A stretch of DNA of 64,000 nt from Halobellus captivus (lineage in GTDB: Archaea; Halobacteriota; Halobacteria; Halobacteriales; Haloferacaceae), in assembly GCF_007655485.1 (NCBI RefSeq), contig NZ_VJXQ01000002.1, forward strand, positions 1 to 64,000, in the 5' to 3' direction. Of the stretch, positions 1-64,000 are shown one piece after another. The notes beneath the pieces were generated by a model. It was not told where the DNA came from. It worked only from the letters and a program-made list of their open reading frames with translations, and made no database searches. The translations under genes were made by a program, and so were the position numbers. Within the stretch, counting starts at the first letter, position 1, and the number at the start of each line of letters is the position of its first letter.

Positions 1-33
1 AGAGACACCGCAACCCCTCCCGTTCGAAATACA

Positions 34-68
34 AAGAGCCCACGAGACACCGTGTCTCGTGGGCTCTT
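34..68 (-). terminator. Hairpin downstream of the rRNA operon
   Basis: A near-perfect inverted repeat (about 15-17 bp arms reading AAGAGCCCACGAGAC) lies just past the 5S 3' end on the transcribed strand. It is followed on that strand by a short T-rich stretch (TTTGTATTT). It could be a terminator or a processing signal. Confidence 0.5.
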
Positions 69-93
69 CTGGGATGTGATATCTGGTATGAGT

Positions 94-216
94 GGGTGGC
101 GGCGAGTGTGTGTTCCCAGAGGATCGCTCACTCCAGTACTTGCGCACACGCTGGCAGGCTTAACTTCCGTGTTCGGGATGGGTACGGGTGGAACCCTGCC
201 GCTGTGGCCGCCGTAA
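94..216 (-). rRNA. rrf: 5S ribosomal RNA
   Basis: Read on the minus strand, the RNA starts near GGCGGCCACAGCGG, contains the conserved CCCATCCCGAACACGG loop and ends near the complementary CCGCCACC. Length is about 122 nt, as expected for haloarchaeal 5S. It is the last gene of the rRNA operon in this window; no tRNA-Cys is visible downstream before the window edge. The exact ends are uncertain by a few bases. Confidence 0.95.
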
Positions 217-346
217 TGCCGACTGATGGACTCGAACCACCTGTATCTTCCGGAGGAATTCTCCGTCCGGACGATACTGACCGTCGTCGGTCTGGCTCTG
301 TTGCCGTTTCGGGCTTACTGTAGCCTTATTTGGCTTGTATACCGTT

Positions 347-389
347 GTAGTGCGCGCAATCCAGTTTCCGCCTGAACCCGTTCTCACTC
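347..389 (-). other. 3' arm of the 23S pre-rRNA processing stem
   Basis: This segment beyond the 23S 3' end is complementary to 3461-3505 upstream of the 23S 5' end. The matching blocks are TGCGCGCAATCCAG and CTGAACCCGTTCTCACTC. Together they form the long helix that encloses 23S rRNA in archaeal precursors and carries the bulge-helix-bulge cut site. Confidence 0.75.
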
Positions 390-475
390 TCGGGTGAGTG
401 TTGAACTTCTCAGGTGCGTCTTTTGACCTTTCTTCGATCACGATCCGTGTTGTGAGTTCCGACAGCACGATCTCG

Positions 476-3393
<2,918 letters not shown>

Positions 3394-3460
3394 GTGTGTC
3401 GTCTGTCACTGTTTGGATTGTGATCTGTGACGTCCACGATTAGTTCGTTCTCGACACCGG

Positions 3461-3505
3461 AGTGTGAGAACGGGTTCAGTGGGCGTCTGGATTGCGCGCG
3501 TACAA
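3461..3505 (-). other. 5' arm of the 23S pre-rRNA processing stem
   Basis: This segment pairs with 347-389 on the far side of the 23S gene (shared blocks GAACGGGTTCAG and CTGGATTGCGCGC). It lies about 70 bp upstream of the predicted 23S 5' end in the direction of transcription. Confidence 0.75.
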
Positions 3506-3615
3506 CGGTTGTCATTGAACGTCCGGTGGCGTCCGGAGCGTCCGTCGAACCCTTCCTATCCGCGCTTTCGCGGGATAGTGCATCAGTTCGTGTCCAATCC
3601 AGTCGAGTTGGTTGC

Positions 3616-3629
3616 CCCACTTAAGGGGC
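3616..3629 (-). promoter_or_regulatory. Possible internal rRNA spacer promoter
   Basis: The minus strand reads CCCCTTAAGTGGGG between tRNA-Ala and 23S. The TTAAGT core resembles the TATA element of the main rRNA promoter in this window, and haloarchaeal rRNA operons can carry a spacer promoter here. No other support is visible. Confidence 0.3.
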
Positions 3630-3683
3630 TCGTTTCGAGTGCCGCCGTGTGAGGCGGTCTCGTGCGTCGAGTGGATTGGGCGA

Positions 3684-3755
3684 TGGACCCGCTGGGATTT
3701 GAACCCAGGGCGTCCTCCTTGCAAAGGAGGTGCTCTACCGCTGAGCTACGGGCCC
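3684..3755 (-). tRNA. tRNA-Ala (anticodon TGC)
   Basis: The 72-nt cloverleaf has acceptor arms GGGCCCG/CGGGTCC, D arm with AGCTCAGCGGTAGAGC, anticodon loop TTTGCAA in a CTCCT/AGGAG stem, and T arm GGGTTCAAATCCC. CCA is not encoded. It sits in the 16S-23S spacer, the usual place of tRNA-Ala in haloarchaeal rRNA operons. Confidence 0.97.
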
Positions 3756-3757
3756 GT

Positions 3758-3812
3758 GTTAGCCTTGGTGGTTCTTAGGTGCCTGTCTGGTGTGTGTGAG
3801 TTCTTGAACGGT
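3758..3812 (-). other. 3' arm of the 16S pre-rRNA processing stem
   Basis: This segment is complementary, with small bulges, to 5417-5473 upstream of 16S. Shared blocks are GTTAGCCTTGGTGGTTC, CCTGTCTGGTGT and CTTGAACG. The helix brackets the 16S gene and would be cut by the archaeal splicing endonuclease at a bulge-helix-bulge motif. Confidence 0.8.
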
Positions 3813-3863
3813 GGACGCGATGAGTGAAAGTGAGCCAGGCGCGTCGGCCTGGTCTCGGTCGTT

Positions 3864-5337
<1,474 letters not shown>

Positions 5338-5416
5338 GGGTTCCCCCTTCAAAAGAAGGGGGAGGGCGGCGGGATTTCCACTCTATAAAGAGTGGAGATC
5401 ACCAATCATTGCGTGG

Positions 5417-5473
5417 TCCGTTCAAGTGGTTCAGTAAACACCAGACAGGTGTCACCGAACCACCAAGGCTAAC
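5417..5473 (-). other. 5' arm of the 16S pre-rRNA processing stem
   Basis: This arm pairs with 3758-3812; the block GAACCACCAAGGCTAAC at 5457-5473 is an exact complement of the start of the 3' arm. It lies in the 16S leader, about 80 bp ahead of the mature 16S 5' end. Confidence 0.8.
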
Positions 5474-5550
5474 ATCAGATCCCATCTATACGGCGGACCG
5501 CAGGGGTGGAATCCTCATTTCGTGTCCGACTTGAGCGAAACGGTGTACGG

Positions 5551-5560
5551 GTATAAACCC
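5551..5560 (-). promoter_or_regulatory. Candidate second rRNA promoter TATA box
   Basis: The minus strand reads GGGTTTATAC in the rRNA leader, downstream of the stronger candidate at 5649-5684. Haloarchaeal rRNA operons often have several tandem promoters. The start site is not evident. Confidence 0.35.
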
Positions 5561-5648
5561 GTTGAATCCGTCCCGTCCCGCGGCCGATGCCGCGGGGGTC
5601 GGAGAGCGATCGCGTCCGGAGTTTAACCGGCCGCAGTCGCGTTGTGTT

Positions 5649-5684
5649 CTTCGCATTACTGGCTGATGGCCGGGTTGTACTTAA
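5649..5684 (-). promoter_or_regulatory. Main rRNA operon promoter
   Basis: On the minus strand TTAAGTACAA (5675-5684) is followed about 25 nt later by TGCGAAG (5649-5655). This matches the known haloarchaeal rRNA promoter layout with a TTAAGTA box and a TGCGAA start. The whole 5474-5884 stretch otherwise holds only leader sequence and the intergenic gap; I see no gene in it. Confidence 0.7.
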
Positions 5685-5884
5685 CCCCGTTGATCCCGAA
5701 CGGTTTTCGAAAAATCGTGGAAGATATGTGTGATCGTCTAACAACAGCACGTGTCAGTGAGAAATACTGAACGAATGACCACCAGGCCCGACAGCGCTAC
5801 GGCTGCTCAGCCAGCCACGACGACGGGGATACCATCCCCATAGAGATCGGATAGAGGCGGCGTGTTCTCGCACGTGCGCGAGTG

Positions 5885-6391
5885 CTATTCGGACTCGATC
5901 TCCTGTTCAGTGATTCCGGCGTGCGATTCGAGGACCTTGATATCGAAGGACACGCGTTGCCCGGCGAGTTCGTGATTAAAGTTGATAGTAACCTGATTGT
6001 CACTAACTCGGGTGATCCAGCCCACGTCGCCGAGTCCGCTTTCAACGAGTTCGCCCGGTTCTGCAGTGGCGTGGCTCCGTGCTTCGAGCTCGTCGCGAGG
6101 GACCGTGATAATCGCGTCCTCGTCGACGGTTCCGTAGGCGTCCTCGGGATCGAGAACGATCATCGTGGATTCGCCCGGCGACATTCCTCGGACGGCCTCA
6201 TCGATTCCGGGGAGGACCGATGATTCGCCGACTCGGAACTCCAACGGCTTGAAATCGCGGTGGTCGTGGTAGACTCCTGTTTCGAGCGCGACATCGACGT
6301 CCGTCGTCTCGAACACCTCGCCCGATTCGGGGCCGTCGACGAGTCGCCCCGTCAGGTGCACGATCGCGATGTGGCCAGGTTCGATGCTCAT
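5885..6391 (-). CDS. FKBP-type peptidyl-prolyl isomerase (SlyD-like)
   Basis: This 168-residue protein catalyses proline cis-trans isomerisation and may act as a chaperone. The N-terminal FKBP part has the family pattern FRVGESSVLPGIDEAVRGM and DPEDAYG, and the insert-in-flap domain follows, ending in the FNHELAGQ motif typical of SlyD-like proteins. It has no signal peptide and should be cytoplasmic. The start is MSIEPGH, whose ATG overlaps the TGA of the upstream sulfite-oxidase-like gene (ATGA), so the two are translationally coupled. An in-frame ATG six codons earlier is less likely. The family call is solid; why it is coupled to a molybdoenzyme is open, though it could help fold exported or cofactor-bearing partners. 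Confidence 0.9.
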   Translation of the reverse strand: MSIEPGHIAIVHLTGRLVDGPESGEVFETTDVDVALETGVYHDHRDFKPLEFRVGESSVLPGIDEAVRGMSPGESTMIVLDPEDAYGTVDEDAIITVPRDELEARSHATAEPGELVESGLGDVGWITRVSDNQVTINFNHELAGQRVSFDIKVLESHAGITEQEIESE

Positions 6392-7872
6392 TGCTCCTCC
6401 ACCGTGCACGTGACCGCGAGCGATTCGTACGCGTTTTCGCCGTAGCCACCCTGATTCCAGGGGTACATATCGTTCTCAATACCACGGATCTGGTCTTCGG
6501 GGGCAGAGATAGTCGCCGGCTGGGCGTATCCCCGCTCGTCAGTCGCCCGTGAGGCGAGCATATGTTCGCCCGGTTCGGGATTCTCCCAAACGTATCGGAA
6601 CTGCCGCCAGCCCGTCGCCTCGCCGACCGGCCCGAAGAACTCGGCATCTCCCCAGGTTTCGCCACCGTCCGTCGAGACCTCGACTGACTCGACGGCGTCG
6701 TCGCCAGCCCACGCGACGCCGATGACCTCGATAGTACCCGACGGCGACGGTGTCACGGTCTGTTCTTCGCCGGGATACGCGATGATAGATTTCTCGACCT
6801 GGTCGTACATATACGCATTGCGGATCTCGTCGGTCCGCTCCATCTGTTCGCGCGTGTCGTACACCGGGATGTCTTCGTAGTGTTCGGCCCGGGTATCCTC
6901 CTCGGGGACGACCCGGTAGGAGTACTGCTGCCAGTGTGTGTAGGTCCGCTGACCGTCTTCGGGGGCACCAGGCTCCTCCCACTCGTCGCCGATGACCATC
7001 GTCTCCATCACGTGCATTCGGTTGACCCACTTGATGTTGTTACAGCCGAACCATCCGGGAACGAGCAGCCGAACCGGGAACCCGTGATCGGAAGCGAGCG
7101 GGGCACCGTTCATATTGTACGCCAGGAGGGTGTCGTCCATCACTTTCTCCATCGGAATCGAGCGGGTGAACACGTCCTCACCCTCGGGATGCTCCCCGCC
7201 CATCACTGTTAGGAAGTAGCCGTCGCTCGTCTCTGCGCCGTAGTACTCCAGAATTTCCGAGACGGGAGTGCCGGTCCAGACGGTGTTGCCGACGGCACCG
7301 AAAGTCCACTGATTACCGCCGACCTGCGGCTCGAAGTACGAGCGGCCGTTTCCGGCGCACTGCATCGTGTGCGTAATCGACTCGGTCGAGAAGGAGCGTT
7401 TGATCTCCTCCATCGAGAGGTCGATCTCGCTGTCGACGAGTCCAGTCAGGGAGACGGCCCATTCGGACTCCTCGATATCCGGGGTCGGATAGTGATTCCG
7501 AATGTAGTGCTCCTCGCGGGGCGTGATGTAATCGCCGTAGGTCGCACGTTCCGCTGCTTCAGCGTTTTCGGGCTCCGGTGAGAGGATGCGAAGCCCGGGA
7601 TACCGCTCGGCGAGCGAGGGCTGTTCAGGCTCGGCTGTTTCCGTCTCGGTCTCCGTCTCTGTCGCCGTCGGCTCGGGCTGCGAAGTCGGCGTCGGTGCCT
7701 CAGTATCCGTCTCAGTCGCGGTCCCCTCTTCCGTCGTCCCGCCGCAGCCAGCGAGGACACCGACTCCGGCTACCGACCCAGAGAGCATCAAAAACCGCCG
7801 TCGTGCCAGGAATCGGTCTCGGATCGAATCGCCGTCGCCACGGCTCGAATCGCGCTGGTCCTGTTGTGACAT
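6388..7872 (-). CDS. Sulfite-oxidase-like molybdopterin oxidoreductase, Tat lipoprotein
   Basis: This 494-residue molybdenum-cofactor enzyme belongs to the sulfite oxidase superfamily. The chosen ATG (MSQQDQ) puts a twin-arginine motif RRRFL at residues 24-28 and a lipobox LAGC with Cys at 43; a longer reading would bury the signal. A Thr/Glu/Pro-rich linker (about 44-85) follows. The oxidoreductase domain has the molybdenum-ligand cysteine in THTMQCAGNG (about residue 172). The C-terminal Mo-cofactor dimerisation domain has VEVSTDGGETWG. It should be folded with cofactor, exported by Tat and lipid-anchored outside. The halocyanin gene just upstream could be its electron acceptor. The natural substrate may be sulfite or another small oxyanion; sequence alone does not decide. 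Confidence 0.88.
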   Translation of the reverse strand: MSQQDQRDSSRGDGDSIRDRFLARRRFLMLSGSVAGVGVLAGCGGTTEEGTATETDTEAPTPTSQPEPTATETETETETAEPEQPSLAERYPGLRILSPEPENAEAAERATYGDYITPREEHYIRNHYPTPDIEESEWAVSLTGLVDSEIDLSMEEIKRSFSTESITHTMQCAGNGRSYFEPQVGGNQWTFGAVGNTVWTGTPVSEILEYYGAETSDGYFLTVMGGEHPEGEDVFTRSIPMEKVMDDTLLAYNMNGAPLASDHGFPVRLLVPGWFGCNNIKWVNRMHVMETMVIGDEWEEPGAPEDGQRTYTHWQQYSYRVVPEEDTRAEHYEDIPVYDTREQMERTDEIRNAYMYDQVEKSIIAYPGEEQTVTPSPSGTIEVIGVAWAGDDAVESVEVSTDGGETWGDAEFFGPVGEATGWRQFRYVWENPEPGEHMLASRATDERGYAQPATISAPEDQIRGIENDMYPWNQGGYGENAYESLAVTCTVEEQ

Positions 7873-8005
7873 ACGTAGATGTATCGTGCTATCGGCGATG
7901 AAATGTCGCTTGTTCCACACCAACTGCGTTAGAGAGAGCCGAATGGTCACCGGGGAGCCATAGGCGAACTGTTCGTCGCACCAGACCACGGTCGGGGGAC
8001 TGCGA

Positions 8006-8518
8006 CTACTCGGAGACGATCACCGTTCCGACCATTCCCTGTCCGGCGTGCGGTGTGCAGACGTAGACGTACGTGCCTGCGACCGTGAACGTGTGCTCGA
8101 AGACCTCGTCGACGTCCATAATGGCGAAGTGCTGGTCGCCTTCGTAGGATGTGAACGGCTCGACGCCTTCCGGATTCTCGCACTTCGGCGACGCATCCGG
8201 ATGGCTCGTGACGTTGTGACCCGGACTGAGCGCCTCCCATCGAACGGTATCGCCGACGCTGATCTCCACCGTCTCGGGGACGAAGCGAAGCCGACCCTCC
8301 GGCCCGACCGCGACTTCAGTGATACCCGTTTCCGGGGTCGACGTTTGCGTCGGGGTGTCAGTGAGAGTTGCCGTGGATGTCGCTGTCGCCGTTGATGTTG
8401 CTGTCGCCGTGGTCGTCTCTTCTTCTCCCTCGTTCGTCGGCGCTCCAGAACAGCCCGCGAGGAGGTAACCGACCGCGAGGCACCCGGCTGTTCGGAGGTA
8501 ATCACGTCGTAACGGCAT
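8006..8518 (-). CDS. Halocyanin-type blue copper lipoprotein
   Basis: This small electron carrier has one plastocyanin-like domain (about 170 residues). The N-terminus has Arg-Arg (LRRDYLRT) and a lipobox LLAGC with Cys at 23, suggesting Tat export and lipid anchoring. A Thr-rich spacer follows. The copper ligands are visible: His in SPGHNVTS, then Cys, His and Met in YVCTPHAGQGM. The gene is on the same strand as the sulfite-oxidase-like gene, 133 bp upstream of it, so electron transfer from that enzyme to the respiratory chain is a reasonable inference. Two ATGs are adjacent (8521 and 8518); either may be used. A strong TATA box lies about 30 nt ahead, fitting a leaderless mRNA. Confidence 0.88.
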   Translation of the reverse strand: MPLRRDYLRTAGCLAVGYLLAGCSGAPTNEGEEETTTATATSTATATSTATLTDTPTQTSTPETGITEVAVGPEGRLRFVPETVEISVGDTVRWEALSPGHNVTSHPDASPKCENPEGVEPFTSYEGDQHFAIMDVDEVFEHTFTVAGTYVYVCTPHAGQGMVGTVIVSE

Positions 8519-8548
8519 CACTCACTTCAAACGATCGGTCGCCAAGAG

Positions 8549-8558
8549 GATATATCCT
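8549..8558 (-). promoter_or_regulatory. TATA box of the halocyanin gene
   Basis: GGATATATCC lies about 30 nt upstream of the halocyanin ATG. The rest of the 8522-8836 gap between the two divergent genes shows no gene; TATATG directly before the regulator start at 8837 is too close to act as its TATA box. Confidence 0.6.
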
Positions 8559-8836
8559 GAATTGGCGAGGACTAACTTCGCCGTGCGGTGCGGTGGGAGC
8601 GCAGCGGTCGTCGGTCTGTCTCACCGCGAAATCGATCAGAGAGACGGTCGTGATCGAGGACGGCAGCCCCGCCGAGAACGGATCTCCCCATAACCGAGAC
8701 GGCTCGTCGGAGTCAGGTAACTGGAGGTTTCCACGTGAACCTCGGCTATAACAAAGCCGTTCAGGTACAACAGTCGTCCGGGGACAATGAGAGCCCACGA
8801 ACGGGCAGAACGTAACGAAACGGTATATGAGAATCT

Positions 8837-9574
8837 ATGCGTGAACTGACTATCGAACTCCATTACGACGAGGGAATCGATCCAGTGATGGACGTGTGTA
8901 TCGAGGCCCCGAGCGTGTGTGCGGAGTCGATCGCGAGTTGTGTCCAGCGGGATCAGCTGTGGCACATCGAACGGTTCGGTGGCCCCTCACAGCGGCTGGA
9001 CCAGATCGAGGCAGTCAGGCTCGATGACGAGGAGGATCGAGAGCGAATGACCGAGACGGAGTGCGGAGCGGCCCGCGAGCACGAGGTGATCGAACGCTCT
9101 CCGACAACACTGGCGGTCTACACGTTCGTGACGCGCCTGCACACCAGTAACTCCGTGTTGGCGCTCGCGGCCCGCCACCTCGATCACGGCATCGTGTTCC
9201 AATCCCGACGGCGGGGGTGCGTCCACCGCTGGCGCTGTCTGCTGCGCTCCGAGGAGAACGTCGACGTGTTCTACGGTTCGGTCGAGGACCACCTTCGGGA
9301 CGGGATCTCGATGAGTATGCAGCGACTCGGAACCGTCCAGCAGGTGGACTACGACTCGCTTGCGGCCGTCTCGATCCCACGGAAGCAACGCGAAACGCTC
9401 TGGGCGGCCATCGAACGCGGATACTACGAGACGCCCCGCGGGATCACAATCGATAAACTCGCAGACAGACTCGGCAGTCCCCCATCAACAGTCTCCTACC
9501 GGCTTCGTCAGGCCGAAGCTTGCCTCGCGAAGGGCTACTTTCACCGGTTCAGAGACCCGGGAGACGTGACGTGA
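8837..9574 (+). CDS. Bat-type helix-turn-helix regulator (HTH_10)
   Basis: This 245-residue predicted transcription regulator has its C-terminal 60 residues matching the bacterio-opsin activator-type HTH: KQRETLWAAIERGYYETPR, then IDKLADRLGSPPSTVSYRLRQAE. The N-terminal 150 residues look like the variable sensor half of this family, rich in His and Cys (for example RRGCVHRWRC), which might bind metal or haem; that is inference. It is divergent from the halocyanin/sulfite-oxidase genes and the shared 318-bp gap would hold its operator, so local control of that redox set is likely. Nothing unusual in length. Confidence 0.82.
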   Translation: MRELTIELHYDEGIDPVMDVCIEAPSVCAESIASCVQRDQLWHIERFGGPSQRLDQIEAVRLDDEEDRERMTETECGAAREHEVIERSPTTLAVYTFVTRLHTSNSVLALAARHLDHGIVFQSRRRGCVHRWRCLLRSEENVDVFYGSVEDHLRDGISMSMQRLGTVQQVDYDSLAAVSIPRKQRETLWAAIERGYYETPRGITIDKLADRLGSPPSTVSYRLRQAEACLAKGYFHRFRDPGDVT

Positions 9575-9763
9575 ATCCCGATCAGATGCAACATGATATC
9601 GAACGAACGTGACGTGGTACCAACCGATAGGAGCGGTTGCAACTGGTTGCTCACTCGATCGAAGCCGTCGTGCGATCGGCTGAGCGAAAACGTGCAAACG
9701 CGACGAGAGTCTCCGAGGCCGATGTGACTCTGACAGATCCTACCTTATCGACCACTCGCGTCC

Positions 9764-9794
9764 TCCCTATTTATAACGGGGCTTTATAAGGGAG
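9764..9794 (+). promoter_or_regulatory. Symmetrical double TATA promoter of tbp
   Basis: TATTTATAAC (9768-9777) and TTTATAAG (9783-9790) sit side by side and are flanked outside by CCTCCC and GGGAGG. The region is thus a near palindrome with a purine-rich BRE-like block on each side. The second TATA lies about 30 nt before the ATG, so the mRNA is probably leaderless. The rest of the 9575-9816 gap shows nothing else. Confidence 0.65.
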
Positions 9795-9816
9795 GGCGAA
9801 GATAGTCCGACAGAGT

Positions 9817-10377
9817 ATGAGTGCGCCCGCAGATTCAATCGAGATCCAAAACGTAGTCGCATCGACCGGTATCGGCCAAGAGCTCGACCTCGAAGCCCTC
9901 GCCGAGGACCTCCCCGGAGCGGACTTCAACCCGGACAACTTCCCGGGGCTCGTCTATCGGACGCAGGAGCCGAAGGCCGCAGCGCTCATTTTCCGCTCGG
10001 GTAAGATCGTGTGTACGGGCGCAAAGAGTATCGACGACGTCCACGAGGCGCTCGGCATCATCTTCGATAAGCTCCGCGGACTGAGCATCCCCGTCGACGA
10101 GGACCCAGAGATCACCGTCCAGAACATCGTCTCCAGCGCGGACCTCGGTCACAACCTGAATCTGAACGCGCTCGCGATCGGTCTCGGCCTCGAAGACGTC
10201 GAGTACGAACCCGAGCAGTTCCCCGGTCTCGTCTACCGAATGGATGAGCCGGAGGTCGTCATTCTGCTGTTCGGCTCCGGAAAGATCGTCATCACCGGCG
10301 GCAAGCGGACCGACGACGCGAAGACGGCGGTCGAAGAGATCGTCAAGCGGATCGACGACCTGGGCCTCCTCGGCTGA
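9817..10377 (+). CDS. tbp: TATA-box-binding protein
   Basis: This general transcription factor binds TATA boxes and recruits TFB and RNA polymerase. The 186 residues form the classic two-fold repeat: IEIQNVVASTGIG (residues about 8-20) and ITVQNIVSSADLG (about 99-111), each followed by FPGLVYR and by a SGKIV.TG block. The acidic C-terminus is short. Haloarchaea often carry several tbp genes; this one is full length with all core motifs and looks functional. Its promoter is unusual in having two opposed TATA/BRE-like elements, suggesting autoregulation. The following regulator gene starts 54 bp downstream on the same strand. Confidence 0.97.
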   Translation: MSAPADSIEIQNVVASTGIGQELDLEALAEDLPGADFNPDNFPGLVYRTQEPKAAALIFRSGKIVCTGAKSIDDVHEALGIIFDKLRGLSIPVDEDPEITVQNIVSSADLGHNLNLNALAIGLGLEDVEYEPEQFPGLVYRMDEPEVVILLFGSGKIVITGGKRTDDAKTAVEEIVKRIDDLGLLG

Positions 10378-10431
10378 GTGCGGAGTCACCTTCGACAGGC
10401 TAATAGCAGCGGAGCGGGACGGTTTGAAGGG

Positions 10432-11208
10432 ATGAACGCGCGGGACGACATCGCGTTTTTGGCCGGATCAGCGACCCGAATCGAGATCCTTCGAGCGTTG
10501 CGAACGGGGACCACTCGACCGAGCGAACTGGCCGAGCGGTGTGAGTGCGCCAGAGAGACCGCACAGCGAGCGGTCGGTGCGTTCGTCGAACGGGGCTGGG
10601 CGGAGAAGATCTCCACCGAGGAAGGATATTCTCTCACGCACGCGGGCGAGTTTGTCGCCGACAGCTACGACACGTTCGAGCGGTGTATGGTCGTCTCGAA
10701 TCAATTTCGGACGCTCCTCGAAAATCTGGGAACGGCCACCGACGAGATCGATTGCGACACGCTCGCGGAGGCGACGTACACCGAAGCGACCGCGGAGGAC
10801 CCGCACGCGCCGCTGGACCGATTTCTCTCCGTCGTCGGTGACGCGCCCGTCGAAGAGTTCTACGGAATCACCCCGATCGTGAGCCGGGTGTTCAATCGGG
10901 CCGCAAACCGCGTGATCGGCGACGAGACGGTCGTCGAGTTGATCGTCGACCGCGACGTGCTCACTGCGTCGGCCCAAGAGTACCCCGAGGCGCTCGAGCG
11001 CGCCGAGGAACTCGGCGGGTTCACCCTCTACGTTTCCAGGGAGCCGCTCGAGTTCGGACTGCTGCTCGTCGACGGCCACGCGTACCTCGGCGCGTACGAC
11101 GAGCACGGGAACCTCGTCGCGAGCGCTGACGGGACAGGCGACGAGTTCGTCTCGTGGGCCGAGGGCACGTTCGACGACGTTCGGAGCCGGACGGATGCTT
11201 GGCCGTGA
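10432..11208 (+). CDS. Winged-helix regulator with FilR1-type sensor domain
   Basis: This 258-residue predicted transcription regulator has an N-terminal winged helix (about 5-75) with SATRIEILRALRTGTTRPSE and a recognition helix near CARETAQRAVGAFVERG. The C-terminal part (about 110-250) resembles the FilR1/DUF1724 ligand-binding domain found in methanogen and haloarchaeal regulators. The ATG at 10432 was chosen because the longer reading would start right at the tbp stop and adds residues unlike the family. It follows tbp on the same strand and precedes a Cdc6-like gene. The ligand and targets are unknown. Confidence 0.78.
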   Translation: MNARDDIAFLAGSATRIEILRALRTGTTRPSELAERCECARETAQRAVGAFVERGWAEKISTEEGYSLTHAGEFVADSYDTFERCMVVSNQFRTLLENLGTATDEIDCDTLAEATYTEATAEDPHAPLDRFLSVVGDAPVEEFYGITPIVSRVFNRAANRVIGDETVVELIVDRDVLTASAQEYPEALERAEELGGFTLYVSREPLEFGLLLVDGHAYLGAYDEHGNLVASADGTGDEFVSWAEGTFDDVRSRTDAWP

Positions 11209-11280
11209 AACGCGGCCGTTCACGGATATCACGGACGGCTCGACGAACACGAGATCAGCAAAAAGAGTTTTACGGCCACT

Positions 11281-11308
11281 CTCCCGTATACTGCATAACT
11301 CACGGGAG
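11281..11308. promoter_or_regulatory. Inverted repeat before the Cdc6-like gene
   Basis: CTCCCGT and ACGGGAG are perfect arms separated by 14 nt, ending 5 bp ahead of the start codon at 11313. The position fits an operator or an mRNA leader structure. It is not an origin recognition box. Confidence 0.4.
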
Positions 11309-11312
11309 CTGT

Positions 11313-12464
11313 ATGGACCTAACAGAACGCATCGAACGTCGGCGTACTCGGCGGAGCAAGAACGAACTGGTTGTCGATCGCGACTCGCTGAACCCCGCTG
11401 TGCATCTCTCGGAACCCGTGGGAAGAGAGACGCTGTTCGAGGCGCTACTGAACGCGATCGACCCGCTTTTCGACCGATCCGTTCCGCCAAACGTCTACGT
11501 CTGGGGGCCGCGAGGGTCCGGCAAATCAGCGATCGTGACCGCATTAATCTCGGCGCTCGACGCGGAGGTGACCGCGAGCAATCCCTTCTACACCGCGACG
11601 CGGGGCGGGACCGACCGTCCCGACGTGCAGTTCGTCTACTTGGACGGGCGGCGGGCGACGAGTCGGTTTCAACTGTACCGACAGCTCCTCGACAATCTGC
11701 TCGTGGAAACGATCCCCGAGCGAGGGGTGAGTACCGACGCGCTCAGAGAGCGGATCGCCGGAGTGACCGACGCCAACGAGACCGTCCTCGTCGCCGTCGA
11801 TCACCTCGGCGAGCGAGGAACGGTCGATCTCGCCGATCTCTACTCGTTCTTCGAACCGTTCGGGGACCTCGCGTGGATCGGTGTCGGTCGGACGCCTCCC
11901 GAGGACCTCTCGCTGCCGATTCCGGAGCAGCAGATCCACGTTCCCGCCTACACCTACGAACTCGTCGATATCCTCACTGTTCGCGGCTCTCGCGGACTAT
12001 CGCAGACGCTCGATCACGTCCACGCCCAGCAGATCGCCGACTGGGCCGACGGCGACGCTCACGACGCGTTGGCCGCGCTGTTCGTCGCGGCGATTAACGC
12101 CGAGGCAGACGACGCAACGCGGCTCCGGGACGAAGATGTCGACATCGGTACCGCGTCCGTTCCGACGGCAGGTATCCCGGTCGGGACGGTGCTCGCTCTC
12201 TCGGACAACGAGCAGCGTGTGGTCGCACACCTCGTTGAACTCTCGTTGGATAGTGAGGTCACGATCGAAGCCGCGGCCGAAAAGATCGCCGATCGAACGG
12301 ATCTGACCGGCGGGACGGTCAAGCGACTCCTATACGAACTGGCACAGCGTGGCGTACTCGAACGGTGCGAAGTGACCGTCGGTCCGCAGGCGACCGGCCG
12401 CCGTCCCAGCGGGGTCGAGCTGAATTTCTCAGAACGGTTATTCGCAGCGTTGCGAAACGAATGA
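11313..12464 (+). CDS. Orc1/Cdc6-like AAA+ ATPase (paralogue, not origin-linked)
   Basis: This 383-residue protein resembles archaeal Orc1/Cdc6. Walker A is GPRGSGKSA (about residue 70); the expected Walker B reads VLVAVDHLGE, with His where replicative Orc1 has Glu. The C-terminal 80 residues look like the winged-helix domain (SDNEQRVVAHLVELS). ATG at 11313 is preferred: it gives the family N-terminus MDLTERIERR. No ORB repeats flank it, unlike the gene at 16773. Its stop codon overlaps the next ATG (ATGA), coupling it to a GlpK-like kinase, an odd pairing for a replication protein. It may be a regulator or a degenerate initiator. Confidence 0.78.
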   Translation: MDLTERIERRRTRRSKNELVVDRDSLNPAVHLSEPVGRETLFEALLNAIDPLFDRSVPPNVYVWGPRGSGKSAIVTALISALDAEVTASNPFYTATRGGTDRPDVQFVYLDGRRATSRFQLYRQLLDNLLVETIPERGVSTDALRERIAGVTDANETVLVAVDHLGERGTVDLADLYSFFEPFGDLAWIGVGRTPPEDLSLPIPEQQIHVPAYTYELVDILTVRGSRGLSQTLDHVHAQQIADWADGDAHDALAALFVAAINAEADDATRLRDEDVDIGTASVPTAGIPVGTVLALSDNEQRVVAHLVELSLDSEVTIEAAAEKIADRTDLTGGTVKRLLYELAQRGVLERCEVTVGPQATGRRPSGVELNFSERLFAALRNE

Positions 12465-14029
12465 CCGACGAGACCTACATCGGAGCGCTCGATCAAGGGA
12501 CCAGTGGGACCCGGTTCGTGGTGTTCAACGCGGCAGGAGAATTGATCTCGGCGGCGTTCACCGCCCACCACCAGCGGGCCACACCGCCGGACAGGATCGA
12601 GTACGATCCGTTGAAACTGTGGGGGTGTGCAACCGACGCGATCCGCCGGGGACTCGCCCGAGGCGACGTCGACTCCGAACAGTTGCGGACGCTCGGAATT
12701 TCGAGTCAGCGTCAGACGGTGCTCCTCTGGGACGCTGAGTCCGGTCGTCCGGTCACCCGCGCGCTCAGTTGGCGTGACCGCAGGACTGCGGCGCAGATCC
12801 GCGCACTCGACGCTGCGGAAAAACAACTCATCAGAGAACGGACGGGACTGGAACCAGACCCATACTTCGCCGCCCCGAACGCCACGTGGCTCCTTGACAA
12901 CGGAGGCGAGCAGTGCAGCAGTGTCAGTCGCTCGGTCAGAGGGACCCCACATCACGGGGGGATAGCTGGTGGCGACTCGCTCCGCGACCGGGCGGCCGAT
13001 GGCGAGGTGCTACTCGGGACTGTCGACGCGTGGTTGCTCTACAACTTCACCGGTACGCATGCGACCGACGTCACCAACGCCGCACAGACGATGCTGTTCG
13101 ACATCCGCGAGCGTGAGTGGGACGACGATCTGCTGGATCTGTTCGACGTGCCGCGTGCAGCGCTGCCGACGGTTCACGCCTCCAGCGACCCCGACGGGTT
13201 CGGGATGACTGACCCCGACGGAATTCTCAACGCGGCGATCCCGGTGACGGGTGTTATGGGTGACCAGCAGGCGGCATTGCTCGGGCGCGTCGCCCGTGGG
13301 GACGCCGACGCGAAAGTCACCTACGGGACGGGTAACTTCTTCCTGCAGAACACGGGACCCGAACCGATCGACGCCGACGGGGAGCTGTTGACGACGATCT
13401 GGTTTCAGCGCGCCGGAGAGGATCCCCATTACGGGCTGGAAGGACCGGTTTTCGCCACCGGGGCCGTCTTGGAGTGGCTCCAAGAGATCGGGTTGCTCGA
13501 AGACGCCGGTGGGTTCGACCACGGGGACCGAACCGGCCAGCCGGGGACGGGACAGTTCGTACCCGCCTTCGGCGGGCTGGGCGCTCCGTATTGGATGCCC
13601 GACGCCCGGGGCGGGATGTTCGGGCTGCACAGGGATGTCGGCAGCGAGGACGTGGTTCGAGCGGCCATGGAGGCGATCGCTTTCGGGACGCGGGCCGTGG
13701 TAGATGCCGCCGAGGACGCGACGGGTGTCGAACACGACCGCCTGCTCGTCGACGGCGGTGCGATCCAAGACGACGTGTTCGCACAGTGTCAGGCCGATCT
13801 CATCGACCGCCCGCTCGTTCGATCGGACGTAACGCAAACGGCCGCACTCGGCGCGTGCTTCGCGGCGGGACTCGCAGTAGAGGTTTGGGATGGCCTCGAC
13901 GACATCGATGCCTGCCGTCCAACCGGTCGGACCTTTAGGCCGTCGGGTGACAGTGACGTCATCGCCGACGCCTACCGGGACTGGCGAGAAGTTGTCGAGG
14001 CGGTCGCAAGCGTCTATCAATCTCGGTGA
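12461..14029 (+). CDS. Glycerol kinase-like FGGY carbohydrate kinase
   Basis: This 522-residue kinase of the FGGY family probably phosphorylates glycerol with ATP. Motifs in order are ALDQGTSGTRFVVF at the start, ISSQRQTVLLWD, the SWRDRRT catalytic-region block, LLGTVDAWLLYNFTGTHATDVTNA, the YGTGNFFLQNTG ATP-binding motif, GGLGAPYWMPDARGG and DGGAIQDDVFAQCQADLI. An extra stretch of roughly 30-40 residues sits between LLDNGG and EVLLGTVD; it contains GTPHHGG, which in normal GlpK belongs to an earlier position. The start overlaps the Cdc6-like stop codon. Either it is a paralogue with changed substrate or a GlpK with an insert. Confidence 0.8.
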   Translation: MTDETYIGALDQGTSGTRFVVFNAAGELISAAFTAHHQRATPPDRIEYDPLKLWGCATDAIRRGLARGDVDSEQLRTLGISSQRQTVLLWDAESGRPVTRALSWRDRRTAAQIRALDAAEKQLIRERTGLEPDPYFAAPNATWLLDNGGEQCSSVSRSVRGTPHHGGIAGGDSLRDRAADGEVLLGTVDAWLLYNFTGTHATDVTNAAQTMLFDIREREWDDDLLDLFDVPRAALPTVHASSDPDGFGMTDPDGILNAAIPVTGVMGDQQAALLGRVARGDADAKVTYGTGNFFLQNTGPEPIDADGELLTTIWFQRAGEDPHYGLEGPVFATGAVLEWLQEIGLLEDAGGFDHGDRTGQPGTGQFVPAFGGLGAPYWMPDARGGMFGLHRDVGSEDVVRAAMEAIAFGTRAVVDAAEDATGVEHDRLLVDGGAIQDDVFAQCQADLIDRPLVRSDVTQTAALGACFAAGLAVEVWDGLDDIDACRPTGRTFRPSGDSDVIADAYRDWREVVEAVASVYQSR

Positions 14030-14044
14030 CGGTCCCGCCGAAGT

Positions 14045-14240
14045 GGTGTACTACAGCGTGGGCAAAGGAGAACGCAGAGAGCGCGCGTACGAACTGCTCG
14101 AACTGCTCGATATCGAAGAGTTGGCCGATAGAGATCCGCAAACCCTATCGGGCGGTCAACAACAGCGCGTGGGGTTAGCGCGGGCACTGGCGATAGATAT
14201 CGAGCCTGAGTCCGTCCATATCGTCGAATCGAAGGAGTGA
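14045..14240 (+). pseudogene. Remnant of an ABC transporter ATP-binding gene
   Basis: The reading frame ending at 14240 encodes RERAYELLELLDIEELADR and then the ABC signature LSGGQQQRVGLARALAID, but the protein has no Walker A before it and stops in the place where Walker B should begin. Only about 60 residues of the ATPase remain. The frame opens inside the end of the kinase gene, so no proper start exists. The similarity is to sugar/glycerol-phosphate/ion-type importer ATPases (UgpC/CysA-like), which would suit a neighbour of a glycerol kinase, but that is inference. Confidence 0.75.
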
Positions 14241-14304
14241 GTCAGCGACGACTCACCAGTCGTCTCCGCCCAAAATTTTATTCACGCTACCCGTGGTATG
14301 AGTA

Positions 14305-14314
14305 ATTTTTAAGG
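14305..14314 (+). promoter_or_regulatory. TATA box of the GcvT-like gene
   Basis: ATTTTTAAGG lies about 25-30 nt ahead of the ATG at 14339, consistent with leaderless transcription. Confidence 0.55.
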
Positions 14315-14338
14315 CAGACTCTCGAGAACGTGTGGGGT

Positions 14339-15682
14339 ATGGTCGAAAAGAATCTCGAAGCGGCCCTCCAATCCGCTGACAACCCTGCTGAACTACTGCG
14401 AAAGAACCGCGGACGTCATCCGTACCCGGTAGCCTCAGAGCATACGAACTGGATCGAAGAAGTGCGCAGTTGGCGGGAGACGTGCAGTCTCTCCGATCTC
14501 TCGCACCATCAGAAGGACCTGTACGTCGAAGGTCCGGAAGCACTCGACGTCTTCGAGGACCTCGGCGTCAACGACTTCGACGGCTTCGGCCCCGGACAGG
14601 CCAAGCAGTTCGTCGCGTGCAACCCCAACGGGAATCTGATCGGAGACGCCATTCTGTTTTATCTCGGAGAGAACGAGCTGAAACTCACCGGGACGCCGGT
14701 CGCACCTAACTGGGTCGAGTACAACCTCGAACGCGGGGACTACGACGCGACGGTCCACGCCGACGAGCGCTATCACGACAAGGACGAACCGCACGATACG
14801 TTCAGATATCAGCTGCAAGGACCAAACGCGCTCGACGTGATGCGCGACGCCGTCGAAGGAGAGATTCCGGACATCCCGTTCTTCAACTTCGACGAGATGA
14901 CGATCGCTGGCGTCGATGTGCGGGCGTTGAAGCATTCGATGGCCTCGAACGTTGGCTTCGAGATCTGGGGGCCGTGGGAAGAGCACGAAACCGTCCGAGA
15001 CGCGCTCGTGGGCGCGGGCGAACCCCACGGACTCAGAGAGCTCGGCGAGAAGAGTTACAAGGCCCAGGGTGCCGAAAAGGGGTGGATCGCGCGTCCACTA
15101 CCGGCCATCTTCGGCGAGGGGATGCGCGAGTACCGCGAGTGGCTCGACGCCGACGGGTACGAAGCGATCAGTACGCTCGGCGGGAGTTTCGATCCGGACG
15201 ACATCTCGGAGTACTACTTGAACCCGATCGAGTTGGGTTATGAGCGGTTCATCGACTTCGACCACGACTTCGTCGGCCGCGAAGCGCTCTCCTCGATGGT
15301 GGAGGAACCCCAGCGGCGGAAAGTGACCCTCGTTTGGGACGATGCGGACGTCCTAGAACTGTTTGCGTCGCTTCTCCGAGAGGGAGAGACGTACAAGTAC
15401 TTCGACCTCTCGATGCCGTACTGGGCGGTTTTTCACTACGACGAGGTGCTGAAAGACGGGGAAAACGCTGGTGTTTCGAAGTACTTCGGATACACGTACA
15501 ACGAGCGATCTGTCCTCTCGTTGGCGGTCGTCGAACCGGAGTACGCCGATCCCGGTACCGAAGTAACGCTCGTGTGGGGGGAACCCGGTGGCGACTCGGA
15601 GAATCCCAAAGTCGAACCACACGTGCAAACGGAGATAACGGCGACCGTGGCACCGAATCCGTACGTCGACGCGAGTCGATGA
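14339..15682 (+). CDS. GcvT-family folate-dependent aminomethyltransferase/demethylase-like protein
   Basis: This 447-residue protein has the T-protein fold family signatures: LSDLSHHQKDLYVEGPEAL near the N-terminus, LQGPNALDVM, GFEIWGP, and a C-terminal part with DFVGREAL. It is longer than glycine-cleavage GcvT (about 360) and closer in style to LigM/DmdA-like tetrahydrofolate-dependent O- or S-demethylases. No other glycine-cleavage genes are nearby, so a demethylase role on a methylated substrate is more likely than glycine cleavage; the substrate is unknown. The ATG at 14339 follows a good TATA box; an ATG three codons earlier is possible. Cytoplasmic; no signal peptide. Confidence 0.75.
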   Translation: MVEKNLEAALQSADNPAELLRKNRGRHPYPVASEHTNWIEEVRSWRETCSLSDLSHHQKDLYVEGPEALDVFEDLGVNDFDGFGPGQAKQFVACNPNGNLIGDAILFYLGENELKLTGTPVAPNWVEYNLERGDYDATVHADERYHDKDEPHDTFRYQLQGPNALDVMRDAVEGEIPDIPFFNFDEMTIAGVDVRALKHSMASNVGFEIWGPWEEHETVRDALVGAGEPHGLRELGEKSYKAQGAEKGWIARPLPAIFGEGMREYREWLDADGYEAISTLGGSFDPDDISEYYLNPIELGYERFIDFDHDFVGREALSSMVEEPQRRKVTLVWDDADVLELFASLLREGETYKYFDLSMPYWAVFHYDEVLKDGENAGVSKYFGYTYNERSVLSLAVVEPEYADPGTEVTLVWGEPGGDSENPKVEPHVQTEITATVAPNPYVDASR

Positions 15683-15820
15683 GATGTGCCGGGGAACAGC
15701 AATCGTGGAACAATCTCATAGGTATTTACTAATGCAAACCAAATCGTTCGTAAATAACGCTGGTCGTCGAAGGCAGGAGCTCCGATGAGTGGAGTCAAGC
15801 GGGGTCGGTGGCGTCGCAGA

Positions 15821-15950
15821 GTGGACGGAGGCGGAAGCCCACCTCGAAGTCGACGGAGGCGGAAGCCCACCTCGAAGTCCACCGTGGCGAAAGTCCATCC
15901 GAAGTCGACCGTGGCGACAGTCCACCCGAAGTCGACGGAGGCGAGAAGCG
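15821..15950 (+). repeat. 27-28 bp tandem repeats in front of the HAD gene
   Basis: Four full units and one partial unit of the type GTCGACGGAGGCGGAAGCCC plus ACCTCGAA run directly into the start codon at 15951. Units start at 15821, 15849, 15877, 15904 and 15931; the first two are almost identical, the next two diverged. Each unit contains a GGAGGC or GTGGCG block, so the last copy may supply the ribosome-binding site. Confidence 0.85.
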
Positions 15951-16733
15951 ATGCGTGAAGCCTACGAAGCGGCGATCTTGGATCTCGACGGGACAGTCTA
16001 TCTCGGGGAGGGGCTCATCGACGGAGCCGACAAAAGTATCGAGACACTCCGAGAGCGACTCGGAACGGTGCTATTCCTGACGAACAAGGCGATCTCACGC
16101 CGTCAGGATTACAGCGAAAAACTCCAGCGACTGGGTGTCGAGACCAGTGTCGACGACGTGATCAACTCGGGATGGGTGACGGCCCAGTACGTCCGAGACC
16201 ACTACCCCGACGCGGAAGCCTACGTCGTGGGCGAATCGCCGTTGGTAGAGGAGTTCCGCGACGCAGGAGTCACGACGACGGACGCCCCCGGTGACCTATT
16301 GGTCGCCTCAATGGACAGACAGTTCGATTACGAGAAACTCGACGTCGCGATGCGAACGCTCGACGGCGGCGCACCGTTTCTGGCGACCAACCCAGACAGG
16401 ACCTGTCCGACCGAGAACGGGGAGATTCCCGACGCCGCCGGAATGATCGGCGCGATCGAGGGCGTGACCGGGCGGACGGTCGACGAGATCCTCGGAAAGC
16501 CCTCCCCGCGGATGGTCGAGACCGCGCTCGACGTCGTCGGCGTCGAGCCGGAAGCGTGTCTGATGGTCGGTGACCGGATCGAAACCGACATTCGAATGGG
16601 CGAACGCGCCGGAATGACGACCGTGCTGGTGCTCTCGGGGGTAACCGACAGAGAGACGATCGAGGAAGTCGACGTCGAACCCGATTACGTCCTCGAATCG
16701 ATCGCCGATATCGACGACGTGCTCCGCGGGTAA
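15951..16733 (+). CDS. HAD-superfamily phosphatase (NagD/p-nitrophenylphosphatase type)
   Basis: This 260-residue hydrolase removes phosphate from small molecules. HAD motif I is ILDLDGTVYLGEG (about 9-21), motif II is FLTNKAI, the lysine of motif III lies near GKPSPRMV, and motif IV is MVGDRIETDIRMG. The cap is of the type IIA kind. Start at MREAYEA follows the repeat array; a longer frame would translate the repeats into Arg/Pro-rich sequence and is rejected. With a glycerol kinase-like gene nearby, a sugar- or glycerol-phosphate substrate is possible but unproven. Cytoplasmic. Confidence 0.87.
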   Translation: MREAYEAAILDLDGTVYLGEGLIDGADKSIETLRERLGTVLFLTNKAISRRQDYSEKLQRLGVETSVDDVINSGWVTAQYVRDHYPDAEAYVVGESPLVEEFRDAGVTTTDAPGDLLVASMDRQFDYEKLDVAMRTLDGGAPFLATNPDRTCPTENGEIPDAAGMIGAIEGVTGRTVDEILGKPSPRMVETALDVVGVEPEACLMVGDRIETDIRMGERAGMTTVLVLSGVTDRETIEEVDVEPDYVLESIADIDDVLRG

Positions 16734-16772
16734 GATCGCTCCCGACGAAGAGGTCGCTTTCAGCGAGACAGA

Positions 16773-17975
16773 CTAGGCGACGTCCTCGCCGAGGACGTCT
16801 CTGACGACCTGCGGGTCTTCAAGCAGTTGGTGCTTCGTGTAACTCCCCTCGGCGCTCCCGCCGCTGTGTTTCGACTGCTCGATGATGTCGAGGAACGCGT
16901 GCTCTTTGAGGAGGTCGCGAACGCGGCGAAGCGAAAGCGTGTCCGATCCCTGTCCGTTGCAGATGTTCTCGTAGACCTCGTAGACGCGACTCGTGCGGAA
17001 GCCCTCCTGACGATCGCTGGATAGAGAGAGAATCGCGAGCGCCTGCAGGACGTAGCGTGAGTGGGGCGTCGACCCGCGGATGAGCTCGCGGAATCGGTCC
17101 GTTTCGGCGCGTTCGCGGGCCTGCGTGACGAACTCCTCGCGAACGGTCTGCGCCCCCGTCGACTGCGCGATCTCGCCCGCGTACCGGAGGATGTCGATCG
17201 CCTTTCTGGCGTCGCCGTGTTCCCGTGCGGCGAGAGCGGCCGCGCGTGGGATAGTCGAGGCGTCGAGGACGCCGTCGCGGAAGGCGTCCGACCGCGCGTC
17301 CATAATGTCTCGGAGCTGGTTCGCGTCGTACGGCGGGAAGACGAACTCCCGCTCACAGAGGCTGGATTTCACCCGTTCGTCCATCCGGTCTTTGTACTGG
17401 ATCTTGTTGCTGATCCCGATGACCCCGAGTTTGCACTGGTCGATCTTCCCGGCTTCACCGGCCCGAGAGAGTTGCATCAGGATGTCGTCGTCAGAGAGCT
17501 TGTCGATCTCGTCGAGGAGAATGAGGACGACGTCGTACTGGGCGTCGAGGATGCGCCACAACCGCTTGTAGTACGTCGACGTGCTGAGTCCCTTGTCCGG
17601 GACTTTGATCCCGGTCACCTCCGGTTCGTTGACGCTGTCCGCGATCGTCTGGACGGCCTGCGTCTCGGTGGTGTCCTGCGCGCAGTCGACGTAGGCGAAC
17701 GTCGCGGTCACGTCCTCCTCGCCCGCGGTGTCGACGAGACGCTGGGAGACGTACTTCGCACAGAGGGACTTTCCCGTGCCGGTCTTCCCGTAGATGAGCA
17801 CGTTGCTCGGGCTCTGACCGAAGATCGCGGGGTTGACGGCGGCAGCGAGATCCGATATTTCGTCGTCGCGACCGACGATTCGACCCTCACCGGGGAGATG
17901 ATTGATCTCGAGTAACTCCTTGTTAGCGAAGATGGGATCCTCCCGGGTGAAGAGGTCGTCGCTGGTGTCCGGCAT
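16773..17975 (-). CDS. orc1: Orc1/Cdc6 replication initiator, origin-linked
   Basis: This 400-residue AAA+ origin-binding protein has Walker A GKTGTGKS, Walker B LILLDEIDKLS, sensor-1 region GVIGISNKI and a C-terminal winged helix (LSLRRVRDLLKEHAFLD). All key residues are intact. It sits next to an array of six origin recognition boxes, the first only 7 bp from its start, which is the classic archaeal origin layout; binding to the nearest box may also repress its own promoter. ATG at 17975 (MPDTSDD) is chosen over one four codons upstream because the latter would intrude on the box. Function is secure; the replicon is most likely the main chromosome. Confidence 0.96.
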   Translation of the reverse strand: MPDTSDDLFTREDPIFANKELLEINHLPGEGRIVGRDDEISDLAAAVNPAIFGQSPSNVLIYGKTGTGKSLCAKYVSQRLVDTAGEEDVTATFAYVDCAQDTTETQAVQTIADSVNEPEVTGIKVPDKGLSTSTYYKRLWRILDAQYDVVLILLDEIDKLSDDDILMQLSRAGEAGKIDQCKLGVIGISNKIQYKDRMDERVKSSLCEREFVFPPYDANQLRDIMDARSDAFRDGVLDASTIPRAAALAAREHGDARKAIDILRYAGEIAQSTGAQTVREEFVTQARERAETDRFRELIRGSTPHSRYVLQALAILSLSSDRQEGFRTSRVYEVYENICNGQGSDTLSLRRVRDLLKEHAFLDIIEQSKHSGGSAEGSYTKHQLLEDPQVVRDVLGEDVA

Positions 17976-17981
17976 ACTACA

Positions 17982-18005
17982 GGACACCGGGTTTCCGGTG
18001 AAATA
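17982..18005 (-). repeat. Origin recognition box 1
   Basis: The complement reads TTTCACCGGAAACCCGGTGT; this box abuts the orc1 start. Confidence 0.9.
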
Positions 18006-18093
18006 CGTTGTTATTCAGCGCGAGTCGGGAGGGAGTCGCAGCCGAGTGGTAGAACCCACTCGTGGTGGGTTGAGTCGGGGGAGACAGAGCGGG

Positions 18094-18117
18094 CACACAC
18101 CGGGTTTCCGATGAAAT
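18094..18117 (-). repeat. Origin recognition box 2
   Basis: The complement reads TTTCATCGGAAACCCGGTGT, with one change in the CAC block. Confidence 0.88.
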
Positions 18118-18156
18118 GGGACAGTCGGGGGTGGGGTCGTGACGAAACGGAGGTTA

Positions 18157-18178
18157 GTTCACCGGAAACGTGGTGTGG
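18157..18178 (+). repeat. Origin recognition box 3
   Basis: GTTCACCGGAAACGTGGTGT, in the opposite orientation to boxes 1 and 2. Confidence 0.88.
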
Positions 18179-18417
18179 TCTCCCGTGACGATCCGGTTCT
18201 TAGCCCGAATTCCCGGGGACGAAAACGGCTCTTCAACAAACAGATAGGGAGAAAGGACAGGTGAAACGGTACGAATAACACGGGAGACCGGCAGAGGCGC
18301 CACGCGGAACCGATCCCGGAAACACGTCGTTGAATCGGGTGACGGCTTCAGTGGGTCTTTTCACCTCCAGTAAGGTCGATGACTTTCCTTCACTAGCGTG
18401 CGAGTGACTCAATGAAC

Positions 18418-18466
18418 GGTAACGAAGATGTAGTATAAATTTGTTTCTTTTCAGAGGACAGAATAC
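18418..18466. other. AT-rich tract, candidate duplex unwinding element
   Basis: The core AGTATAAATTTGTTTCTTTT is strikingly AT-rich for this genome and lies between origin boxes 3 and 4, where unwinding would be expected. Confidence 0.6.
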
Positions 18467-18515
18467 GCATCTCGGTATGAGATGTTTCCGAATACGGCAC
18501 CGGTGTGTACGGCGT

Positions 18516-18537
18516 ATTTCACCGGAAACTCGGTGTC
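18516..18537 (+). repeat. Origin recognition box 4
   Basis: ATTTCACCGGAAACTCGGTG followed by TC, just past the AT-rich tract. Confidence 0.9.
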
Positions 18538-18638
18538 CGAGACTTCGAGATCGCGAACGGTCCGACAGCAATATGGGATCGATTTCCGATCCGTGTTCGA
18601 TCGCTCTCTGGCAACACAACTGGATTCGACTTTCCGAA

Positions 18639-18660
18639 TTTTCACCGGAAACCCGGTGTG
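18639..18660 (+). repeat. Origin recognition box 5
   Basis: TTTTCACCGGAAACCCGGTG followed by TG; the core is identical to box 1. Confidence 0.9.
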
Positions 18661-18742
18661 TTCACGCCTCCAGTGTGCTCGTGGAATTTCTGTATTCGAA
18701 TCCAGCACTGAACGCTCGCCCACCCGCGCCACCGAAAACAGC

Positions 18743-18762
18743 TTTCACCGGAAACACGGTGT
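18743..18762 (+). repeat. Origin recognition box 6
   Basis: TTTCACCGGAAACACGGTGT, the box nearest the Rad25-like gene. Confidence 0.9.
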
Positions 18763-18875
18763 GCCTACACCAGATCTGATAACTCTCCCGAGGGCACTCG
18801 ATACCCCTGAACGGCCCGGGTCCCGATCGGCGAGTAGTCGCAAGCGGTTTCCCGGTCGGTACCGTTGCTGGAACA

Positions 18876-21044
18876 ATGACGAACGAGGAGGGTACTGCCG
18901 ATTCATCGTCTCGCGGACCCACCGGGACCGATGACGCCCTCGACCGGTCCGAACGGCGCGACGACAGTAGCGACAGCAAGCCGAGAGATAGCGTCGACCT
19001 CGAACGGTTCCGCGACGTCTTGGAAGCCGAAGGTCGTCCCGTCGTCACTGCATCCGAAGTCGCCCGTCGATTGGGAACGGCACAGGCCGATGCGGCCAAC
19101 GACCTCGATTCTCTCACGGCAGACGGTGCGCTCACCCGCGTGAACGTCGAGACCGACCCCGTAGTCTACTTTCCGAGCGAGTGGAACGAGTTGGCCGAGC
19201 GCGAGCGCATCGTCGTCTTTCCCGAACGTCGCGAGGTGATCGTCGACCGACCGACGCAGTACACCCGTGCGCAGCTCTCGCAGTTCGCCCACCTCGTCGA
19301 TTCGACGGGGCGTCGGGAGCGCACCACCGCGGACCGGGAGACGAACACCCGCGGGTACATTTACGAGATCAGGCAGGAAGACATCTGGCAGGCCCCGTTC
19401 GACAACGTCGAGGAGTTGCTCTCGCTGATGCGATCGGTGCTTCCCCGACGGACTCCGAAGCTCGAAGAGTGGGTCGAGTCGCAGTGGAAGCGAGCGAACC
19501 GATTTCGGCTGTTCACCCACGAAGACGGCTACGTGGTCCTCGAAAGCGCCTCCGAGAGCCTGATGGGGAACGTCGCCCGGCAGAAACTCGACGAGGAACA
19601 ACTAGTCGCGCCGATCTCGGACACGCAGAGTTGGGTCCGTGACGGCGCGGAGGCCGTGATCAAGCGCACGCTGTACGAAGCAGGCTACCCCGTCATCGAC
19701 GACCGCGATCTCGACGCGGGGGACCCGCTCGACGTCGAACTGACCGTCGATCTCCGCGACTACCAGTGCGACTGGGTCGACCGGTTTATCGAGCAGCGCT
19801 CTGGCGTCCTCGTCGGCCCCTCCGGCGCGGGCAAGACGGTGACGGCGATCGGCACGCTCGCGGCCGTGGGCGGCGAGACGCTCGTGCTCGTTCCCTCGCG
19901 TGAACTCGCCTCGCAGTGGCGCGAGGAACTCCTCCGGCACACGACGCTTTCGCCCGAGCAGATCGGCGAGTACCACGGCGGGACGAAGGAGATCAGGCCG
20001 GTGACGATCGCGACGTACCAGACGGCGGGGATGGACCGCCACCGATCGCTGTTCGACTCGCGGGCGTGGGGGCTCATCGTCTACGACGAAGTGCATCACA
20101 TCCCGTCGCGGATCTACCGCCGAAGCGCCGATCTCCAGGCGAAGCACCGGCTCGGACTGTCGGCGACGCCCGTTCGTGAGGACGACAGGGAACGGGAGAT
20201 TTTCACGCTCATCGGCCCGCCGATCGGGACCGACTGGTCGAAGCTCTTCGAGGCGGGGTACGTCCAGGAACCCGAGGTGCAGATCCGGTACCTCGCGTGG
20301 TCCGACGAGTTCGCGCGCAACGAGTGGGCGAGCGCGGACGGTCGGGACAAACACCGGATCGCCGCCGAGAACCCCCAGAAGATTGAGGAGACGCGCCGAC
20401 TGCTCGACGCCCACCCGAACGAGAAGGCGCTCGTCTTCGTCGACTGGCTCGATCAGGGCGAGGCGTTGGCCGACGCGTTGGACGTGCCGTTCGTCAGCGG
20501 TGAGATGGCGCACCACCGTCGCGAGCGCGTGTTCGAGTCGTTTCGCGAGGGCGATCTCAACACGATCGTGATCTCTCGGGTCGGCGACGAGGGTATCGAC
20601 CTTCCGAGCGCCGAACTGGCTATCGTCGTCTCCGGGCTCGGCGGCTCTCGACGGCAGGGCGCCCAGCGCGCCGGACGGACGATGCGGCCCGCCGGTGGCT
20701 CGCGCGTCTACGTCCTCGCGACGCACGGGACTTCCGAAGAGGACTTCGCGCAGCGACAGATGCGACACCTCGCGGCGAAGGGCGTTCGCGTGACTGAGGC
20801 CGATCAATCAGCCACGGATAACGCGGCCGACAGCGCCAGCGGAACCGCCGAGGACCCCGAAGTTACCGGAGACGCCGAAGATGCCGGAGACGCCGAAGGT
20901 GTCGAGGACGCCGCGGAACGCTCGAAAAGATCCGAATCGGCACCGTCCACAGAAGTTGTACCAGACGAGGACGACACACCGGAGGTATCAGACGAGGACG
21001 ACACACCGAATGAGACAACCGTAGACGACATACCGGAGGAGTGA
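18876..21044 (+). CDS. XPB/Rad25-family SF2 DNA helicase
   Basis: This 722-residue helicase has an N-terminal acidic, Ser-rich tail, a winged-helix-like segment (about 45-95), a damage-recognition-like region, then the two RecA domains. Motif I is GPSGAGKTVTA, motif II is VYDEVHHI, motif III is GLSATPVR and motif VI is QRAGRTMRP. The DEVH box and overall plan match archaeal XPB. The last 75 residues are a low-complexity acidic tail with the repeat DEDDTPEVSDEDDTP. It is divergent from orc1 across the origin and its stop overlaps or abuts the following methyltransferase-like gene. It probably acts in repair or in replication restart; the origin link is positional only. Confidence 0.9.
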   Translation: MTNEEGTADSSSRGPTGTDDALDRSERRDDSSDSKPRDSVDLERFRDVLEAEGRPVVTASEVARRLGTAQADAANDLDSLTADGALTRVNVETDPVVYFPSEWNELAERERIVVFPERREVIVDRPTQYTRAQLSQFAHLVDSTGRRERTTADRETNTRGYIYEIRQEDIWQAPFDNVEELLSLMRSVLPRRTPKLEEWVESQWKRANRFRLFTHEDGYVVLESASESLMGNVARQKLDEEQLVAPISDTQSWVRDGAEAVIKRTLYEAGYPVIDDRDLDAGDPLDVELTVDLRDYQCDWVDRFIEQRSGVLVGPSGAGKTVTAIGTLAAVGGETLVLVPSRELASQWREELLRHTTLSPEQIGEYHGGTKEIRPVTIATYQTAGMDRHRSLFDSRAWGLIVYDEVHHIPSRIYRRSADLQAKHRLGLSATPVREDDREREIFTLIGPPIGTDWSKLFEAGYVQEPEVQIRYLAWSDEFARNEWASADGRDKHRIAAENPQKIEETRRLLDAHPNEKALVFVDWLDQGEALADALDVPFVSGEMAHHRRERVFESFREGDLNTIVISRVGDEGIDLPSAELAIVVSGLGGSRRQGAQRAGRTMRPAGGSRVYVLATHGTSEEDFAQRQMRHLAAKGVRVTEADQSATDNAADSASGTAEDPEVTGDAEDAGDAEGVEDAAERSKRSESAPSTEVVPDEDDTPEVSDEDDTPNETTVDDIPEE

Positions 21045-21052
21045 CCCAGTCG

Positions 21053-23572
21053 ATGGCCGATTCGCATCGAACTGCGCGACAGTCCGATCGGAAAGACGCA
21101 CTTTCGGGATCCGAGCGCTGTGCCCGACTCGCCGACGCCGAACTGATACGACGCTATCGAGTCGCGCTGGAAGAGACGATCGACGATCCCGTCGTCGCGG
21201 CCGAGCTCGACGCGTGGCGACAGTACGTCTCCGACCGACAGGGGGACGTCTTCACGAAACTTCACGAGCAGTCTCAGCGCTCGCCGGAAGCCTCGGCCCC
21301 GCATCCCGACAAGCAAACAGAAACAGACGTCGCCCGCGACCTGTTCGTGGAGACGCTGACGTTCGATTTCCTCCTCACGCGCGTGATCGACGCGCTCGAA
21401 TCAACGGTTCAGTGCCGCGTCAGACAACCGCTCGCGGCGGCCGCCGCCGTATCCTTTGACGCGGAGTTCGAGACCGTCCACGAGCGCGTGATCGAGCGAG
21501 AGTCGGTGTCTGGCCCGGAAAACCCGGAGGCGGCATTTCGACCGCTCGCCGTCGACTTCGCCGAGTCGGCCTCGCCGTACGACGTGGCGAGACTCCACCG
21601 AGAGTGCGTCTCGCCGCTCACTAGGCGGGCCTTCGGTCGGTACGATACCCCCCGAGGAGTTGCCGAACTCGCCGTCGAAACGCTCTTCGAGGAGTCCGAC
21701 CGCGAACTCCAGTCGTTCACTACGGAGGTTGGTACCGATCCGCTCGTCCTGGATCCGGGATGCGGTGCCGGTGCGTTCTTGGCCGCCGCGGCGGAGCGAT
21801 GCGTGACGAACGAGTCGAGCGCGTCGCAACAGACGACGACCGCGTCGCCACAAGCACGTCTTCGATCGGTTCTCGACTCGGTTCGCGGCTTCGACGTCTC
21901 GCCGACCGCCGTTCGGGCCGCTCGGCTCGCACTCCTGCTCGCCGTTCGACCGCTGCTCGCGTCCGTCGGCGAGGCAGAATCGTCCCGACTGGCAGCCATC
22001 GACGAGACGAAGCCATCCCAGTTGGTCGCTGTCGAGGAGAGGGAACCATCTCAGTTGGCTGCTGTCGATGAGAGGGAACCGCCCCGCCACGAGGCACCGC
22101 ACTTCGCCCCGCGTGTCGTCCTCGGCGATGCGGCGCTCGCGACTCCCGAAGATCAGCCGCTGAACGGACGGCGCGCGGACGCGCTCCTCGTGAATCCCCC
22201 GTGGCTCACGTGGGACGCGCTCCCGGAGACGGTCAAAGCGCGCTGGCGTGCCGCGTCCGACGGCGACCGAGCGCCGAACCTGTTCGATCACCGCGGTGTC
22301 GACGCGCGATTGGGCTTCGCGAACGACGACCTGTCGGTTCCCTACACGGTTCACTGTCTCCATCGACTGCTTCGCGACGACGGGCGCGCGTCGATAGTTC
22401 TGAAACGCGACCTACTCACCGGCCCCGCGGGCAGACGGCTCAGACGCCCGAAAATCGGCGACCGGTCCCTCGTCTACGACCGCGTTCACGACTTCGGCTC
22501 GCTGGCCCCGTTTTCGGACGTCGATGCGGGGACCGCGCTCTTCGGTTGCCGAATCACGACGAGTTCGGAGCCCGCGGATCCGGAGATTCCCACGACGCGA
22601 TGGCAACGCACCGAGCGGACTGAATCCGAGTCACGGAAAACCGACCGACTCGACGACCCCTTCGCGTCGCTGTCGGCGATGCGTCGTTCTCTGGCCCGCG
22701 CTGAGACGCACCTCGTCCCGACAGACCCGGGACACCCGTCGTCGCCGTGGATCCGTTCCGACGCCGAACGCGGCGCTCTGGGGGCGTGCACCTACGAGAT
22801 CCGACACGGCGTGAAGGACGACGCGAAAGCCGTCTACGCGCTGGACGGCGAGACGATCGAACGACACGGGCTCGAATCGGACCACATCTACCCGTATCTG
22901 AAGTCGAAACACGTCGTGAAGTACGGCCTCTTCGGGCACGATCTGCAACTCGTCCCGCAACGAGGCGTCGGCGACGACAACGAAGCGGCGCTCCGGAGGG
23001 AGACCCCAGCGACGTACGCGTATCTGGAGAGGAATCGCGACCGACTACTCGACCGCGGTTCGTCGTGGTTCGACGACGGTCCCTTCTACTCGCTGTTCGG
23101 TCTCGGACCGTACACGTGGGCCGACTACAAGGTCGTCTGGTGTCGACTGGGATTCAAACCGCACTTCGCCGTCGCCTCGACCGTTTCCGATCCGATAGTC
23201 GGCGAGAAGCCGGTCGTGCCCGGAGATCACTGTATGTTCGTCGGCACCGACGACGAGCGCGAGGCGCACTATCTCTGCGCCCTGCTCAACTCCGCGCCGT
23301 ACCAGCGATGTCTCCGCGACATCTCCTCCGGCGGCAAATCGAGCCTCTCGAAATCGACCGTCGAACGGCTCGCACTCCCCGAGTGGACGTCGACGGACAG
23401 TCAGCGACGGCTCGCGACGCTGTCGCAGCGAGCGCACGAGATCGTCCCCGAACACGTCGACTGCTCGAAGCGGGCCTATAACGAGAAGACGATTCCAGAA
23501 CTGGCCGCGGTCCAGAGCCGGATCGACCGCACGGCCGAACGGCTCCTCGTGGACCACGGAGAACCGTCGTGA
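21053..23572 (+). CDS. N6-adenine DNA methyltransferase-like protein
   Basis: This 839-residue protein has an amino-methyltransferase core: the SAM-binding motif VLDPGCGAGAFLAAAAERC (about 235-253), then the catalytic NPPW motif in LLVNPPWLTW (about 380). The C-terminal third contains VVPGDHCMFVGT and LCALLNSAPYQ, similar to the target-recognition parts of type IIG and class I methyltransferases. No nuclease motif is obvious. ATG at 21053 is taken because GGAGG precedes it by about 12 nt; a GTG at 21041, overlapping the helicase TGA, is the alternative. Residues 310-342 are a three-fold 11-residue repeat. Target sequence and partner endonuclease are unknown; a restriction-free, origin-linked role is possible. 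Confidence 0.78.
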   Translation: MADSHRTARQSDRKDALSGSERCARLADAELIRRYRVALEETIDDPVVAAELDAWRQYVSDRQGDVFTKLHEQSQRSPEASAPHPDKQTETDVARDLFVETLTFDFLLTRVIDALESTVQCRVRQPLAAAAAVSFDAEFETVHERVIERESVSGPENPEAAFRPLAVDFAESASPYDVARLHRECVSPLTRRAFGRYDTPRGVAELAVETLFEESDRELQSFTTEVGTDPLVLDPGCGAGAFLAAAAERCVTNESSASQQTTTASPQARLRSVLDSVRGFDVSPTAVRAARLALLLAVRPLLASVGEAESSRLAAIDETKPSQLVAVEEREPSQLAAVDEREPPRHEAPHFAPRVVLGDAALATPEDQPLNGRRADALLVNPPWLTWDALPETVKARWRAASDGDRAPNLFDHRGVDARLGFANDDLSVPYTVHCLHRLLRDDGRASIVLKRDLLTGPAGRRLRRPKIGDRSLVYDRVHDFGSLAPFSDVDAGTALFGCRITTSSEPADPEIPTTRWQRTERTESESRKTDRLDDPFASLSAMRRSLARAETHLVPTDPGHPSSPWIRSDAERGALGACTYEIRHGVKDDAKAVYALDGETIERHGLESDHIYPYLKSKHVVKYGLFGHDLQLVPQRGVGDDNEAALRRETPATYAYLERNRDRLLDRGSSWFDDGPFYSLFGLGPYTWADYKVVWCRLGFKPHFAVASTVSDPIVGEKPVVPGDHCMFVGTDDEREAHYLCALLNSAPYQRCLRDISSGGKSSLSKSTVERLALPEWTSTDSQRRLATLSQRAHEIVPEHVDCSKRAYNEKTIPELAAVQSRIDRTAERLLVDHGEPS
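21980..22078 (+). repeat. Three-fold 33-bp repeat within the methyltransferase-like gene
   Basis: Units start at 21980, 22013 and 22046 and encode SSRLAAIDETK, PSQLVAVEERE and PSQLAAVDERE. The unit length is a multiple of three, so the frame is kept. It lies between the SAM-binding and NPPW motifs in a loop. Confidence 0.85.
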
Positions 23573-23624
23573 ACCCGTTTGTTATCTTCGCGCACCGAAC
23601 CGACTGACGGCTTCGATGAGTAAC

Positions 23625-23632
23625 CCTTAAGT
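23625..23632 (+). promoter_or_regulatory. TATA box of tRNA-Tyr
   Basis: CCTTAAGT lies about 27-34 nt ahead of the tRNA, like the TTAAGT boxes of the rRNA promoter. Confidence 0.55.
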
Positions 23633-23658
23633 CTGCCAGCGGTGCTACGTTCACTTGC

Positions 23659-23732
23659 CCGCCCTTAGCTCAGCCTGGTAGAGCAGCCGACTGTAGATCG
23701 GCTTGTCCCCCGTTCAATTCGGGGAGGGCGGA
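23659..23732 (+). tRNA. tRNA-Tyr (anticodon GTA)
   Basis: The 74-nt cloverleaf has acceptor CCGCCCT/AGGGCGG, anticodon loop CTGTAGA with GTA, and T arm CCCCGTTCAATTCGGGG. The C1-G72 pair is the known identity element of archaeal tRNA-Tyr. CCA is not encoded and no intron is seen. The 3' part of this gene is repeated at 23754-23858. Confidence 0.95.
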
Positions 23733-23753
23733 CTCGTTTTCAAGCCGATTCGG

Positions 23754-23858
23754 AGCCGACTGTAGATCGGCTTGTCCCCCGTCCCCACGAGCGCAGCGAG
23801 TGGGGAACAGCGAGACGAGCACCGCGAGTCTCGCGCGTTTCAATTCGGGGAGGGCGGA
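23754..23858 (+). pseudogene. Interrupted partial copy of tRNA-Tyr
   Basis: Bases 23754-23782 repeat exactly 29 nt of tRNA-Tyr (anticodon arm to the T stem). Then 55 unrelated nt intervene, and 23838-23858 repeat the last 20 nt of the tRNA. The acceptor 5' half and D arm are absent. The insert falls in the T loop and can fold into two hairpins (CCCCAC/GTGGGG and GCGAGAC/GTCTCGC). It looks like an old integration scar or a local duplication hit by a short element. Confidence 0.85.
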
Positions 23859-23868
23859 TATTTATAAG
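23859..23868 (+). promoter_or_regulatory. TATA box before the small zinc-finger gene
   Basis: TATTTATAAG follows directly on the tRNA fragment. With a start about 25 nt later, the mRNA would have a leader of about 75 nt with GGAGGT at 23950-23955. Confidence 0.5.
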
Positions 23869-23963
23869 AGGCGGACGCTTCGCCGTCCGTCATTCGACTC
23901 CGTTCACAGACCCAAGAGGTCGACCTATCGGCATAACGACGTACTCGAAGGAGGTATCTCCCG

Positions 23964-24155
23964 ATGATGAACCTCTCACGAGGTTCGTCTGTCGAGCCCT
24001 CGCAGTGCCTCCATTGCGGTTCTCACGTGAGCCGGAACTTCCGGCGCACCTTCGGCGACGACGAGCAGCGGGCGCACCGCTGTCTCGCCTGCGACACTCG
24101 ACCTCGCGTACAGATGGGATCAGCCGCGGGACGGACTGTTCAATCCCGACCCTGA
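23964..24155 (+). CDS. Small haloarchaeal zinc-finger protein (DUF7563-like)
   Basis: This 63-residue protein has two CxxC knuckles: CLHCGSHV at residues 15-22 and CLACDTRP near 42, separated by FRRTFGDDEQRAHR. This pattern is that of the widespread tiny zinc-finger proteins of haloarchaea, whose functions are mostly unknown. The start is supported by a clear Shine-Dalgarno GGAGGT eight bases upstream, unusual in this mostly leaderless genome. ATG is doubled (23964 and 23967). It lies right behind the tRNA-Tyr duplication at the edge of a decayed accessory patch. Confidence 0.8.
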   Translation: MMNLSRGSSVEPSQCLHCGSHVSRNFRRTFGDDEQRAHRCLACDTRPRVQMGSAAGRTVQSRP

Positions 24156-24412
24156 GGACCAACCAGAACGAAACAAGGGCCCGCGCGGCCTCCTGTGCGA
24201 TCCCACACGCGAGCCCGCGCTTGTCGCCCGTCGACGTCGCTTCGGTGAGTTCTGCGAAATCGGTTCGTCTGTCATATCAAATTAAGTATGATTACGATCG
24301 TCGCGATTCGAGGGGGGTAGGGGGGTGGTCCCCGTGGTAGTTGAAGATACGCGCGTGCGAAGCGATCCGAAAGCGTGCTCGCGGTCGTCTGTCAGCGGAC
24401 AGAGGCGTAGAT

Positions 24413-24447
24413 CCGGATCTCCGATCCGGGTGCGATCGCTTTTTTTT
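24413..24447 (+). terminator. Candidate terminator in the 24156-24619 gap
   Basis: The hairpin CCGGAT/ATCCGG is followed by a run of eight T (24440-24447), a typical archaeal termination signal. It may end the zinc-finger transcript. The rest of 24156-24619 holds no gene I can support; AT-rich stretches near 24280 and 24450-24480 are noted. Confidence 0.45.
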
Positions 24448-24619
24448 CGAAAATCGCTCGAAAACCGATTTTTGTGTTTCACACGCTACCCCACTCGTCG
24501 CGATCGATCCGATCAGCGTCACCCCGAGATTCAAAAGAAGATTCGGCTAAGCGGGTCGTTTCCTCGTTAGATGCTGATCTGGAGATAGTTTTATCATAGG
24601 GGATTGTCACGCGGCAGCT

Positions 24620-24919
24620 ATGCAGAAACTTAGGCACGACGGTGGTTCCGGTCTCGTTACGATTCCGAAGCACTACCTCAATATGGACGACGTCATCGAA
24701 GACGGCGATCTCAGGGAGGACGTCGCCGTGGCCGTCGAGCGACTCGGTCGACGATGCTACGCAGTTCGGATTCCCGACGGCGGCGATCTCTGTGATCTCT
24801 CCGAGACGGATTTCATAGAGCGCCTCGTTGGCCAACGGCTGCTCAACGAGAACTCATCTCGATCGCGTCTCGCATCGTCTCGACATCCTCCTCATCGAGG
24901 ATTCCGGCGAGGTCGGTAA
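24620..24919 (+). CDS. Small haloarchaeal protein, probably with replaced C-terminus
   Basis: The frame encodes 99 residues. The first 77, beginning MQKLRHDGGSGLVTIPKHYL, read like a natural acidic protein with an AbrB-like opening (GLVTIPKHYL) and DLCDLSETDFIERLVGQRL. The last 22 are Ser/Arg/Pro-rich and are just the antisense of the orphan antitoxin gene, so the original end was probably lost. TATA-like TTTTATCA lies about 25 nt upstream. The family is not recognised with confidence; a DNA-binding or antitoxin-like role is a guess. Confidence 0.5.
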   Translation: MQKLRHDGGSGLVTIPKHYLNMDDVIEDGDLREDVAVAVERLGRRCYAVRIPDGGDLCDLSETDFIERLVGQRLLNENSSRSRLASSRHPPHRGFRRGR

Positions 24920-25034
24920 CCGACGGGCGGTGTGTGAGGCGGTCGACCGCCTCCGAGAACGTTTCGTCCTCGCGCTTGTGCGCCTCGATATAGGCGTACG
25001 TGTCCTCGTCGAGGCGGACTGATTTCGTTCCCAT
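24843..25034 (-). CDS. VapB-type antitoxin without partner toxin
   Basis: This 63-residue protein reads MGTKSVRLDEDTYAYIEAHK, then DETFSEAVDRL and LAGILDEEDVETMRDAI. This is the haloarchaeal VapB antitoxin pattern that normally precedes a PIN-domain toxin. Here nothing on the minus strand beyond its stop encodes a toxin; the region is taken by the opposing frame ending at 24919, with which it overlaps by 77 bp. The longer reading from 25109 adds non-family residues and is rejected. It is likely a remnant of a broken toxin-antitoxin pair or a free regulator. Confidence 0.7.
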   Translation of the reverse strand: MGTKSVRLDEDTYAYIEAHKREDETFSEAVDRLTHRPSVTDLAGILDEEDVETMRDAIEMSSR

Positions 25035-25279
25035 AGCTGTAGAAACAACCGTGTAGGGCTTGAATCTGATGCTGGGGTGTGTAGGTGTGAACGGTAGAAG
25101 TGGTATCACCCGTTTGGTGTGCTGCTACTCACCTTCCGGATTCTATAGAGAAGGTTGCAAGATGTGCCTACGGGAGCGGCGTGATCGGAGCCGAATCAGG
25201 GCCGGATTCGGTTGTTCGTTTCCGAGTTGAATGAGAAGTCGGCAAAGTCGCGGTGGCTTACAGACTAGTCGGCGACACA

Positions 25280-25314
25280 CTTAGTACAACTCGGAGTCGT
25301 AAGTACAACTAAGA
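25280..25314 (+). promoter_or_regulatory. Candidate vapBC operator
   Basis: AGTACAACT occurs twice (25283-25291 and 25302-25310), 19 nt apart, within outer inverted ends CTTAGT/ACTAAG. The pair lies immediately before the antitoxin start, a suitable place for autoregulation by the AbrB-type antitoxin. The 25035-25279 stretch shows no gene. Confidence 0.5.
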
Positions 25315-25623
25315 ATGTCGAGTAGTACTCAGGTCAAGCAAGTAATACAAGTGTCTCAGAAGGGACAAGCGACCATCCCGAAACCGCTTCGTGAGAAGTT
25401 CGGGATCGACACGCCCGGAGAGGTGTTTGTGTACGAGGAAGAGGGGCGCATCGTCATTGAGCCTGTACCATCTGTCGGGGAACTCCACGGGATCCACGCC
25501 GGGAGTCACGAACCCGGAGAGGTGCTGGACAAAGTACGCGAACTCAAAGACGAGGAAAAGCGCCGCGAAGAAGAGCGCGTTGAACGACTCCGCCCGTCTG
25601 CGGATGAGGACGTCGAGGAATGA
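25315..25623 (+). CDS. vapB: AbrB-family antitoxin of a vapBC pair
   Basis: This 102-residue protein has a swapped-hairpin AbrB domain at about 10-50 (VSQKGQATIPKPLREKFGID, then EVFVYEEEGRIVIEPV) and an acidic, charged C-terminal helix (DKVRELKDEEKRREEERVER) that would wrap the toxin. Its stop overlaps the toxin ATG (ATGA), as is usual for such pairs. It should bind DNA ahead of its own gene and neutralise the PIN toxin. The repeat AGTACAACT upstream is a likely target. Confidence 0.88.
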   Translation: MSSSTQVKQVIQVSQKGQATIPKPLREKFGIDTPGEVFVYEEEGRIVIEPVPSVGELHGIHAGSHEPGEVLDKVRELKDEEKRREEERVERLRPSADEDVEE

Positions 25624-26060
25624 GTTCGGGCTACGTTTTCGACACCGAGGCAATCATCGCGTTCCTGTATAACGAACCCGGTCACGACGCCGTCGCCGAC
25701 CTGCTGACCGATGTTTTTGCAAACGACATACCGGGATGCATCGCCGAGACGAACGCCAGCGAGGTATTCTATCTCGTTGCCCGCTTCCAGGGGACCGACG
25801 AGGGGAAACCAACGAAGGAATCGCTTCGAGAGGCCGATCGCGATCTCCGGGCGCTGGAACGTCGCGGGCTCCAATTCGACCGGGCTGATTGGCGGCTCGC
25901 GGGCGAAATTAAAGCCGACGGCCACATCTCGCTCGCGGACGCTCACGCCGTGACGTTGGCACACGAGCAGGACTTGACGCTGGTCGTCGGTGCCGACGAC
26001 GATTTCGACGACCTCCCCGTCTCAGTGGATCTTCTGCAGTTTCGGAACGACAGCGTTTGA
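25620..26060 (+). CDS. vapC: PIN-domain toxin VapC
   Basis: This 146-residue PIN-fold ribonuclease has its acidic active-site residues in YVFDTEAIIAFLY (Asp near residue 8), NASEVFY (Glu), SLADAHAVTLA (Asp) and GADDDFDDL (Asp). Length and residue spacing are normal and the reading frame is intact, so it is probably active. It is coupled to the antitoxin by a 4-bp overlap. RNA targets cannot be predicted; other VapCs cut tRNA or rRNA. Confidence 0.9.
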   Translation: MSSGYVFDTEAIIAFLYNEPGHDAVADLLTDVFANDIPGCIAETNASEVFYLVARFQGTDEGKPTKESLREADRDLRALERRGLQFDRADWRLAGEIKADGHISLADAHAVTLAHEQDLTLVVGADDDFDDLPVSVDLLQFRNDSV

Positions 26061-26099
26061 TTCCACTCGCGATTTGGTGATACAGACTTCTCACAGCAT

Positions 26100-26261
26100 A
26101 TGAGCCGTGACACCAACACGCCCGACAACGGGAAGGTGGTAAAGATCGATGCCCGCGTCTCCGACTCGGTACTGGGGACGATCGACGAGGAGTACGATCG
26201 CCGTGGGTACACCCCCGCCATAGGGACGCGGAGCGGCTTGTCTCACAAATCGGTACTGTAG
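26100..26261 (+). pseudogene. Frameshifted CopG-like antitoxin/regulator remnant
   Basis: An ATG at 26100 opens a 53-codon frame: MSRDTNTPDNGKVVKIDARV, then TIDEEYDRRGYT. This resembles the ribbon-helix-helix N-terminus of haloarchaeal CopG proteins. After RGYT the expected helix (SRSEAIR type) is replaced by unrelated residues and a stop, which suggests a frameshift or deletion. It lies 39 bp after vapC. Confidence 0.6.
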
Positions 26262-26377
26262 TGCTGTCCGGGTGACCAGCCGGTGACGTCGAGCCTGTTC
26301 AACGGGCGATTGTCCAATTGAAATGACATTGTCATCATCTATTTGTGAGGTCCCCGAGGGGGTACTGTATATCCGAA

Positions 26378-26503
26378 ATGAGCCAGGCGACCCTTGCTGA
26401 CCGCCCGTACGTGAACTCGAATCTATTCTCCGGGCACTACCTAGACGAGCGCTTTCGAGAACGCGACGAGTGGGACTGCGACGATGACGCGAGCGAGGCG
26501 CTC
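26378..26503 (+). pseudogene. N-terminal fragment of a methyltransferase-like gene
   Basis: An ATG after a TATA-like TGTATATCC starts a frame reading MSQATLADRPYVNSNLFSG then YLDERFRERDEWDCDDD. From memory this resembles the opening of large haloarchaeal restriction-modification methylase proteins. About 42 residues on, the sequence turns into unrelated Ser/Thr-rich code that no longer looks like a protein of that type. The body of the gene is missing. The assignment rests on N-terminal resemblance only. Confidence 0.45.
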
Positions 26504-26530
26504 ACCGGACGCTCTGGGTCTGGAAAATCT

Positions 26531-26559
26531 CCGGACCACTGCGCTAAGCAGCGGTCCGG
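26531..26559. repeat. 12-bp hairpin in the decayed region
   Basis: CCGGACCACTGC and GCAGCGGTCCGG are arms (one mismatch) around a GCTAA loop. The element lies in the otherwise gene-free 26504-26727 stretch, at the point where the methyltransferase-like fragment breaks off. It could be a terminal hairpin of a lost transposable element or a terminator. Confidence 0.45.
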
Positions 26560-26727
26560 TAAGTGGTCGTCAGATCCTATGACAACCGATTACGGAAACG
26601 TTGGGGGAGCGGATAAAACCCCCGACACGGCGGGCGCACCGATGATCACGATGACGACCAGTTCGACGCTTACGCAGGGTGGGTCGTCGAGGAAGTTCGC
26701 TAACCGATACAATCGCTGCTACGAACA

Positions 26728-28326
26728 CTACGCTCTGCCGACGTCGCCGACGACGGTCCGGCTCTGCTCGCGCATAAACTGCGGGAGATACCAGTAGCCG
26801 CCAGCGAACTTGCTCGTCGTCCCCGACGCCTTCCAGCCGCCGAACGGCTGCGCCTGCACCAGCGCGCCGGTCGTCGCGCTCTGCCCCCGATTGACGTAGC
26901 ACATCCCCGATTCGATTCGATCGAGCCACGTCTCGATCTCGCGCTCGTCCTCCGAAAACAGCCCCGCGCACAGACCGTACGTGCTGTCGTTGGCCTTCGT
27001 GATCGCCTCCTCGAAACTCGAAACGGGATGGATCGTCACGAACGGGACGAAATGCTCCTCGCGCGCGAGGTCGTGCTCGTGCGGAACGTCGGTCACGACG
27101 GTCGGTTCGACAAATCGGCCGCCCGCGAGGCCGGGGTCGTCGACGGCCCTTCCGCCCGTTCGGACGGTACCGACCTCGCGCGCCGTCTCGCAGATCCGCT
27201 CATACCGTTCGAGCGCGCTGTCGTCGATCAGCGGCGAGACGAAGGCATCCTCAGCGCGCGGATCGTCGATCACGAGTTCCTCCGTTTCGGCGACTAACCG
27301 ATCGGTGAACGCGTCGAACGTCCCCTCGTCGACGTAGACGCGGGATGTCGCAGAGCACTTCTGTCCGCTGAATCCGAACGCGCCGTTTTTCACCCCCGAA
27401 ACGGCCTTCTCAAGCTCGGCGTTCGCGGTGACGATCACGGGATTCTTTCCGCCCAGTTCCGCGATAACCGGACCGGATTTCTCCTCCTCGAAGAACGTCC
27501 GACGGATGTTCCGGCCGACGGCCCTGGAACCGGTGAAGACGACGCCTGCGACGTCCTCGTGCTCGACTAACGGTCGCCCGACGTCGCTTCCGCTGCCGGT
27601 GACGAGATTCACCACCCCGTCGGGGATTCCGGCGTCGGAGATGATCTCGACGGCCTTGTGCGCGACGAGGGGGGTCGCGCTCGCGGGCTTCGCGACCGCC
27701 GTGTTCCCGGTGATGACCGCGCCGGTGAGCATCCCGCAGAAGATCGCGAACGGGAAGTTGAACGGGCCGATCACGCCGAAGACGCCGAACGGTTCCAGCG
27801 CGTTCGTGCAGTGTTGCCTGGGCGTCGGCTCGCCGGTGTCGAACTCGTAACCGTCGTTGCGTTCGAGTTCCCGGCCGTAAAATCTGAGAAAGTCGATCGC
27901 CTCGTCGATGTCGGCCATCGCCTCGAAGCGGTTCTTCCCGTTTTCCAGCGTCAGCGTCGCCGCAAGCTCGTATTTTTGATCCTGCATCCGATCCGCTGCG
28001 GTCCGGAAGAGCTCGATGCGGTCGCTCCAGTGGGTCCGTCGCCAGTCGTCGAACGCCGCCGTGGCCGCCTCGACGGCCCGGTCGACGTCGTCGTCGGTCC
28101 CGGCGGCGAACCGTCCGATCTCGAGGTCGTGATCGCTCGGGCTCGTAACGACGTACGTCCCATCCGTATCGTGCCGCTCGCCGTCGATCCATAGCGGATG
28201 CGACGCTCCGAGCTCGGCTTCGACGGTCGCGACCGCGTCCTCGAAAGAGCGGTGAAACTCCGCCAGCGTCCCGCGCTCGCGGTGGGTGAAAACCGTCAGT
28301 TCGTTCTCGAATGGCGCGTGTGTCAT
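26728..28326 (-). CDS. 1-pyrroline-5-carboxylate dehydrogenase-type aldehyde dehydrogenase
   Basis: This 532-residue NAD(P)-dependent aldehyde dehydrogenase is of the P5CDH/RocA kind and would oxidise glutamate semialdehyde to glutamate in proline or arginine breakdown. Seen in order are GPFNFPFAIFCG, the nucleotide-binding VFTGSRAVGR, the general-base Glu in AELGGKNPVIV and the catalytic Cys in GFSGQKCSATSRVYV. The C-terminus is QPFGGWKASGT. The Cys motif GQKCSA is typical of P5CDH. Start at MTHAPFE is chosen over a Met five codons upstream. No proline dehydrogenase is adjacent. Substrate is inferred from family only. Confidence 0.85.
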   Translation of the reverse strand: MTHAPFENELTVFTHRERGTLAEFHRSFEDAVATVEAELGASHPLWIDGERHDTDGTYVVTSPSDHDLEIGRFAAGTDDDVDRAVEAATAAFDDWRRTHWSDRIELFRTAADRMQDQKYELAATLTLENGKNRFEAMADIDEAIDFLRFYGRELERNDGYEFDTGEPTPRQHCTNALEPFGVFGVIGPFNFPFAIFCGMLTGAVITGNTAVAKPASATPLVAHKAVEIISDAGIPDGVVNLVTGSGSDVGRPLVEHEDVAGVVFTGSRAVGRNIRRTFFEEEKSGPVIAELGGKNPVIVTANAELEKAVSGVKNGAFGFSGQKCSATSRVYVDEGTFDAFTDRLVAETEELVIDDPRAEDAFVSPLIDDSALERYERICETAREVGTVRTGGRAVDDPGLAGGRFVEPTVVTDVPHEHDLAREEHFVPFVTIHPVSSFEEAITKANDSTYGLCAGLFSEDEREIETWLDRIESGMCYVNRGQSATTGALVQAQPFGGWKASGTTSKFAGGYWYLPQFMREQSRTVVGDVGRA

Positions 28327-28533
28327 CGGCGCACGTAGCACTCGCGAGGCAGTTCAATAAAGCTGGTTACCACTCCGAGACGATTGGTGCGTAGAGCGTT
28401 GTCGCATCGGTTTCCACGGTGGAAACACTTCTTCAGATCGTCTCAACGGTTCTTTCCCCGAAATTCGCTGTAGAAGCCGTCCCCGAGTACTGCGACAGAA
28501 CACTCAACAGGACGGACGACGTATTCACGACTG

Positions 28534-29124
28534 ATGACACGAGTGGCAATCGTCGGCGGCGGCCCCGCGGGCCTCTCTGCGGCGCTGTTCGCGGCGAAGA
28601 ACGGTCTCGACGTGGTCGTCTTCGACACCGACGAGACGTGGATGCACAAGGCGCACCTGTTCAACTACCCCGGGATCGGGTCGGTCGACGGAAGTGCGTT
28701 CCTCGATACGGCTCGCCAACAGGCGGACGATTTCGGCGCGGAACGCCGCCAAGACGCGGAAGTCACCGACGTCGAATCGACCGACGACGGGTTCTCGGTC
28801 TCCGCGGCGGGTGAAACCCACGAGGCGGACTATCTCGTGCTCGCGACCGGCGCGGGCCGCGACCTCGCGGAGTCGCTCGGCTGTGCGTTCTCCGAAGACG
28901 ACACCGTCGACGTCGACGTGACGATGGAGACGAGCGTCGAGAACGCCTACGCGACGGGCGGGATGGTCCGCGCCGAGGAGTGGCAGGCAGTCATCTCCGC
29001 CGGAGACGGCGCCGCGGCGGCGTTAAACATCCTCACGAAGGAGAAAGGCGACCACTACCACGACTTCGATACCCCCGCGACCGCCGAAGAGGTCTTCGGC
29101 GACCTCCGGGACGAGGAGGTCTGA
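28534..29124 (+). CDS. Small thioredoxin-reductase-like flavoprotein
   Basis: This 196-residue protein has a complete FAD-binding Rossmann motif VAIVGGGPAGLSAA at the N-terminus, the loop YPGIG, and a second FAD motif YATGGMVRAEEW near residue 140. Thioredoxin reductases are about 300 residues with an inserted NADPH domain and a CxxC pair; both are absent here. It is therefore an FAD-only half-size relative, known in haloarchaea, which might be a ferredoxin-type or accessory oxidoreductase. The frame is intact and the size seems natural, not truncated. Confidence 0.8.
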   Translation: MTRVAIVGGGPAGLSAALFAAKNGLDVVVFDTDETWMHKAHLFNYPGIGSVDGSAFLDTARQQADDFGAERRQDAEVTDVESTDDGFSVSAAGETHEADYLVLATGAGRDLAESLGCAFSEDDTVDVDVTMETSVENAYATGGMVRAEEWQAVISAGDGAAAALNILTKEKGDHYHDFDTPATAEEVFGDLRDEEV

Positions 29125-29210
29125 GTCGGCGATCCGTCCGCCGCTTTTCATTCGAACCAAAGTCGTCACTCAATTCACGCTTCTCACGTGGATGTCCCGA
29201 TCCGCGCGGA

Positions 29211-29330
29211 GATTTATATACAAACGGGCGGCCATCGCCGCCGTGACGTAGCTACCGTCCCGCGTCGGAAACGCGGTTGTTCGGCACAACCGACGCGGGA
29301 ACCGAAGGATGATCGAGTCCTCGATCACTC
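29211..29330 (+). ncRNA. Possible small RNA (TATA box followed by two hairpins)
   Basis: ATTTATATAC at 29212-29220 is one of the better TATA boxes here but no gene follows on that strand. About 40 nt on lies CCCGCGTCGG/CCGACGCGGG (29259-29299) and then GATCGAG/CTCGATC (29311-29326). This could be a small RNA, or the hairpins could belong to the end of the upstream flavoprotein mRNA. Confidence 0.3.
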
Positions 29331-29389
29331 TCTACCGACCCGTGCCGACTGTCAGCCCGAAACGGGTGGTCGCTCAACAGCCCCAGTGC

Positions 29390-29869
29390 CTACTCCAGTA
29401 GCTCCTTCGTCTTCCGGTGTCGCCCGCGGAACATCGGCTCGAACCCGACCACCGCCAGCGGTGAAACCGCGCCGCCGACGTCGCCACCGGGGAGTTCGTA
29501 CTCCACGACGTCCTCGATGATCGTCTCCTCACCGTCCGCCACGAATCGGTGCGTGTGAATCCACTCGGCGAACGGCCCGCCGCGCATCTCGTCGCGGAAC
29601 ATCGCCCGCCCGTCAGCTTCCTCGCGCTCGACGATGACCGACGTCCACCGCTGCCGCGGACCGACGCCGAACGGTTGCATCGACAGCTGAATCGCGGAGC
29701 CAGTCTCCAGTACGGCGGGGTCGGAGTCGCCGTCGGGACCGGTGACCGACTCGACGCGGAGGTTCAGCCACCCCGGCGTCAACGCCTCCAGTCCGGAGAT
29801 CTGCGAGTGGAAGTCCCAGACCACGTCGAGCGGAGCGGCCACGCGCGTGAGTCGCGAGTAAGTAGCCAT
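29390..29869 (-). CDS. SRPBCC-fold ligand-binding protein
   Basis: This 159-residue protein resembles polyketide cyclase/START-like proteins: MATYSRLTRVAAPLDVVWDF at the start, LTPGWLNLRV, a middle strand block with QRWTSVIVERE and MFRDEMRGGPFAEW, and the terminal FRGRHRKTKELLE. This fold binds hydrophobic ligands. Start at MATYS fits the family; nine more codons upstream are rejected. It is convergent with nothing and lies 70 bp from the GH15 gene. Ligand unknown. Confidence 0.82.
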   Translation of the reverse strand: MATYSRLTRVAAPLDVVWDFHSQISGLEALTPGWLNLRVESVTGPDGDSDPAVLETGSAIQLSMQPFGVGPRQRWTSVIVEREEADGRAMFRDEMRGGPFAEWIHTHRFVADGEETIIEDVVEYELPGGDVGGAVSPLAVVGFEPMFRGRHRKTKELLE

Positions 29870-29939
29870 AGCTGAAAAGAGCGACCGACGAACCAAAAGC
29901 GACGCGGCCGATTGAACGGTGAATCGGTTCCGCCGACAG

Positions 29940-32900
29940 TTACAGCGTAAACCGCGTCACGCTCGTTCCGGCGGTCTCCAACTCCTCGTCGGTCGCGGCG
30001 GCGACGGTAATCTGATTTTCGCCGTGTTCGATCGCCAGCGACGCCTCGAAGCCCCCGCCGCTGGGCGTGACGTACGCCGTCTCGGAGGGGGTTTTGACGG
30101 CGACGGCCGCCCCGTCCGTCCGTCCGGAGACGACGAGTTCGTCGCCCATAAACCGGGTGCTGACTTGAAGGCGGGGCCCGTCGGGACGCTCGGTATCGAT
30201 GTAGCGCTGCCGGAGGACCGACGGCATCTCGATCGGACGTCCCGCATCGATGCCGTGCGCGAGCCTGACGAACTGCGCCATCGACCACGCGAGCGGCGTC
30301 GCCGCGCCGGTTCCCTCGCCGAACGCCCAGTTGTACTCCGTGCTGTGCTCGCGGTCCCACACCTGCTCGGAGAGCATCCGACCGGAGTTCGCGAACCCGG
30401 CCATCGTCTCCAGGAGGTTCTGTGGCGCGAGCGGCCCCTCATCGGTTCCGTAGAGTAGCTCGTACTCGCCGCGTTCGCCGGTGAATATCGGCCAGAGGCG
30501 TCCCTTCCCTTTGGCCTCGATGGACCACGGCGCGCCCTCGTCGTCGCGCTGTCGCTCGCCGTACCCGTCGCCGTTGTAGCGGTAAAATGCGGGTCCGTGC
30601 GGTGTGTCGACTCGAAGGGTCTCGTCGACTTCAGCAACCGAGTTGCGAATCGCCGCGTCGTCGGCGGACTTGATCCCCAAGCGGGTGAGTTCGAGGAAGC
30701 CCGCGTCGATGATCTCCCGTTCGTCGAGCGTCGGCCCGTTGTTCGCGAGCGTCCGGAGGTGACCGGCGTCGGGATCACCGTCGCGGGTGATCCGCACGTA
30801 GTACGGGGTGTGGGTGTGGCGTTCCGTTCCCGTCTCGGTCGCAGTCCACGCCTCGATCTGGTCGGTCCACTCGTCGGCCAGCGCCTGCCAGATGAGCGCG
30901 TCGGCCTGGTGACCCTCCTCGGAGGCGATATCCGCGGCGCAGGCGAGCCCGGCGATCTCGGCGGCGATCGACGACGGCGAGTAGCCCGCCTCTTCCTCCC
31001 AGCGCTCCTGTGCCGTCGGCGGCCCGTTCCGCGCGACGTAATCGGCGGAGCGCTTGACGTTCACGTAGTCGTATTCGGTCTCGGCGAAGTCGACGCCCCG
31101 TTCGCGGAGCATCCACGCCATCACCTGCGGGAACGAGATGTTGTCCATCTGCTCGCCGCCCCACCGCGTCCGACCGTTCAGGTAGGTGTTCTGCGGGATG
31201 AACCCGCGGTTGTCCTGTTGGTAGCGGTAGATGTATTCGAGAGCCAACTGAGCCGTTTCGAGGTCGCCCACCGCCTCGAAGACCGTGAACACCTGATAGA
31301 GGTCGCGCGACCAGACGAAGTTGTAACCGTATCCTTTCGCCTCTTCGGCGGTGACCGCCTCGCCCCACGGCACCGAGGGAGAGGCGATTCCCGCGCCCAG
31401 GAACGTTTTGTCCTCCACCGCGCGAAGGCTCATCAGACACGTCTTGTACTGATTCGCCAGCCTCTCGTCATCGACCACCGACTGCGGGAGCTCCTTGTCT
31501 GCGAGGAAGTCGTCCCACGAGTCGACGTACCCGCGCCGGACAGTCTCGTATCCCCGACTGAGCGCGCCAGCCGCCTCGCCGAGTGCAGCCGCCGTATCGG
31601 CGTCCTCGGCGAATCCGATGGCGAGCAGCTCGCTGTGTTGTGTCCCCGTCCCGATCCGCCCGACGAGGACGACGTTCTCGTCGTCGACGCTGTCGATCGG
31701 CGTCGGATCCCTCCCGTCCGAGAACAGCTCCGCGAGGTACTCCGATCCCGCGACTCCGACGGTCGCCCACTCGAATCGATGCTCCGCCGCCATCGCCGCC
31801 GCGACGCTGTATTCGGTACCGTCCTCGTCGATGAGTAGCGGTTCGACGTCGCCCGCCTGATCGTACGCGCTGGCGTCGCGGGCGACCAAATGATACCCCG
31901 ACGTCCCGCCGAGCCTGAGTCCGCGATCGGTCGATCCGGTGTTGGTGAGCGACGTGTCGGCGACGGCGTACAGTTCGTACTTGTTGCCGTCGGTCGCGTC
32001 GAACGAGAGGTCGACGAGCAGCGCGTCGTGTTCAGGATCGGTGACGTACTCGGCGGTGAGCGTCCACTCGTGGCCCCGTCCGTCGCCCGTTTCGGAGACC
32101 ACGTGCCGGAACAACAGCGCGTCGTCGTCTGCGATCTCCGCCCGCCGCTCGATCGTGTCCGTATCGTCGTCGCGTCGCGTCTCGTTGTGGGTCCTGGCCG
32201 TGTACGTCGTTCCGTCACTCGAATCGACGACGAGGAAATCGAGCGTTCGGAGGTTCATCAGGTCGACGCGCGGGAAGCGGACCTCCGTCAACGACCCCTC
32301 GGTGAGGGTGAACCAGACCCGAGAGGGGTCCTCGGACGTGTGATCGGCGACGGTCCCGACGCCGTACTTCTCGCCGGTCGTCCAGCGCGGCCGACCCGCG
32401 GGGCCCGACGGCGCGGGCTTCGGCTCCGGTAACGCGTCGGCCTCGGAGAGCGATCCGGTCAGCCTGAGGCGCATCGCGTGCGACCACGCGAGCGGCGCGG
32501 CGCTGTCCGGCGTTCCGTCGTCGAACACCTGCTCTGCGAGGTAGCCCGCGCCCGAACAGAACGGTCCGTCGCGGCCGAGGAGTTCGTACAGGTCCGTCGC
32601 ACGTTCCAGCAACGCTGCCGCGGGCTTCGACCGACCGTGTGCGTCGAGCAGCGATGCCAATTCGACGGCGGCGTTCGCCCCCCAAGCCGTCGCGACCGAC
32701 CACAGTTTCTCGTGGTCCTGTTCGGCCGAGCGCCAGTAGTCGCCCTCGAACCGGACGAGCCCGGAAACCTCCCCGTCGTCGGATTCGCGGTAGAGATCCG
32801 TGAGCGCGGTGTCCACGTGCGTTTCGAGGCGCGACAGGTCAGCCGGAGCCAGTCCGTCGAGGTGTGTGACGTCCTCGTAGGCGGCAAATGCCTCGACGAG

Positions 32901-34490
32901 CGCGAACGAGCCCGAATCGATCCGGGAGTCGAGGCCGCCGTCCTGCAATCGGAGGGCGTACACCTCGTACTCGTCGTCCCAGAGCAGATCGAGCGATTCG
33001 AAGACGGTCTCGGCCTGCGCTGCGGCGTGCGCTCGGAGAGTGTCGTCGACCGGCGCTTCGGCGACGGTCGCGTACGCCTGGAGGAACGTCGCCGCGGTGT
33101 GGACGAACCGGCCGATCATATTCTCCCAGGCGTTCTGACACGGTCCCGGGAGCCCGTCGGCCTCGAGTTCGTCGTCGAGGGCGTCGATCCCCTCGCTGAC
33201 GGCCCGACGGAACCGCTTTCGCTGGGTCGTATCGAGAGACGAACGGCGCTCGCTCAGAAGTGTCGCGAGGTACGTCACGACGCTGGCGGTCTGATCGGAC
33301 TGATACTCGGGGCTATCCGCGTTCTCGACGCGCGCGTTCGCCCACCCCGGCGCGAGCGACCCGTCGATCGCCCACACTCGGTGCGGCCACGAGCCGTCTT
33401 CGAGCTGGGTCTCACAGAAGAACGAGCCGATTCGCGTGAGTCGGTCGGTTGCGTCTAACCCGAAGGCGTCGTCAGCGCGCAGCAGGTGACGCGCACCCTC
33501 CGATTCGTCGCGGAACCAGGTGTAGCCGTATCCCCCGGAGTGCGTGTAGAAGGGATCGAACTCCGGACCGGCGATGTGCGCACCCGACGGCGCAGTCAGG
33601 AGCGAGAGCGCGCGTAGATCGGATCGGACTGACCCCTCTCGCGGTGCCGACTCGGGAACGGTGACTTCCGCTCGTACCCGCGCCGCCGCGCGGATGTCGT
33701 CCGCGCTCGTGTGCGACAGCGCGCAGTGTCGCAGATCCGAGAGCGCGGATTCGCGTTCGACCACGTCGTGGTCCGATAACTGTGTGACGAGCGTGGTCCG
33801 GACGCCGCGGTCCTCCCGCTCGAGCGGTGCCGAAACAACGATATCGCCGCTGAGATGGGTGTCCTCGTAGCGTTCGAGCACGGCCTCTCGGGGGAGCTCG
33901 AAGGCGTCCGGGGAGAGCATTTCCTCGAACCGCTCGGGGATCTGCCCGCGGACGTCGTCGAGGCCGGTCGAGGCGGTGACGTAGTCGTGTTCGGTTCGGT
34001 GGAACACCTCGACGGCCTTGGTCCCGTTGGGGCCGCCATCCTCGTGGATGAGGCGGCCGACCTGCGTCTCCCGTCCCTCGGGTGCGAGCGTCAGAAAGGC
34101 GGTCAGGTGCGCGTCGGTGGGGATTGCCCCGCGGAGTTCGATGTGCGTGACGTGGGCGCGCCCGAGCGTCAGATCGTACTGGTGAACCGTGTACGACCCG
34201 GCGTTGTACTCTGTTTCGACGAGGCTCGTCTCCCGGTAATAGTGCTGTCGTACCTGTTCGAGTTCGTCGAACCAGCGTATCTCACCGTCCGCCTCGATGG
34301 CGAACCGAGAGCGGTCGATCCCGTACAGGCCCGAAAGCGCAGCCGAGTAATCCCGCAGTGATCCGGACGGTCCGACGTGAACGAGGCGATCGCCGTGCCC
34401 GGAGAACGCGCCGCTCGTCGTGGGCAACTCGCCCGGAAAGCGCCCGTCACGGTCGCGCTTGTATTCGTTCAGCACGGTCCGAAGTCTCAT
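29940..34490 (-). CDS. Double-module GH15 glucoamylase/glucodextranase-like enzyme
   Basis: This 1516-residue protein hydrolyses alpha-glucans from the non-reducing end by family inference. It has two related halves. Module 1 (about 1-740) includes YTWFRDESEGARHLL and ENMIGRFVHTAATFLQAY. Module 2 (about 760-1440) begins with the glucodextranase-type strand domain (GEKYGVGTVADH) and then has the catalytic-domain block NFVWSRDLYQVFTVFEAV. The last 75 residues (VSTRFMGDELVVSGRTDG onward) form an Ig-like domain. There is no signal peptide, so it should act on internal glucan. Start MRLRTVLNEY follows a TATA box by about 30 nt. It is divergent from the GH13 gene. Which module is active needs structural checking of both glutamates. 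Confidence 0.83.
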   Translation of the reverse strand: MRLRTVLNEYKRDRDGRFPGELPTTSGAFSGHGDRLVHVGPSGSLRDYSAALSGLYGIDRSRFAIEADGEIRWFDELEQVRQHYYRETSLVETEYNAGSYTVHQYDLTLGRAHVTHIELRGAIPTDAHLTAFLTLAPEGRETQVGRLIHEDGGPNGTKAVEVFHRTEHDYVTASTGLDDVRGQIPERFEEMLSPDAFELPREAVLERYEDTHLSGDIVVSAPLEREDRGVRTTLVTQLSDHDVVERESALSDLRHCALSHTSADDIRAAARVRAEVTVPESAPREGSVRSDLRALSLLTAPSGAHIAGPEFDPFYTHSGGYGYTWFRDESEGARHLLRADDAFGLDATDRLTRIGSFFCETQLEDGSWPHRVWAIDGSLAPGWANARVENADSPEYQSDQTASVVTYLATLLSERRSSLDTTQRKRFRRAVSEGIDALDDELEADGLPGPCQNAWENMIGRFVHTAATFLQAYATVAEAPVDDTLRAHAAAQAETVFESLDLLWDDEYEVYALRLQDGGLDSRIDSGSFALVEAFAAYEDVTHLDGLAPADLSRLETHVDTALTDLYRESDDGEVSGLVRFEGDYWRSAEQDHEKLWSVATAWGANAAVELASLLDAHGRSKPAAALLERATDLYELLGRDGPFCSGAGYLAEQVFDDGTPDSAAPLAWSHAMRLRLTGSLSEADALPEPKPAPSGPAGRPRWTTGEKYGVGTVADHTSEDPSRVWFTLTEGSLTEVRFPRVDLMNLRTLDFLVVDSSDGTTYTARTHNETRRDDDTDTIERRAEIADDDALLFRHVVSETGDGRGHEWTLTAEYVTDPEHDALLVDLSFDATDGNKYELYAVADTSLTNTGSTDRGLRLGGTSGYHLVARDASAYDQAGDVEPLLIDEDGTEYSVAAAMAAEHRFEWATVGVAGSEYLAELFSDGRDPTPIDSVDDENVVLVGRIGTGTQHSELLAIGFAEDADTAAALGEAAGALSRGYETVRRGYVDSWDDFLADKELPQSVVDDERLANQYKTCLMSLRAVEDKTFLGAGIASPSVPWGEAVTAEEAKGYGYNFVWSRDLYQVFTVFEAVGDLETAQLALEYIYRYQQDNRGFIPQNTYLNGRTRWGGEQMDNISFPQVMAWMLRERGVDFAETEYDYVNVKRSADYVARNGPPTAQERWEEEAGYSPSSIAAEIAGLACAADIASEEGHQADALIWQALADEWTDQIEAWTATETGTERHTHTPYYVRITRDGDPDAGHLRTLANNGPTLDEREIIDAGFLELTRLGIKSADDAAIRNSVAEVDETLRVDTPHGPAFYRYNGDGYGERQRDDEGAPWSIEAKGKGRLWPIFTGERGEYELLYGTDEGPLAPQNLLETMAGFANSGRMLSEQVWDREHSTEYNWAFGEGTGAATPLAWSMAQFVRLAHGIDAGRPIEMPSVLRQRYIDTERPDGPRLQVSTRFMGDELVVSGRTDGAAVAVKTPSETAYVTPSGGGFEASLAIEHGENQITVAAATDEELETAGTSVTRFTL

Positions 34491-34513
34491 ACACTCCGAC
34501 CAGTGTTCCCACG

Positions 34514-34525
34514 ACATAAGTATTG
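34514..34525 (-). promoter_or_regulatory. TATA box of the GH15 gene
   Basis: The minus strand reads CCAATACTTATG about 25-30 nt ahead of the start codon. The 156-bp gap to the divergent GH13 gene would hold shared control sites; no clear plus-strand TATA is seen. Confidence 0.5.
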
Positions 34526-34646
34526 GCGGATGCGCACTCCCGAATTCGAAGAAAACACACGGTCGATGGGGATAGACGGTCAAAAACGGAGAGATCGACG
34601 CGACGGCGGGGCAAAGACAAAGGTGCGACCGCCCGTTCGAACTGAT

Positions 34647-36827
34647 ATGAATCATCCAGGACCCCCCCGGTTCGTCGCAGTGGGTGACGCCGTTCAACTC
34701 GCTCCCCGCGATCCCGACCCGGCGGCGACGTACGAGTGGTGGATTCGGAGCGCCCCCGCGAGTAGCACCACCGAACTCCCGGGCGGAAAGCCAGTCGTCG
34801 AGTTCGCCCCCGACGCACCGGGTGTCTACGAACTCGAACTACGCGCACCTGACCGCACCCACACGCTCACGGTCCGGGCGTTCCCGGGCGAACTCGCCCC
34901 CGTCGGTTCCCGGGGCGGCCGAAGCGGCCAAAGTGGAGTGAGCGGCCACCAGAGCGGATCGGCACGACCCGTCGGCGAGAGCGGCGGCGTGTCGGGATCC
35001 GGCTCCGGCACTCACGCTCGCTCCGGCGGTGGCGGCCGCCCCCGACTGCAGTTGTACGGTGCCGTCGAGGGCGACGAACTCGTCGTCCGCGCCGATCCGC
35101 AACCCCATCCGGAGAGCGACACCGATCGCGATGAGGTCGTCGTCGAGTTCTTGATGGACGACCGCGACGACGTCGACGAGGACGTGATCGACGTCGAGGG
35201 GTGGGAGCTACGGATTCCGACGTCCGCCGTGGGCCACCGCGTCCGGGTCCACGCGGTCGCCGTCGCCGACGCCTACAGCGTCCCCGACACGATCGAGTTC
35301 TCCCGCGAAGCCGTTCCCGACGGCAGCGGGGACGAGTCGGCGCTCACGGTTTCGACCGGCACGAAGACAGGCGACAGGGAATCAGAAACAACTGACGCCA
35401 CACCCGCCGAGAAGACCGGGTTCGAGGTCGTCCGTCCCAACGATCCGCCGGAGTGGGCTCGCGACATCACGCTGTATGAGATCTACGTCCGCGGCTTCGC
35501 TGGCGACGATGCGGACGAGGCCGACTCCATCGAAGGCGGTGCGTCCGACGCTTCGGCGGATTCCGTCTTCGCGCGGATCGAACGCCGCCTCGACTACTTG
35601 GCCGACCTCGGCGTCGACTGTCTGTGGCTGACGCCCGTGCTCGAAAACGACCACGCGCCGCACGGCTACAACATCACGGACTTCTTCGCGATCGCGGAGG
35701 ACCTCGGAGACCGCGAGGACTACGAGCGGTTCGTCGACGCCGCGCACGACCGCGGAATGGCGGTCCTCTTCGATCTCGTGTTGAACCACTCCGCCCGCGA
35801 TCACCCCTTCTTCCAGGACGCCTACGGCAACCCCGACTCGGCGTACTACGAGTGGTACGACTGGCAGGAGAACGGCGAGCCAGAGACGTACTTCGAGTGG
35901 GAGTACATCGCCAACTGGAACTTCGAGAACCTCGCGGTCCGCCGACATCTCCTCGACGCCGTGGACGAGTGGTTCGAAGTCGCCGACGGCTTCCGCTGCG
36001 ATATGGCGTGGGCCGTTCCGGACACGTTCTGGAAGGAGCTCCGCGACCGCGTGAAGTCCCGGGACCCGGAGTTCCTGCTGCTCGACGAGACGATCCCGTA
36101 CATCCCGGACTTCCACGACGGGATGTTCGACGTCCACTTCGACACGACGCTGTACTTCACGCTGCGACAGGTCGGCCGCGGAGACGCGCCCGCGGGGTCG
36201 ATTCTCGACGCGATCGAGCAACGCGCGGAGGTCGGGTTTCCGCCGCACGCGGCGTTTATGGTCTACCTCGAGAACCACGACGAGACGCGCTACGTCGTCG
36301 AGTGCGGCGACGACGCCGCGATGGCCGCCGCGGGTGCGATCTGTACGCTTCCCGGGATACCGATGCTCTACGGCGGCCAAGAACTCGGCCAGCGGGGCCG
36401 ACGCGACGCCCTCGCGTGGGACGACGCAAGAGAGGACTTCCACGCCCACTACTCCCGACTGCTCGATCTCCGATCGTCGGTCGACGCGCTCGGTCCGGAC
36501 GGGTCGATTAGTCGGGTGGAGTACGAGGTCGGTGTGGACGAAGGAAATGCCGACGACGCTGGCGCTGACGGCTCCAACACGGGCGGCACCGATGCTGACG
36601 GCTCCAACACTGGTGGCTCGGACGCTGATGACACCGACCGCATCGTCGCCTTCCGCCGCGCGCTGGACGGCGACGCCTACGTCTGCGTCCTGAACTTCGG
36701 AACCGCCCCCGCGACGGTGACGCTTTCGGACGTCGACGTGGATCCGACTGATCTCGTCACCGACACGTCGCTCGCCACCGCAGCGGGTCTCGAAGTCGAT
36801 CACGTCGCCGTGTTCGAAGCCCAGTGA
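34647..36827 (+). CDS. GH13 alpha-amylase-family enzyme
   Basis: This 726-residue alpha-glucan hydrolase or transferase has a front third with two strand-rich domains (about 1-110 and 130-220) joined by a Gly/Ser-rich linker. The TIM-barrel starts at ITLYEIYVRGF. Family regions are DLVLNH, the nucleophile in GFRCDMAW, the acid/base in LLLDETIPY and the transition-state Asp in LENHDETRY. There is no signal peptide, so it is cytoplasmic like its GH15 neighbour; together they would break down internal glycogen-like polymer or imported maltodextrin. The start at 34647 fits the family; upstream codons are low-quality. An Asn/Gly/Asp-rich repeat sits in the C-terminal domain. Confidence 0.88.
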   Translation: MNHPGPPRFVAVGDAVQLAPRDPDPAATYEWWIRSAPASSTTELPGGKPVVEFAPDAPGVYELELRAPDRTHTLTVRAFPGELAPVGSRGGRSGQSGVSGHQSGSARPVGESGGVSGSGSGTHARSGGGGRPRLQLYGAVEGDELVVRADPQPHPESDTDRDEVVVEFLMDDRDDVDEDVIDVEGWELRIPTSAVGHRVRVHAVAVADAYSVPDTIEFSREAVPDGSGDESALTVSTGTKTGDRESETTDATPAEKTGFEVVRPNDPPEWARDITLYEIYVRGFAGDDADEADSIEGGASDASADSVFARIERRLDYLADLGVDCLWLTPVLENDHAPHGYNITDFFAIAEDLGDREDYERFVDAAHDRGMAVLFDLVLNHSARDHPFFQDAYGNPDSAYYEWYDWQENGEPETYFEWEYIANWNFENLAVRRHLLDAVDEWFEVADGFRCDMAWAVPDTFWKELRDRVKSRDPEFLLLDETIPYIPDFHDGMFDVHFDTTLYFTLRQVGRGDAPAGSILDAIEQRAEVGFPPHAAFMVYLENHDETRYVVECGDDAAMAAAGAICTLPGIPMLYGGQELGQRGRRDALAWDDAREDFHAHYSRLLDLRSSVDALGPDGSISRVEYEVGVDEGNADDAGADGSNTGGTDADGSNTGGSDADDTDRIVAFRRALDGDAYVCVLNFGTAPATVTLSDVDVDPTDLVTDTSLATAAGLEVDHVAVFEAQ
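36564..36623 (+). repeat. 30-bp direct repeat in the GH13 gene
   Basis: GCTGACGGCTCCAACAC occurs at 36564 and again at 36594, giving the peptide repeat ADGSNTGG. It encodes a flexible loop between strands of the C-terminal domain. Confidence 0.8.
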
Positions 36828-36892
36828 GCGGGACCGAGACCCGCCGGTGGAAACCCACAGATTCGAGTCACTCCGGATCGTAGCGGTAGCCA

Positions 36893-37144
36893 GTGACCGA
36901 ATCGTACGTCTGCCCGCACTGCGGGCGCGTCGAGGAACGCCCCTACCGAGTCCGACTCATCATCCTCACGTGCGCGGACTGCGGCGAAAACGGCAGATTC
37001 CTTCACGAATCGATCGTCGCGCGTCTCGAAGACGTCCCGGAGCCGCGACGCCCCGAGGACTGGAGCGAGATGGCGCTCGACGAGCGGCTGCAGTACGCGG
37101 TGAAAGAGGGCCTCCTCGACGTCAGTTTCACCGGCCCGATCTGA
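36893..37144 (+). CDS. Small zinc-ribbon protein
   Basis: This 83-residue protein has CPHCGRVEE near residue 7 and CADCGENG near 27, a classic two-knuckle zinc ribbon, followed by a helical acidic tail (WSEMALDERLQYAVKEGLL). It starts with GTG at 36893; no ATG is available in front of the first CxxC. It lies 65 bp after the amylase gene on the same strand but is not obviously related to it. Function unknown; such proteins often bind nucleic acid or act as small adaptors. Confidence 0.75.
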   Translation: MTESYVCPHCGRVEERPYRVRLIILTCADCGENGRFLHESIVARLEDVPEPRRPEDWSEMALDERLQYAVKEGLLDVSFTGPI

Positions 37145-37224
37145 GCGGACCGTCGTTCGCTGAACCGCCTCTGACCTCGACCCGAACCGGCCAGCGTTCG
37201 TCGGCCCCGACTTTTCCGTGCGTC

Positions 37225-39492
37225 TTACGACGCCGCGCGGGCGTCCGTTTCGACGGAGACGCCGTCGACGTAGTCGCCGTCGGGACCGACCCAGGTCCCT
37301 TCGGTACCGCACTCGGTCGTGAGTCGACAGACGCGCGTTTCCGGCGGCCAGACGGCCCGAACGCCCTCTTCCCCGCTCTCGACGGTGACTTCCTGGCGGT
37401 ACGTGACGCTCGATCCGCCGACGCCGACGAACGTCACCACGAGATCGACTTCCGCGCCGTCGGCGGCGAGCGGGACGCCCCCGTCCGATCCGCCCTCGAA
37501 GCGGAGGTTCTCCGCGCGGGCCGCGTCCGGACCGATCGCCCACTCGACGGTGACCGTCTCGTTCGCTCGCGCGGTGTCCGGGACCGTGTATCGCGCGTAA
37601 CCCTCGGGCGTCTCGACGCGCACGCTCGCAGTCGAGGCCCCGCGGGGGACGCCGACCGACGTGGTCGCGCGAACGGAGTCCGATTCGATGACGCGGAGTC
37701 GCTGGAGGTCGGAATTCACGGGGGTGTATGCGCCCGTCCAGTCACCGCGATAGGTGAAGCGGTACGGCGTCCGGTTCGCCGCGGCGAGGACGTCCAAGTC
37801 GCGCTCGGGCGAGCCGTCGGTGGCGTAGACGACGTCGCCGTCGTAGCCGGGATCGTATCGCAGGTACTGGAACGGATGCGCCTGCCAGTCCCCGTACGGA
37901 TCGGGCGTGAACACCAGCGCGTCGTCGAATTCGCGATCCTCGAACGGCTCGTAGGTCGCCGCCAGACTGTCGGTCCGTCGCTCGTTGGCCGTGAACGGTT
38001 CTTCGAGAACCGCCCGCTCCGCCGACGCGACGACGGGGGCGGTAGCGACGAGGCCGACGAGGAGCGCGAGTTTCGCCCCCCGCCGGGAGATTCGGGAACT
38101 GAGCACTCCGACCACGCCGCGACAGACGAAGGCGATCCCGGCGGCGGCGAAGATCGAGACGGGGACGAGTGCGTCGAAGTGATAGAACGGCCCGAGCAGA
38201 TCGATGAGCCCGTTTCGGAGGCCGTTGTGCGTCCCCCAGAAGTACGCCTCACCCAGAAAGACGGACGGCACGACCGCGAGGAGGACGGCCGCGACCTCGT
38301 GGGCGGACATATCGGCCGCCGGATCGAACCGCGAGCCTACCGCGTGGAGATGCCGGACGCGCACCAACTCGACGAGTCGGTCTCGGCCGCGCCAGCCCGC
38401 CGCGAAGACGCCGACGATCGCCAGAAGTGTGCCGAGAGCCCCGGCCGCGACCCACTCGGTGAAGAAGTACTCGACGACCGTCCTCGTCACGTCGGCGGCG
38501 AGTTCGGGCGTGTACTCGCGCTCGTAGTTGAGGATCTCTCGCGTCCCGAACCCGACGCCGTCGTTCGGCGCGAAGGCCGCGTACGGGAACAGCAGCGGGT
38601 CGCCCGTCACGACGGCGTTGTACGCGAGCGTCAGGCCGACGAACGCCGCTCCCGGAACCGCCACCGCGAGCGACCGCCCGAGAACCCGTCGGAACGGCGA
38701 CGTCCACCCCGACCGCCGCCAGACGACTCCGAGCGAGACGAGCGAGTGCGCGATAAACGGGAGGGCGAAGAGAACCGCCGTGTACGAACGGCAGAAGAAC
38801 GCGAGGCCGATCGCGGTCCCCGCTGCCACCCCCCACCGTCGGCTGCCGGTTCGCGCCGCGCGGACGTACGCGACCGCGAACGCGACGTTCAGAAGCGTCG
38901 CTGGCGCGTAGGAGAGAAACGTCGACGAGGTCAGCAGGAACAGCGGCGACGCCGCGAGCACCGGTATCGCGAGGAGCCCGACGCGGCGGTCGAACGCCAC
39001 CGATCCGAGCGCGTAGACGCCCGTCGCCGTCCCCGCCGCGACGAAACCTAACGCGAGGTTCCAGTCGCCGAGAAGCCGCCCGACGGCGAAGATTGCCGGG
39101 GCGACCGGCGAGTACTTGCCGTACATCCTGACGCCGTCGCCGACGCCGTCGACGACGAAGAACCACGGTCTGACCGCCTCCCACGGGATCTCGCCGGGCC
39201 GGAGGAACAGCCGCCCCTCCAGGAGCATCGCGGCCTGATAGAGGTAGACGCCCTCGTCGTCGTTGACAGAGTGGTACGCGAAGAGGTCGATCGCGAGCGA
39301 ATAGACGAGTCCCCCGACGGCGAGCGCGAGGACCGTGGCGACGACTCGTTCGGGGTGTTCACGGCTGGCGGCAGCGGTTCGTTTCGGCACTGTTCGTGCG
39401 CCGGATACCGTTTGTTTCGGCAGTTCACGCACTGCAGCGAGGACCTTTCGACCGGCCGCGCGGAACCGAGGATTGAGGGATCGCCGCGACAC
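37225..39492 (-). CDS. GT-C-type membrane glycosyltransferase-like protein
   Basis: This 755-residue membrane protein has about ten hydrophobic segments from residue 50 to 500 (for example VVATVLALAVGGLVYSLAI and GVVGVLSSR ahead of LALLVGLVATAPVV). The loop after the first segment contains NDDEGVYLYQAAMLLEGRLF, where the acidic pair matches the catalytic loop of lipid-linked-sugar (ArnT/PMT-like) glycosyltransferases. The C-terminal 250 residues are a strand-rich extracellular domain. It begins 3 bp after the fbpC stop, so it is probably transcribed with the iron transporter operon. Sugar donor and acceptor are unknown. Confidence 0.72.
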   Translation of the reverse strand: MSRRSLNPRFRAAGRKVLAAVRELPKQTVSGARTVPKRTAAASREHPERVVATVLALAVGGLVYSLAIDLFAYHSVNDDEGVYLYQAAMLLEGRLFLRPGEIPWEAVRPWFFVVDGVGDGVRMYGKYSPVAPAIFAVGRLLGDWNLALGFVAAGTATGVYALGSVAFDRRVGLLAIPVLAASPLFLLTSSTFLSYAPATLLNVAFAVAYVRAARTGSRRWGVAAGTAIGLAFFCRSYTAVLFALPFIAHSLVSLGVVWRRSGWTSPFRRVLGRSLAVAVPGAAFVGLTLAYNAVVTGDPLLFPYAAFAPNDGVGFGTREILNYEREYTPELAADVTRTVVEYFFTEWVAAGALGTLLAIVGVFAAGWRGRDRLVELVRVRHLHAVGSRFDPAADMSAHEVAAVLLAVVPSVFLGEAYFWGTHNGLRNGLIDLLGPFYHFDALVPVSIFAAAGIAFVCRGVVGVLSSRISRRGAKLALLVGLVATAPVVASAERAVLEEPFTANERRTDSLAATYEPFEDREFDDALVFTPDPYGDWQAHPFQYLRYDPGYDGDVVYATDGSPERDLDVLAAANRTPYRFTYRGDWTGAYTPVNSDLQRLRVIESDSVRATTSVGVPRGASTASVRVETPEGYARYTVPDTARANETVTVEWAIGPDAARAENLRFEGGSDGGVPLAADGAEVDLVVTFVGVGGSSVTYRQEVTVESGEEGVRAVWPPETRVCRLTTECGTEGTWVGPDGDYVDGVSVETDARAAS

Positions 39493-39495
39493 GGC

Positions 39496-40812
39496 TCACT
39501 CGCCGTATCGGGAATCGTCTTCGGGGCGTTGCTCGCGGGGGAACCACGCGAGTTCGTGGTCCGCGTCGAGTTCGAGGTCGACGGGCCCCGATTTGGGGAT
39601 CTCCTCGTCGTGGTTGTGCATGCACTGGATCGATTCGCCGGTGTCCAACTCGACTTCGTACAGGAACGTCGGGCCCAGGTACCGCCGGGCGACGACGCGC
39701 CCGCAACTCGCCTCGACGCCCTCGCAGTCGAGCGTGCGCACGCTCACGTCGTCGGGGCGGACGAGCAAGTCGATCCGCGTGTGGTCGTACTCCGGTGCGA
39801 GACCGTGGATCTGCTCGCGCGGAACGGTCCCGAGATCGGTCTCGACGACGTCGCCGGAGACGTAGCCGGGGACGAAGCTCGCATAGCCCAGGAAGGCGGC
39901 GACGAACCTGGACTCGGGATGCTGGAAGACGCCTTCCGGATCGCCGATCTGCTCGATCTGCCCGTCGTTCATCACGGCGACGCGGTCGGAGATGGAGAGG
40001 GCCTCCTCCTGATCGTGCGTCACCGAGACGGCCGTCACGCCCGTCTCTTTGATGATCCGCCGCACCTCCTCGCGCATCTCCACGCGGAGGTCGACGTCGA
40101 GGTTCGAGAACGGCTCGTCGAGGAGGAGAATCTCGGGTTCGGGAGCCAAAGAGCGCGCGAGGGCGACCCGTTGCTGCTGCCCGCCGGAGAGCTGATCCGG
40201 GTAGCTGTCGCCCTGATCCGCGAGATCGACCAGTTCGAGCAGGTCGTCGACGCGCTCGCGGATCTCGTCGGCGGGGCGGTCCTTCAGCCCGAACGCGACG
40301 TTCTCTCGCGCGGTGAGGTGCGGAAACAGCGCGAACTCCTGAAAGACGACGCCGACGCCGCGCTCCTCCGGCGGCACGAACGTCGAGCCCGACACCGACC
40401 GGCCGTTCAGCCGTACCGCTCCTGCGTCCGGCTGTTCGAGTCCGGCGATGAGTCGAAGCGTCGTCGTCTTCCCACAGCCGGACGGACCGAGAAGCGTCAG
40501 GATCTCTCCATCCCTGACCGAGAGCGAGAGGCCCTCTACGACCAGTTCTGAGCCGTAGGACTTCCCGAGGTCGTCGAGTTCGAGAACGACGCTGTCGCCG
40601 ACCTCAGATAGACCAGGGGGCGACGCTGTCCCTGTATGGCGTTCCTCGCCGCCGCGTTCACCATCGTCGCCGACGCCACCACCAGTGCTGTCGACGCCTC
40701 CACCGTCGCCGTCGACGCGTTCGCCGTCGCCGACGCGTTCACCGCGGTCTCCCGTTCGTTCGGTCCGTCGCTCCGCGTCCGACTCCACCGCAGACTGTGT
40801 GCTATTTGACAT
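39496..40812 (-). CDS. fbpC: Iron(III) ABC transporter ATP-binding protein
   Basis: This 438-residue ATPase energises ferric iron import. Walker A is GPSGCGKTTTL, the signature is LSGGQQQRVALARSLA, Walker B is LLLDEPFSNLD and the H-loop is SVTHDQEEA. A C-terminal OB-like regulatory domain follows (LLVRPDDVSVRTLDCEGVE). The first 70 residues are a low-complexity Gly/Asp/Glu tail, unusual for the family. GGAGGG lies five bases before the second of two ATGs, so 40812 is preferred over 40815. Its start overlaps the permease gene end by 11 bp. Iron specificity is inferred from the FbpA/FbpB neighbours and the operator upstream. Confidence 0.9.
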   Translation of the reverse strand: MSNSTQSAVESDAERRTERTGDRGERVGDGERVDGDGGGVDSTGGGVGDDGERGGEERHTGTASPPGLSEVGDSVVLELDDLGKSYGSELVVEGLSLSVRDGEILTLLGPSGCGKTTTLRLIAGLEQPDAGAVRLNGRSVSGSTFVPPEERGVGVVFQEFALFPHLTARENVAFGLKDRPADEIRERVDDLLELVDLADQGDSYPDQLSGGQQQRVALARSLAPEPEILLLDEPFSNLDVDLRVEMREEVRRIIKETGVTAVSVTHDQEEALSISDRVAVMNDGQIEQIGDPEGVFQHPESRFVAAFLGYASFVPGYVSGDVVETDLGTVPREQIHGLAPEYDHTRIDLLVRPDDVSVRTLDCEGVEASCGRVVARRYLGPTFLYEVELDTGESIQCMHNHDEEIPKSGPVDLELDADHELAWFPREQRPEDDSRYGE

Positions 40813-42409
40813 CATATCCCTCCTGTCTCAGTATCACGAGCATCGAGAGCCCCGAAACGAACAACAAGACCAGGGCCGGAATCGCCGCCTGTCCGAAGTA
40901 GCCCGATTCATACGCTGTCCAGATATGTGTGACGAGCGTGGTAAAACCCGACGGTCGCAGCAGCAGCGTCGCGGGCAGTTCCTTCATCGTCGTCAGGAAG
41001 ACGAGCGCCGCGCCGCCGAACAAGCCGGGTGCGACCAGCGGGAGCGTCACGTAGCGGAACGCGCCCGCGGAGGTCTGCCCGAGCGTCCGCGCGGCCTCCG
41101 GAAGCGCCGGGTCGACAGAGAGGAACGACGCGCGGAGCGAGCCGACCGACTGCGGCAGGAACCGGATCACGTACGCGAACACCAGCAGGTACAGCGTCTG
41201 GTAGATCGGCGTCGCGTACTGGCTCCCGAAGAACACGAGCGCGAGGCCGAGGACCACGCCGGGGATGGCGTAGCCGACGTAGCTGAGGCGCTCGAACGCG
41301 GTCGGGACGAAGCCGTCGTACCGCGCCGAGAGGTACGCGACCGGAAGCCCGGCCACCACCGCGAGCGCCGCTGCCGCCGCCGCGACGGCGACGGAGTTGG
41401 CCGCGTACGACCACTGAAACGCCAGCGACTGATTGACCGTCGTCGAGGCGGTTCCGAGCCACGAGACCAGGATGACGACCGGGACGACGAGCGCCAACCC
41501 GGCCACGATGGCCGCAAAGCCCATCGCGGGGTAGCGCCACGCTCCGAGCGAGACGGCCGCCCGCGACCGGCCGCCCGCGGTCGTCCGCTCCTCGCCGCGG
41601 ACGCGCGACTCCAGCCAGAGGATGAATAGCGTGACCGCGACCAGCTGCAGCGATAGCAGGGTCGCGGTGTCGCGACCGAACGTCCCGAACTCGACGAAAA
41701 TGACGCGCGTGAACACGTCGTAGCGCATAATCGACGGCGTTCCGAAGTCAGCGAGGACGTAGAGCCCCGCGAGCAGCGCGCCCGCGGCGACGGCCGGGCG
41801 GATCTGGGGGATCGTCACCCGCCGGAACGTCTCCCAGCGGTCGTGTTCGAGCGTCCGCGCGGCATCGATCAGCGTCGTGTCCATCGACTTCAGCGACGCC
41901 CGCGCGGTGATGTAGACGTAGGGATAGGTGTACAGTGTGAGAATCAACACCGACCCTTCGAGACCGTAAATTTCGGGGATCCGCTCGATCCCGATCGGCG
42001 CGAGGAGCCGCTGGAACGCCCCCTGCGGACCGAACGCCGAGACGAACGCGAATGCGCCCACGTAGCTCGGAATCACGAGCGGAAGCGAGACGGCGATCGT
42101 CCAGAACCGACGGAACGGGAGATCCGTCCGCACGGTCAGATACGCCAGTGGAACGCCGATCAACACGCACGCGGCGGTCGTCAGCGTGACCAAAATCGCG
42201 CTGTTGAGAAAGACTTCGAGCGTCGTCGGTCGCGTCAGAAGCGCGAGCGCTTCCGTGAGGCCGACTTCGAGCCCGGTCTTGACGAGCCACAGCACCGGGA
42301 GAACCACGGCCGCGGAAACGGCGGCCGCCGCGACGGAAACGCCGAGCGGGAGCCGCGTCTGCCCGTCGCCCTCGTCGTCCGTCTTCGTCGTCCGGTGTTC
42401 CGTGGCCAT
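40802..42409 (-). CDS. fbpB: Iron(III) ABC transporter permease (fused double domain)
   Basis: This 535-residue permease has twelve hydrophobic segments in two similar halves, as in SfuB/FbpB. The inner-loop coupling motifs are visible as EAARTLGQTSAGAFRYVTLP in the second half and DAARTLEHDRWETFRRVTIP in the first. The protein is membrane-embedded; a short hydrophilic N-terminus precedes the first segment. It lies between fbpA and fbpC, overlaps the latter and is 25 bp from the former. Confidence 0.92.
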   Translation of the reverse strand: MATEHRTTKTDDEGDGQTRLPLGVSVAAAAVSAAVVLPVLWLVKTGLEVGLTEALALLTRPTTLEVFLNSAILVTLTTAACVLIGVPLAYLTVRTDLPFRRFWTIAVSLPLVIPSYVGAFAFVSAFGPQGAFQRLLAPIGIERIPEIYGLEGSVLILTLYTYPYVYITARASLKSMDTTLIDAARTLEHDRWETFRRVTIPQIRPAVAAGALLAGLYVLADFGTPSIMRYDVFTRVIFVEFGTFGRDTATLLSLQLVAVTLFILWLESRVRGEERTTAGGRSRAAVSLGAWRYPAMGFAAIVAGLALVVPVVILVSWLGTASTTVNQSLAFQWSYAANSVAVAAAAAALAVVAGLPVAYLSARYDGFVPTAFERLSYVGYAIPGVVLGLALVFFGSQYATPIYQTLYLLVFAYVIRFLPQSVGSLRASFLSVDPALPEAARTLGQTSAGAFRYVTLPLVAPGLFGGAALVFLTTMKELPATLLLRPSGFTTLVTHIWTAYESGYFGQAAIPALVLLFVSGLSMLVILRQEGYDVK

Positions 42410-42434
42410 CGTGACCTGTCTCTCTCGTCGGCCC

Positions 42435-43607
42435 TCAGAGGATGCCCGTCTCCCGGAGGAGTTCGATCGTCGTCTCGAGGTCCGACAGTTGTGACAGGTC
42501 TATATCCTCGGGCGGGTTCAACTCGTCGATCGTCGGGAGGCGGCCGATCGGCTCGACCTCGGGGACAAGGGGATACTCGAACGTGGTTCTGGCGAAGTAG
42601 TCCTGCGCCTCTGCCGAGAGGAGGTGGCGGACGAAGTTAGCCGCGAGCGTGTCGTCGGCGGCGGTGTCGAGGACGCACGCTCCGGCGACGTTGAACACCG
42701 CGCCAGCGTCGTTCCGGGTGAACGTGGTCGCGAGGGGGGTTCCGGTGCCGCGTCGCGCCAGCACGCGTTGGATGTAGTAGTGATTCGTCAGTCCGGCGGC
42801 GATCTCGCCGTCCGCGACGGCCCGGGCGATCTGGAACTCGTCGCCGTACTGGCTCACGCCGAGTTCCTGCATTCCCGCCAGCCACTCGCGGGTGGCGTCG
42901 TCGCCCTCGAGGATCCGCATCGCCGTGATGAACGCCTGGAAGGAGGAGTACGTCGGAGCCCAGCCGAGTTCGCCCTCGAACGCGGCCGTCTCCGGGAACG
43001 CCATAATGCTCTCGGGGATATCCGACTCCGAGAAGGTGTCCGTGTTGTACGGGATCGATCGGGCGCGGCCGGAGGTCCCGATCCACGACCCGTCGGGCGC
43101 GCGGAAGTTCTCCGGGACGAACTCCAAGACCTCGTCTGGGAGCGCCCGCGTGCGACCCCATTCGGCGAGGGTTCCGAGCGCGCCCGCGTTCACCGAGTAG
43201 AACACGTCTGCGGGGCTGTTGTCCCCCTCGATGTCGATCTGGTTTACGAGTTCGGCAGCCGAGTTGTACTGCGGGCGGACCGTGAAGTTCGGGTACTGGT
43301 CCTCGATGAAGCCCACGAGTTCGCCGACGAGCGCCTCGCCGCGGCCCGAGTACAGCGTCAGTTCCCCTTCGAGGTCGGGCATCTCCGACATCGGAACGCC
43401 GGAGAGGTCGCGGTCGCCGAAGGGTCCCTGACCGGACCCGATCTGTTCGGGAGAGTCCCCGCCGGATCCGTCGCCGCCCGTCTCTGTTTCCGTGGCGGTT
43501 CCGTCCCCGCCCGGCGTGTTACAACCCGCGACGCCGACGATGCCCGCGGCGGCCGCCGCCTGGAGGAATCGGCGGCGGGTCCGAGGCGCTTCGTTTCGTT
43601 CGTGCAT
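42435..43607 (-). CDS. fbpA: Iron(III)-binding lipoprotein of the ABC importer
   Basis: This 390-residue solute-binding protein captures ferric iron outside the cell. The N-terminus has the Tat motif RRRFLQ and a lipobox VAGC (Cys about 29), followed by a Gly/Asp/Glu spacer. The mature part begins GELTLYSGRGEALVGELV, the typical FbpA opening, and has QYGDEFQIARAVADGEIAAGL. Tyrosine ligands are expected near the C-terminal half (TNHYYIQRV). It is first of the importer operon and has a TATA box plus an iron-type operator directly before it. Confidence 0.92.
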   Translation of the reverse strand: MHERNEAPRTRRRFLQAAAAAGIVGVAGCNTPGGDGTATETETGGDGSGGDSPEQIGSGQGPFGDRDLSGVPMSEMPDLEGELTLYSGRGEALVGELVGFIEDQYPNFTVRPQYNSAAELVNQIDIEGDNSPADVFYSVNAGALGTLAEWGRTRALPDEVLEFVPENFRAPDGSWIGTSGRARSIPYNTDTFSESDIPESIMAFPETAAFEGELGWAPTYSSFQAFITAMRILEGDDATREWLAGMQELGVSQYGDEFQIARAVADGEIAAGLTNHYYIQRVLARRGTGTPLATTFTRNDAGAVFNVAGACVLDTAADDTLAANFVRHLLSAEAQDYFARTTFEYPLVPEVEPIGRLPTIDELNPPEDIDLSQLSDLETTIELLRETGIL

Positions 43608-43613
43608 AGTTGA

Positions 43614-43640
43614 TTTAGGTCTACCTAAAAGGTATATACT
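43614..43640 (-). promoter_or_regulatory. fbpA promoter with iron-type operator
   Basis: The perfect palindrome TTTAGG-N4-CCTAAA occupies 43614-43629, and the TATA box AGTATATACC (43631-43640) adjoins it. The arrangement fits repression by a DtxR/SirR/Idr-type iron-dependent repressor bound at the start site. The same palindrome occurs at 44853-44868. Confidence 0.75.
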
Positions 43641-43652
43641 TTCCGGTACGGT

Positions 43653-44840
43653 TCAGTCGTCCGCGACGGCGGCTTCCGGTTCCCGACGCTCGCTCTCGTC
43701 TCGGTCCGTCAAGTCGTCCAGTTCGTCGAGGCAGTCGAGCCAGTCGAGCCAGTACTCCCCACAGACGTTCAGGAACGCCCCGTTGTTCCACTCCGAGAAG
43801 TCGCCGTCGGCGAGCGCTCGCGCCATCGCGTGGGCGATTCCGCCCCACGAATCCGCGTCGTCGCCGACGACGTCGACGACCTCCCAGACGTGCTCGTTGA
43901 GTTCGAGACCCGGAACCTCGTTGTTCAGGTCGTCGAACGTCGGCCGCGGGGCCTTGTTGTGCTCGCAGAGCGGGTAGCCGTTGACGACGTCCTTCCCGAG
44001 TAGATCGGCCGCGCGTTTGAGGAACACGCCCGACCAGATGTCGTCGAACCGGCCGACGTCCCACTCGTTGTCGTCCATCGGGAGCTGGTAGAACGCCGGG
44101 ATCACCTCGCGCTCGAAGGCGAGGTTCATCGAGCAGACGGTGAGGTACTGTCCCGGCTCCGCGACGAAGTCGCCGTCGAAGTCCGCCTTCCCGGTCCGGG
44201 TCTGCGCCTGCCCCTGCAGGTCGCCGTCCATCAGGATACGAACCGCATCGAGGTCCGGCACGTTCGTCCAGAGACCCTGCGAGGCGACGACGTCAGAGAG
44301 TTCCCGTGTGCCGGTCTGGACGTTCTCGTCCATCGCGGAGTACGGGTACCCACGGGGGTACAGGCCGTGTTCGTCGACGCGCTGATAGAGGACGTTCACC
44401 CAGCGCTCTTCGGAGCTGACGGACTCGACCTCGTCGGTCCGGTCGAGGTTGGTCATATGACGGCCGAAGAAGTCCCACTCGTCGTGCGGAAGCGTGTCGT
44501 CGTCGATGAACACGCCGCGCTCGAATCGCGGGTGTGCCCACAGATAGAGCAGCCCGAAACTGGTCTGGGCGTGCGACGCAGCAGGAATCAAGTGCGAAAA
44601 GGCGGCCAGCCCTCGCTCTTCGAACCACGCCTCGCGACGCGAACCGTCGTAAACCGCGCCGTCGACTCCCTCCTCTTCGAGCATCGCTTCCATCGCCTCG
44701 ACGTCGCAGAAGTCCTCCGTGACGAGGAGGACGAACAGTCGGTCGAGGTCGAAGCCGTGGTCGCGGGCGTTCTCGAAGTACACCCGCATACAGTCGTAGT
44801 CGCGGATGGTCGGGACCACGACGCAGACGTCTTGGGTCAT
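43653..44840 (-). CDS. Reversibly glycosylated polypeptide-like protein (GT75-like)
   Basis: This 395-residue protein resembles the plant RGP/UDP-arabinopyranose mutase family, often annotated as alpha-glucan-protein synthase. It opens with VCVVVPTIRDYDCMRVYF and has the DxD-like metal motif FIDDDTLPHDEWDFF near residue 115. Further blocks are TVCSMNLAFEREVIPAFYQL and DIWSGVFLKRAADLLGK. No membrane segment or signal is seen. It stands upstream of fbpA with its own promoter and the same iron-type operator, so it is probably iron-controlled. A role in making a surface glycan or glyco-siderophore under iron lack is possible but speculative; the family call is by pattern only. Confidence 0.7.
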   Translation of the reverse strand: MTQDVCVVVPTIRDYDCMRVYFENARDHGFDLDRLFVLLVTEDFCDVEAMEAMLEEEGVDGAVYDGSRREAWFEERGLAAFSHLIPAASHAQTSFGLLYLWAHPRFERGVFIDDDTLPHDEWDFFGRHMTNLDRTDEVESVSSEERWVNVLYQRVDEHGLYPRGYPYSAMDENVQTGTRELSDVVASQGLWTNVPDLDAVRILMDGDLQGQAQTRTGKADFDGDFVAEPGQYLTVCSMNLAFEREVIPAFYQLPMDDNEWDVGRFDDIWSGVFLKRAADLLGKDVVNGYPLCEHNKAPRPTFDDLNNEVPGLELNEHVWEVVDVVGDDADSWGGIAHAMARALADGDFSEWNNGAFLNVCGEYWLDWLDCLDELDDLTDRDESERREPEAAVADD

Positions 44841-44852
44841 CGACTGTCACTC

Positions 44853-44868
44853 TTTAGGGCAGCCTAAA
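44853..44868 (-). promoter_or_regulatory. Second iron-type operator, before the RGP-like gene
   Basis: TTTAGG-GCAG-CCTAAA is a perfect palindrome, 12 bp ahead of the RGP-like ATG and 28 bp ahead of the divergent HPP gene. A TATA-like CTTTTAGG on the minus strand overlaps it. Confidence 0.7.
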
Positions 44869-44896
44869 AGTTCTGTCGCTCTCGGCACGCCGCCCG

Positions 44897-45430
44897 ATGC
44901 ATCACAGAACCGAACCGCTCTTTGCGTTTCTCCATCTCTCCGGACTCGTGTCTCGGAAGGACGTGGGTGACGACGTCGCGGTGGGCCTCCGCGCGGGGCT
45001 CCTCCTATCGATCGCGGCCGCGGTAGCGTGGCTCTCGGGCGCGCCAGCCGTGTTCCCGAGTCTCGGCCCCTCGGCGTATGTCCTATCGACTGCGCGCCGG
45101 GGACCCAGCGGGCGCGTCGTCGTGGGCGGACACGCGGTGGGCGTCGTGGCGGGGTTGGTCTCGTACATCGCCGTCTCCGCGGTGGTTCCGGTTCCGGAGT
45201 CGCCGCTTCTGTTCGATCCGCCGTGGCTGGCGATCAGCGCGGTCCTCGCGCTGATGCTCACGACGATCGGGATGCGGCTTACGAACCTGGTCCACCCCCC
45301 CGCGTGCGCGACGACGCTCATCGTCTCGCTGGGGCTCCTCGAACCGCTCCCCGCGGTCGTAGTCGTGTTGCCCGCGGTGGCCTCGCTGCTGGTGGTCGAT
45401 CGAGCGCTCGACGGCTCCCTGCGGCGGTGA
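44897..45430 (+). CDS. HPP-family membrane protein
   Basis: This 177-residue protein has about five hydrophobic segments and the family mark in MRLTNLVHPPACATTLIVSL; the opening segment ends SLGPSAYVLSTARRGPSGR, typical of HPP proteins. Bacterial members have been linked to nitrite transport in plastids and to CBS-domain fusions, but no CBS domain is present here. It is divergent from the RGP-like gene and shares the iron-type operator region. Substrate unknown. Confidence 0.8.
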   Translation: MHHRTEPLFAFLHLSGLVSRKDVGDDVAVGLRAGLLLSIAAAVAWLSGAPAVFPSLGPSAYVLSTARRGPSGRVVVGGHAVGVVAGLVSYIAVSAVVPVPESPLLFDPPWLAISAVLALMLTTIGMRLTNLVHPPACATTLIVSLGLLEPLPAVVVVLPAVASLLVVDRALDGSLRR

Positions 45431-45475
45431 TCGGCCGGAGGTCGCTGCGACCGCGGGAATCGTGACACTCAACTG

Positions 45476-46765
45476 GTGAGCTCTACACCTTCGGCTGTGC
45501 GAATCCCTCCGCTACCGTACGCCGGTCCGCTGGCGGTGATTGCCTCGAACGCCGTTCTCCTCGTCGGCGTCTTCGCGCTGGGGTGGACCGCTTCCGCCCT
45601 CCTCGGAGTCTTCGTGCTCGAACTCGCTGCCGTGCTGTTCTGGACCGCGGTGAAGATCCCCTTCGCGGCGAAGCGCCCGAACAACGCGATGGGAGCGCAT
45701 CGACTGTTGGGACCGGTACAGGCCAAGCGAGGCGGAATCGGCCTACTGAGGCCACTCCCGGACGTCTACCTCAGAAATCTCCCGACACTCGCGGTTACTG
45801 TCGTGCTCCTCGCACCCGTGGAACTCGGGGCCGCATTCCTCGTGTTCGCCCTTTCGGAGCCCGTCGTTACGACCGAAACGACGGGACAGATCCTCCTTGG
45901 CGGCGTCAGCGTGTTCGTCGGCCGCGGGGTCGAAACCGCGACCCACTACTTCCGCGACGGCGGCTACCGCGATCACTCGCCGCGCTCGGTGCTGTTGATC
46001 CCGTTCAAGCACGTCTTCGCTGTCGGGACGCTCATCTTCGTCGCCGGATCGTTCGACGTCACCAGCACCGCGGTCCTGGCGCTGATCGTCGGCGGAAAAG
46101 TGATCTACGACCTCCGCGCGATCCAGGTCGACCGCGACGACGACAAGCGGGGGATCTTCTACCGGCTGTACGGCAGCGCGGAGACGGAGATCACGCCCGT
46201 TCGGATCGCCGAACCGGACGCCGAGCCGATCGTTCGGATTCGGCCCACGCGACTGACTCGCGTCGCCGACGCGCTCTACCGCGGGTTCACGTACACCGTG
46301 ACCAGCGGCGTCCTCCTCCTGTACGTGATCGGGGCGCTCCTCGCGACGTTCGCTCCGTTACGGCTCGCAGCGTATCCACTCGTGGTGATTCTCGCGCTCG
46401 CCGCGCTCCGCGCCGGTTCGTGGTTTCTCCGCTACGGGACGCTGGAGTTCCGGTGCTACGAGCACGTGCTCGTCGCCTACGACACGTGGCTCGACGAACC
46501 ACAGCAGCGGATCGAACGCGGCGACGTGACCGCCGTCAGCGTTAACACGGACCTCGTCGACCGGGCGTTCGGGACGGCGACGGTCGAATTCGAGCGACCG
46601 ACCGGCGATGGATCCGAGATCCAACTCACCGTTCCGGACCCGGAGGACGTCGAACGCGACGACTCCGAGGGTTCGATGACCGTTCCCCACGTCGAGAATC
46701 CGTCTACCGTCGCCGACGCGCTCGGCGTCGGATGGCAGTACGAGCGGGACGTCGGGGCGTCGTAG
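45476..46765 (+). CDS. DUF6498-type multispanning membrane protein
   Basis: This 429-residue protein has roughly eight hydrophobic segments, for example LAVIASNAVLLVGVFALGW near the N-terminus and VLLLYVIGALLATFA later. The pattern FWTAVKIPFAAKR and HYFRDGGYRDHSPRSVLLIP matches uncharacterised DUF6498 proteins as I recall them. The last 110 residues are soluble and acidic. A GTG at 45476 is used as the start; no ATG fits. Convergent with the helicase gene 31 bp away. Function unknown. Confidence 0.72.
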   Translation: MSSTPSAVRIPPLPYAGPLAVIASNAVLLVGVFALGWTASALLGVFVLELAAVLFWTAVKIPFAAKRPNNAMGAHRLLGPVQAKRGGIGLLRPLPDVYLRNLPTLAVTVVLLAPVELGAAFLVFALSEPVVTTETTGQILLGGVSVFVGRGVETATHYFRDGGYRDHSPRSVLLIPFKHVFAVGTLIFVAGSFDVTSTAVLALIVGGKVIYDLRAIQVDRDDDKRGIFYRLYGSAETEITPVRIAEPDAEPIVRIRPTRLTRVADALYRGFTYTVTSGVLLLYVIGALLATFAPLRLAAYPLVVILALAALRAGSWFLRYGTLEFRCYEHVLVAYDTWLDEPQQRIERGDVTAVSVNTDLVDRAFGTATVEFERPTGDGSEIQLTVPDPEDVERDDSEGSMTVPHVENPSTVADALGVGWQYERDVGAS

Positions 46766-46796
46766 CCTCGAGACTCCTCTCCAGAACGGAGCGCCC

Positions 46797-49250
46797 TCAC
46801 TCGTCCGTCGAAAGCGCGTCCAGCAGACACACCGCCTCCGCCTTCGAGAGCGGATCGTTGGCGTTTCCGCAGTGCGGCGACTGCACGCAGGCCGGACAGC
46901 CGTCCGCGCAGTCGCAATCGGCGATCATCTCACGCGTGCGTCGGAGCAGCGTCTCGATCTCGTCGTAGCCGCTTTCGGCCAGGCCGACACCGCCGGGGTA
47001 GCCGTCGTAGACGAAGATCGTCGACCGCCCGGTGTGGGAGTGATGCGGCGTCGACAGCCCGCCGATATCGCCGCGATCGCAGAGGAACGAGAGCGGAAAG
47101 AGCGAGATCATCCCGTGCTCGGCCGCGTGAATCCCGCCGTTGAAGCCGTACTCGCCGCCCGTCTCCCGCATCTCTCGCTCGACGTCGTCGGGAACCGTGA
47201 AATACAGCGCCGTCGTCCGCAGCGTCGTCTCGGGAAGATCGAGCGTCTCCCGACCGATGGCCTCGCCGCGGCGCGGGTCGCGCCGCTCGAACCCCGTGAT
47301 CTGCTTGCGCATCGTCACCTCGGCGAACCGGATCTCGGTCTCCGACCGCGACGACAGCGACTTCGCCCGGCGATCCTCCTCGACGGTGATGGTCTTGTCG
47401 TGAAGCACGCGGGTGTAGTAGTCGGCCCACGTGGGCTGCAGGATCGCGAGGTCGCGGTCCAAATCGAGCCCGGTCACCTCGTACGTCGTCCCCTGGTGGT
47501 GGTAGATCGCGCCGCGATGGGCGTCACGCAGGGCGTCGGTGAACGACAGCGACGAGATCACCTCGTTCGAGCGCGAATCGAGAAGATCGATCTCTCGACG
47601 TTCGATCGTCCGGAGGCTCATTTCGTGTTGGGGGCTCCCGCCGCCGCTGTGCGTCCAGCGGGTTCCCTCCTCGGTCTCGCGCCGTTCGAGCCGTCCCGCC
47701 TCGGAGAGCGAGCGGACGACGTCCGGGAACGACTCGCCGAAGTGCTGCTCGTCGTCGGCCCGAAGCCAGTTTTCCGCGGCCGCCGACGCGACGTGATCGG
47801 GGAGTAGTTCGTCGTTCGCGGGGTCGCAGACCGCGCGTTCGGGGTCTCCCGTCCAGAACTCCTCTGGATGCCGGAGCAGGTACTGATCGAGTTGGTCCTC
47901 GCCGCCGACGAGCACCACGAGCGCGTCGTCGTCACCGCGTCCGGCCCGCCCGGCCTGCTGGAACGCCGACATTCGGGTGCCGGGATAGCCGTCGATCAGG
48001 ACCGCATCGAGCTCCCCGACGTCGACGCCGAGTTCCAGCGCGTTGGTCGACCAGACGCCACGAACGGACCCGTCGTGCAGCCCCGATTCGATCTCGCGCC
48101 GTCGGTCGTGGTTCAACGCGGCCTGATACGCCGTCACCGACGCCGCCGCGTCGCGTTCGCCGCGCTCGCGGAGGTCGCTGGCGCTCTCGGTGGCGTAGCG
48201 TTCGGCCGTCTGTCGCGCCCGCGTGAACGCGAGCGTCTGCAAGCCGCGAGAGACGAGGTCGACGAAGAGGTTCTCCGCCTCAACGTGACTCGATCGGCGG
48301 CGACCGCTTTCGCGTGTGGTGTTACCGTCGGCTGACGTCGCTACGGACTGCTCGCTGGCGTACTCAGGCGGGTTCCACAGCAGCCAGTGCTTCGTTCCCG
48401 TCGCGCTGGTGTCCTCGTCGACGAGTCGAAAGGTCTCCGCAGCCCTCCCGGTCACCCGTGCGGCGTGTTCCACCGGATTTCCGATCGTCGCCGAGCAGCA
48501 GACGTACTGCGGGTCGCTCCCGAAGCGCTCGCAGATCCGGTCGAGTCGACGCAGCGTCAGCGCGACGTGGCTCCCGAAGACGCCGCGGTAGCCGTGAATC
48601 TCGTCGATCACGACGGTTTCGAGCGATCCGAAGAACCACTCCCAGAGCCGGTGGGCGTGCGGCAACAGCGCGTAGTGCACCATATCCGGATTCGAGAGCA
48701 ACACCGTCGGGCGGCGGTCGCGGACGTCGCGCTTTTCCGACTGCGAGAGCCGCCCGGTGTACTGATCGACCGACACGCGACTGCCGAATCCGAGCCCGCG
48801 TGCCAGGTCCGCGAGCGTCTCTTCCTGATCGGCGATCAGCGCGTTCTGCGGGCCGAGATACAGCGTCCGACCGCCGTGGTCCATCGCCCGCTCGAACGCC
48901 GGGACGGTGTAGGCCAGGCTCTTCCCGCTCGCCGTTGGGGTCGCGAGTACGACGTTCTCACCGTCCCGTACCGCCTCGATCGTCTCCGCCTGGTGTCGGT
49001 ACAGGCGATCGATTCCTCGTTCTGTCAACGACTTCTCCAATCGAGGTTCGAGTTCGACGTCGGCGTACTCGGCGGACGCCCCCTCGACTCGACGGTGGTC
49101 CGTGATCTGATCGGTGTAGTACCGCCGCTGTTTTATCCAGTCGACGAGTTCGTCGATCCCGGCGCGCTTATCCACGGTTATCGGGTCTCTCGGCACGGCG
49201 TATCCGTCACCGTTTCGGTCGGCGACACGGTCCAGCACGACTTTGGGCAC
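46797..49250 (-). CDS. DEAD/H-box DNA helicase with C-terminal zinc cluster (DUF1998, MrfA-like)
   Basis: This 817-residue SF2 helicase has Walker A TPTASGKSLA, motif II VVIDEIHGYRGVFG, motif III CCSATIGNP and motif VI QQAGRAGRGDDD. The C-terminal DUF1998 region ends in a four-cysteine cluster, CDCADGCPACVQSPHCGN, as in the MrfA/Hrq1-type helicases that act on crosslinked DNA. It starts with GTG at 49250, only 19 bp from the divergent GIY-YIG gene, leaving little room for two promoters. A somewhat later start cannot be excluded. Confidence 0.87.
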   Translation of the reverse strand: MPKVVLDRVADRNGDGYAVPRDPITVDKRAGIDELVDWIKQRRYYTDQITDHRRVEGASAEYADVELEPRLEKSLTERGIDRLYRHQAETIEAVRDGENVVLATPTASGKSLAYTVPAFERAMDHGGRTLYLGPQNALIADQEETLADLARGLGFGSRVSVDQYTGRLSQSEKRDVRDRRPTVLLSNPDMVHYALLPHAHRLWEWFFGSLETVVIDEIHGYRGVFGSHVALTLRRLDRICERFGSDPQYVCCSATIGNPVEHAARVTGRAAETFRLVDEDTSATGTKHWLLWNPPEYASEQSVATSADGNTTRESGRRRSSHVEAENLFVDLVSRGLQTLAFTRARQTAERYATESASDLRERGERDAAASVTAYQAALNHDRRREIESGLHDGSVRGVWSTNALELGVDVGELDAVLIDGYPGTRMSAFQQAGRAGRGDDDALVVLVGGEDQLDQYLLRHPEEFWTGDPERAVCDPANDELLPDHVASAAAENWLRADDEQHFGESFPDVVRSLSEAGRLERRETEEGTRWTHSGGGSPQHEMSLRTIERREIDLLDSRSNEVISSLSFTDALRDAHRGAIYHHQGTTYEVTGLDLDRDLAILQPTWADYYTRVLHDKTITVEEDRRAKSLSSRSETEIRFAEVTMRKQITGFERRDPRRGEAIGRETLDLPETTLRTTALYFTVPDDVEREMRETGGEYGFNGGIHAAEHGMISLFPLSFLCDRGDIGGLSTPHHSHTGRSTIFVYDGYPGGVGLAESGYDEIETLLRRTREMIADCDCADGCPACVQSPHCGNANDPLSKAEAVCLLDALSTDE

Positions 49251-49269
49251 CGACGCCCTCGGTGAGCGT

Positions 49270-49821
49270 ATGTCAGAGGAAGGCGACGACGCTGCCGATG
49301 CCCGACGACCAGTCGTCGTCGATCCCGACGCGATCGCTGTGGGGACAGACGCCTTGGGAATCGGCCGCGGAACGGCACCTCCCGGAAGCTACGTGCTCCT
49401 CTTTTCCCTTGAGACGTCCCTGACCACCACAATCGGGGCGCTCGGAGCAGTGACGTTCGATTCCCCCGCGTACGCGTACGTCGGCAGCGCGTTCGGCTCG
49501 AACGGCCTCGGACGCATCGACCGGCATCGACGCGTTGCGGCGGGGGAACACGACGTTCGACACTGGCACATCGATTACTTCGGCGGCCATCCCGACGTCA
49601 CCCTAGACGCCGTCGTCGCGGCGCCGCACGCCGATATCGAGTGCCGAGTGGCGGCGGGACTCCGCGAGCGCGTGGGATCTTCGCCCGAGGGCGTTCCCGT
49701 TCCGTGCGACGGGGTCGGCGCCTCCGACTGTGGGTGTGGATCGCACCTGTTCGCGTTCTCCGGTTCCGATTCTCCCCGTGCGACGGTAGTCGGGACAGTC
49801 GACGAACTCGTCCGTAAATAA
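49270..49821 (+). CDS. GIY-YIG/DUF123 family protein
   Basis: This 183-residue protein has GSYVLLFSLETSL (residues about 38-50) and YAYVGSAFGSNGLGRIDRHRR, which is the DUF123 version of the GIY-YIG motif. HWHIDYF follows, then a Cys pair in DCGCGSHLF. The family, in some genomes fused to endonuclease III, may cut DNA or bind it. Start MSEEGDD at 49270 is preferred to a codon nine earlier, which would overlap the divergent helicase gene. Probably DNA repair, given the neighbour. Confidence 0.8.
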   Translation: MSEEGDDAADARRPVVVDPDAIAVGTDALGIGRGTAPPGSYVLLFSLETSLTTTIGALGAVTFDSPAYAYVGSAFGSNGLGRIDRHRRVAAGEHDVRHWHIDYFGGHPDVTLDAVVAAPHADIECRVAAGLRERVGSSPEGVPVPCDGVGASDCGCGSHLFAFSGSDSPRATVVGTVDELVRK

Positions 49822-49863
49822 CTAACGTATGTGATGAGAGGATAGCCTCACGTCGTGACTTCT

Positions 49864-49900
49864 CGCGCGACGGCCGTCCGGGCAAGGCGGCCGTCGCGCG
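49864..49900. terminator. Strong hairpin after the GIY-YIG gene
   Basis: CGCGCGACGGCCG and CGGCCGTCGCGCG are perfect 13-bp arms around an 11-nt loop, 43 bp past the GIY-YIG stop. No T run follows. The rest of the 49822-50197 gap is AT-rich around 50000-50100 (for example ACTTATATTCTCC) but holds no gene I can support. Confidence 0.45.
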
Positions 49901-50197
49901 TGTGTAGCGTCTGTGACCGTCGAATCGGTCACCAGACAGAGACACGAAGCATCGTGTCCCAGATCGAAAACGCTACCATATGCCGGTTGTCAGAGGCACC
50001 CCGGCATAAAATAATTCGACGTCCTGATACTTATATTCTCCTACTTATACAACCCCTTTACTGGCTGACAGTGTCACTTTCGTAAATAAAGCGTTTTTCA
50101 ACCGATACATCGTTGCTCAGATAGTGCCTGTGCCGAGATTCTTGAAACGTACTGACAGCCATCTGTTAGCTAGTAGCACGTTTCGTATATCCGGACG

Positions 50198-51214
50198 TCA
50201 GTCGAACATTCCGGTCGACATGTAGCGTTCTCCACTGTCCCAGAACACCGTGATGACGAGCGGACAGTCCGTCGACGCGCTCTCGGACTCTTGGACGTCG
50301 CCCGATTGGTCGGACGCCCCAGAACCTGCCTGTCCGGACTTCCGATCGATGATGAACTCGGGTTCGGCGTCGTCGCACTCGATAGTCGGCTCGGCGAGTC
50401 GTTCCGCGACGCGCTTGGCCGCGAGGTTCGACGCGCCGGAGGACTGGCCGACCAGAATGCCCTCCTCGCGCGCGAGTCGCCGACACTCGGCCTCCGCCTC
50501 GTCGATCGTGACGGTCTCGACGTCGTCGAGGAGATCCCGATCGAGGTTCGGGCTGACGAATCCCGGCCCCATTCCCTGGAAGTCGTCGGCACCGGGTTCG
50601 CCGCCCGACAGCACGGCGTTGTCCGCGGGTTCGACGGCGACAATCTCCATCTCGGGGAACTCCTCGCGCAGTCGACGACCGATCCCGGTGATCGTCCCGC
50701 CGGTGCCGACGCCCGCGACGAGGGCGTCGACGCGCCGATCGCCGATCTGGTCCAGGATCTCCTCGCCCGTGGTCAGGTAGTGAGCCTCGGGATTCGCGGG
50801 GTTCTCGAACTGCCGGAGCTGGATCATCCCCTCCGCCTCTTCGAGTTCGTCCGCTCGGTCTTTCGCCTCCGAGATCTCGCCGTCAACGAGTTCGATATCG
50901 GCCCCGTAGGCCTTCATAATCGCCCGACGCTCCGGCGACTTCGATCCCGGCATCACGACCGTGAGGTCGTAGCCCTTCGCGGCCGCGACGACGGAGAGCC
51001 CGATTCCCGTGTTGCCGCTCGTCGGTTCGACGAGCGCGTCGCCGGGTTCGATCTTCCCCTCGCGTTCGGCCCGCTCGACCATCGCGAGCGCCGGTCGGTC
51101 CTTCGCCGAGCCGCCGGGGTTCTTCGATTCGATCTTCGCCGCGATCGTCGCGCCCGGCGGCGAGTCGACGCGGACCAGCGGCGAACCGATGGCCTCCAGC
51201 ACGTTCGCGTTCAT
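50198..51214 (-). CDS. cysK: Cysteine synthase-like PLP enzyme
   Basis: This 338-residue fold-II PLP enzyme makes cysteine from O-acetylserine or a relative and sulfide. The PLP lysine is in SKNPGGSAKDRPA, the substrate loop is EPTSGNTGIGLS, and the phosphate cup is GVGTGGTITGIG. The cofactor-ring serine lies in VGQSSGASN. Between the core and the last strand (VITVFWDSGERYMSTGMF) a Ser/Asp/Gly-rich insert of about 25 residues occurs, common in haloarchaea but longer than in bacteria. ATG at 51214 is used; a GTG six codons upstream is possible. Cytoplasmic. Confidence 0.9.
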   Translation of the reverse strand: MNANVLEAIGSPLVRVDSPPGATIAAKIESKNPGGSAKDRPALAMVERAEREGKIEPGDALVEPTSGNTGIGLSVVAAAKGYDLTVVMPGSKSPERRAIMKAYGADIELVDGEISEAKDRADELEEAEGMIQLRQFENPANPEAHYLTTGEEILDQIGDRRVDALVAGVGTGGTITGIGRRLREEFPEMEIVAVEPADNAVLSGGEPGADDFQGMGPGFVSPNLDRDLLDDVETVTIDEAEAECRRLAREEGILVGQSSGASNLAAKRVAERLAEPTIECDDAEPEFIIDRKSGQAGSGASDQSGDVQESESASTDCPLVITVFWDSGERYMSTGMFD

Positions 51215-51406
51215 CGACTCCACGTTCGTCACTGGGGCACAAGACGGTGACGGCGTCGGCCACGTGATGCCGGTATCCGAGACGCGGTCGCCGAAACGTA
51301 CCGGTGACGTACGCGAGGGCCGACGATACGCGAACAACCGGCGATACGCGAAGGCCGACGATCGATCACCGCGGGGTTTACGCCCGCCGCCGACATATCG
51401 GGGGGT

Positions 51407-51793
51407 ATGTCAGAAGCCGATTCCGAAGGCGGAACGCTCGAAACGATGCGGCCGAACCCCGCGTGGGACGCTGATTCCTACCCAGACGCCGTCGAGGCAC
51501 TCTCAGCGGACGGACTCGTCTTCCGCGTCTGGGGCGGCGACTGGTGCGGTGACTGCCGCGGCCAACTCCCCGACTTCGGGGCCGCCCTCGACGCCGCGGA
51601 GGTTCCCGACGACCGGATTCACCACTACCCGGTGGAAAAGGAAGCGGACGGCAGTAAGACCGGCCCGCTCGTCGACGAGTACGATATCGAACTGATCCCC
51701 ACCGTGGTTGTCGAGCGCGACGGCGAGGAGGTCGCCCGCTACGTCGAAGACGAGGGTGTGCCGATCGCGGTCTATCTCGCTGAACAGTTGTAG
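51407..51793 (+). CDS. Thioredoxin-family protein with WCGDC motif
   Basis: This 128-residue single thioredoxin fold has the active site GGDWCGDCRGQLPDF (Cys at about 47 and 50) and the cis-proline in IELIPTVVV. WCGDC differs from the WCGPC of thioredoxin and is typical of an uncharacterised haloarchaeal group likely to reduce disulfides. No export signal. It is convergent with the DUF255 gene. Confidence 0.85.
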   Translation: MSEADSEGGTLETMRPNPAWDADSYPDAVEALSADGLVFRVWGGDWCGDCRGQLPDFGAALDAAEVPDDRIHHYPVEKEADGSKTGPLVDEYDIELIPTVVVERDGEEVARYVEDEGVPIAVYLAEQL

Positions 51794-51841
51794 ATCCGCT
51801 CTGTGGACCGGCTGTCGGCCGATCGCGAACGACGACTCTCC

Positions 51842-54142
51842 CTACTCCTCGTCGCCGACATCAGGAAGCGACACGTCGCTTTCGACTGATTCGACTTCTG
51901 CGCCGACTGCTCCGTCCGCAGCGTCATCGAACCATCCGAGTGCCTCCCCCAGCGAGTGCGTCGGCGGCGAGCACGTCCGATCCTCGCAGACGTAGATCGT
52001 CGGCTCGTCGCCTCGCATCTCCCGCCCCTTCCAGACCGCCGGGATCTCCGTGACCCCGAGCGCGTCGAGCCAGTCATCGAGGTCGCCGTCGCTCGGCGGG
52101 CGTGGGGAGACGGTCGCGTCCGGGAGGTACGTCGTCGCCAGTGACTCCCGAACCGAATCGGGAAGGGGAATCGGCCCGGGAAGCGGGGCCGATTCGCGCG
52201 AAACCGACGCGTCCGACCTATCGGCAGCGTCGGCGGCGACGACGACTTCCGTTCCGCCCCGCGTCCGCTCGTCTGCCGCCAGCGCCAGCGAGACGTGTTC
52301 GAGCGGCCGCCCGCGGATGCGGTTCGCGTGGGTGTCGAGCACCGCCCCGGCGACGTCGCCGAAGTTCTCTCCGGGAGCGAACGCGTCGAGATCGAGGAGC
52401 AGGCGGGTGGCGACGCCAGCGCTGGAGGGCGTCGACTGGTCCTGTAGCTCCTGCGGTCGGGTGACGAGCGCCTCGCCGTCTGCGGGCGTCAGATACAGCG
52501 TTTTTGCATCGCTGTCGTAGAACTCGCCCACGATCACCCGGGCGAGGTCCAGCGCGAACGCGAGGTGATCGACGTCGCCGGTCGTCTGATACAGGTCGAA
52601 CGCGCCGCGCGCGAGGAACGCGTAATCGTCGAGGTACGCCTCGCCCTTCACGTCGCCGTCCTTGTACCGTCGGGAGAGCCGCTCGTCTCTCTCGTCCCAC
52701 AGGTGCTCGCGGACGAAGCCGAGCGCGTCCGTCGCCAAGTCGGTGTAGGTGTCATCGCCGAGGACGAGCCCGCCGCGAGCGAGACTCGAAATTGCGAGCC
52801 CATTCCAGGACGCCAGAATCTTCTCGTCGCGCGCCGGGCGAACGCGTTCCTCGCGCCGGGCGAACAGCGCGCGCCGAGCGTCTTCGAGACGCTCGACGAT
52901 CTCGCGCTCCTCGCGGTCGTACGTCGCGGCGAGGTCCGGAATCGACGCGTCGATGGTGAGGACCGTCCTCCCCTCGAAGTTTCCCCCGGCCGAGATTCCG
53001 AACCGATCGAGCGCGATGTCGGCGGTCAGTTCGTCGCCGATGGCCTCCCTCGCCTCCTCGGGCGTCCAGACGTAGTACTTCCCTTCTTCTCCCTCGCTGC
53101 GGGCGTCGAGCGTGCTGAAGAGGCCGCCCTCGTCGTGTCTGAACTCCCGCGCGAGGAAGTCGAACGTTTCGCGGGCGATCGTCGCGTACGACTCCCGCCC
53201 GGTGAGCTGATACGCCGAGAGATAGACCCGGGGGATCTCGGCGTTGTCGTACAGCATCTTCTCGAAGTGGGGCACCGTCCACTCGCGGTCGGTGGCGTAG
53301 CGGTGGAAGCCGCCGCCGACGTGGTCGTAGAGCCCGCCCGCCGCCATCGCGTCGAGCGTCGTCGTCGCCGCCGAGAGCGCGTCGTCGGTCCCGCTGCGAA
53401 CGTACGAACGGAGCAACGCGTCGATTCGTCCCGGTTGCGGGAACTTCGGCCCGCCGGACCCGAAACCGCCGTGCTCGCGGTCCGTCGCTCGAAGTGCCGC
53501 CTTCGCGACGGTTCCGAGCGCGCCGCCGTCGTCTGCAGTCCTCTCCGAGGCGGACGGCCCGCTCGATTCCGATGCACCGTTCGACCCCGTCCCCTCGGCT
53601 CCAGTCGTCTCCAACTGATCTCTGAGCGCGTCCGTCCACTGCTGTGCACGGTTTTCGATCTCGTCGCGATCCGACGTCGACTCCCACGACGCCGCGAACG
53701 ACCGGCAGACGTCCAGGAACCCCGGCACGTTTCCGCGTTGCGGATTCTCCTGTTTGGGGAAGTACGTGCCGACGTAGAACGGCTTACCCTCCGGCGTGAG
53801 CCACACGGAGAGCGGCCACCCGCCGCCGCCCGTGACGAGCTGGCAGATCGTCTGGTAGACGCGATCCAAATCCGGGCGCTCCTCGCGGTCGACCTTGATC
53901 GGGACGAAGGAGTCGTTGAGGACGGTCGCGACCGCCTCGTCCTCGAAGCTCTCCTCGGCCATCACGTGACACCAGTGGCACGCGGAGTAGCCGACCGAGA
54001 GGAAGATCGGTCGATCGGTCGCTTGCGCGGCGTCCAACGCGGCCTCGTCCCAGGGCTGCCAGTGCACAGGGTTATCGGCGTGTTGCCGAAGATACGGGCT
54101 CTCCTCCTCGTCGAGCCGGTTCCGTGACAGTGGATCGTCCAT
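51842..54142 (-). CDS. DUF255/thioredoxin-domain protein (YyaL/SPATA20 family)
   Basis: This 766-residue protein has an N-terminal thioredoxin-like domain with NPVHWQPWDE and SVGYSACHWCHVMAEESF (CHWC pair near residue 55). A long alpha/alpha-barrel resembling N-acylglucosamine epimerase/glycosidase folds follows (FEKMLYDNAEI, ILASWNGLAISSLARGG). The family is widely conserved with no settled function. ATG at 54142 (MDDPLSRNRL) matches family starts; 27 upstream codons are rejected. A second CxxxxC (VCEDRTCSPP) lies near the C-terminus. Confidence 0.88.
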   Translation of the reverse strand: MDDPLSRNRLDEEESPYLRQHADNPVHWQPWDEAALDAAQATDRPIFLSVGYSACHWCHVMAEESFEDEAVATVLNDSFVPIKVDREERPDLDRVYQTICQLVTGGGGWPLSVWLTPEGKPFYVGTYFPKQENPQRGNVPGFLDVCRSFAASWESTSDRDEIENRAQQWTDALRDQLETTGAEGTGSNGASESSGPSASERTADDGGALGTVAKAALRATDREHGGFGSGGPKFPQPGRIDALLRSYVRSGTDDALSAATTTLDAMAAGGLYDHVGGGFHRYATDREWTVPHFEKMLYDNAEIPRVYLSAYQLTGRESYATIARETFDFLAREFRHDEGGLFSTLDARSEGEEGKYYVWTPEEAREAIGDELTADIALDRFGISAGGNFEGRTVLTIDASIPDLAATYDREEREIVERLEDARRALFARREERVRPARDEKILASWNGLAISSLARGGLVLGDDTYTDLATDALGFVREHLWDERDERLSRRYKDGDVKGEAYLDDYAFLARGAFDLYQTTGDVDHLAFALDLARVIVGEFYDSDAKTLYLTPADGEALVTRPQELQDQSTPSSAGVATRLLLDLDAFAPGENFGDVAGAVLDTHANRIRGRPLEHVSLALAADERTRGGTEVVVAADAADRSDASVSRESAPLPGPIPLPDSVRESLATTYLPDATVSPRPPSDGDLDDWLDALGVTEIPAVWKGREMRGDEPTIYVCEDRTCSPPTHSLGEALGWFDDAADGAVGAEVESVESDVSLPDVGDEE

Positions 54143-54272
54143 ACCCGCGGTAGGGGAGTCATCGGGAAAAGCGGTGTGACCCACTCGCTCCTGGCGCAGA
54201 AACCCAAGATCGTGCATAATCACTGATCAAAAAAGAGCAACCTTTACACTCCCCTGTGTACGCCATCCGGGT

Positions 54273-55571
54273 ATGTCCAACTCGGAGACGGTGCTTCTCG
54301 TCGGCGGCGGCGGGCGCGAGCACGCGATCGCTCGCGCGCTGTCGTCGGATGCGGCGTGCGAGCTGTACGCGTGTGCGAGCAACCGAAACCCCGGAATCGC
54401 CTCGCTCGCTGCGGGGTTCCGGACGATCCCGGAGACGGCAGTCGAGGACGTCGTCGCCTACGCGACCGACGTCGACGCCGACCTCGCCGTCATCGGTCCG
54501 GAATCGGCGCTGGAGGCGGGCGTCGCCGCCGCGCTCGACGACGCCGGAATCTACACGTTCGGGCCCGACGCCGAGGCCGCTCGGATCGAGACGGACAAGG
54601 CTTTCCAGCGGGAGTTCATGGAGGCCGAATCGATCCCCGGCTGCCCGGATTACGCCGTCTTCGACGATACGGAGGCCGCCTGTGAGTACATCGACGCCTA
54701 CGACGGCGACCTCGCGGTCAAGCCCGCGGGTCTCACCGGCGGCAAGGGCGTGAAGGTCATCGGTGACCAGGTGGACCGAGAGGGAGCCAAGGCCTACCTC
54801 CGAGAGAACGACTACGAGGAGGTCGTCCTCGAAGAGCGCCTGATCGGCGAGGAGTTCACCGTCCAGGCGTTCGTCGCGAACGGCGACGTCCGACCGACGC
54901 CCGCCGTGCAGGACCACAAGCGCGCCTACGAGGGCGACGAGGGCCCGAACACCGGCGGGATGGGAAGCTACAGCGACGCCGGGCCCGAGTTGCCCTTTAT
55001 GACGAGCGAGGACTACGCCGACGCCGTCGAGATCCTCGAAGCCGTCGTCGATGCGCTGCCGGAGTACAAGGGGATCCTCTACGGGCAGTTTATGCTCGGT
55101 GCCGAGGGCCCCAGGGTCGTCGAGTTCAACGCCCGCTTCGGCGACCCGGAGGCGACCAACACGCTCCCCGTCCTGAACACGTCGTTCCTCGACGTGCTCA
55201 CCGCGGCCCGCGACGGCGAATCGCTACCGCGACTCGAATTCGCGGGAAAGGCGACCGTCTGCAAGTACGCCGTTCCCGAGGGTTATCCCACGAATCCGAA
55301 AAGCGGCGCGAAGATCACCGTCGACGAGGAGAGCGTCGGCGAGGCGCTCCTCTTTTACGCCAGCGTCGACGAGCGCGAGGACGGCCTCTACACCACGACC
55401 TCGCGCTCGTTCGCGGTCGTCGGCGTTGCCGACTCGATCGCGGACGCCGAGGAGCAGGCCGAAGACGCGCTCGCGGCCGCTGGCGACGGCCTGCGCGTCC
55501 GCCACGACGTCGGCACGGCCGACCTCGTCCAGCGTCGGATCGACCATATGAACGAACTCCGCGGCGAGTAA
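54273..55571 (+). CDS. purD: Phosphoribosylamine-glycine ligase
   Basis: This 432-residue purine biosynthesis enzyme joins glycine to phosphoribosylamine using ATP. It opens with VLLVGGGGREHAIARAL, has the ATP-grasp lysine region LAVKPAGLTGGKGVKVIGD and the metal-binding VVEFNARFGDPEATN near residue 290. Length is normal. A TATA-like CCTTTACAC lies about 30 nt ahead of the ATG, so the mRNA may be leaderless. No other pur genes are adjacent, as is usual in haloarchaea. Confidence 0.97.
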   Translation: MSNSETVLLVGGGGREHAIARALSSDAACELYACASNRNPGIASLAAGFRTIPETAVEDVVAYATDVDADLAVIGPESALEAGVAAALDDAGIYTFGPDAEAARIETDKAFQREFMEAESIPGCPDYAVFDDTEAACEYIDAYDGDLAVKPAGLTGGKGVKVIGDQVDREGAKAYLRENDYEEVVLEERLIGEEFTVQAFVANGDVRPTPAVQDHKRAYEGDEGPNTGGMGSYSDAGPELPFMTSEDYADAVEILEAVVDALPEYKGILYGQFMLGAEGPRVVEFNARFGDPEATNTLPVLNTSFLDVLTAARDGESLPRLEFAGKATVCKYAVPEGYPTNPKSGAKITVDEESVGEALLFYASVDEREDGLYTTTSRSFAVVGVADSIADAEEQAEDALAAAGDGLRVRHDVGTADLVQRRIDHMNELRGE

Positions 55572-55647
55572 GCCCGCAAGCGGCGGGAGGTCATCCTCCC
55601 GCGGTCGACGAGCGAACCTTTTGGTTTCTCGGCCACAACGAACGGTC

Positions 55648-56169
55648 GTGAGCGACGACGACACCCGCAGACACGACCGATTGCAGCGACACCCCACGCC
55701 CGGTCCGTCGAACTCGTTACGGTACTGGACCGACGCGAAACCGGTCTGGCGGGTCGCGCTCAACTACCTCCTCGTGTGGGTCGCGCGCATCGCGCCGTCG
55801 CTCCGCGCGCGAAACTGGGCGCTCCGACGCCTCGGCGTGACCGTCGGTGAGGGGGTGTCGTGGGGGCTCGAAGCGACGCCGGACGTGTTCTGGCCCGAAC
55901 TGATCACGCTCGGCGATCACGTCGTCGTCGGCTACGATTCGGTGATCCTGTGCCACGAGTTCCTACAGGAGGAGTACCGAACGGGCGAAGTCGTCGTCGG
56001 CGACCGAGCGATGATCGGCGCGAAGGCCGTGCTCCTTCCGGGCGTCAGGATCGGCGAGGGCGCGCAGGTGGCCGCGAACTCGCTCGTGACGCGCGACGTG
56101 CCGCCGAACGCGACGGTCGCGGGCGTGCCAGCGCGACCGATGAGTGACGGTGAGGAACGAGACGGCTAA
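55648..56169 (+). CDS. Hexapeptide-repeat acyltransferase
   Basis: This 173-residue protein has a left-handed beta-helix: LITLGDHVVVGYDS, then VVVGDRAMIGAKAVLLPGVR and IGEGAQVAANSLVTRDVPPNATVAGVPARP. This ending is typical of maltose/galactoside O-acetyltransferase-like enzymes. An N-terminal hydrophobic stretch (LNYLLVWVARIAPSL) could lie on the membrane. GTG at 55648 is chosen because it follows the TATA-like region best; a TTG nine codons earlier is the alternative. It is convergent, 3 bp apart, with the MscS-type gene. Acceptor unknown. Confidence 0.82.
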   Translation: MSDDDTRRHDRLQRHPTPGPSNSLRYWTDAKPVWRVALNYLLVWVARIAPSLRARNWALRRLGVTVGEGVSWGLEATPDVFWPELITLGDHVVVGYDSVILCHEFLQEEYRTGEVVVGDRAMIGAKAVLLPGVRIGEGAQVAANSLVTRDVPPNATVAGVPARPMSDGEERDG

Positions 56170-56172
56170 TCG

Positions 56173-57048
56173 TCAGTTTCGAATCCGAACGACGCCTTCC
56201 GCGAAGACGAGGCTGTTGGGGACGATGAACTCCTCGCCGTTGTTCTCGACGTGGGTGACGAACAGGTTCACTTCCTGGACGATGCCCCGTCGCTCGCCGA
56301 TGGCGACCTCGTCGCCGATCGAGTAGGGCTGGTTCAACAGCAGGTACGATCCGGCGGCTCCTGATTTCAGCAGGTCCGAGAGCGCGATGGCCGTGAGGAG
56401 CACGAGGGCGAAGAGATACACCGCTAAGAGGACGACGAGTGCGAGCGTCGCGACGCCGAGCTGTGAGAGCGCGACCAGAATGGCGACGTAGAAGACCGTG
56501 AACTTCGCGAGTCGCGGGAAGATACCGATCTGCGGGAGCTTGACCCCGGTGAGACGCTCGCCGACGACGAGGTGGATCTTGTCGCCGACGACGACGCCGA
56601 CGATGAGGATGACGATGGCGAAAAACAGTTGCGGGAGGAACTCGACGGTTCGACGCCAGAAGCTGGCGGCTACAGTGATGTTCGCGACCGACAGCACCGC
56701 GAGAAACGTGACCCCGAGGATGAAAAAGCGGACGAGGGTTCCGAGTACCTCGACCGTCGAGGTTTCGAACTCCCTCGCTGCTCGCTCGAACGCGGTCCCT
56801 TCGATCGCCTCGGGAACGCCTAACCGAACGAGCAGACGCGTCGTGAGCGATCCCAGCAACAGGGCCGCGAGCACGCCGCCAACGACGATGAACAGGGCGG
56901 CCCACACCCCTCTCGGGACGGCTCCGAAGACGTCCGGTAACCGCCCGAGGTCGACTTGGAGTGTCGCCGGGAGGAGCAGCGACACGTCGTCGCTACCCGG
57001 TAGCGCTGCGGCGCTCGCCACCGTCCCAACGGCTTCGTGACCCGTCAT
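56173..57048 (-). CDS. MscS-type mechanosensitive channel
   Basis: This 291-residue protein has four or five hydrophobic segments (about 48-68, 105-125, 138-158, 180-220) and then the soluble MscS beta domain, LLLNQPYSIGDEVAIGERRG with IVQEVNLFVTHVENN and EEFIVPNSL. This last block is diagnostic. It would release solutes on hypo-osmotic shock. Its ATG shares its first base with the stop of dacZ (TGATG), so the two are translated together, which links the channel to c-di-AMP, a known osmolyte and turgor signal. Confidence 0.88.
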   Translation of the reverse strand: MTGHEAVGTVASAAALPGSDDVSLLLPATLQVDLGRLPDVFGAVPRGVWAALFIVVGGVLAALLLGSLTTRLLVRLGVPEAIEGTAFERAAREFETSTVEVLGTLVRFFILGVTFLAVLSVANITVAASFWRRTVEFLPQLFFAIVILIVGVVVGDKIHLVVGERLTGVKLPQIGIFPRLAKFTVFYVAILVALSQLGVATLALVVLLAVYLFALVLLTAIALSDLLKSGAAGSYLLLNQPYSIGDEVAIGERRGIVQEVNLFVTHVENNGEEFIVPNSLVFAEGVVRIRN

Positions 57049-57863
57049 CAGTACTCCTCCGGATCGATCTCCAGGATGATCTGTCCGCTCTTGAACGCCC
57101 GGACGAGGCCGTCAGATTCCGAGAGGACGATCGCCGTCGCGTTCGTGTCGCGAGTGATCGCCGCACCCGCCATATGGCGCGCACCGAGACCTTTCGGAAT
57201 GTCGACGCCCTCCGCCGCGGGTTCGAGGTACCGATACGCGCTGACGAGTTTCCCCGAGTCACTGATGACGAACGCGCCGTCCAGTCTGGAAAACTCCTTG
57301 AGCATCACGTTCACGATCGGGTCGCCGACGTGGACGTGGGACTTCTCGAAGGGGTTGTACGACAGCGGTCGGGACTTGTTCATCACCTTTCCGGCGTCGC
57401 CGACGACGAACAGCGCGCCCACGGGCTTGCCCTTCTGACCCTTCTTGCCCAGTTCGATCGCGACCTCGAAGACGTCGCGGATGACGCTCGGGTCCGCCCG
57501 TGAGTTTGCGAACAGGTCGTAGATTCCGGAGCGCATCGCTTCTTCGACCCGCACGCGAACGACGCCGTCGGGATCGCCGTCGAAGATGCGGACGCTGCAG
57601 GTGACCACGTCCCCCTCTTCGACGAACCCCCGTTCGAGCGCCCCCTCGACGCCGAATTTGATCCGGTCCCTGATGTTGTCGAACTCCAGCGGCAGTTCGA
57701 CGTACGTCTCGGCGTCGACGTCGTTTTCGGGGGCGACGACGACCACCTGCTCGTCGAGGTCGGCGTCGGCGAACCGCTCGTAGTGGGAACTGCTCGGCGA
57801 GAACAGGAACACGCTCTCGACGTCCGACACGACATCTCCCAGGAGGTCCGATAGCGCCGACAT
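57048..57863 (-). CDS. dacZ: Diadenylate cyclase DacZ
   Basis: This 271-residue enzyme makes cyclic di-AMP from two ATP. The C-terminal DAC domain has the catalytic LDGAFVISDSG (DGA motif, about residue 200) and the nucleotide-binding LGARHMAGAAITRDTNA. A separate N-terminal domain of about 110 residues (FSPSSSHYERFADADLDEQV) is typical of archaeal DacZ. The RHM in place of RHR is a small variant common in this branch as far as I recall. The following MscS-type gene overlaps it by one base. TATA-like GCTTTACAG lies upstream. Confidence 0.95.
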   Translation of the reverse strand: MSALSDLLGDVVSDVESVFLFSPSSSHYERFADADLDEQVVVVAPENDVDAETYVELPLEFDNIRDRIKFGVEGALERGFVEEGDVVTCSVRIFDGDPDGVVRVRVEEAMRSGIYDLFANSRADPSVIRDVFEVAIELGKKGQKGKPVGALFVVGDAGKVMNKSRPLSYNPFEKSHVHVGDPIVNVMLKEFSRLDGAFVISDSGKLVSAYRYLEPAAEGVDIPKGLGARHMAGAAITRDTNATAIVLSESDGLVRAFKSGQIILEIDPEEY

Positions 57864-58025
57864 TAGTCTCTCTACTCACCCGTCGCTGTAAAGCGTTGTG
57901 GGACGTTCTCGCGGGTGATATCAGTCTGACGGCTGTCTGACAGGAGTCGGACGCGACCGACCGAGCGGAGGATTTCGATCCGTCCAGCGTCAGTTATGCG
58001 GCGATCAGTGCCGACCGGCGACCCG

Positions 58026-59489
58026 TCAGTACGACTTCGCGAAGTACGCGGTCTCTGTCGCGTCGTCGCCGCAGATCGCACACGCTTCGTCGTGGTGCAT
58101 ACCGGACTCGTCGTCGAGCGGGACCATCACGATCTCGGCGGCGATCTGGTCTTTGATCTCGGTCTCACACGCCTCCTCGCCGCACCACGGAGCCTTCACG
58201 TAGCCGCCGTGCTGGCCGATCGTTCCGAGGATGTCGGCGCGGGAGTCGGCCTCGCGGACGTTCGAGTCGAGGTTCTCCTCGGCGGCGGCGTACAGCTTCG
58301 CGTACACCTCGTCGAAGTGGGATTCGACGGTCTCGGCGATGTCCTCGCGGTCGACTTCGGTCGACTCGCCGTCCGGCCGGTGGACGAGCGTAACCGTCCC
58401 GTCTTCGGCCTCGTTGGGGCCGATCTCCATTCGCACGGGGACGCCCTTCAACTCCCACTCGTTGAACTTGAATCCGGGATTTCGCTCGTCGCGGTCGTCG
58501 AGTTCGACGCGGACGCCCGCCGCTTCGAGGTCTTCGGTGATCTCCTCGGCGTATTCGAGGACGTCCTCCTTCGTGTCGGCCTGCCAGATCGGTACGACGA
58601 CGATCTGCTCGGGCGCGATCGCTGGCGGCAGCACGAGCCCCTGATCGTCCGAGTGCGTCATAATGAGCGCGCCGATCGCGCGCCAGGAGAGCCCCCACGA
58701 GGTAGTGTGGGCGATCTGGGAATCCTCGTCCTCGTCGGTGTATGTGATGTCGAACGCCTCTGCGAACGACGTCCCGAGGTAGTGGGAGGTCGCCCCCTGC
58801 ACGGACTTGCCGTCGGGCATTAATGCCTCGACGGTCGTCGTCGTGTCCGCGCCGGGGAACTTGTCGTGCTCGGGCTTCGCACCGCGCAGGACGGGCATCG
58901 CGAGCAGGTCCTCGTAGGTGGCCTCGTACTGGTCGAGTCGGCGCATCGTTTCGTTCCAGGCGTCCTCGCGGGTGGCGTGCGCCGTGTGGCCCTCCTGCCA
59001 GAGGAACTCCTTCGTCCGGAAGAACGGCTTCGTCTCGGTCGCCTCCCAGCGGACGACCGATGCCCACTGGTTCACTCGCAGGGGTAAGTCGCGGTGGCTG
59101 CGAACCCATTGAGAGATGTACGGCGTGATGATCGACTCTGAGGTCGGCCGCACGGCGAGTCGCTCTTCGAGTTCCTGGTTGCCCGCCTTCTCGACCCAGG
59201 CGACCTCGGGATCGAAGCCCTCGACGATGTCCTTCTCGCGTTCGAGGTAGCTCTCGGGGATGAAAAGCGGGAAGTACGCGTTCTGGACGCCGGTGTCTTT
59301 GAACAGGGAATCGAGGTGTCCCTGAATCCGCTCCCAGAGCTCGTAGGCGCGCGGTCGCGTCACGATGAAACCGCTCATCCCCTCGGGCGCGTAGTTCGCG
59401 AGGTTGGCCTTCTGGACCACCTCGGCGTACCACTCGCCGGTGTTGTACTCCTTCGACTCGGTGATTCCGAGTTCCTGCTCGTCGCTCAT
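58026..59489 (-). CDS. proS: Prolyl-tRNA synthetase
   Basis: This 487-residue class II enzyme charges tRNA-Pro. It begins with GITESKEYNTGEWYAEVVQK, the archaeal/eukaryotic form. Motif 2 is RWEATETKPFFRTKEFLWQE and motif 3 lies near PTSESIITPY and GATSHYLG. The C-terminal zinc-binding region has CGEEACETEIKDQ and CAICGDDATETAYFAKSY ending in Tyr, as expected for archaeal ProS. Length is normal and no editing insert is present. Confidence 0.97.
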   Translation of the reverse strand: MSDEQELGITESKEYNTGEWYAEVVQKANLANYAPEGMSGFIVTRPRAYELWERIQGHLDSLFKDTGVQNAYFPLFIPESYLEREKDIVEGFDPEVAWVEKAGNQELEERLAVRPTSESIITPYISQWVRSHRDLPLRVNQWASVVRWEATETKPFFRTKEFLWQEGHTAHATREDAWNETMRRLDQYEATYEDLLAMPVLRGAKPEHDKFPGADTTTTVEALMPDGKSVQGATSHYLGTSFAEAFDITYTDEDEDSQIAHTTSWGLSWRAIGALIMTHSDDQGLVLPPAIAPEQIVVVPIWQADTKEDVLEYAEEITEDLEAAGVRVELDDRDERNPGFKFNEWELKGVPVRMEIGPNEAEDGTVTLVHRPDGESTEVDREDIAETVESHFDEVYAKLYAAAEENLDSNVREADSRADILGTIGQHGGYVKAPWCGEEACETEIKDQIAAEIVMVPLDDESGMHHDEACAICGDDATETAYFAKSY

Positions 59490-59562
59490 TACGTATTTCG
59501 AGCCCCACGGCGGTCTTAAATCTCCTGAAGCGACCCCGTATGCGTCTCTCTGTGACGACCCC

Positions 59563-60054
59563 TCAGCGCGGGCTGTCGGAACCGACGCCGAAGGGGCTCT
59601 CTCGCGCTCGCCACTCCCAACCCGGCAGCCGGGTCTGAAAACCCGCTGCCAGCGCCGCGTCGAGGTCGTCGACGCCCGCGCCGCCGTCGCTGTGGGTCGT
59701 CACGTCCGCGTAGTGGAACGTCGCCTGCGCGAGCAGCGACAGGGGCGTGCCGCCCGCGATCGTGGCGGCGAGTTCCCGACCGAGTATCTCGTCGACGACG
59801 AACCCCGGATAGTCGCCCGTGACGTCCAGTTCTCGGAGGATCGCGATGTACCCGGCGGCGTTGACGGCGACGTCGCCGTCGGCGAACACGGCCTCGACTT
59901 CCTCGCGGTACTCGGTCGTCGAAACCCGTCCGACATCGGTCTCGAACAACTCACCCAGCCGTTCGCGGGTGTCGTTGATCAACGGCACGACCTCGTCAGC
60001 CCGCGCGTCTACCCACGCTGCCTCGCTTGCGACCCGCCCGGGTGTGATCTTCAT
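59563..60054 (-). CDS. Uncharacterised haloarchaeal protein
   Basis: This 163-residue soluble acidic protein opens MKITPGRVASEAAWVDARAD, then VNAAGYIAILRELDVTGDYP and VVDEILGRELAATIAGGTPL, ending with LPGWEWRARESPFGVG. I do not recognise the family with certainty; it reads like a conserved haloarchaeal DUF. The start at MKITPGR is preferred because the upstream codons are atypical and a TATA box (60096-60102) lies about 45 nt ahead. It stands between proS and fttA. Confidence 0.7.
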   Translation of the reverse strand: MKITPGRVASEAAWVDARADEVVPLINDTRERLGELFETDVGRVSTTEYREEVEAVFADGDVAVNAAGYIAILRELDVTGDYPGFVVDEILGRELAATIAGGTPLSLLAQATFHYADVTTHSDGGAGVDDLDAALAAGFQTRLPGWEWRARESPFGVGSDSPR

Positions 60055-60095
60055 ACGCCCTCGACGCCCCCTCGGGATTTCGGTTTTGCGAAGGC

Positions 60096-60102
60096 TTTTA
60101 TA
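60096..60102 (-). promoter_or_regulatory. TATA box of the uncharacterised gene at 59563
   Basis: The minus strand reads GTATAAAAG, a near-ideal TATA box, about 42-48 nt ahead of the ATG. Confidence 0.5.
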
Positions 60103-60325
60103 CGGCGGCGGGTCTATTTCGGACCAAGCGGGTTTTCCCTGTCTTTCCACAGCCAGGACCGCCAGACATCGTCGTTCACAACGCCTACGTTAGTCCTATG
60201 CTCTCTCACGCGACAACGTTGTTCTCCCACACCGACAGTTCGTTTGCGCGGCCGCGACCGCTGTGGAACCGAGGATCCCCGACCAATCGTCCGTCAGCGA
60301 TCACCACGACGGAACGCTCTCAGTT

Positions 60326-62245
60326 ATGAGTTCAGTAGATACGCAACTCGAGGAGTTGAAAGCAGAAGTCACCGCGGAGCTACCGGCCGACATTTCGGTG
60401 TCGGACGTCACCTACGAGGGACCGGAACTGGTTATCTATACCCGAGATCCGAAACGGTTCGCCCGGGACAGCGATCTCATCAGGGACCTCGCCGGAAAGC
60501 TCCGAAAGCGAATCACCGTCCGCCCGGACCCGGCGTCGTTGTCACCGCCCGAGACGGCCAGAGATCGGATTCTCGACGTCGTTCCCGAGGAGGCAGGCGT
60601 CACCGACCTCGACTTCCACGAGGACATCGGAGAGGTCGTCATCGAGGCGCAGAAACCCGGGATGGTCATCGGTCGACACGGAGCGACGCTCCGAGAGATC
60701 ACCCAGGAGGTCGGCTGGACGCCGGAGGTCGTTCGGACGCCTCCGATCGAGTCCTCGACGGTCTCGAACGTCCGGAACTTCCTCAAGCAGGAGCGCGACG
60801 ACCGCCGCCAGATTCTCGAACGCGTCGGCCGACAGATCCACCGCGAACAGCTCTCCGACGAGGAGTGGGTTCGGATAACGACCCTCGGCTGCTGCCGGGA
60901 GGTCGGCCGCGCGGCGTTCATTCTCTCGACCGCCGAGACGCGGATCCTCATCGACTGCGGCGACAAGCCCGGCTCCGACGACGTCCCGTATCTGCAGGTT
61001 CCGGAAGCGCTCGGCGCGGGCGCGAACTCCCTCGACGCGGTCGTGCTCACGCACGCGCACCTCGACCACTCGGCGTTGGTGCCGCTGCTCTACAAGTACG
61101 GCTACGACGGGCCGATCTACACGACCGAGCCGACGCGGGATCTGATGGGACTACTCCAACTCGACTACCTCGACGTGGCGGCCAAAGAGGGACGGACGCC
61201 CCCCTACGAGTCGGAGATGGTCCGCGAGGCGATCAAGCACACCATCCCGATCGAGTACGGCGACGTCACCGACATCGCACCCGACGTCAAACTGACGTTC
61301 CACAACGCGGGACACATCCTCGGATCGGCGGTGACGCACTTCCACATCGGCGACGGTCTCTACAACGTGGCGTTCTCCGGCGACATCCACTACGATGACA
61401 CCCGGTTGTTCAACGGCGCGGTCAACGACTTCCCGCGCGTCGAGACGCTCGTCTTAGAGTCGACCTACGGCGGCCGCAACGATTACCAGACCGATCAGGA
61501 GGACGCCGAACAGAAGCTGATCGAAGCGATCAACGAGACGTACGACCGCGGCGGGAAGGTCGTGATTCCGGCCTTCGCCGTGGGCCGCTCCCAGGAGATG
61601 ATGCTCGTCCTCGAAGAGGCGATGCGCACGGGGAAGATCCCGAGTATGCCCGTCCACTTGGACGGGATGATCTGGGAGGCGACCGCGATCCACACCACGT
61701 ATCCCGAGTACCTCCGCGACGACCTCCGCGACCGGATCTTCCACGAGGACGACAACCCGTTCCTCGCCGACGAGTTCAACCACATCGACGGCGGCGACGA
61801 CGAGCGACAGGAGGTCGCAGACGGCGATCCCTGCATTGTTCTCTCGACCTCGGGAATGGTCACCGGCGGCCCGATTATGTCGTGGCTCAGACACCTCGGC
61901 CCCGATCCGGATTCCCGACTCCTCTTCGTCGGCTACCAGGCGCAGGGGACGCTCGGTCGTCGCATCCAGAACGGCTGGGACGAGATCCCGATCGGGGGCG
62001 ACCGCGTCGGTCGCTCGGACACGCTGAACCTGGAGATGGACGTCAAAACCGTCGACGGGTTCTCCGGCCACGCCGACAGGCAGGGACTTGAGAACTTCGT
62101 GAAGACGATGAACCCGCGCCCCGAGAAAATCCTCTGTGTGCACGGCGACGAACGGTCGGTACAGGACCTCTCCTCGGGACTGTACCACGACTACAACCTG
62201 CGGACGTTCTCGCCGAAGAACCTCGAAACGTTCCGGTTCCGCTGA
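60326..62245 (+). CDS. fttA: Transcription termination factor FttA (aCPSF1)
   Basis: This 639-residue ribonuclease terminates archaeal transcription. The N-terminal KH region has GMVIGRHGATLREI (about 110-123). The metallo-beta-lactamase domain has the metal site LTHAHLDHSALVPLL (about 240), HNAGHILGSAVTHF and FSGDIHYDD. The beta-CASP part holds LVLESTYGGR, VIPAFAVGRSQEMM, and the C-terminal FSGHADRQGL and CVHGDERSV. All metal ligands are present. Start MSSVDTQLEE at 60326 is chosen over one 21 codons upstream. Essential in other archaea. Confidence 0.96.
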   Translation: MSSVDTQLEELKAEVTAELPADISVSDVTYEGPELVIYTRDPKRFARDSDLIRDLAGKLRKRITVRPDPASLSPPETARDRILDVVPEEAGVTDLDFHEDIGEVVIEAQKPGMVIGRHGATLREITQEVGWTPEVVRTPPIESSTVSNVRNFLKQERDDRRQILERVGRQIHREQLSDEEWVRITTLGCCREVGRAAFILSTAETRILIDCGDKPGSDDVPYLQVPEALGAGANSLDAVVLTHAHLDHSALVPLLYKYGYDGPIYTTEPTRDLMGLLQLDYLDVAAKEGRTPPYESEMVREAIKHTIPIEYGDVTDIAPDVKLTFHNAGHILGSAVTHFHIGDGLYNVAFSGDIHYDDTRLFNGAVNDFPRVETLVLESTYGGRNDYQTDQEDAEQKLIEAINETYDRGGKVVIPAFAVGRSQEMMLVLEEAMRTGKIPSMPVHLDGMIWEATAIHTTYPEYLRDDLRDRIFHEDDNPFLADEFNHIDGGDDERQEVADGDPCIVLSTSGMVTGGPIMSWLRHLGPDPDSRLLFVGYQAQGTLGRRIQNGWDEIPIGGDRVGRSDTLNLEMDVKTVDGFSGHADRQGLENFVKTMNPRPEKILCVHGDERSVQDLSSGLYHDYNLRTFSPKNLETFRFR

Positions 62246-62297
62246 GCGGACCGGCGTCGGTCGCCGTCTCATCGCCCGTAGCCGAAGCCCCGCTATC

Positions 62298-62380
62298 GAC
62301 GAATATTCATGAGCCAGACGTCGCCTACCCCGACGAACCTTCATCAGCGAGGCACCGCAGATCTCGACGAACCTTCATCA
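62298..62380 (+). repeat. Three direct repeats with 33-bp spacing before mgsA
   Basis: CGACGAATATTCATGAG at 62298, CGACGAACCTTCATCAG at 62331 and CGACGAACCTTCATCAT at 62364 are exactly 33 bp apart. The last ends 22 bp before the mgsA start. They may be operator sites on the same face of the helix (about three turns). Confidence 0.8.
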
Positions 62381-62402
62381 TCGGAGCAACCGTCTGTCGA
62401 GT

Positions 62403-62810
62403 ATGCGCCTCGCGCTGATCGCCCACGACGAGAAGAAACCGGACATCATCGAGTTCGCCCAGACCCGGCGCGCGGACCTCGAACGGTTCGAGTTGATGGC
62501 GACCGGCACGACCGGCAAGCGATTGCAGGACGCGACCGGCCTCGATATCGAGCGGAAGCAGTCGGGTCCGTTCGGCGGCGATATGCAGATCGGCGCGGAG
62601 ATCGCCGACGGGACCTGCGACGGCGTCATCTTCCTGCGGGATCCGCTCACTGCCCAGCCGCACGAACCCGACATCACCGCGTTGCTACGGATCTGCGACG
62701 TGCACGCGGTCCCGCTGGCGACGAACCTCGCGAGCGCGGACGCCGTGCTCGACGAACTCGTCAGGAGCCTCGACGACGCCGAATCGGATGCGGGCGACTC
62801 TCACAACTGA
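62403..62810 (+). CDS. mgsA: Methylglyoxal synthase
   Basis: This 135-residue enzyme turns dihydroxyacetone phosphate into methylglyoxal and phosphate. It opens with [18 protein letters not shown]; the phosphate-binding ATGTTGKRL and [12 protein letters not shown] are clear and the catalytic Asp lies in [15 protein letters not shown]. Length is normal; the last 15 residues are a variable acidic tail. It is known to be active in some haloarchaea. The 33-bp repeats ahead suggest special regulation. Confidence 0.95.
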
Positions 62811-62855
62811 GAACCGCGCCGCGAGACTTAATCCGGAGAGCGCCGAACGGCCGGT

Positions 62856-63347
62856 ATGCGCCGCCGGGTCTCCGTCACCCACCTCGGGCTCGCCGTCCGC
62901 CTCGCTCTCGTCGCCGCGCTGGTCGCCTCAGTCGCGGCCGTCGGCGTCGCGCCCGCCGCCGCTCAGTCGGGGGATGCGTCGACCGGATCCGATCCAGCGG
63001 GCGAGGCACAGCGGTGTTTCCCGTCCGGCGGTCACGACCTCACGATCGGTGACGGCAACCCGCACATCGACGTGACCGTCCACACCTCGCTTTTCACCTC
63101 CGCACCGCCGAGCGCGCTCGGACTGGCGGCCGACGGCGTCGCGCTCGATCACGACGTCGTGGGACTCCGAACCGGCGTCGTCTTCGATGGTGTCCCCGAA
63201 GAGGCGTCGGCGGAGGCGGTCTGGAACGCCTTCGCGATCCTCTTCGATTACCGGCTCTCGCTGCCGATGTTCACCGACAGCGTCGACGAATCGACGTACG
63301 AGCCGACCGGCGGCCCGGTTTCGGGCGTCGAGACGCGCGAGTGTTGA
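62856..63347 (+). CDS. Secreted protein of unknown function (DUF7332-like)
   Basis: This 163-residue protein has a Sec-type signal peptide: basic start MRRRVS, hydrophobic core LALVAALVASVAAVGVA and a cut site near AAAQS. The mature part holds two Cys (RCFPSGGHDLTIGDG and the C-terminal REC), which could form a disulfide, and a strand-rich centre (IDVTVHTSLFTSAPP). I recall similar secreted haloarchaeal proteins but no known function. It follows mgsA by 45 bp on the same strand. Confidence 0.7.
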   Translation: MRRRVSVTHLGLAVRLALVAALVASVAAVGVAPAAAQSGDASTGSDPAGEAQRCFPSGGHDLTIGDGNPHIDVTVHTSLFTSAPPSALGLAADGVALDHDVVGLRTGVVFDGVPEEASAEAVWNAFAILFDYRLSLPMFTDSVDESTYEPTGGPVSGVETREC

Positions 63348-63394
63348 GACCCGATGATTTTTCACAGACTCTATTGATGTTCTTGTGAGAACGG

Positions 63395-64000
63395 ATGGGT
63401 GAACAGTTTTCCAGCGAACCATGTGACTTTCGTCAATTAGTCAATTATATCGACGGCATTGCACTATGGATCGCTTCCGAACCGGGGAATTTCGAGTACA
63501 TTAGCGCGGGGGTCGAAAACATCTGGGGGATCCCCGCTGAGACGCTCCAGAACGATCCCTCCCGTGTCCTCGACGGAATCCATCCTGACGATCGTGAGCG
63601 GGTGCGATCGTTTATGCAACAACCCGCTGGGCAAATCGCCAACGAATCATACGAGGGGCGAGTCGTTCGGACGGACGGGACAACCCGATGGGTACACACG
63701 CGGCAGATACCCATCCGCAACGACGACGGGAACCTGACCAGAGTAGTCGGCATCACGACCGATATCACCGAACAAAAGCAACGCGAAAAGGAGTTCGCCG
63801 CCCTCAATCGGATCCTTCGACACGATATCCGTAACGATTTAGCGATCATTCTCGGCTGGGGCGAATTGCTCGAAGATCATCTCGACGAGGAGGGGACGAA
63901 ACTCCTCGATAAGATCCTCTCATCGGCAAATCACGTCATCGAACTCACGGAGATCGCGCGTGATTACGCACAAACGATCGCGGATCGAGGTGATATGGAC
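63395..64000 (+). CDS. PAS-domain histidine kinase (truncated by window end)
   Basis: An open frame of 202 codons runs off the right edge. It starts MGEQFSSEPCDFRQLVNYID. A PAS fold follows at about 15-130 with FEYISAGVENIWGI, HPDDRERV and the C-terminal PAC block VVGITTDITEQKQREKEF. The dimerisation helix then has the phospho-accepting His in ILRHDIRNDLAIILGWGELL (His near residue 145). The ATPase domain would lie beyond the window. No membrane segment is seen so far, so it may be a soluble sensor kinase. A response regulator could lie past the edge. Confidence 0.85.
   Translation, partial: MGEQFSSEPCDFRQLVNYIDGIALWIASEPGNFEYISAGVENIWGIPAETLQNDPSRVLDGIHPDDRERVRSFMQQPAGQIANESYEGRVVRTDGTTRWVHTRQIPIRNDDGNLTRVVGITTDITEQKQREKEFAALNRILRHDIRNDLAIILGWGELLEDHLDEEGTKLLDKILSSANHVIELTEIARDYAQTIADRGDMD

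Follow-up and report, generated by a model that had tools for sequence, protein, structure and literature searches.

How a tRNA gene comes to be followed by an incomplete second copy of its own 3' part, with two hairpins inside that copy, is the question raised by the tRNA-Tyr locus of Halobellus captivus. The locus lies in a window of 64,000 nucleotides, and a first-pass annotation of this window had described the copy as interrupted by a 55-bp insert able to fold into two hairpins, and had proposed either an att scar or a very small mobile hairpin element. The split copy is as described, with both of its pieces identical to the gene at every base and coordinates correct to within one base; both hairpins are likewise present, and the stretch between the 29-base and 20-base copies measures 56 bp (23783-23838). 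The components of the locus are collected in Table 1. The direct repeat lets 23733-23858 serve equally well as 23713-23838 for the limits of the 126-bp unit, which is gene-free and holds no integrase or other cargo between its repeats.

Table 1. Components of the tRNA-Tyr locus, in window coordinates
Feature	Position	Strand	Basis
tRNA-Tyr (GTA), intact	23659..23732	+	ARAGORN (end 23733); Rfam tRNA, 60.2 bits
Inserted 126-bp unit	23713..23838	+	Precisely these 126 bp are missing at the syntenic G009 locus
Direct repeat, left copy (T-loop to tRNA 3' end)	23713..23732	+	20/20 identity with 23839-23858
Unit spacer with T-rich start, CTCGTTTTC	23733..23753	+	Sequence; in other genomes, type A copies follow similar spacers
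Copy of anticodon arm to T-stem 5' strand	23754..23782	+	29/29 identity with 23685-23713
Separated half-site CTTGTCCCCCG, within the 29-base copy	23771-23781	+	
Hairpin 1, CCCCAC(GAGCGCAGCGA)GTGGGG	23783..23805	+	Fold; helix 2 of alignment
Hairpin 2, GCGAGAC(...)GTCTCGC	23810..23834	+	Fold; helix 3 of alignment
Direct repeat, right copy (T-loop to tRNA 3' end)	23839..23858	+	In G009 the same position is the tRNA's own end

The structure is supported by folding, as the interval 23734-23860 has a predicted energy of -56.5 kcal/mol (z = -3.1 relative to dinucleotide shuffles, of which one in 200 was as good). A scan of 23500-24400 against Rfam with E-values up to 1 returned the tRNA and two plastid models and no RtT RNA family, and assignment of the copy to an Rfam family other than tRNA was dropped on this result.

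Comparison with related genomes establishes what was inserted. Gene order at the locus is conserved throughout the genus: a helicase and a methyltransferase-like gene come before it and an aldehyde dehydrogenase after it. Over the kilobase upstream, one relative (G009) aligns at 79%, and its DNA past the tRNA aligns with the window DNA that follows the second tail copy; precisely 126 bp are absent from it, between flanks that are both syntenic. Compared with this relative, the unit is thus a block insertion, and it is the whole 126-bp block with its 20-bp tail repeat that needs explaining. The unit is also absent from the syntenic genomes G005, G007 and G011, and is found in the window genome (G000) and in G002. 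Between these two the insert is identical at 55 of 56 bases and the neighbouring genes are 82-85% identical, a difference that could reflect selection for function. The DNA between the tRNA and the aldehyde dehydrogenase (23859-26727) is variable across the genus; in the window it includes a DUF7563 protein (23964-24155), a VapB-like antitoxin on the minus strand (near 24850-25035) and a MazE/AbrB-PIN pair (25315-26060).

Similar units occur at many other tRNA genes. We counted a tail copy wherever at least 15 of the 19 tRNA tail bases recurred within 300 bp of a tRNA gene, with the upstream flank as control. In the organism's own genome, 11 of 41 tRNA genes have such a copy downstream and none has one in the 300-bp upstream flank, which excludes chance as the source of the copies. 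In another haloarchaeon (G161) the downstream count is 15 of 30, and the single upstream case resembles a neighbouring tandem tRNA-Asp gene. Host tRNAs in these two genomes include those for Tyr, Phe, His, Arg, Ser, Leu, Gly, Val, Asp, Pro, Met, Lys and Ala. A larger set of 101 tail copies, taken from all loci fetched and biased towards those bearing units, has a regular geometry: 95 end 90-169 bp past the previous tail, and 100 share at most five identical bases to the left of the T-loop, with identity stopping at the T-loop 5' edge. The sole exception to this boundary, a complete tandem tRNA-Asp, is also the sole clean copy, and no clean partial tRNA copy was found among the 101. The units therefore form a large haloarchaeal set, mostly 90-169 bp long and ending in the tail of the host tRNA, in which structured hairpins are a constant part.

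Two layouts recur within this set. Type A, seen in the window and at Tyr, Phe and Pro loci in seven families, consists of the spacer, a separated T-stem half-site and a double hairpin; type B has a hairpin adjoining the tRNA and then a long hairpin for which the tail provides the 3' strand. A simple automatic split of the 101 copies assigned 17 to type A, 44 to type B and 40 to neither. Units can also form arrays, such as three 131-bp repeats behind tRNA-Pro in G015. At tRNA-His (loci L283-L294), species of a single genus have zero, one or two type B units, and the hairpin sequences differ at the same position, as read by eye; by the same reading G015 appears empty and G009 retains a fragment only. 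This variation argues for gain, loss and replacement over a fixed function. Several type B units of the own genome (L105, L126, L133, L135) have an extra base in the repeated T-loop (for example TTCACAATC for TTCAAATC), which places a bulge in the stem of the long hairpin. The proposal that the inverted T-arm of type B is tailored to its own tRNA was reduced to a tendency, with 9.1 versus 7.7 of 12 bases matching and the own arm outscoring every other in 18 of 61 cases. Two tRNA-Arg loci of the own genome (L101, L120) show a shorter layout of one hairpin and approximately the last 13 tRNA bases, within ~70 bp downstream, and are possibly related to short-core (SNJ2-type) integrases.

With no clean partial copy among the 101, the hairpins appear to be intrinsic to these units and not, as the first-pass annotation had it, an insert that interrupts the copy. 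Across 11 type A inserts, 93% of the proposed pairs are kept, relative to 31-54% in slid controls, and 8 pairs are changed on both sides (shuffled mean 4.0, matched by 2 of 500 shuffles). In the alignment, 97.7% of cells are paired in the helix of hairpin 1 and 93.5% in that of hairpin 2, with 5 and 2 pairs, respectively, changed on both sides. A covariance model (R1) of these 11 inserts finds matches in 180 of 195 genomes of the order; the copies behind the model are tRNA-linked, and its E-values are rough. By inspection, 29 of the 30 best R1 loci are tRNA-tail copies. Among weaker loci, 20 chosen by hand are without a tRNA tail, and two of these contain the 3' end of an epimerase-family gene as an incomplete tandem duplicate in which the spacer, the short left identity, the double hairpin and the gene tail are arranged as at the tRNA units. 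At L188 (3081-3300, G124) and, on the reverse strand, at L189 (G146), the epimerase-family 3' end is followed by partial tandem copies with the double hairpin at the start of the repeated tail; those in G146 form 206-bp units. Double hairpins with similar tips and linker also occur in intergenic DNA of other haloarchaea (L177-L182 in G115, L183-L187, L190-L196), and in G115 they sit inside a longer repeat around GACTGAAAGGGCGAGG ... CCGAGGGCTTTCG. In the own genome, BLAST and pattern searches revealed no close dispersed copies of the insert, and the model finds only weaker look-alikes there; within the window the hairpin-tip motif shows no general enrichment. The tips themselves (GAGCGNAGCGAG) contain GCGNAGC, and d(GCGAAGC) is an unusually stable DNA mini-hairpin. 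Such stability in the tips would be fitting for a site used in the form of single-stranded DNA.

The distance between a type A unit and the start codon of a ~340-aa integrase is 17-270 bp in several cases, with the integrase pointing away from the unit, and both of the two unit-adjacent integrases checked carry PF00589 and PF02899. To avoid selection by hairpin, a second search was made via the integrase. In the seven loci with a recognisable Tyr, Phe or Pro target, the integrase-borne copies run through the T-stem (8-12 of 12 bases) and are without hairpins, and structured units, where present, lie beyond the integrase-borne attR copy; this suggests that integrative elements insert next to the tRNA, ahead of older units. 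Identification of the hairpin-bearing copies as attR of integrase elements was dropped after this search. The own genome encodes six intact integrases of the tRNA-targeting family. Two exact unit patterns had no match in viral contigs, and the one plasmid that matched did so in the tRNA part only.

Taken together, these observations bear out in part the earlier idea of a very small mobile element, in that a relative has an exact empty site, related units stand at many tRNA genes and turnover is quick; the inserted block, however, is the entire 126 bp and not the 55-bp insert. A situation in which relatives share the structure and no copies exist elsewhere, named in the first-pass annotation as contrary to its proposal, is not what the genomes contain. 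The att scar is likewise borne out only in part: a direct repeat of the tail does flank the insertion, but the units end at the T-loop edge where integrase-borne attR copies continue.

The reading that we favor, with a little less than even confidence, is that 23713-23838 is a gene-free integrative unit in the 3' end of tRNA-Tyr that recombined at the T-loop. Such a unit would supply its own copy of the tRNA tail; the gene would thus remain whole, with the displaced tail as the marker of the unit's far end. The T-loop is favored as the point of exchange because the tail identity begins at its 5' edge. Within tRNA genes the T-loop region is an established sub-site for integrases (review PMC8371274). 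T-loop-type tyrosine recombinases use this position. The candidate enzyme would probably act in trans, which the six intact integrases make possible. If the double hairpin were folded out, the half-site CTTGTCCCCCG would adjoin TTCAATTCGGGG, and a whole core site could form on the folded strand. The exact empty site, the presence or absence of the unit among syntenic genomes, the downstream excess of tail copies, narrow spacing, sharp T-loop boundary, tRNA-His turnover, tandem arrays and compensatory hairpin changes are in favor of this integrative reading, as are the integrases themselves. Against it stand the near-identity of the insert in G000 and G002, the viral contigs without a match and the hairpin-free attR copies, so that use of such sites by known integrases stays putative. 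A broader version, which we regard as rather doubtful, holds that cargo-free haloarchaeal units, mostly of 90-169 bp, recombine at the T-loop through a structure-gated split core that works only with the hairpins folded out of a single strand, and spread in trans with the help of integrases of the host or of elements, in the manner of empty integron cassettes.

The main functional rival to an integrative unit is a role like that of the E. coli rtT repeats, in which the hairpins would be co-transcribed with the tRNA as a putative trailer, terminator or small RNA. The compensatory base changes, the stability of the fold and the near-identical insert in G000 and G002 would all be accounted for, and at E. 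coli tyrT the tail copies, spaced every 178 bp, do lie beside an annotated RNA; most relatives, however, are without the unit at the same locus, and the tRNA-His hairpins differ or are missing by species. We consider such a role unlikely. It is similarly improbable that the locus is a relic, left when an integrative element at tRNA-Tyr lost all of its genes and a REP-like double hairpin later entered the T-loop of the leftover between two att arms. Leftovers of this kind should vary in length and include clean copies, and neither expectation agrees with the narrow spacing of 95 of the 101 copies or with the lack of a clean partial copy among them, nor does the recurrence of one layout at a protein gene as well as at several tRNAs. 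A relic would nevertheless fit with integrases of this family, which have Tyr, Phe and Pro tRNAs as targets and leave incomplete copies behind, with their closeness to several type A units, and with the partial tRNAs that stand directly beside full ones in Haloferax gibbonsii, for which the text read describes no structure (PMC7921747).

In a further alternative the double hairpin is itself mobile, as a REP-like element that an HUH (IS200/IS605-type) transposase would mobilise, with the tail copies as favored targets. Similar double hairpins in intergenic DNA and inside the partial copies of the epimerase-family 3' end are compatible with such movement, as is a possible empty/filled pair (CCTGGTG|GAYTGAAAGGG) drawn from different genomes and loci. 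The own genome holds only the weaker look-alikes found by the model, and the tail repeat, the constant spacer and the half-site would be left unexplained. We think movement of the hairpin by itself very unlikely.

The unit suggests a type of very small mobile element that has seldom been described. Our search of open-licence papers found no description of structured tail units, and the hairpin-tip sequences led to no haloarchaeal study among the papers listed. With units at approximately a quarter (own genome) to half (G161) of the tRNA genes tested, this would be a common and fast-changing haloarchaeal feature that is seemingly undescribed in the literature searched. If the units move, they would be among the smallest integrating elements and would show how tRNA-linked integration hotspots arise and change. 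Should they prove to be RNAs, they would be an archaeal equivalent of the rtT repeats. The range from zero to two units at one tRNA among species opens the way to a direct test.

Among known systems, the E. coli rtT repeats are alike in that units downstream of tRNA-Tyr each contain the last 19 tRNA bases; at tyrT we computed 178-bp steps for this 19-nt tail, where the RttR RNA is annotated. The haloarchaeal units differ in being hairpin-rich, mostly shorter (90-169 bp), present at many tRNAs and without a sequence or Rfam match to the E. coli repeats. The attL and attR sites of archaeal tyrosine integrases share the direct repeat of the tRNA 3' end (here the 20-bp repeat that flanks the 126 bp absent from G009), the choice of tRNAs and often an adjoining integrase. 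The unit, by contrast, carries neither cargo nor integrase and has hairpins within the core, and in 100 of 101 copies the displaced copy does not keep both core arms (T-stem 5' strand and T-loop). The nearest palindromic elements are the PATEs of Haloquadratum, which are MITEs, and bacterial REPs (PMC3733652, PMC3119063), which are also short, imperfectly palindromic and probably non-autonomous. They differ from our units, which are tied to tRNA (or gene) tails and, in the own genome, lack a close second copy in place of the many dispersed intergenic copies of a REP. Integron cassettes with attC sites, known from archaeal integrons (PMC9668308), have gene cargo and the core site GTTRRRY, where our units have no cargo and a GTTCAAT or TTTCAAT core; the integrase search, in which no integron integrase was linked to the units, covered the haloarchaeal tRNA-targeting family. 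The units nevertheless resemble these cassettes in forming arrays that grow at one site and in having a unit end that is a foldable imperfect hairpin.

Follow-up and report, generated by a model that had tools for sequence, protein, structure and literature searches.

A co-inherited glycan gene module of haloarchaea under a probable iron-repressor operator shared with fbpABC

Archaeal surface glycosylation is known chiefly from S-layer N-glycans and salt adaptation. In the AglD-AglR-AglS branch of N-glycosylation in Haloferax volcanii, a GT2 enzyme makes a dolichol-phosphate sugar, which crosses the membrane and is transferred on the outside (PMC3871713), and in Haloarcula hispanica dolichol-phosphate glucuronic acid is the product of AepG (PMC9943897). 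Mycobacteria use the decaprenyl-phosphate-arabinofuranose pathway, in which GT-C enzymes of the Emb/Aft type work with a furanose donor on polyprenyl phosphate. On the regulatory side, the closest described systems are the haloarchaeal iron regulons of FerR/Idr-type DtxR-family regulators.

Here we analysed a window of 64,000 bp (the whole stretch of DNA under study, bases 1-64000 of contig 12 of the Halobellus captivus genome, 3.35 Mb in 21 contigs), in which a gene for a protein resembling reversibly glycosylated polypeptides (RGP) precedes a ferric-iron importer operon, fbpABC, and a gene for a predicted GT-C membrane glycosyltransferase. The candidate haloarchaeal module to which these genes belong resembles AglD-AglR-AglS (PMC3871713) in the loading of dolichol phosphate by a GT2 enzyme, the crossing of the membrane and transfer outside the cell by a membrane enzyme; the tie to S-layer N-glycans is not part of the likeness. 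It differs in the reshaping of a nucleotide sugar by the RGP-like protein, in its iron operators, in the neighbourhood of FbpABC and in a sugar dehydrogenase. With the mycobacterial pathway it would share the furanose donor on polyprenyl phosphate and the use of a GT-C enzyme, whereas DprE1/DprE2 are lacking, the ring change would be carried out by a GT75 enzyme and the module is predicted to be iron-regulated. It shares with the FerR/Idr-type regulons DtxR-family proteins encoded in the genome and an operator palindrome that also stands at siderophore, regulator and FhuD-type genes, but here the regulon adds a co-inherited glycan module (RGP, GT2, GT-C and a GMC dehydrogenase). Some of these genes may already figure in the regulon described by Leyn and Rodionov (2015), and the novelty claimed, a co-inherited and co-regulated glycan module, is conditional on the regulon list in that study.

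Palindromic operators at the RGP-like and fbpA genes

By sequence search, two exact copies of the palindrome TTTAGG-N4-CCTAAA were detected in the window. Operator 1 (TTTAGGTCTACCTAAA, 43614..43629, no strand assigned) lies between the RGP-like gene and fbpA, 6 bp from the fbpA ATG (43607, minus strand), and operator 2 (TTTAGGGCAGCCTAAA, 44853..44868, no strand assigned) lies upstream of the ATG of the RGP-like gene (PF03214; 44840, minus strand) with a gap of 12 bp. The original prediction of a perfect palindrome at the 5' end of each of the two genes was therefore correct. With up to two mismatches allowed, just these two sites were found in the window against 0.16 expected, and two palindromes were reached in 1 of 100 dinucleotide shuffles of the window. 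Random scatter of the palindrome across the genome, which had been named as a possible objection, was not seen in a genome scan that returned four exact copies in 3.35 Mb. The third copy precedes a DUF7260 gene (C18:4483) and the fourth a siderophore-type binding-protein gene (Peripla_BP_2; C18:14709), which carries a second palindrome with one mismatch 36 bp from the exact one. At up to one mismatch, the H. captivus genome holds 10 sites against 5 for a reversed-pattern control, an excess that is not large; in seven other haloarchaea the contrast with the control was mostly clear (sites/control: 31/0, 35/3, 31/1, 21/1, 12/1, 27/5 and 8/5). A chance origin of the palindromes was ruled out by the shuffles, the reversed-pattern controls and the conservation described below.

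The gene order on the minus strand is RGP-like gene (43653..44840), operator, fbpA, fbpB, fbpC and GT-C gene. FbpA (42435..43607, minus strand) is a ferric-iron binding lipoprotein with a Tat-type signal, whose best solved relative is the binding protein of a ferric iron ABC transporter (7w3w, E 1.3e-60). FbpB (40802..42409, minus strand) is a permease with two BPD_transp_1 domains (PF00528, two stretches), orthologues of which are labelled 'iron ABC transporter permease' in plasmid clusters, and FbpC (39496..40815, minus strand) is an ABC ATPase (PF00005 + TOBE_2). An Fe(III)-binding substrate-binding protein, a fused permease and an ATPase in one run identify FbpABC as a ferric importer. The GT-C gene (PMT_2 + DUF7846, PF13231 + PF25230; 37225..39492, minus strand) is the last of the fbp run. 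As all gaps from fbpA through the GT-C gene are at most 25 bp or the genes overlap, the latter is probably transcribed from the fbpA promoter. Divergent from the RGP-like gene, a gene of the HPP transmembrane family (44897-45430, plus strand) starts 28 bp from operator 2 and could possibly be under shared control with it; the arrangement is not conserved, a relative standing beside RGP in only 2 of the best-scoring 80 of 233 loci.

We regard conservation across haloarchaeal loci as the decisive sequence-based test of whether the palindrome is real. It was assessed in 80 named haloarchaeal loci, the best-scoring of 233 and thus tilted to closer relatives. Among these best 80 of 233, 75 loci had an operator with at most one mismatch ahead of RGP, at a distance of 27-63 bp from its start, and 69 had one upstream of fbpA; fbpA was close to RGP in 77. 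The prediction that the RGP-like gene shares the palindrome was thereby borne out across the order. The sharing might in principle reflect an old gene order, with RGP an ordinary nucleotide-sugar enzyme of a constitutive surface glycan; RGP and fbpA adjoin, and in two loci (L082, Halocatena marina; L087, YIM A00010) RGP stands without an adjacent fbpA and has no operator. However, the RGP operator is separate from that of fbpA even where other genes are inserted between the two (L053, L054 and L071), each of which retains its own copy, and the operator is also found at unlinked GT2 and dehydrogenase genes (see below), so that we consider this explanation highly improbable. That RGP merely uses the promoter of its neighbour was ruled out, since it retains its own operator. 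As RGP in L082 and L087 lacks both operator and adjacent fbpA, the link between the sugar module and iron control can be broken; in L087 RGP still lies beside GT-C and GT2.

A total of 252 palindromes was found in the 1.33 Mb of these best 80 of 233 loci, and the genes at whose starts they mainly lie are RGP, fbpA, GT2, that for the dehydrogenase small subunit and a flippase-like gene. In Haloferax denitrificans and Halomicrobium katesii, the genes downstream of the sites were read individually. Here the operator precedes an IucA/IucC siderophore synthetase with an adjoining class-III (DABA-type) aminotransferase, several FhuD-like Tat lipoproteins and GT2. Three copies surround a DtxR-family regulator gene and its DUF7260 neighbour, and genes of the Dps region are also among the targets in haloarchaea. 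The H. captivus genome itself encodes DtxR-family proteins at C1:703516 (with a FeoA domain) and C1:812518, both with PF01325 and PF02742. Because its targets are siderophore, FhuD-like and DtxR-family genes, the palindrome is very probably an iron-repressor operator, and the DtxR-type operator of the original prediction is supported to the same degree by these targets together with the Dps-region genes. An operator of another metal regulator, for instance for Mn or Zn, could be argued from the use of Mn2+ by GT75 enzymes (PMC9937993) and from the ability of DtxR-family proteins to sense Mn. It is nevertheless very unlikely, as the remaining targets comprise siderophore synthesis, Fe-siderophore uptake and a DtxR regulator, and as PMC11349517 describes the H. 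volcanii fhu operons as bearing the iron 'ferR regulon signal' (Leyn and Rodionov 2015).

The DUF7260 gene bears an operator in H. captivus (C18:4483; L003:1501-2332) and, beside the DtxR-family regulator gene, in H. denitrificans (L155:982-2003). DUF7551/DUF7552 genes follow an operator in two genera (identified at L148:859-1920; looking alike at L162:1-914). Both are candidates for uncharacterised iron-regulon families. A distinct palindrome, TTTAGACGGGTCTAAA (L041:1478-1493, on contig C1 of H. captivus), stands 7 bp ahead of the gene start of the DtxR-family protein with the FeoA domain and is perhaps this gene's own operator of altered specificity.

Fold and family of the RGP-like and GT-C proteins

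The RGP-like protein (395 aa) matched PF03214 with 58 bits against a curated cut-off of 23.8, which places it in the RGP family. Its closest named relatives are from Halobellus species (up to 88% identity), and its best solved relatives are MtdL, a mutase of GDP-sugar pyranose/furanose forms (7yua/7xpr, E 1.5e-23), and a UDP-arabinopyranose (UDP-Arap) mutase (8cid). The AlphaFold2 model had a pLDDT of 81.9, with lower confidence in two stretches that take in active-site loops (residues 153-170 and 193-214). Over 349 residues it aligned with MtdL at Z 35.2 and rmsd 2.9 Å; rice OsUAM2 gave Z 26.8 and the next unrelated entry 14.9. The predicted fold thus spans the whole protein, with a GT-A domain, the GT75 core and helices at the C-terminus.

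MtdL residues, whose functional roles are described in PMC9937993, were mapped onto RGP by phmmer alignment in 52 haloarchaeal sequences. D109-D111, R159, D195, S228, R257, D260 and H287 of MtdL were retained in 52/52. In the numbering of the H. captivus protein, the metal (Mn) site (D113-D115 and H294), the autoglycosylated Arg (R163) and the general-base Asp (D267), as well as D196 and R264, were all conserved in 52/52. Compared with MtdL (7xpr, 7yua) and the plant UDP-Arap mutases (8cid), the haloarchaeal proteins therefore share the full-length fold, the metal site, the acceptor Arg and the general-base Asp, but they differ in four substitutions found in all 52, and the group is exclusively haloarchaeal. 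Asp87, required for the mutase activity of MtdL (PMC9937993), is His90 in 52/52, so that the complete residue set of an NDP-pyranose mutase was not found, and Gln229, Arg289 and His292 are replaced by Met238, Lys296 and Arg299. Mutase activity of RGP is not assured because of these changes. We speculate that His90 might accommodate a sugar that differs at C6, e.g. a uronic acid. By family and predicted GT75/MtdL fold, the protein is kin to nucleotide-sugar pyranose/furanose mutases, its reaction being proposed only. The earlier assignment to an RGP-like nucleotide-sugar or glycan protein was thus refined to a GT75/MtdL fold by structure prediction, with the reservation that the key Asp of the mutases is replaced.

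A profile of the haloarchaeal RGP had no match outside the Halobacteriales among 295 genomes of the phylum. Elsewhere, including on plasmids, the protein is annotated as 'alpha-1 4-glucan-protein synthase', a label for which the predicted fold gives no support and which appears misleading. One genome with a standard RGP also encodes a second, distant RGP-like protein (G049:C2:1525574-1526293; 35% identity, 353-aa frame).

For the GT-C protein, a sequence profile found no match among solved structures, and it was a fold search that revealed the GT-C fold. The AlphaFold2 model (pLDDT 89.3) matched GT-C enzymes of the OST, PMT, ALG9/12, ArnT and AglB types (Z 19-24). The matches were limited to polyprenol-dependent transferases, the mycobacterial arabinosyltransferases ranking after the AglB-type enzymes (Emb/AftD folds, Z 14-16). 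In the first external loop, the acidic pair D79-E80 of an NxDE motif was invariant in 45/45 sequences. Modelled membrane fold and acidic motif together support assignment to the GT-C glycosyltransferases.

Wider module and its co-inheritance

Around RGP, in the best 80 of 233 loci, genes for RGP (79), fbpA (76), fbpB (73), fbpC (56) and GT-C (75) were clustered with GT2 (42), a gluconate 2-dehydrogenase subunit-3-like Tat protein (41) and a GMC oxidoreductase (22); genes for a flippase-like protein (16) and for a GalE-like epimerase (12) were confined to a subset. Complete RGP-fbpABC-GT-C-GT2-dehydrogenase clusters are borne by megaplasmids of Halobaculum and Salarchaeum (L275, L276; NZ_CP090372.1, NZ_CP042240.1). 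In H. captivus, GT2 (C12:107537-108217) and the GMC catalytic subunit with its adjoining Tat small subunit (C1:231350-231958 and C1:231963-233558) are unlinked to RGP, yet the operator is present at these genes. It was found within 300 bp upstream of 55 of 60 GT2 genes surveyed, including genomes in which GT2 is unlinked, and at 16 of 18 unlinked dehydrogenase small-subunit genes with at most one mismatch, the other two having two mismatches; the mononucleotide-shuffled control for both surveys gave no operator at that level.

GT2 scored 410 bits against the NCBIfam model of dolichyl-phosphate hexose transferases (NF041391, cut-off 375), and its best solved relative is a DolP-mannose synthase (5mlz, E 3.8e-9). 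Family model and homology accordingly point to a dolichyl-phosphate sugar synthase. The best solved relative of the GMC protein is an FAD-glucose dehydrogenase (E 1.9e-95), and the catalytic subunits of fructose dehydrogenases are also alike. As in the FAD-glucose and fructose dehydrogenase complexes, the GMC catalytic subunit adjoins a Tat small subunit (gluconate 2-dehydrogenase subunit 3), and it was therefore assigned to the FAD-glucose dehydrogenase type; the haloarchaeal pair differs in bearing an iron operator and in being co-inherited with a glycan pathway. An LPG-synthase/flippase-like gene beside RGP in Natrinema-type clusters was considered as a universal part and rejected, since the best matches in Haloferax and others are longer AglD-like frames. 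In PMC11349517, an iron-starvation proteome of H. volcanii, the UPF0104 protein HVO_1859 (+11.6-fold) and the GalE-like HVO_0655 (+12.7-fold) are increased, which is suggestive only and was not used as evidence. Its table of changes of at least 10-fold names no RGP, GT-C or GT2 protein of this module, although H. volcanii has a PF03214 protein, and this weighs against the proposed iron control.

Presence and absence were surveyed in the same 146 genomes of the Halobacteriales. RGP was found in 100, GT-C in 101 and GT2 in 101, and the three genome lists differ only in G133, a MAG of 77% completeness in which GT-C and GT2 were found but RGP was not. The proposed tie of the GT-C-like protein at the end of the run to RGP is upheld by this shared distribution. 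The GMC oxidoreductase (97/146) and its small subunit (96/146) are nearly nested with RGP; the pair is absent from five RGP genomes (G019, G053, G061, G069 and G085) and present in G141, which lacks RGP, GT-C and GT2. Fisher tests of co-occurrence gave extreme values, though they are blind to kinship. At least eight genera (g4, g12, g13, g16, g21, g24, g33 and g51) hold both states, and RGP, GT-C and GT2 were gained or lost jointly in each of these mixed genera.

FbpA, found in 131/146 genomes, including all 100 with RGP and 31 of the 46 without it, was rejected as the driver of this co-inheritance. Its operator was retained in 17 of 20 RGP-less genomes tested. Together, these two observations indicate, from sequence, that control of fbpA by iron is the more widespread of the two traits and that the sugar module was joined onto it. 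They also bear on an alternative in which the module glycosylates FbpA or other low-iron surface lipoproteins for stability or folding at high salt and is co-regulated through its substrates, not for iron capture. The lipoprotein FbpA has a linker rich in Thr, Ser and Gly, its gene is flanked by RGP and GT-C and occurs in every genome with RGP, and in several genera fbpA and GT-C are direct neighbours while fbpB is distant. But FbpA evidently works without the module in the RGP-less genomes that encode it, the H. captivus FbpA has one Asn sequon, and the sugar dehydrogenase is left unexplained; we regard this alternative as possible, though rather unlikely.

A proposed iron-repressed glycan pathway

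We consider it likely that these genes form the core of an iron-repressed glycan module, in which a pathway for decoration of the surface via dolichol-phosphate sugars would be switched on by low iron and be coupled to FbpABC. The regulatory statement and the list of parts are well supported, and the observed base comprises the operators, their conservation, the identities of the genes by fold and family and their co-inheritance. The palindromes overlap the promoter/start region; a DtxR-family repressor bound to them when iron is plentiful would keep both RGP and the fbpABC-GT-C run silent. As iron falls, both would be induced along with siderophore and FhuD-type genes. RGP would then reshape a nucleotide sugar, probably by pyranose/furanose conversion, and GT2, encoded elsewhere in the genome under its own operator, would load the sugar onto dolichol phosphate. 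The dolichol-linked sugar may then be turned outward by a flippase, for which some genera have a gene in the cluster, and the GT-C enzyme would transfer it outside the cell to a putative surface acceptor. The Tat-exported, operator-bearing GMC sugar dehydrogenase would oxidise a sugar at the surface, and FbpABC would import Fe(III). This order of steps is proposed from knowledge of the families (AglD-AglR-AglS; AepG).

How such a glycan might bring Fe(III) to FbpA is a further question. FbpA-type proteins bind bare Fe(III), and the co-inheritance of the operator-bearing GMC dehydrogenase and its Tat small subunit with RGP, GT2 and GT-C would fit a surface sugar or glycolipid rich in carboxyl groups after oxidation, to which Fe(III) would itself bind before passing to FbpA. 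Haloarchaea would then use an oxidised, iron-repressed surface carbohydrate made via dolichol phosphate as an Fe(III) trap for FbpABC, a cell-bound counterpart of a siderophore. We hold this idea only tentatively and think it doubtful, as five RGP genomes lack the dehydrogenase pair, the structure of a chelator is not predictable from sequence, and haloarchaea commonly display uronic-acid sugars on their surface that have nothing to do with iron.

The proposed iron-repressed glycan module itself retains the palindrome, the control of RGP and the GT-C link of the original prediction, and extends them to GT2 and the GMC dehydrogenase outside the window. The glycosylated iron carrier also hinted at in that prediction would be a further, hypothetical step. 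Three enzymes, of the GT75, dolichol-phosphate transferase and GT-C types, are gained and lost as one unit, with a sugar dehydrogenase, under an operator of the iron regulon. Five generically annotated gene families can now be approached with a question shaped by function, namely which sugar is made under iron shortage and for what. The module is directly testable in H. volcanii, which has a PF03214 protein and thus carries the RGP family, and for which gene-deletion tools are standard. Taken together, the finding that in most haloarchaea sampled co-inherited enzymes, apparently for making and oxidising a surface sugar, share the switch sequence of the iron-uptake genes suggests that these organisms remodel the sugars of their surface to obtain iron.
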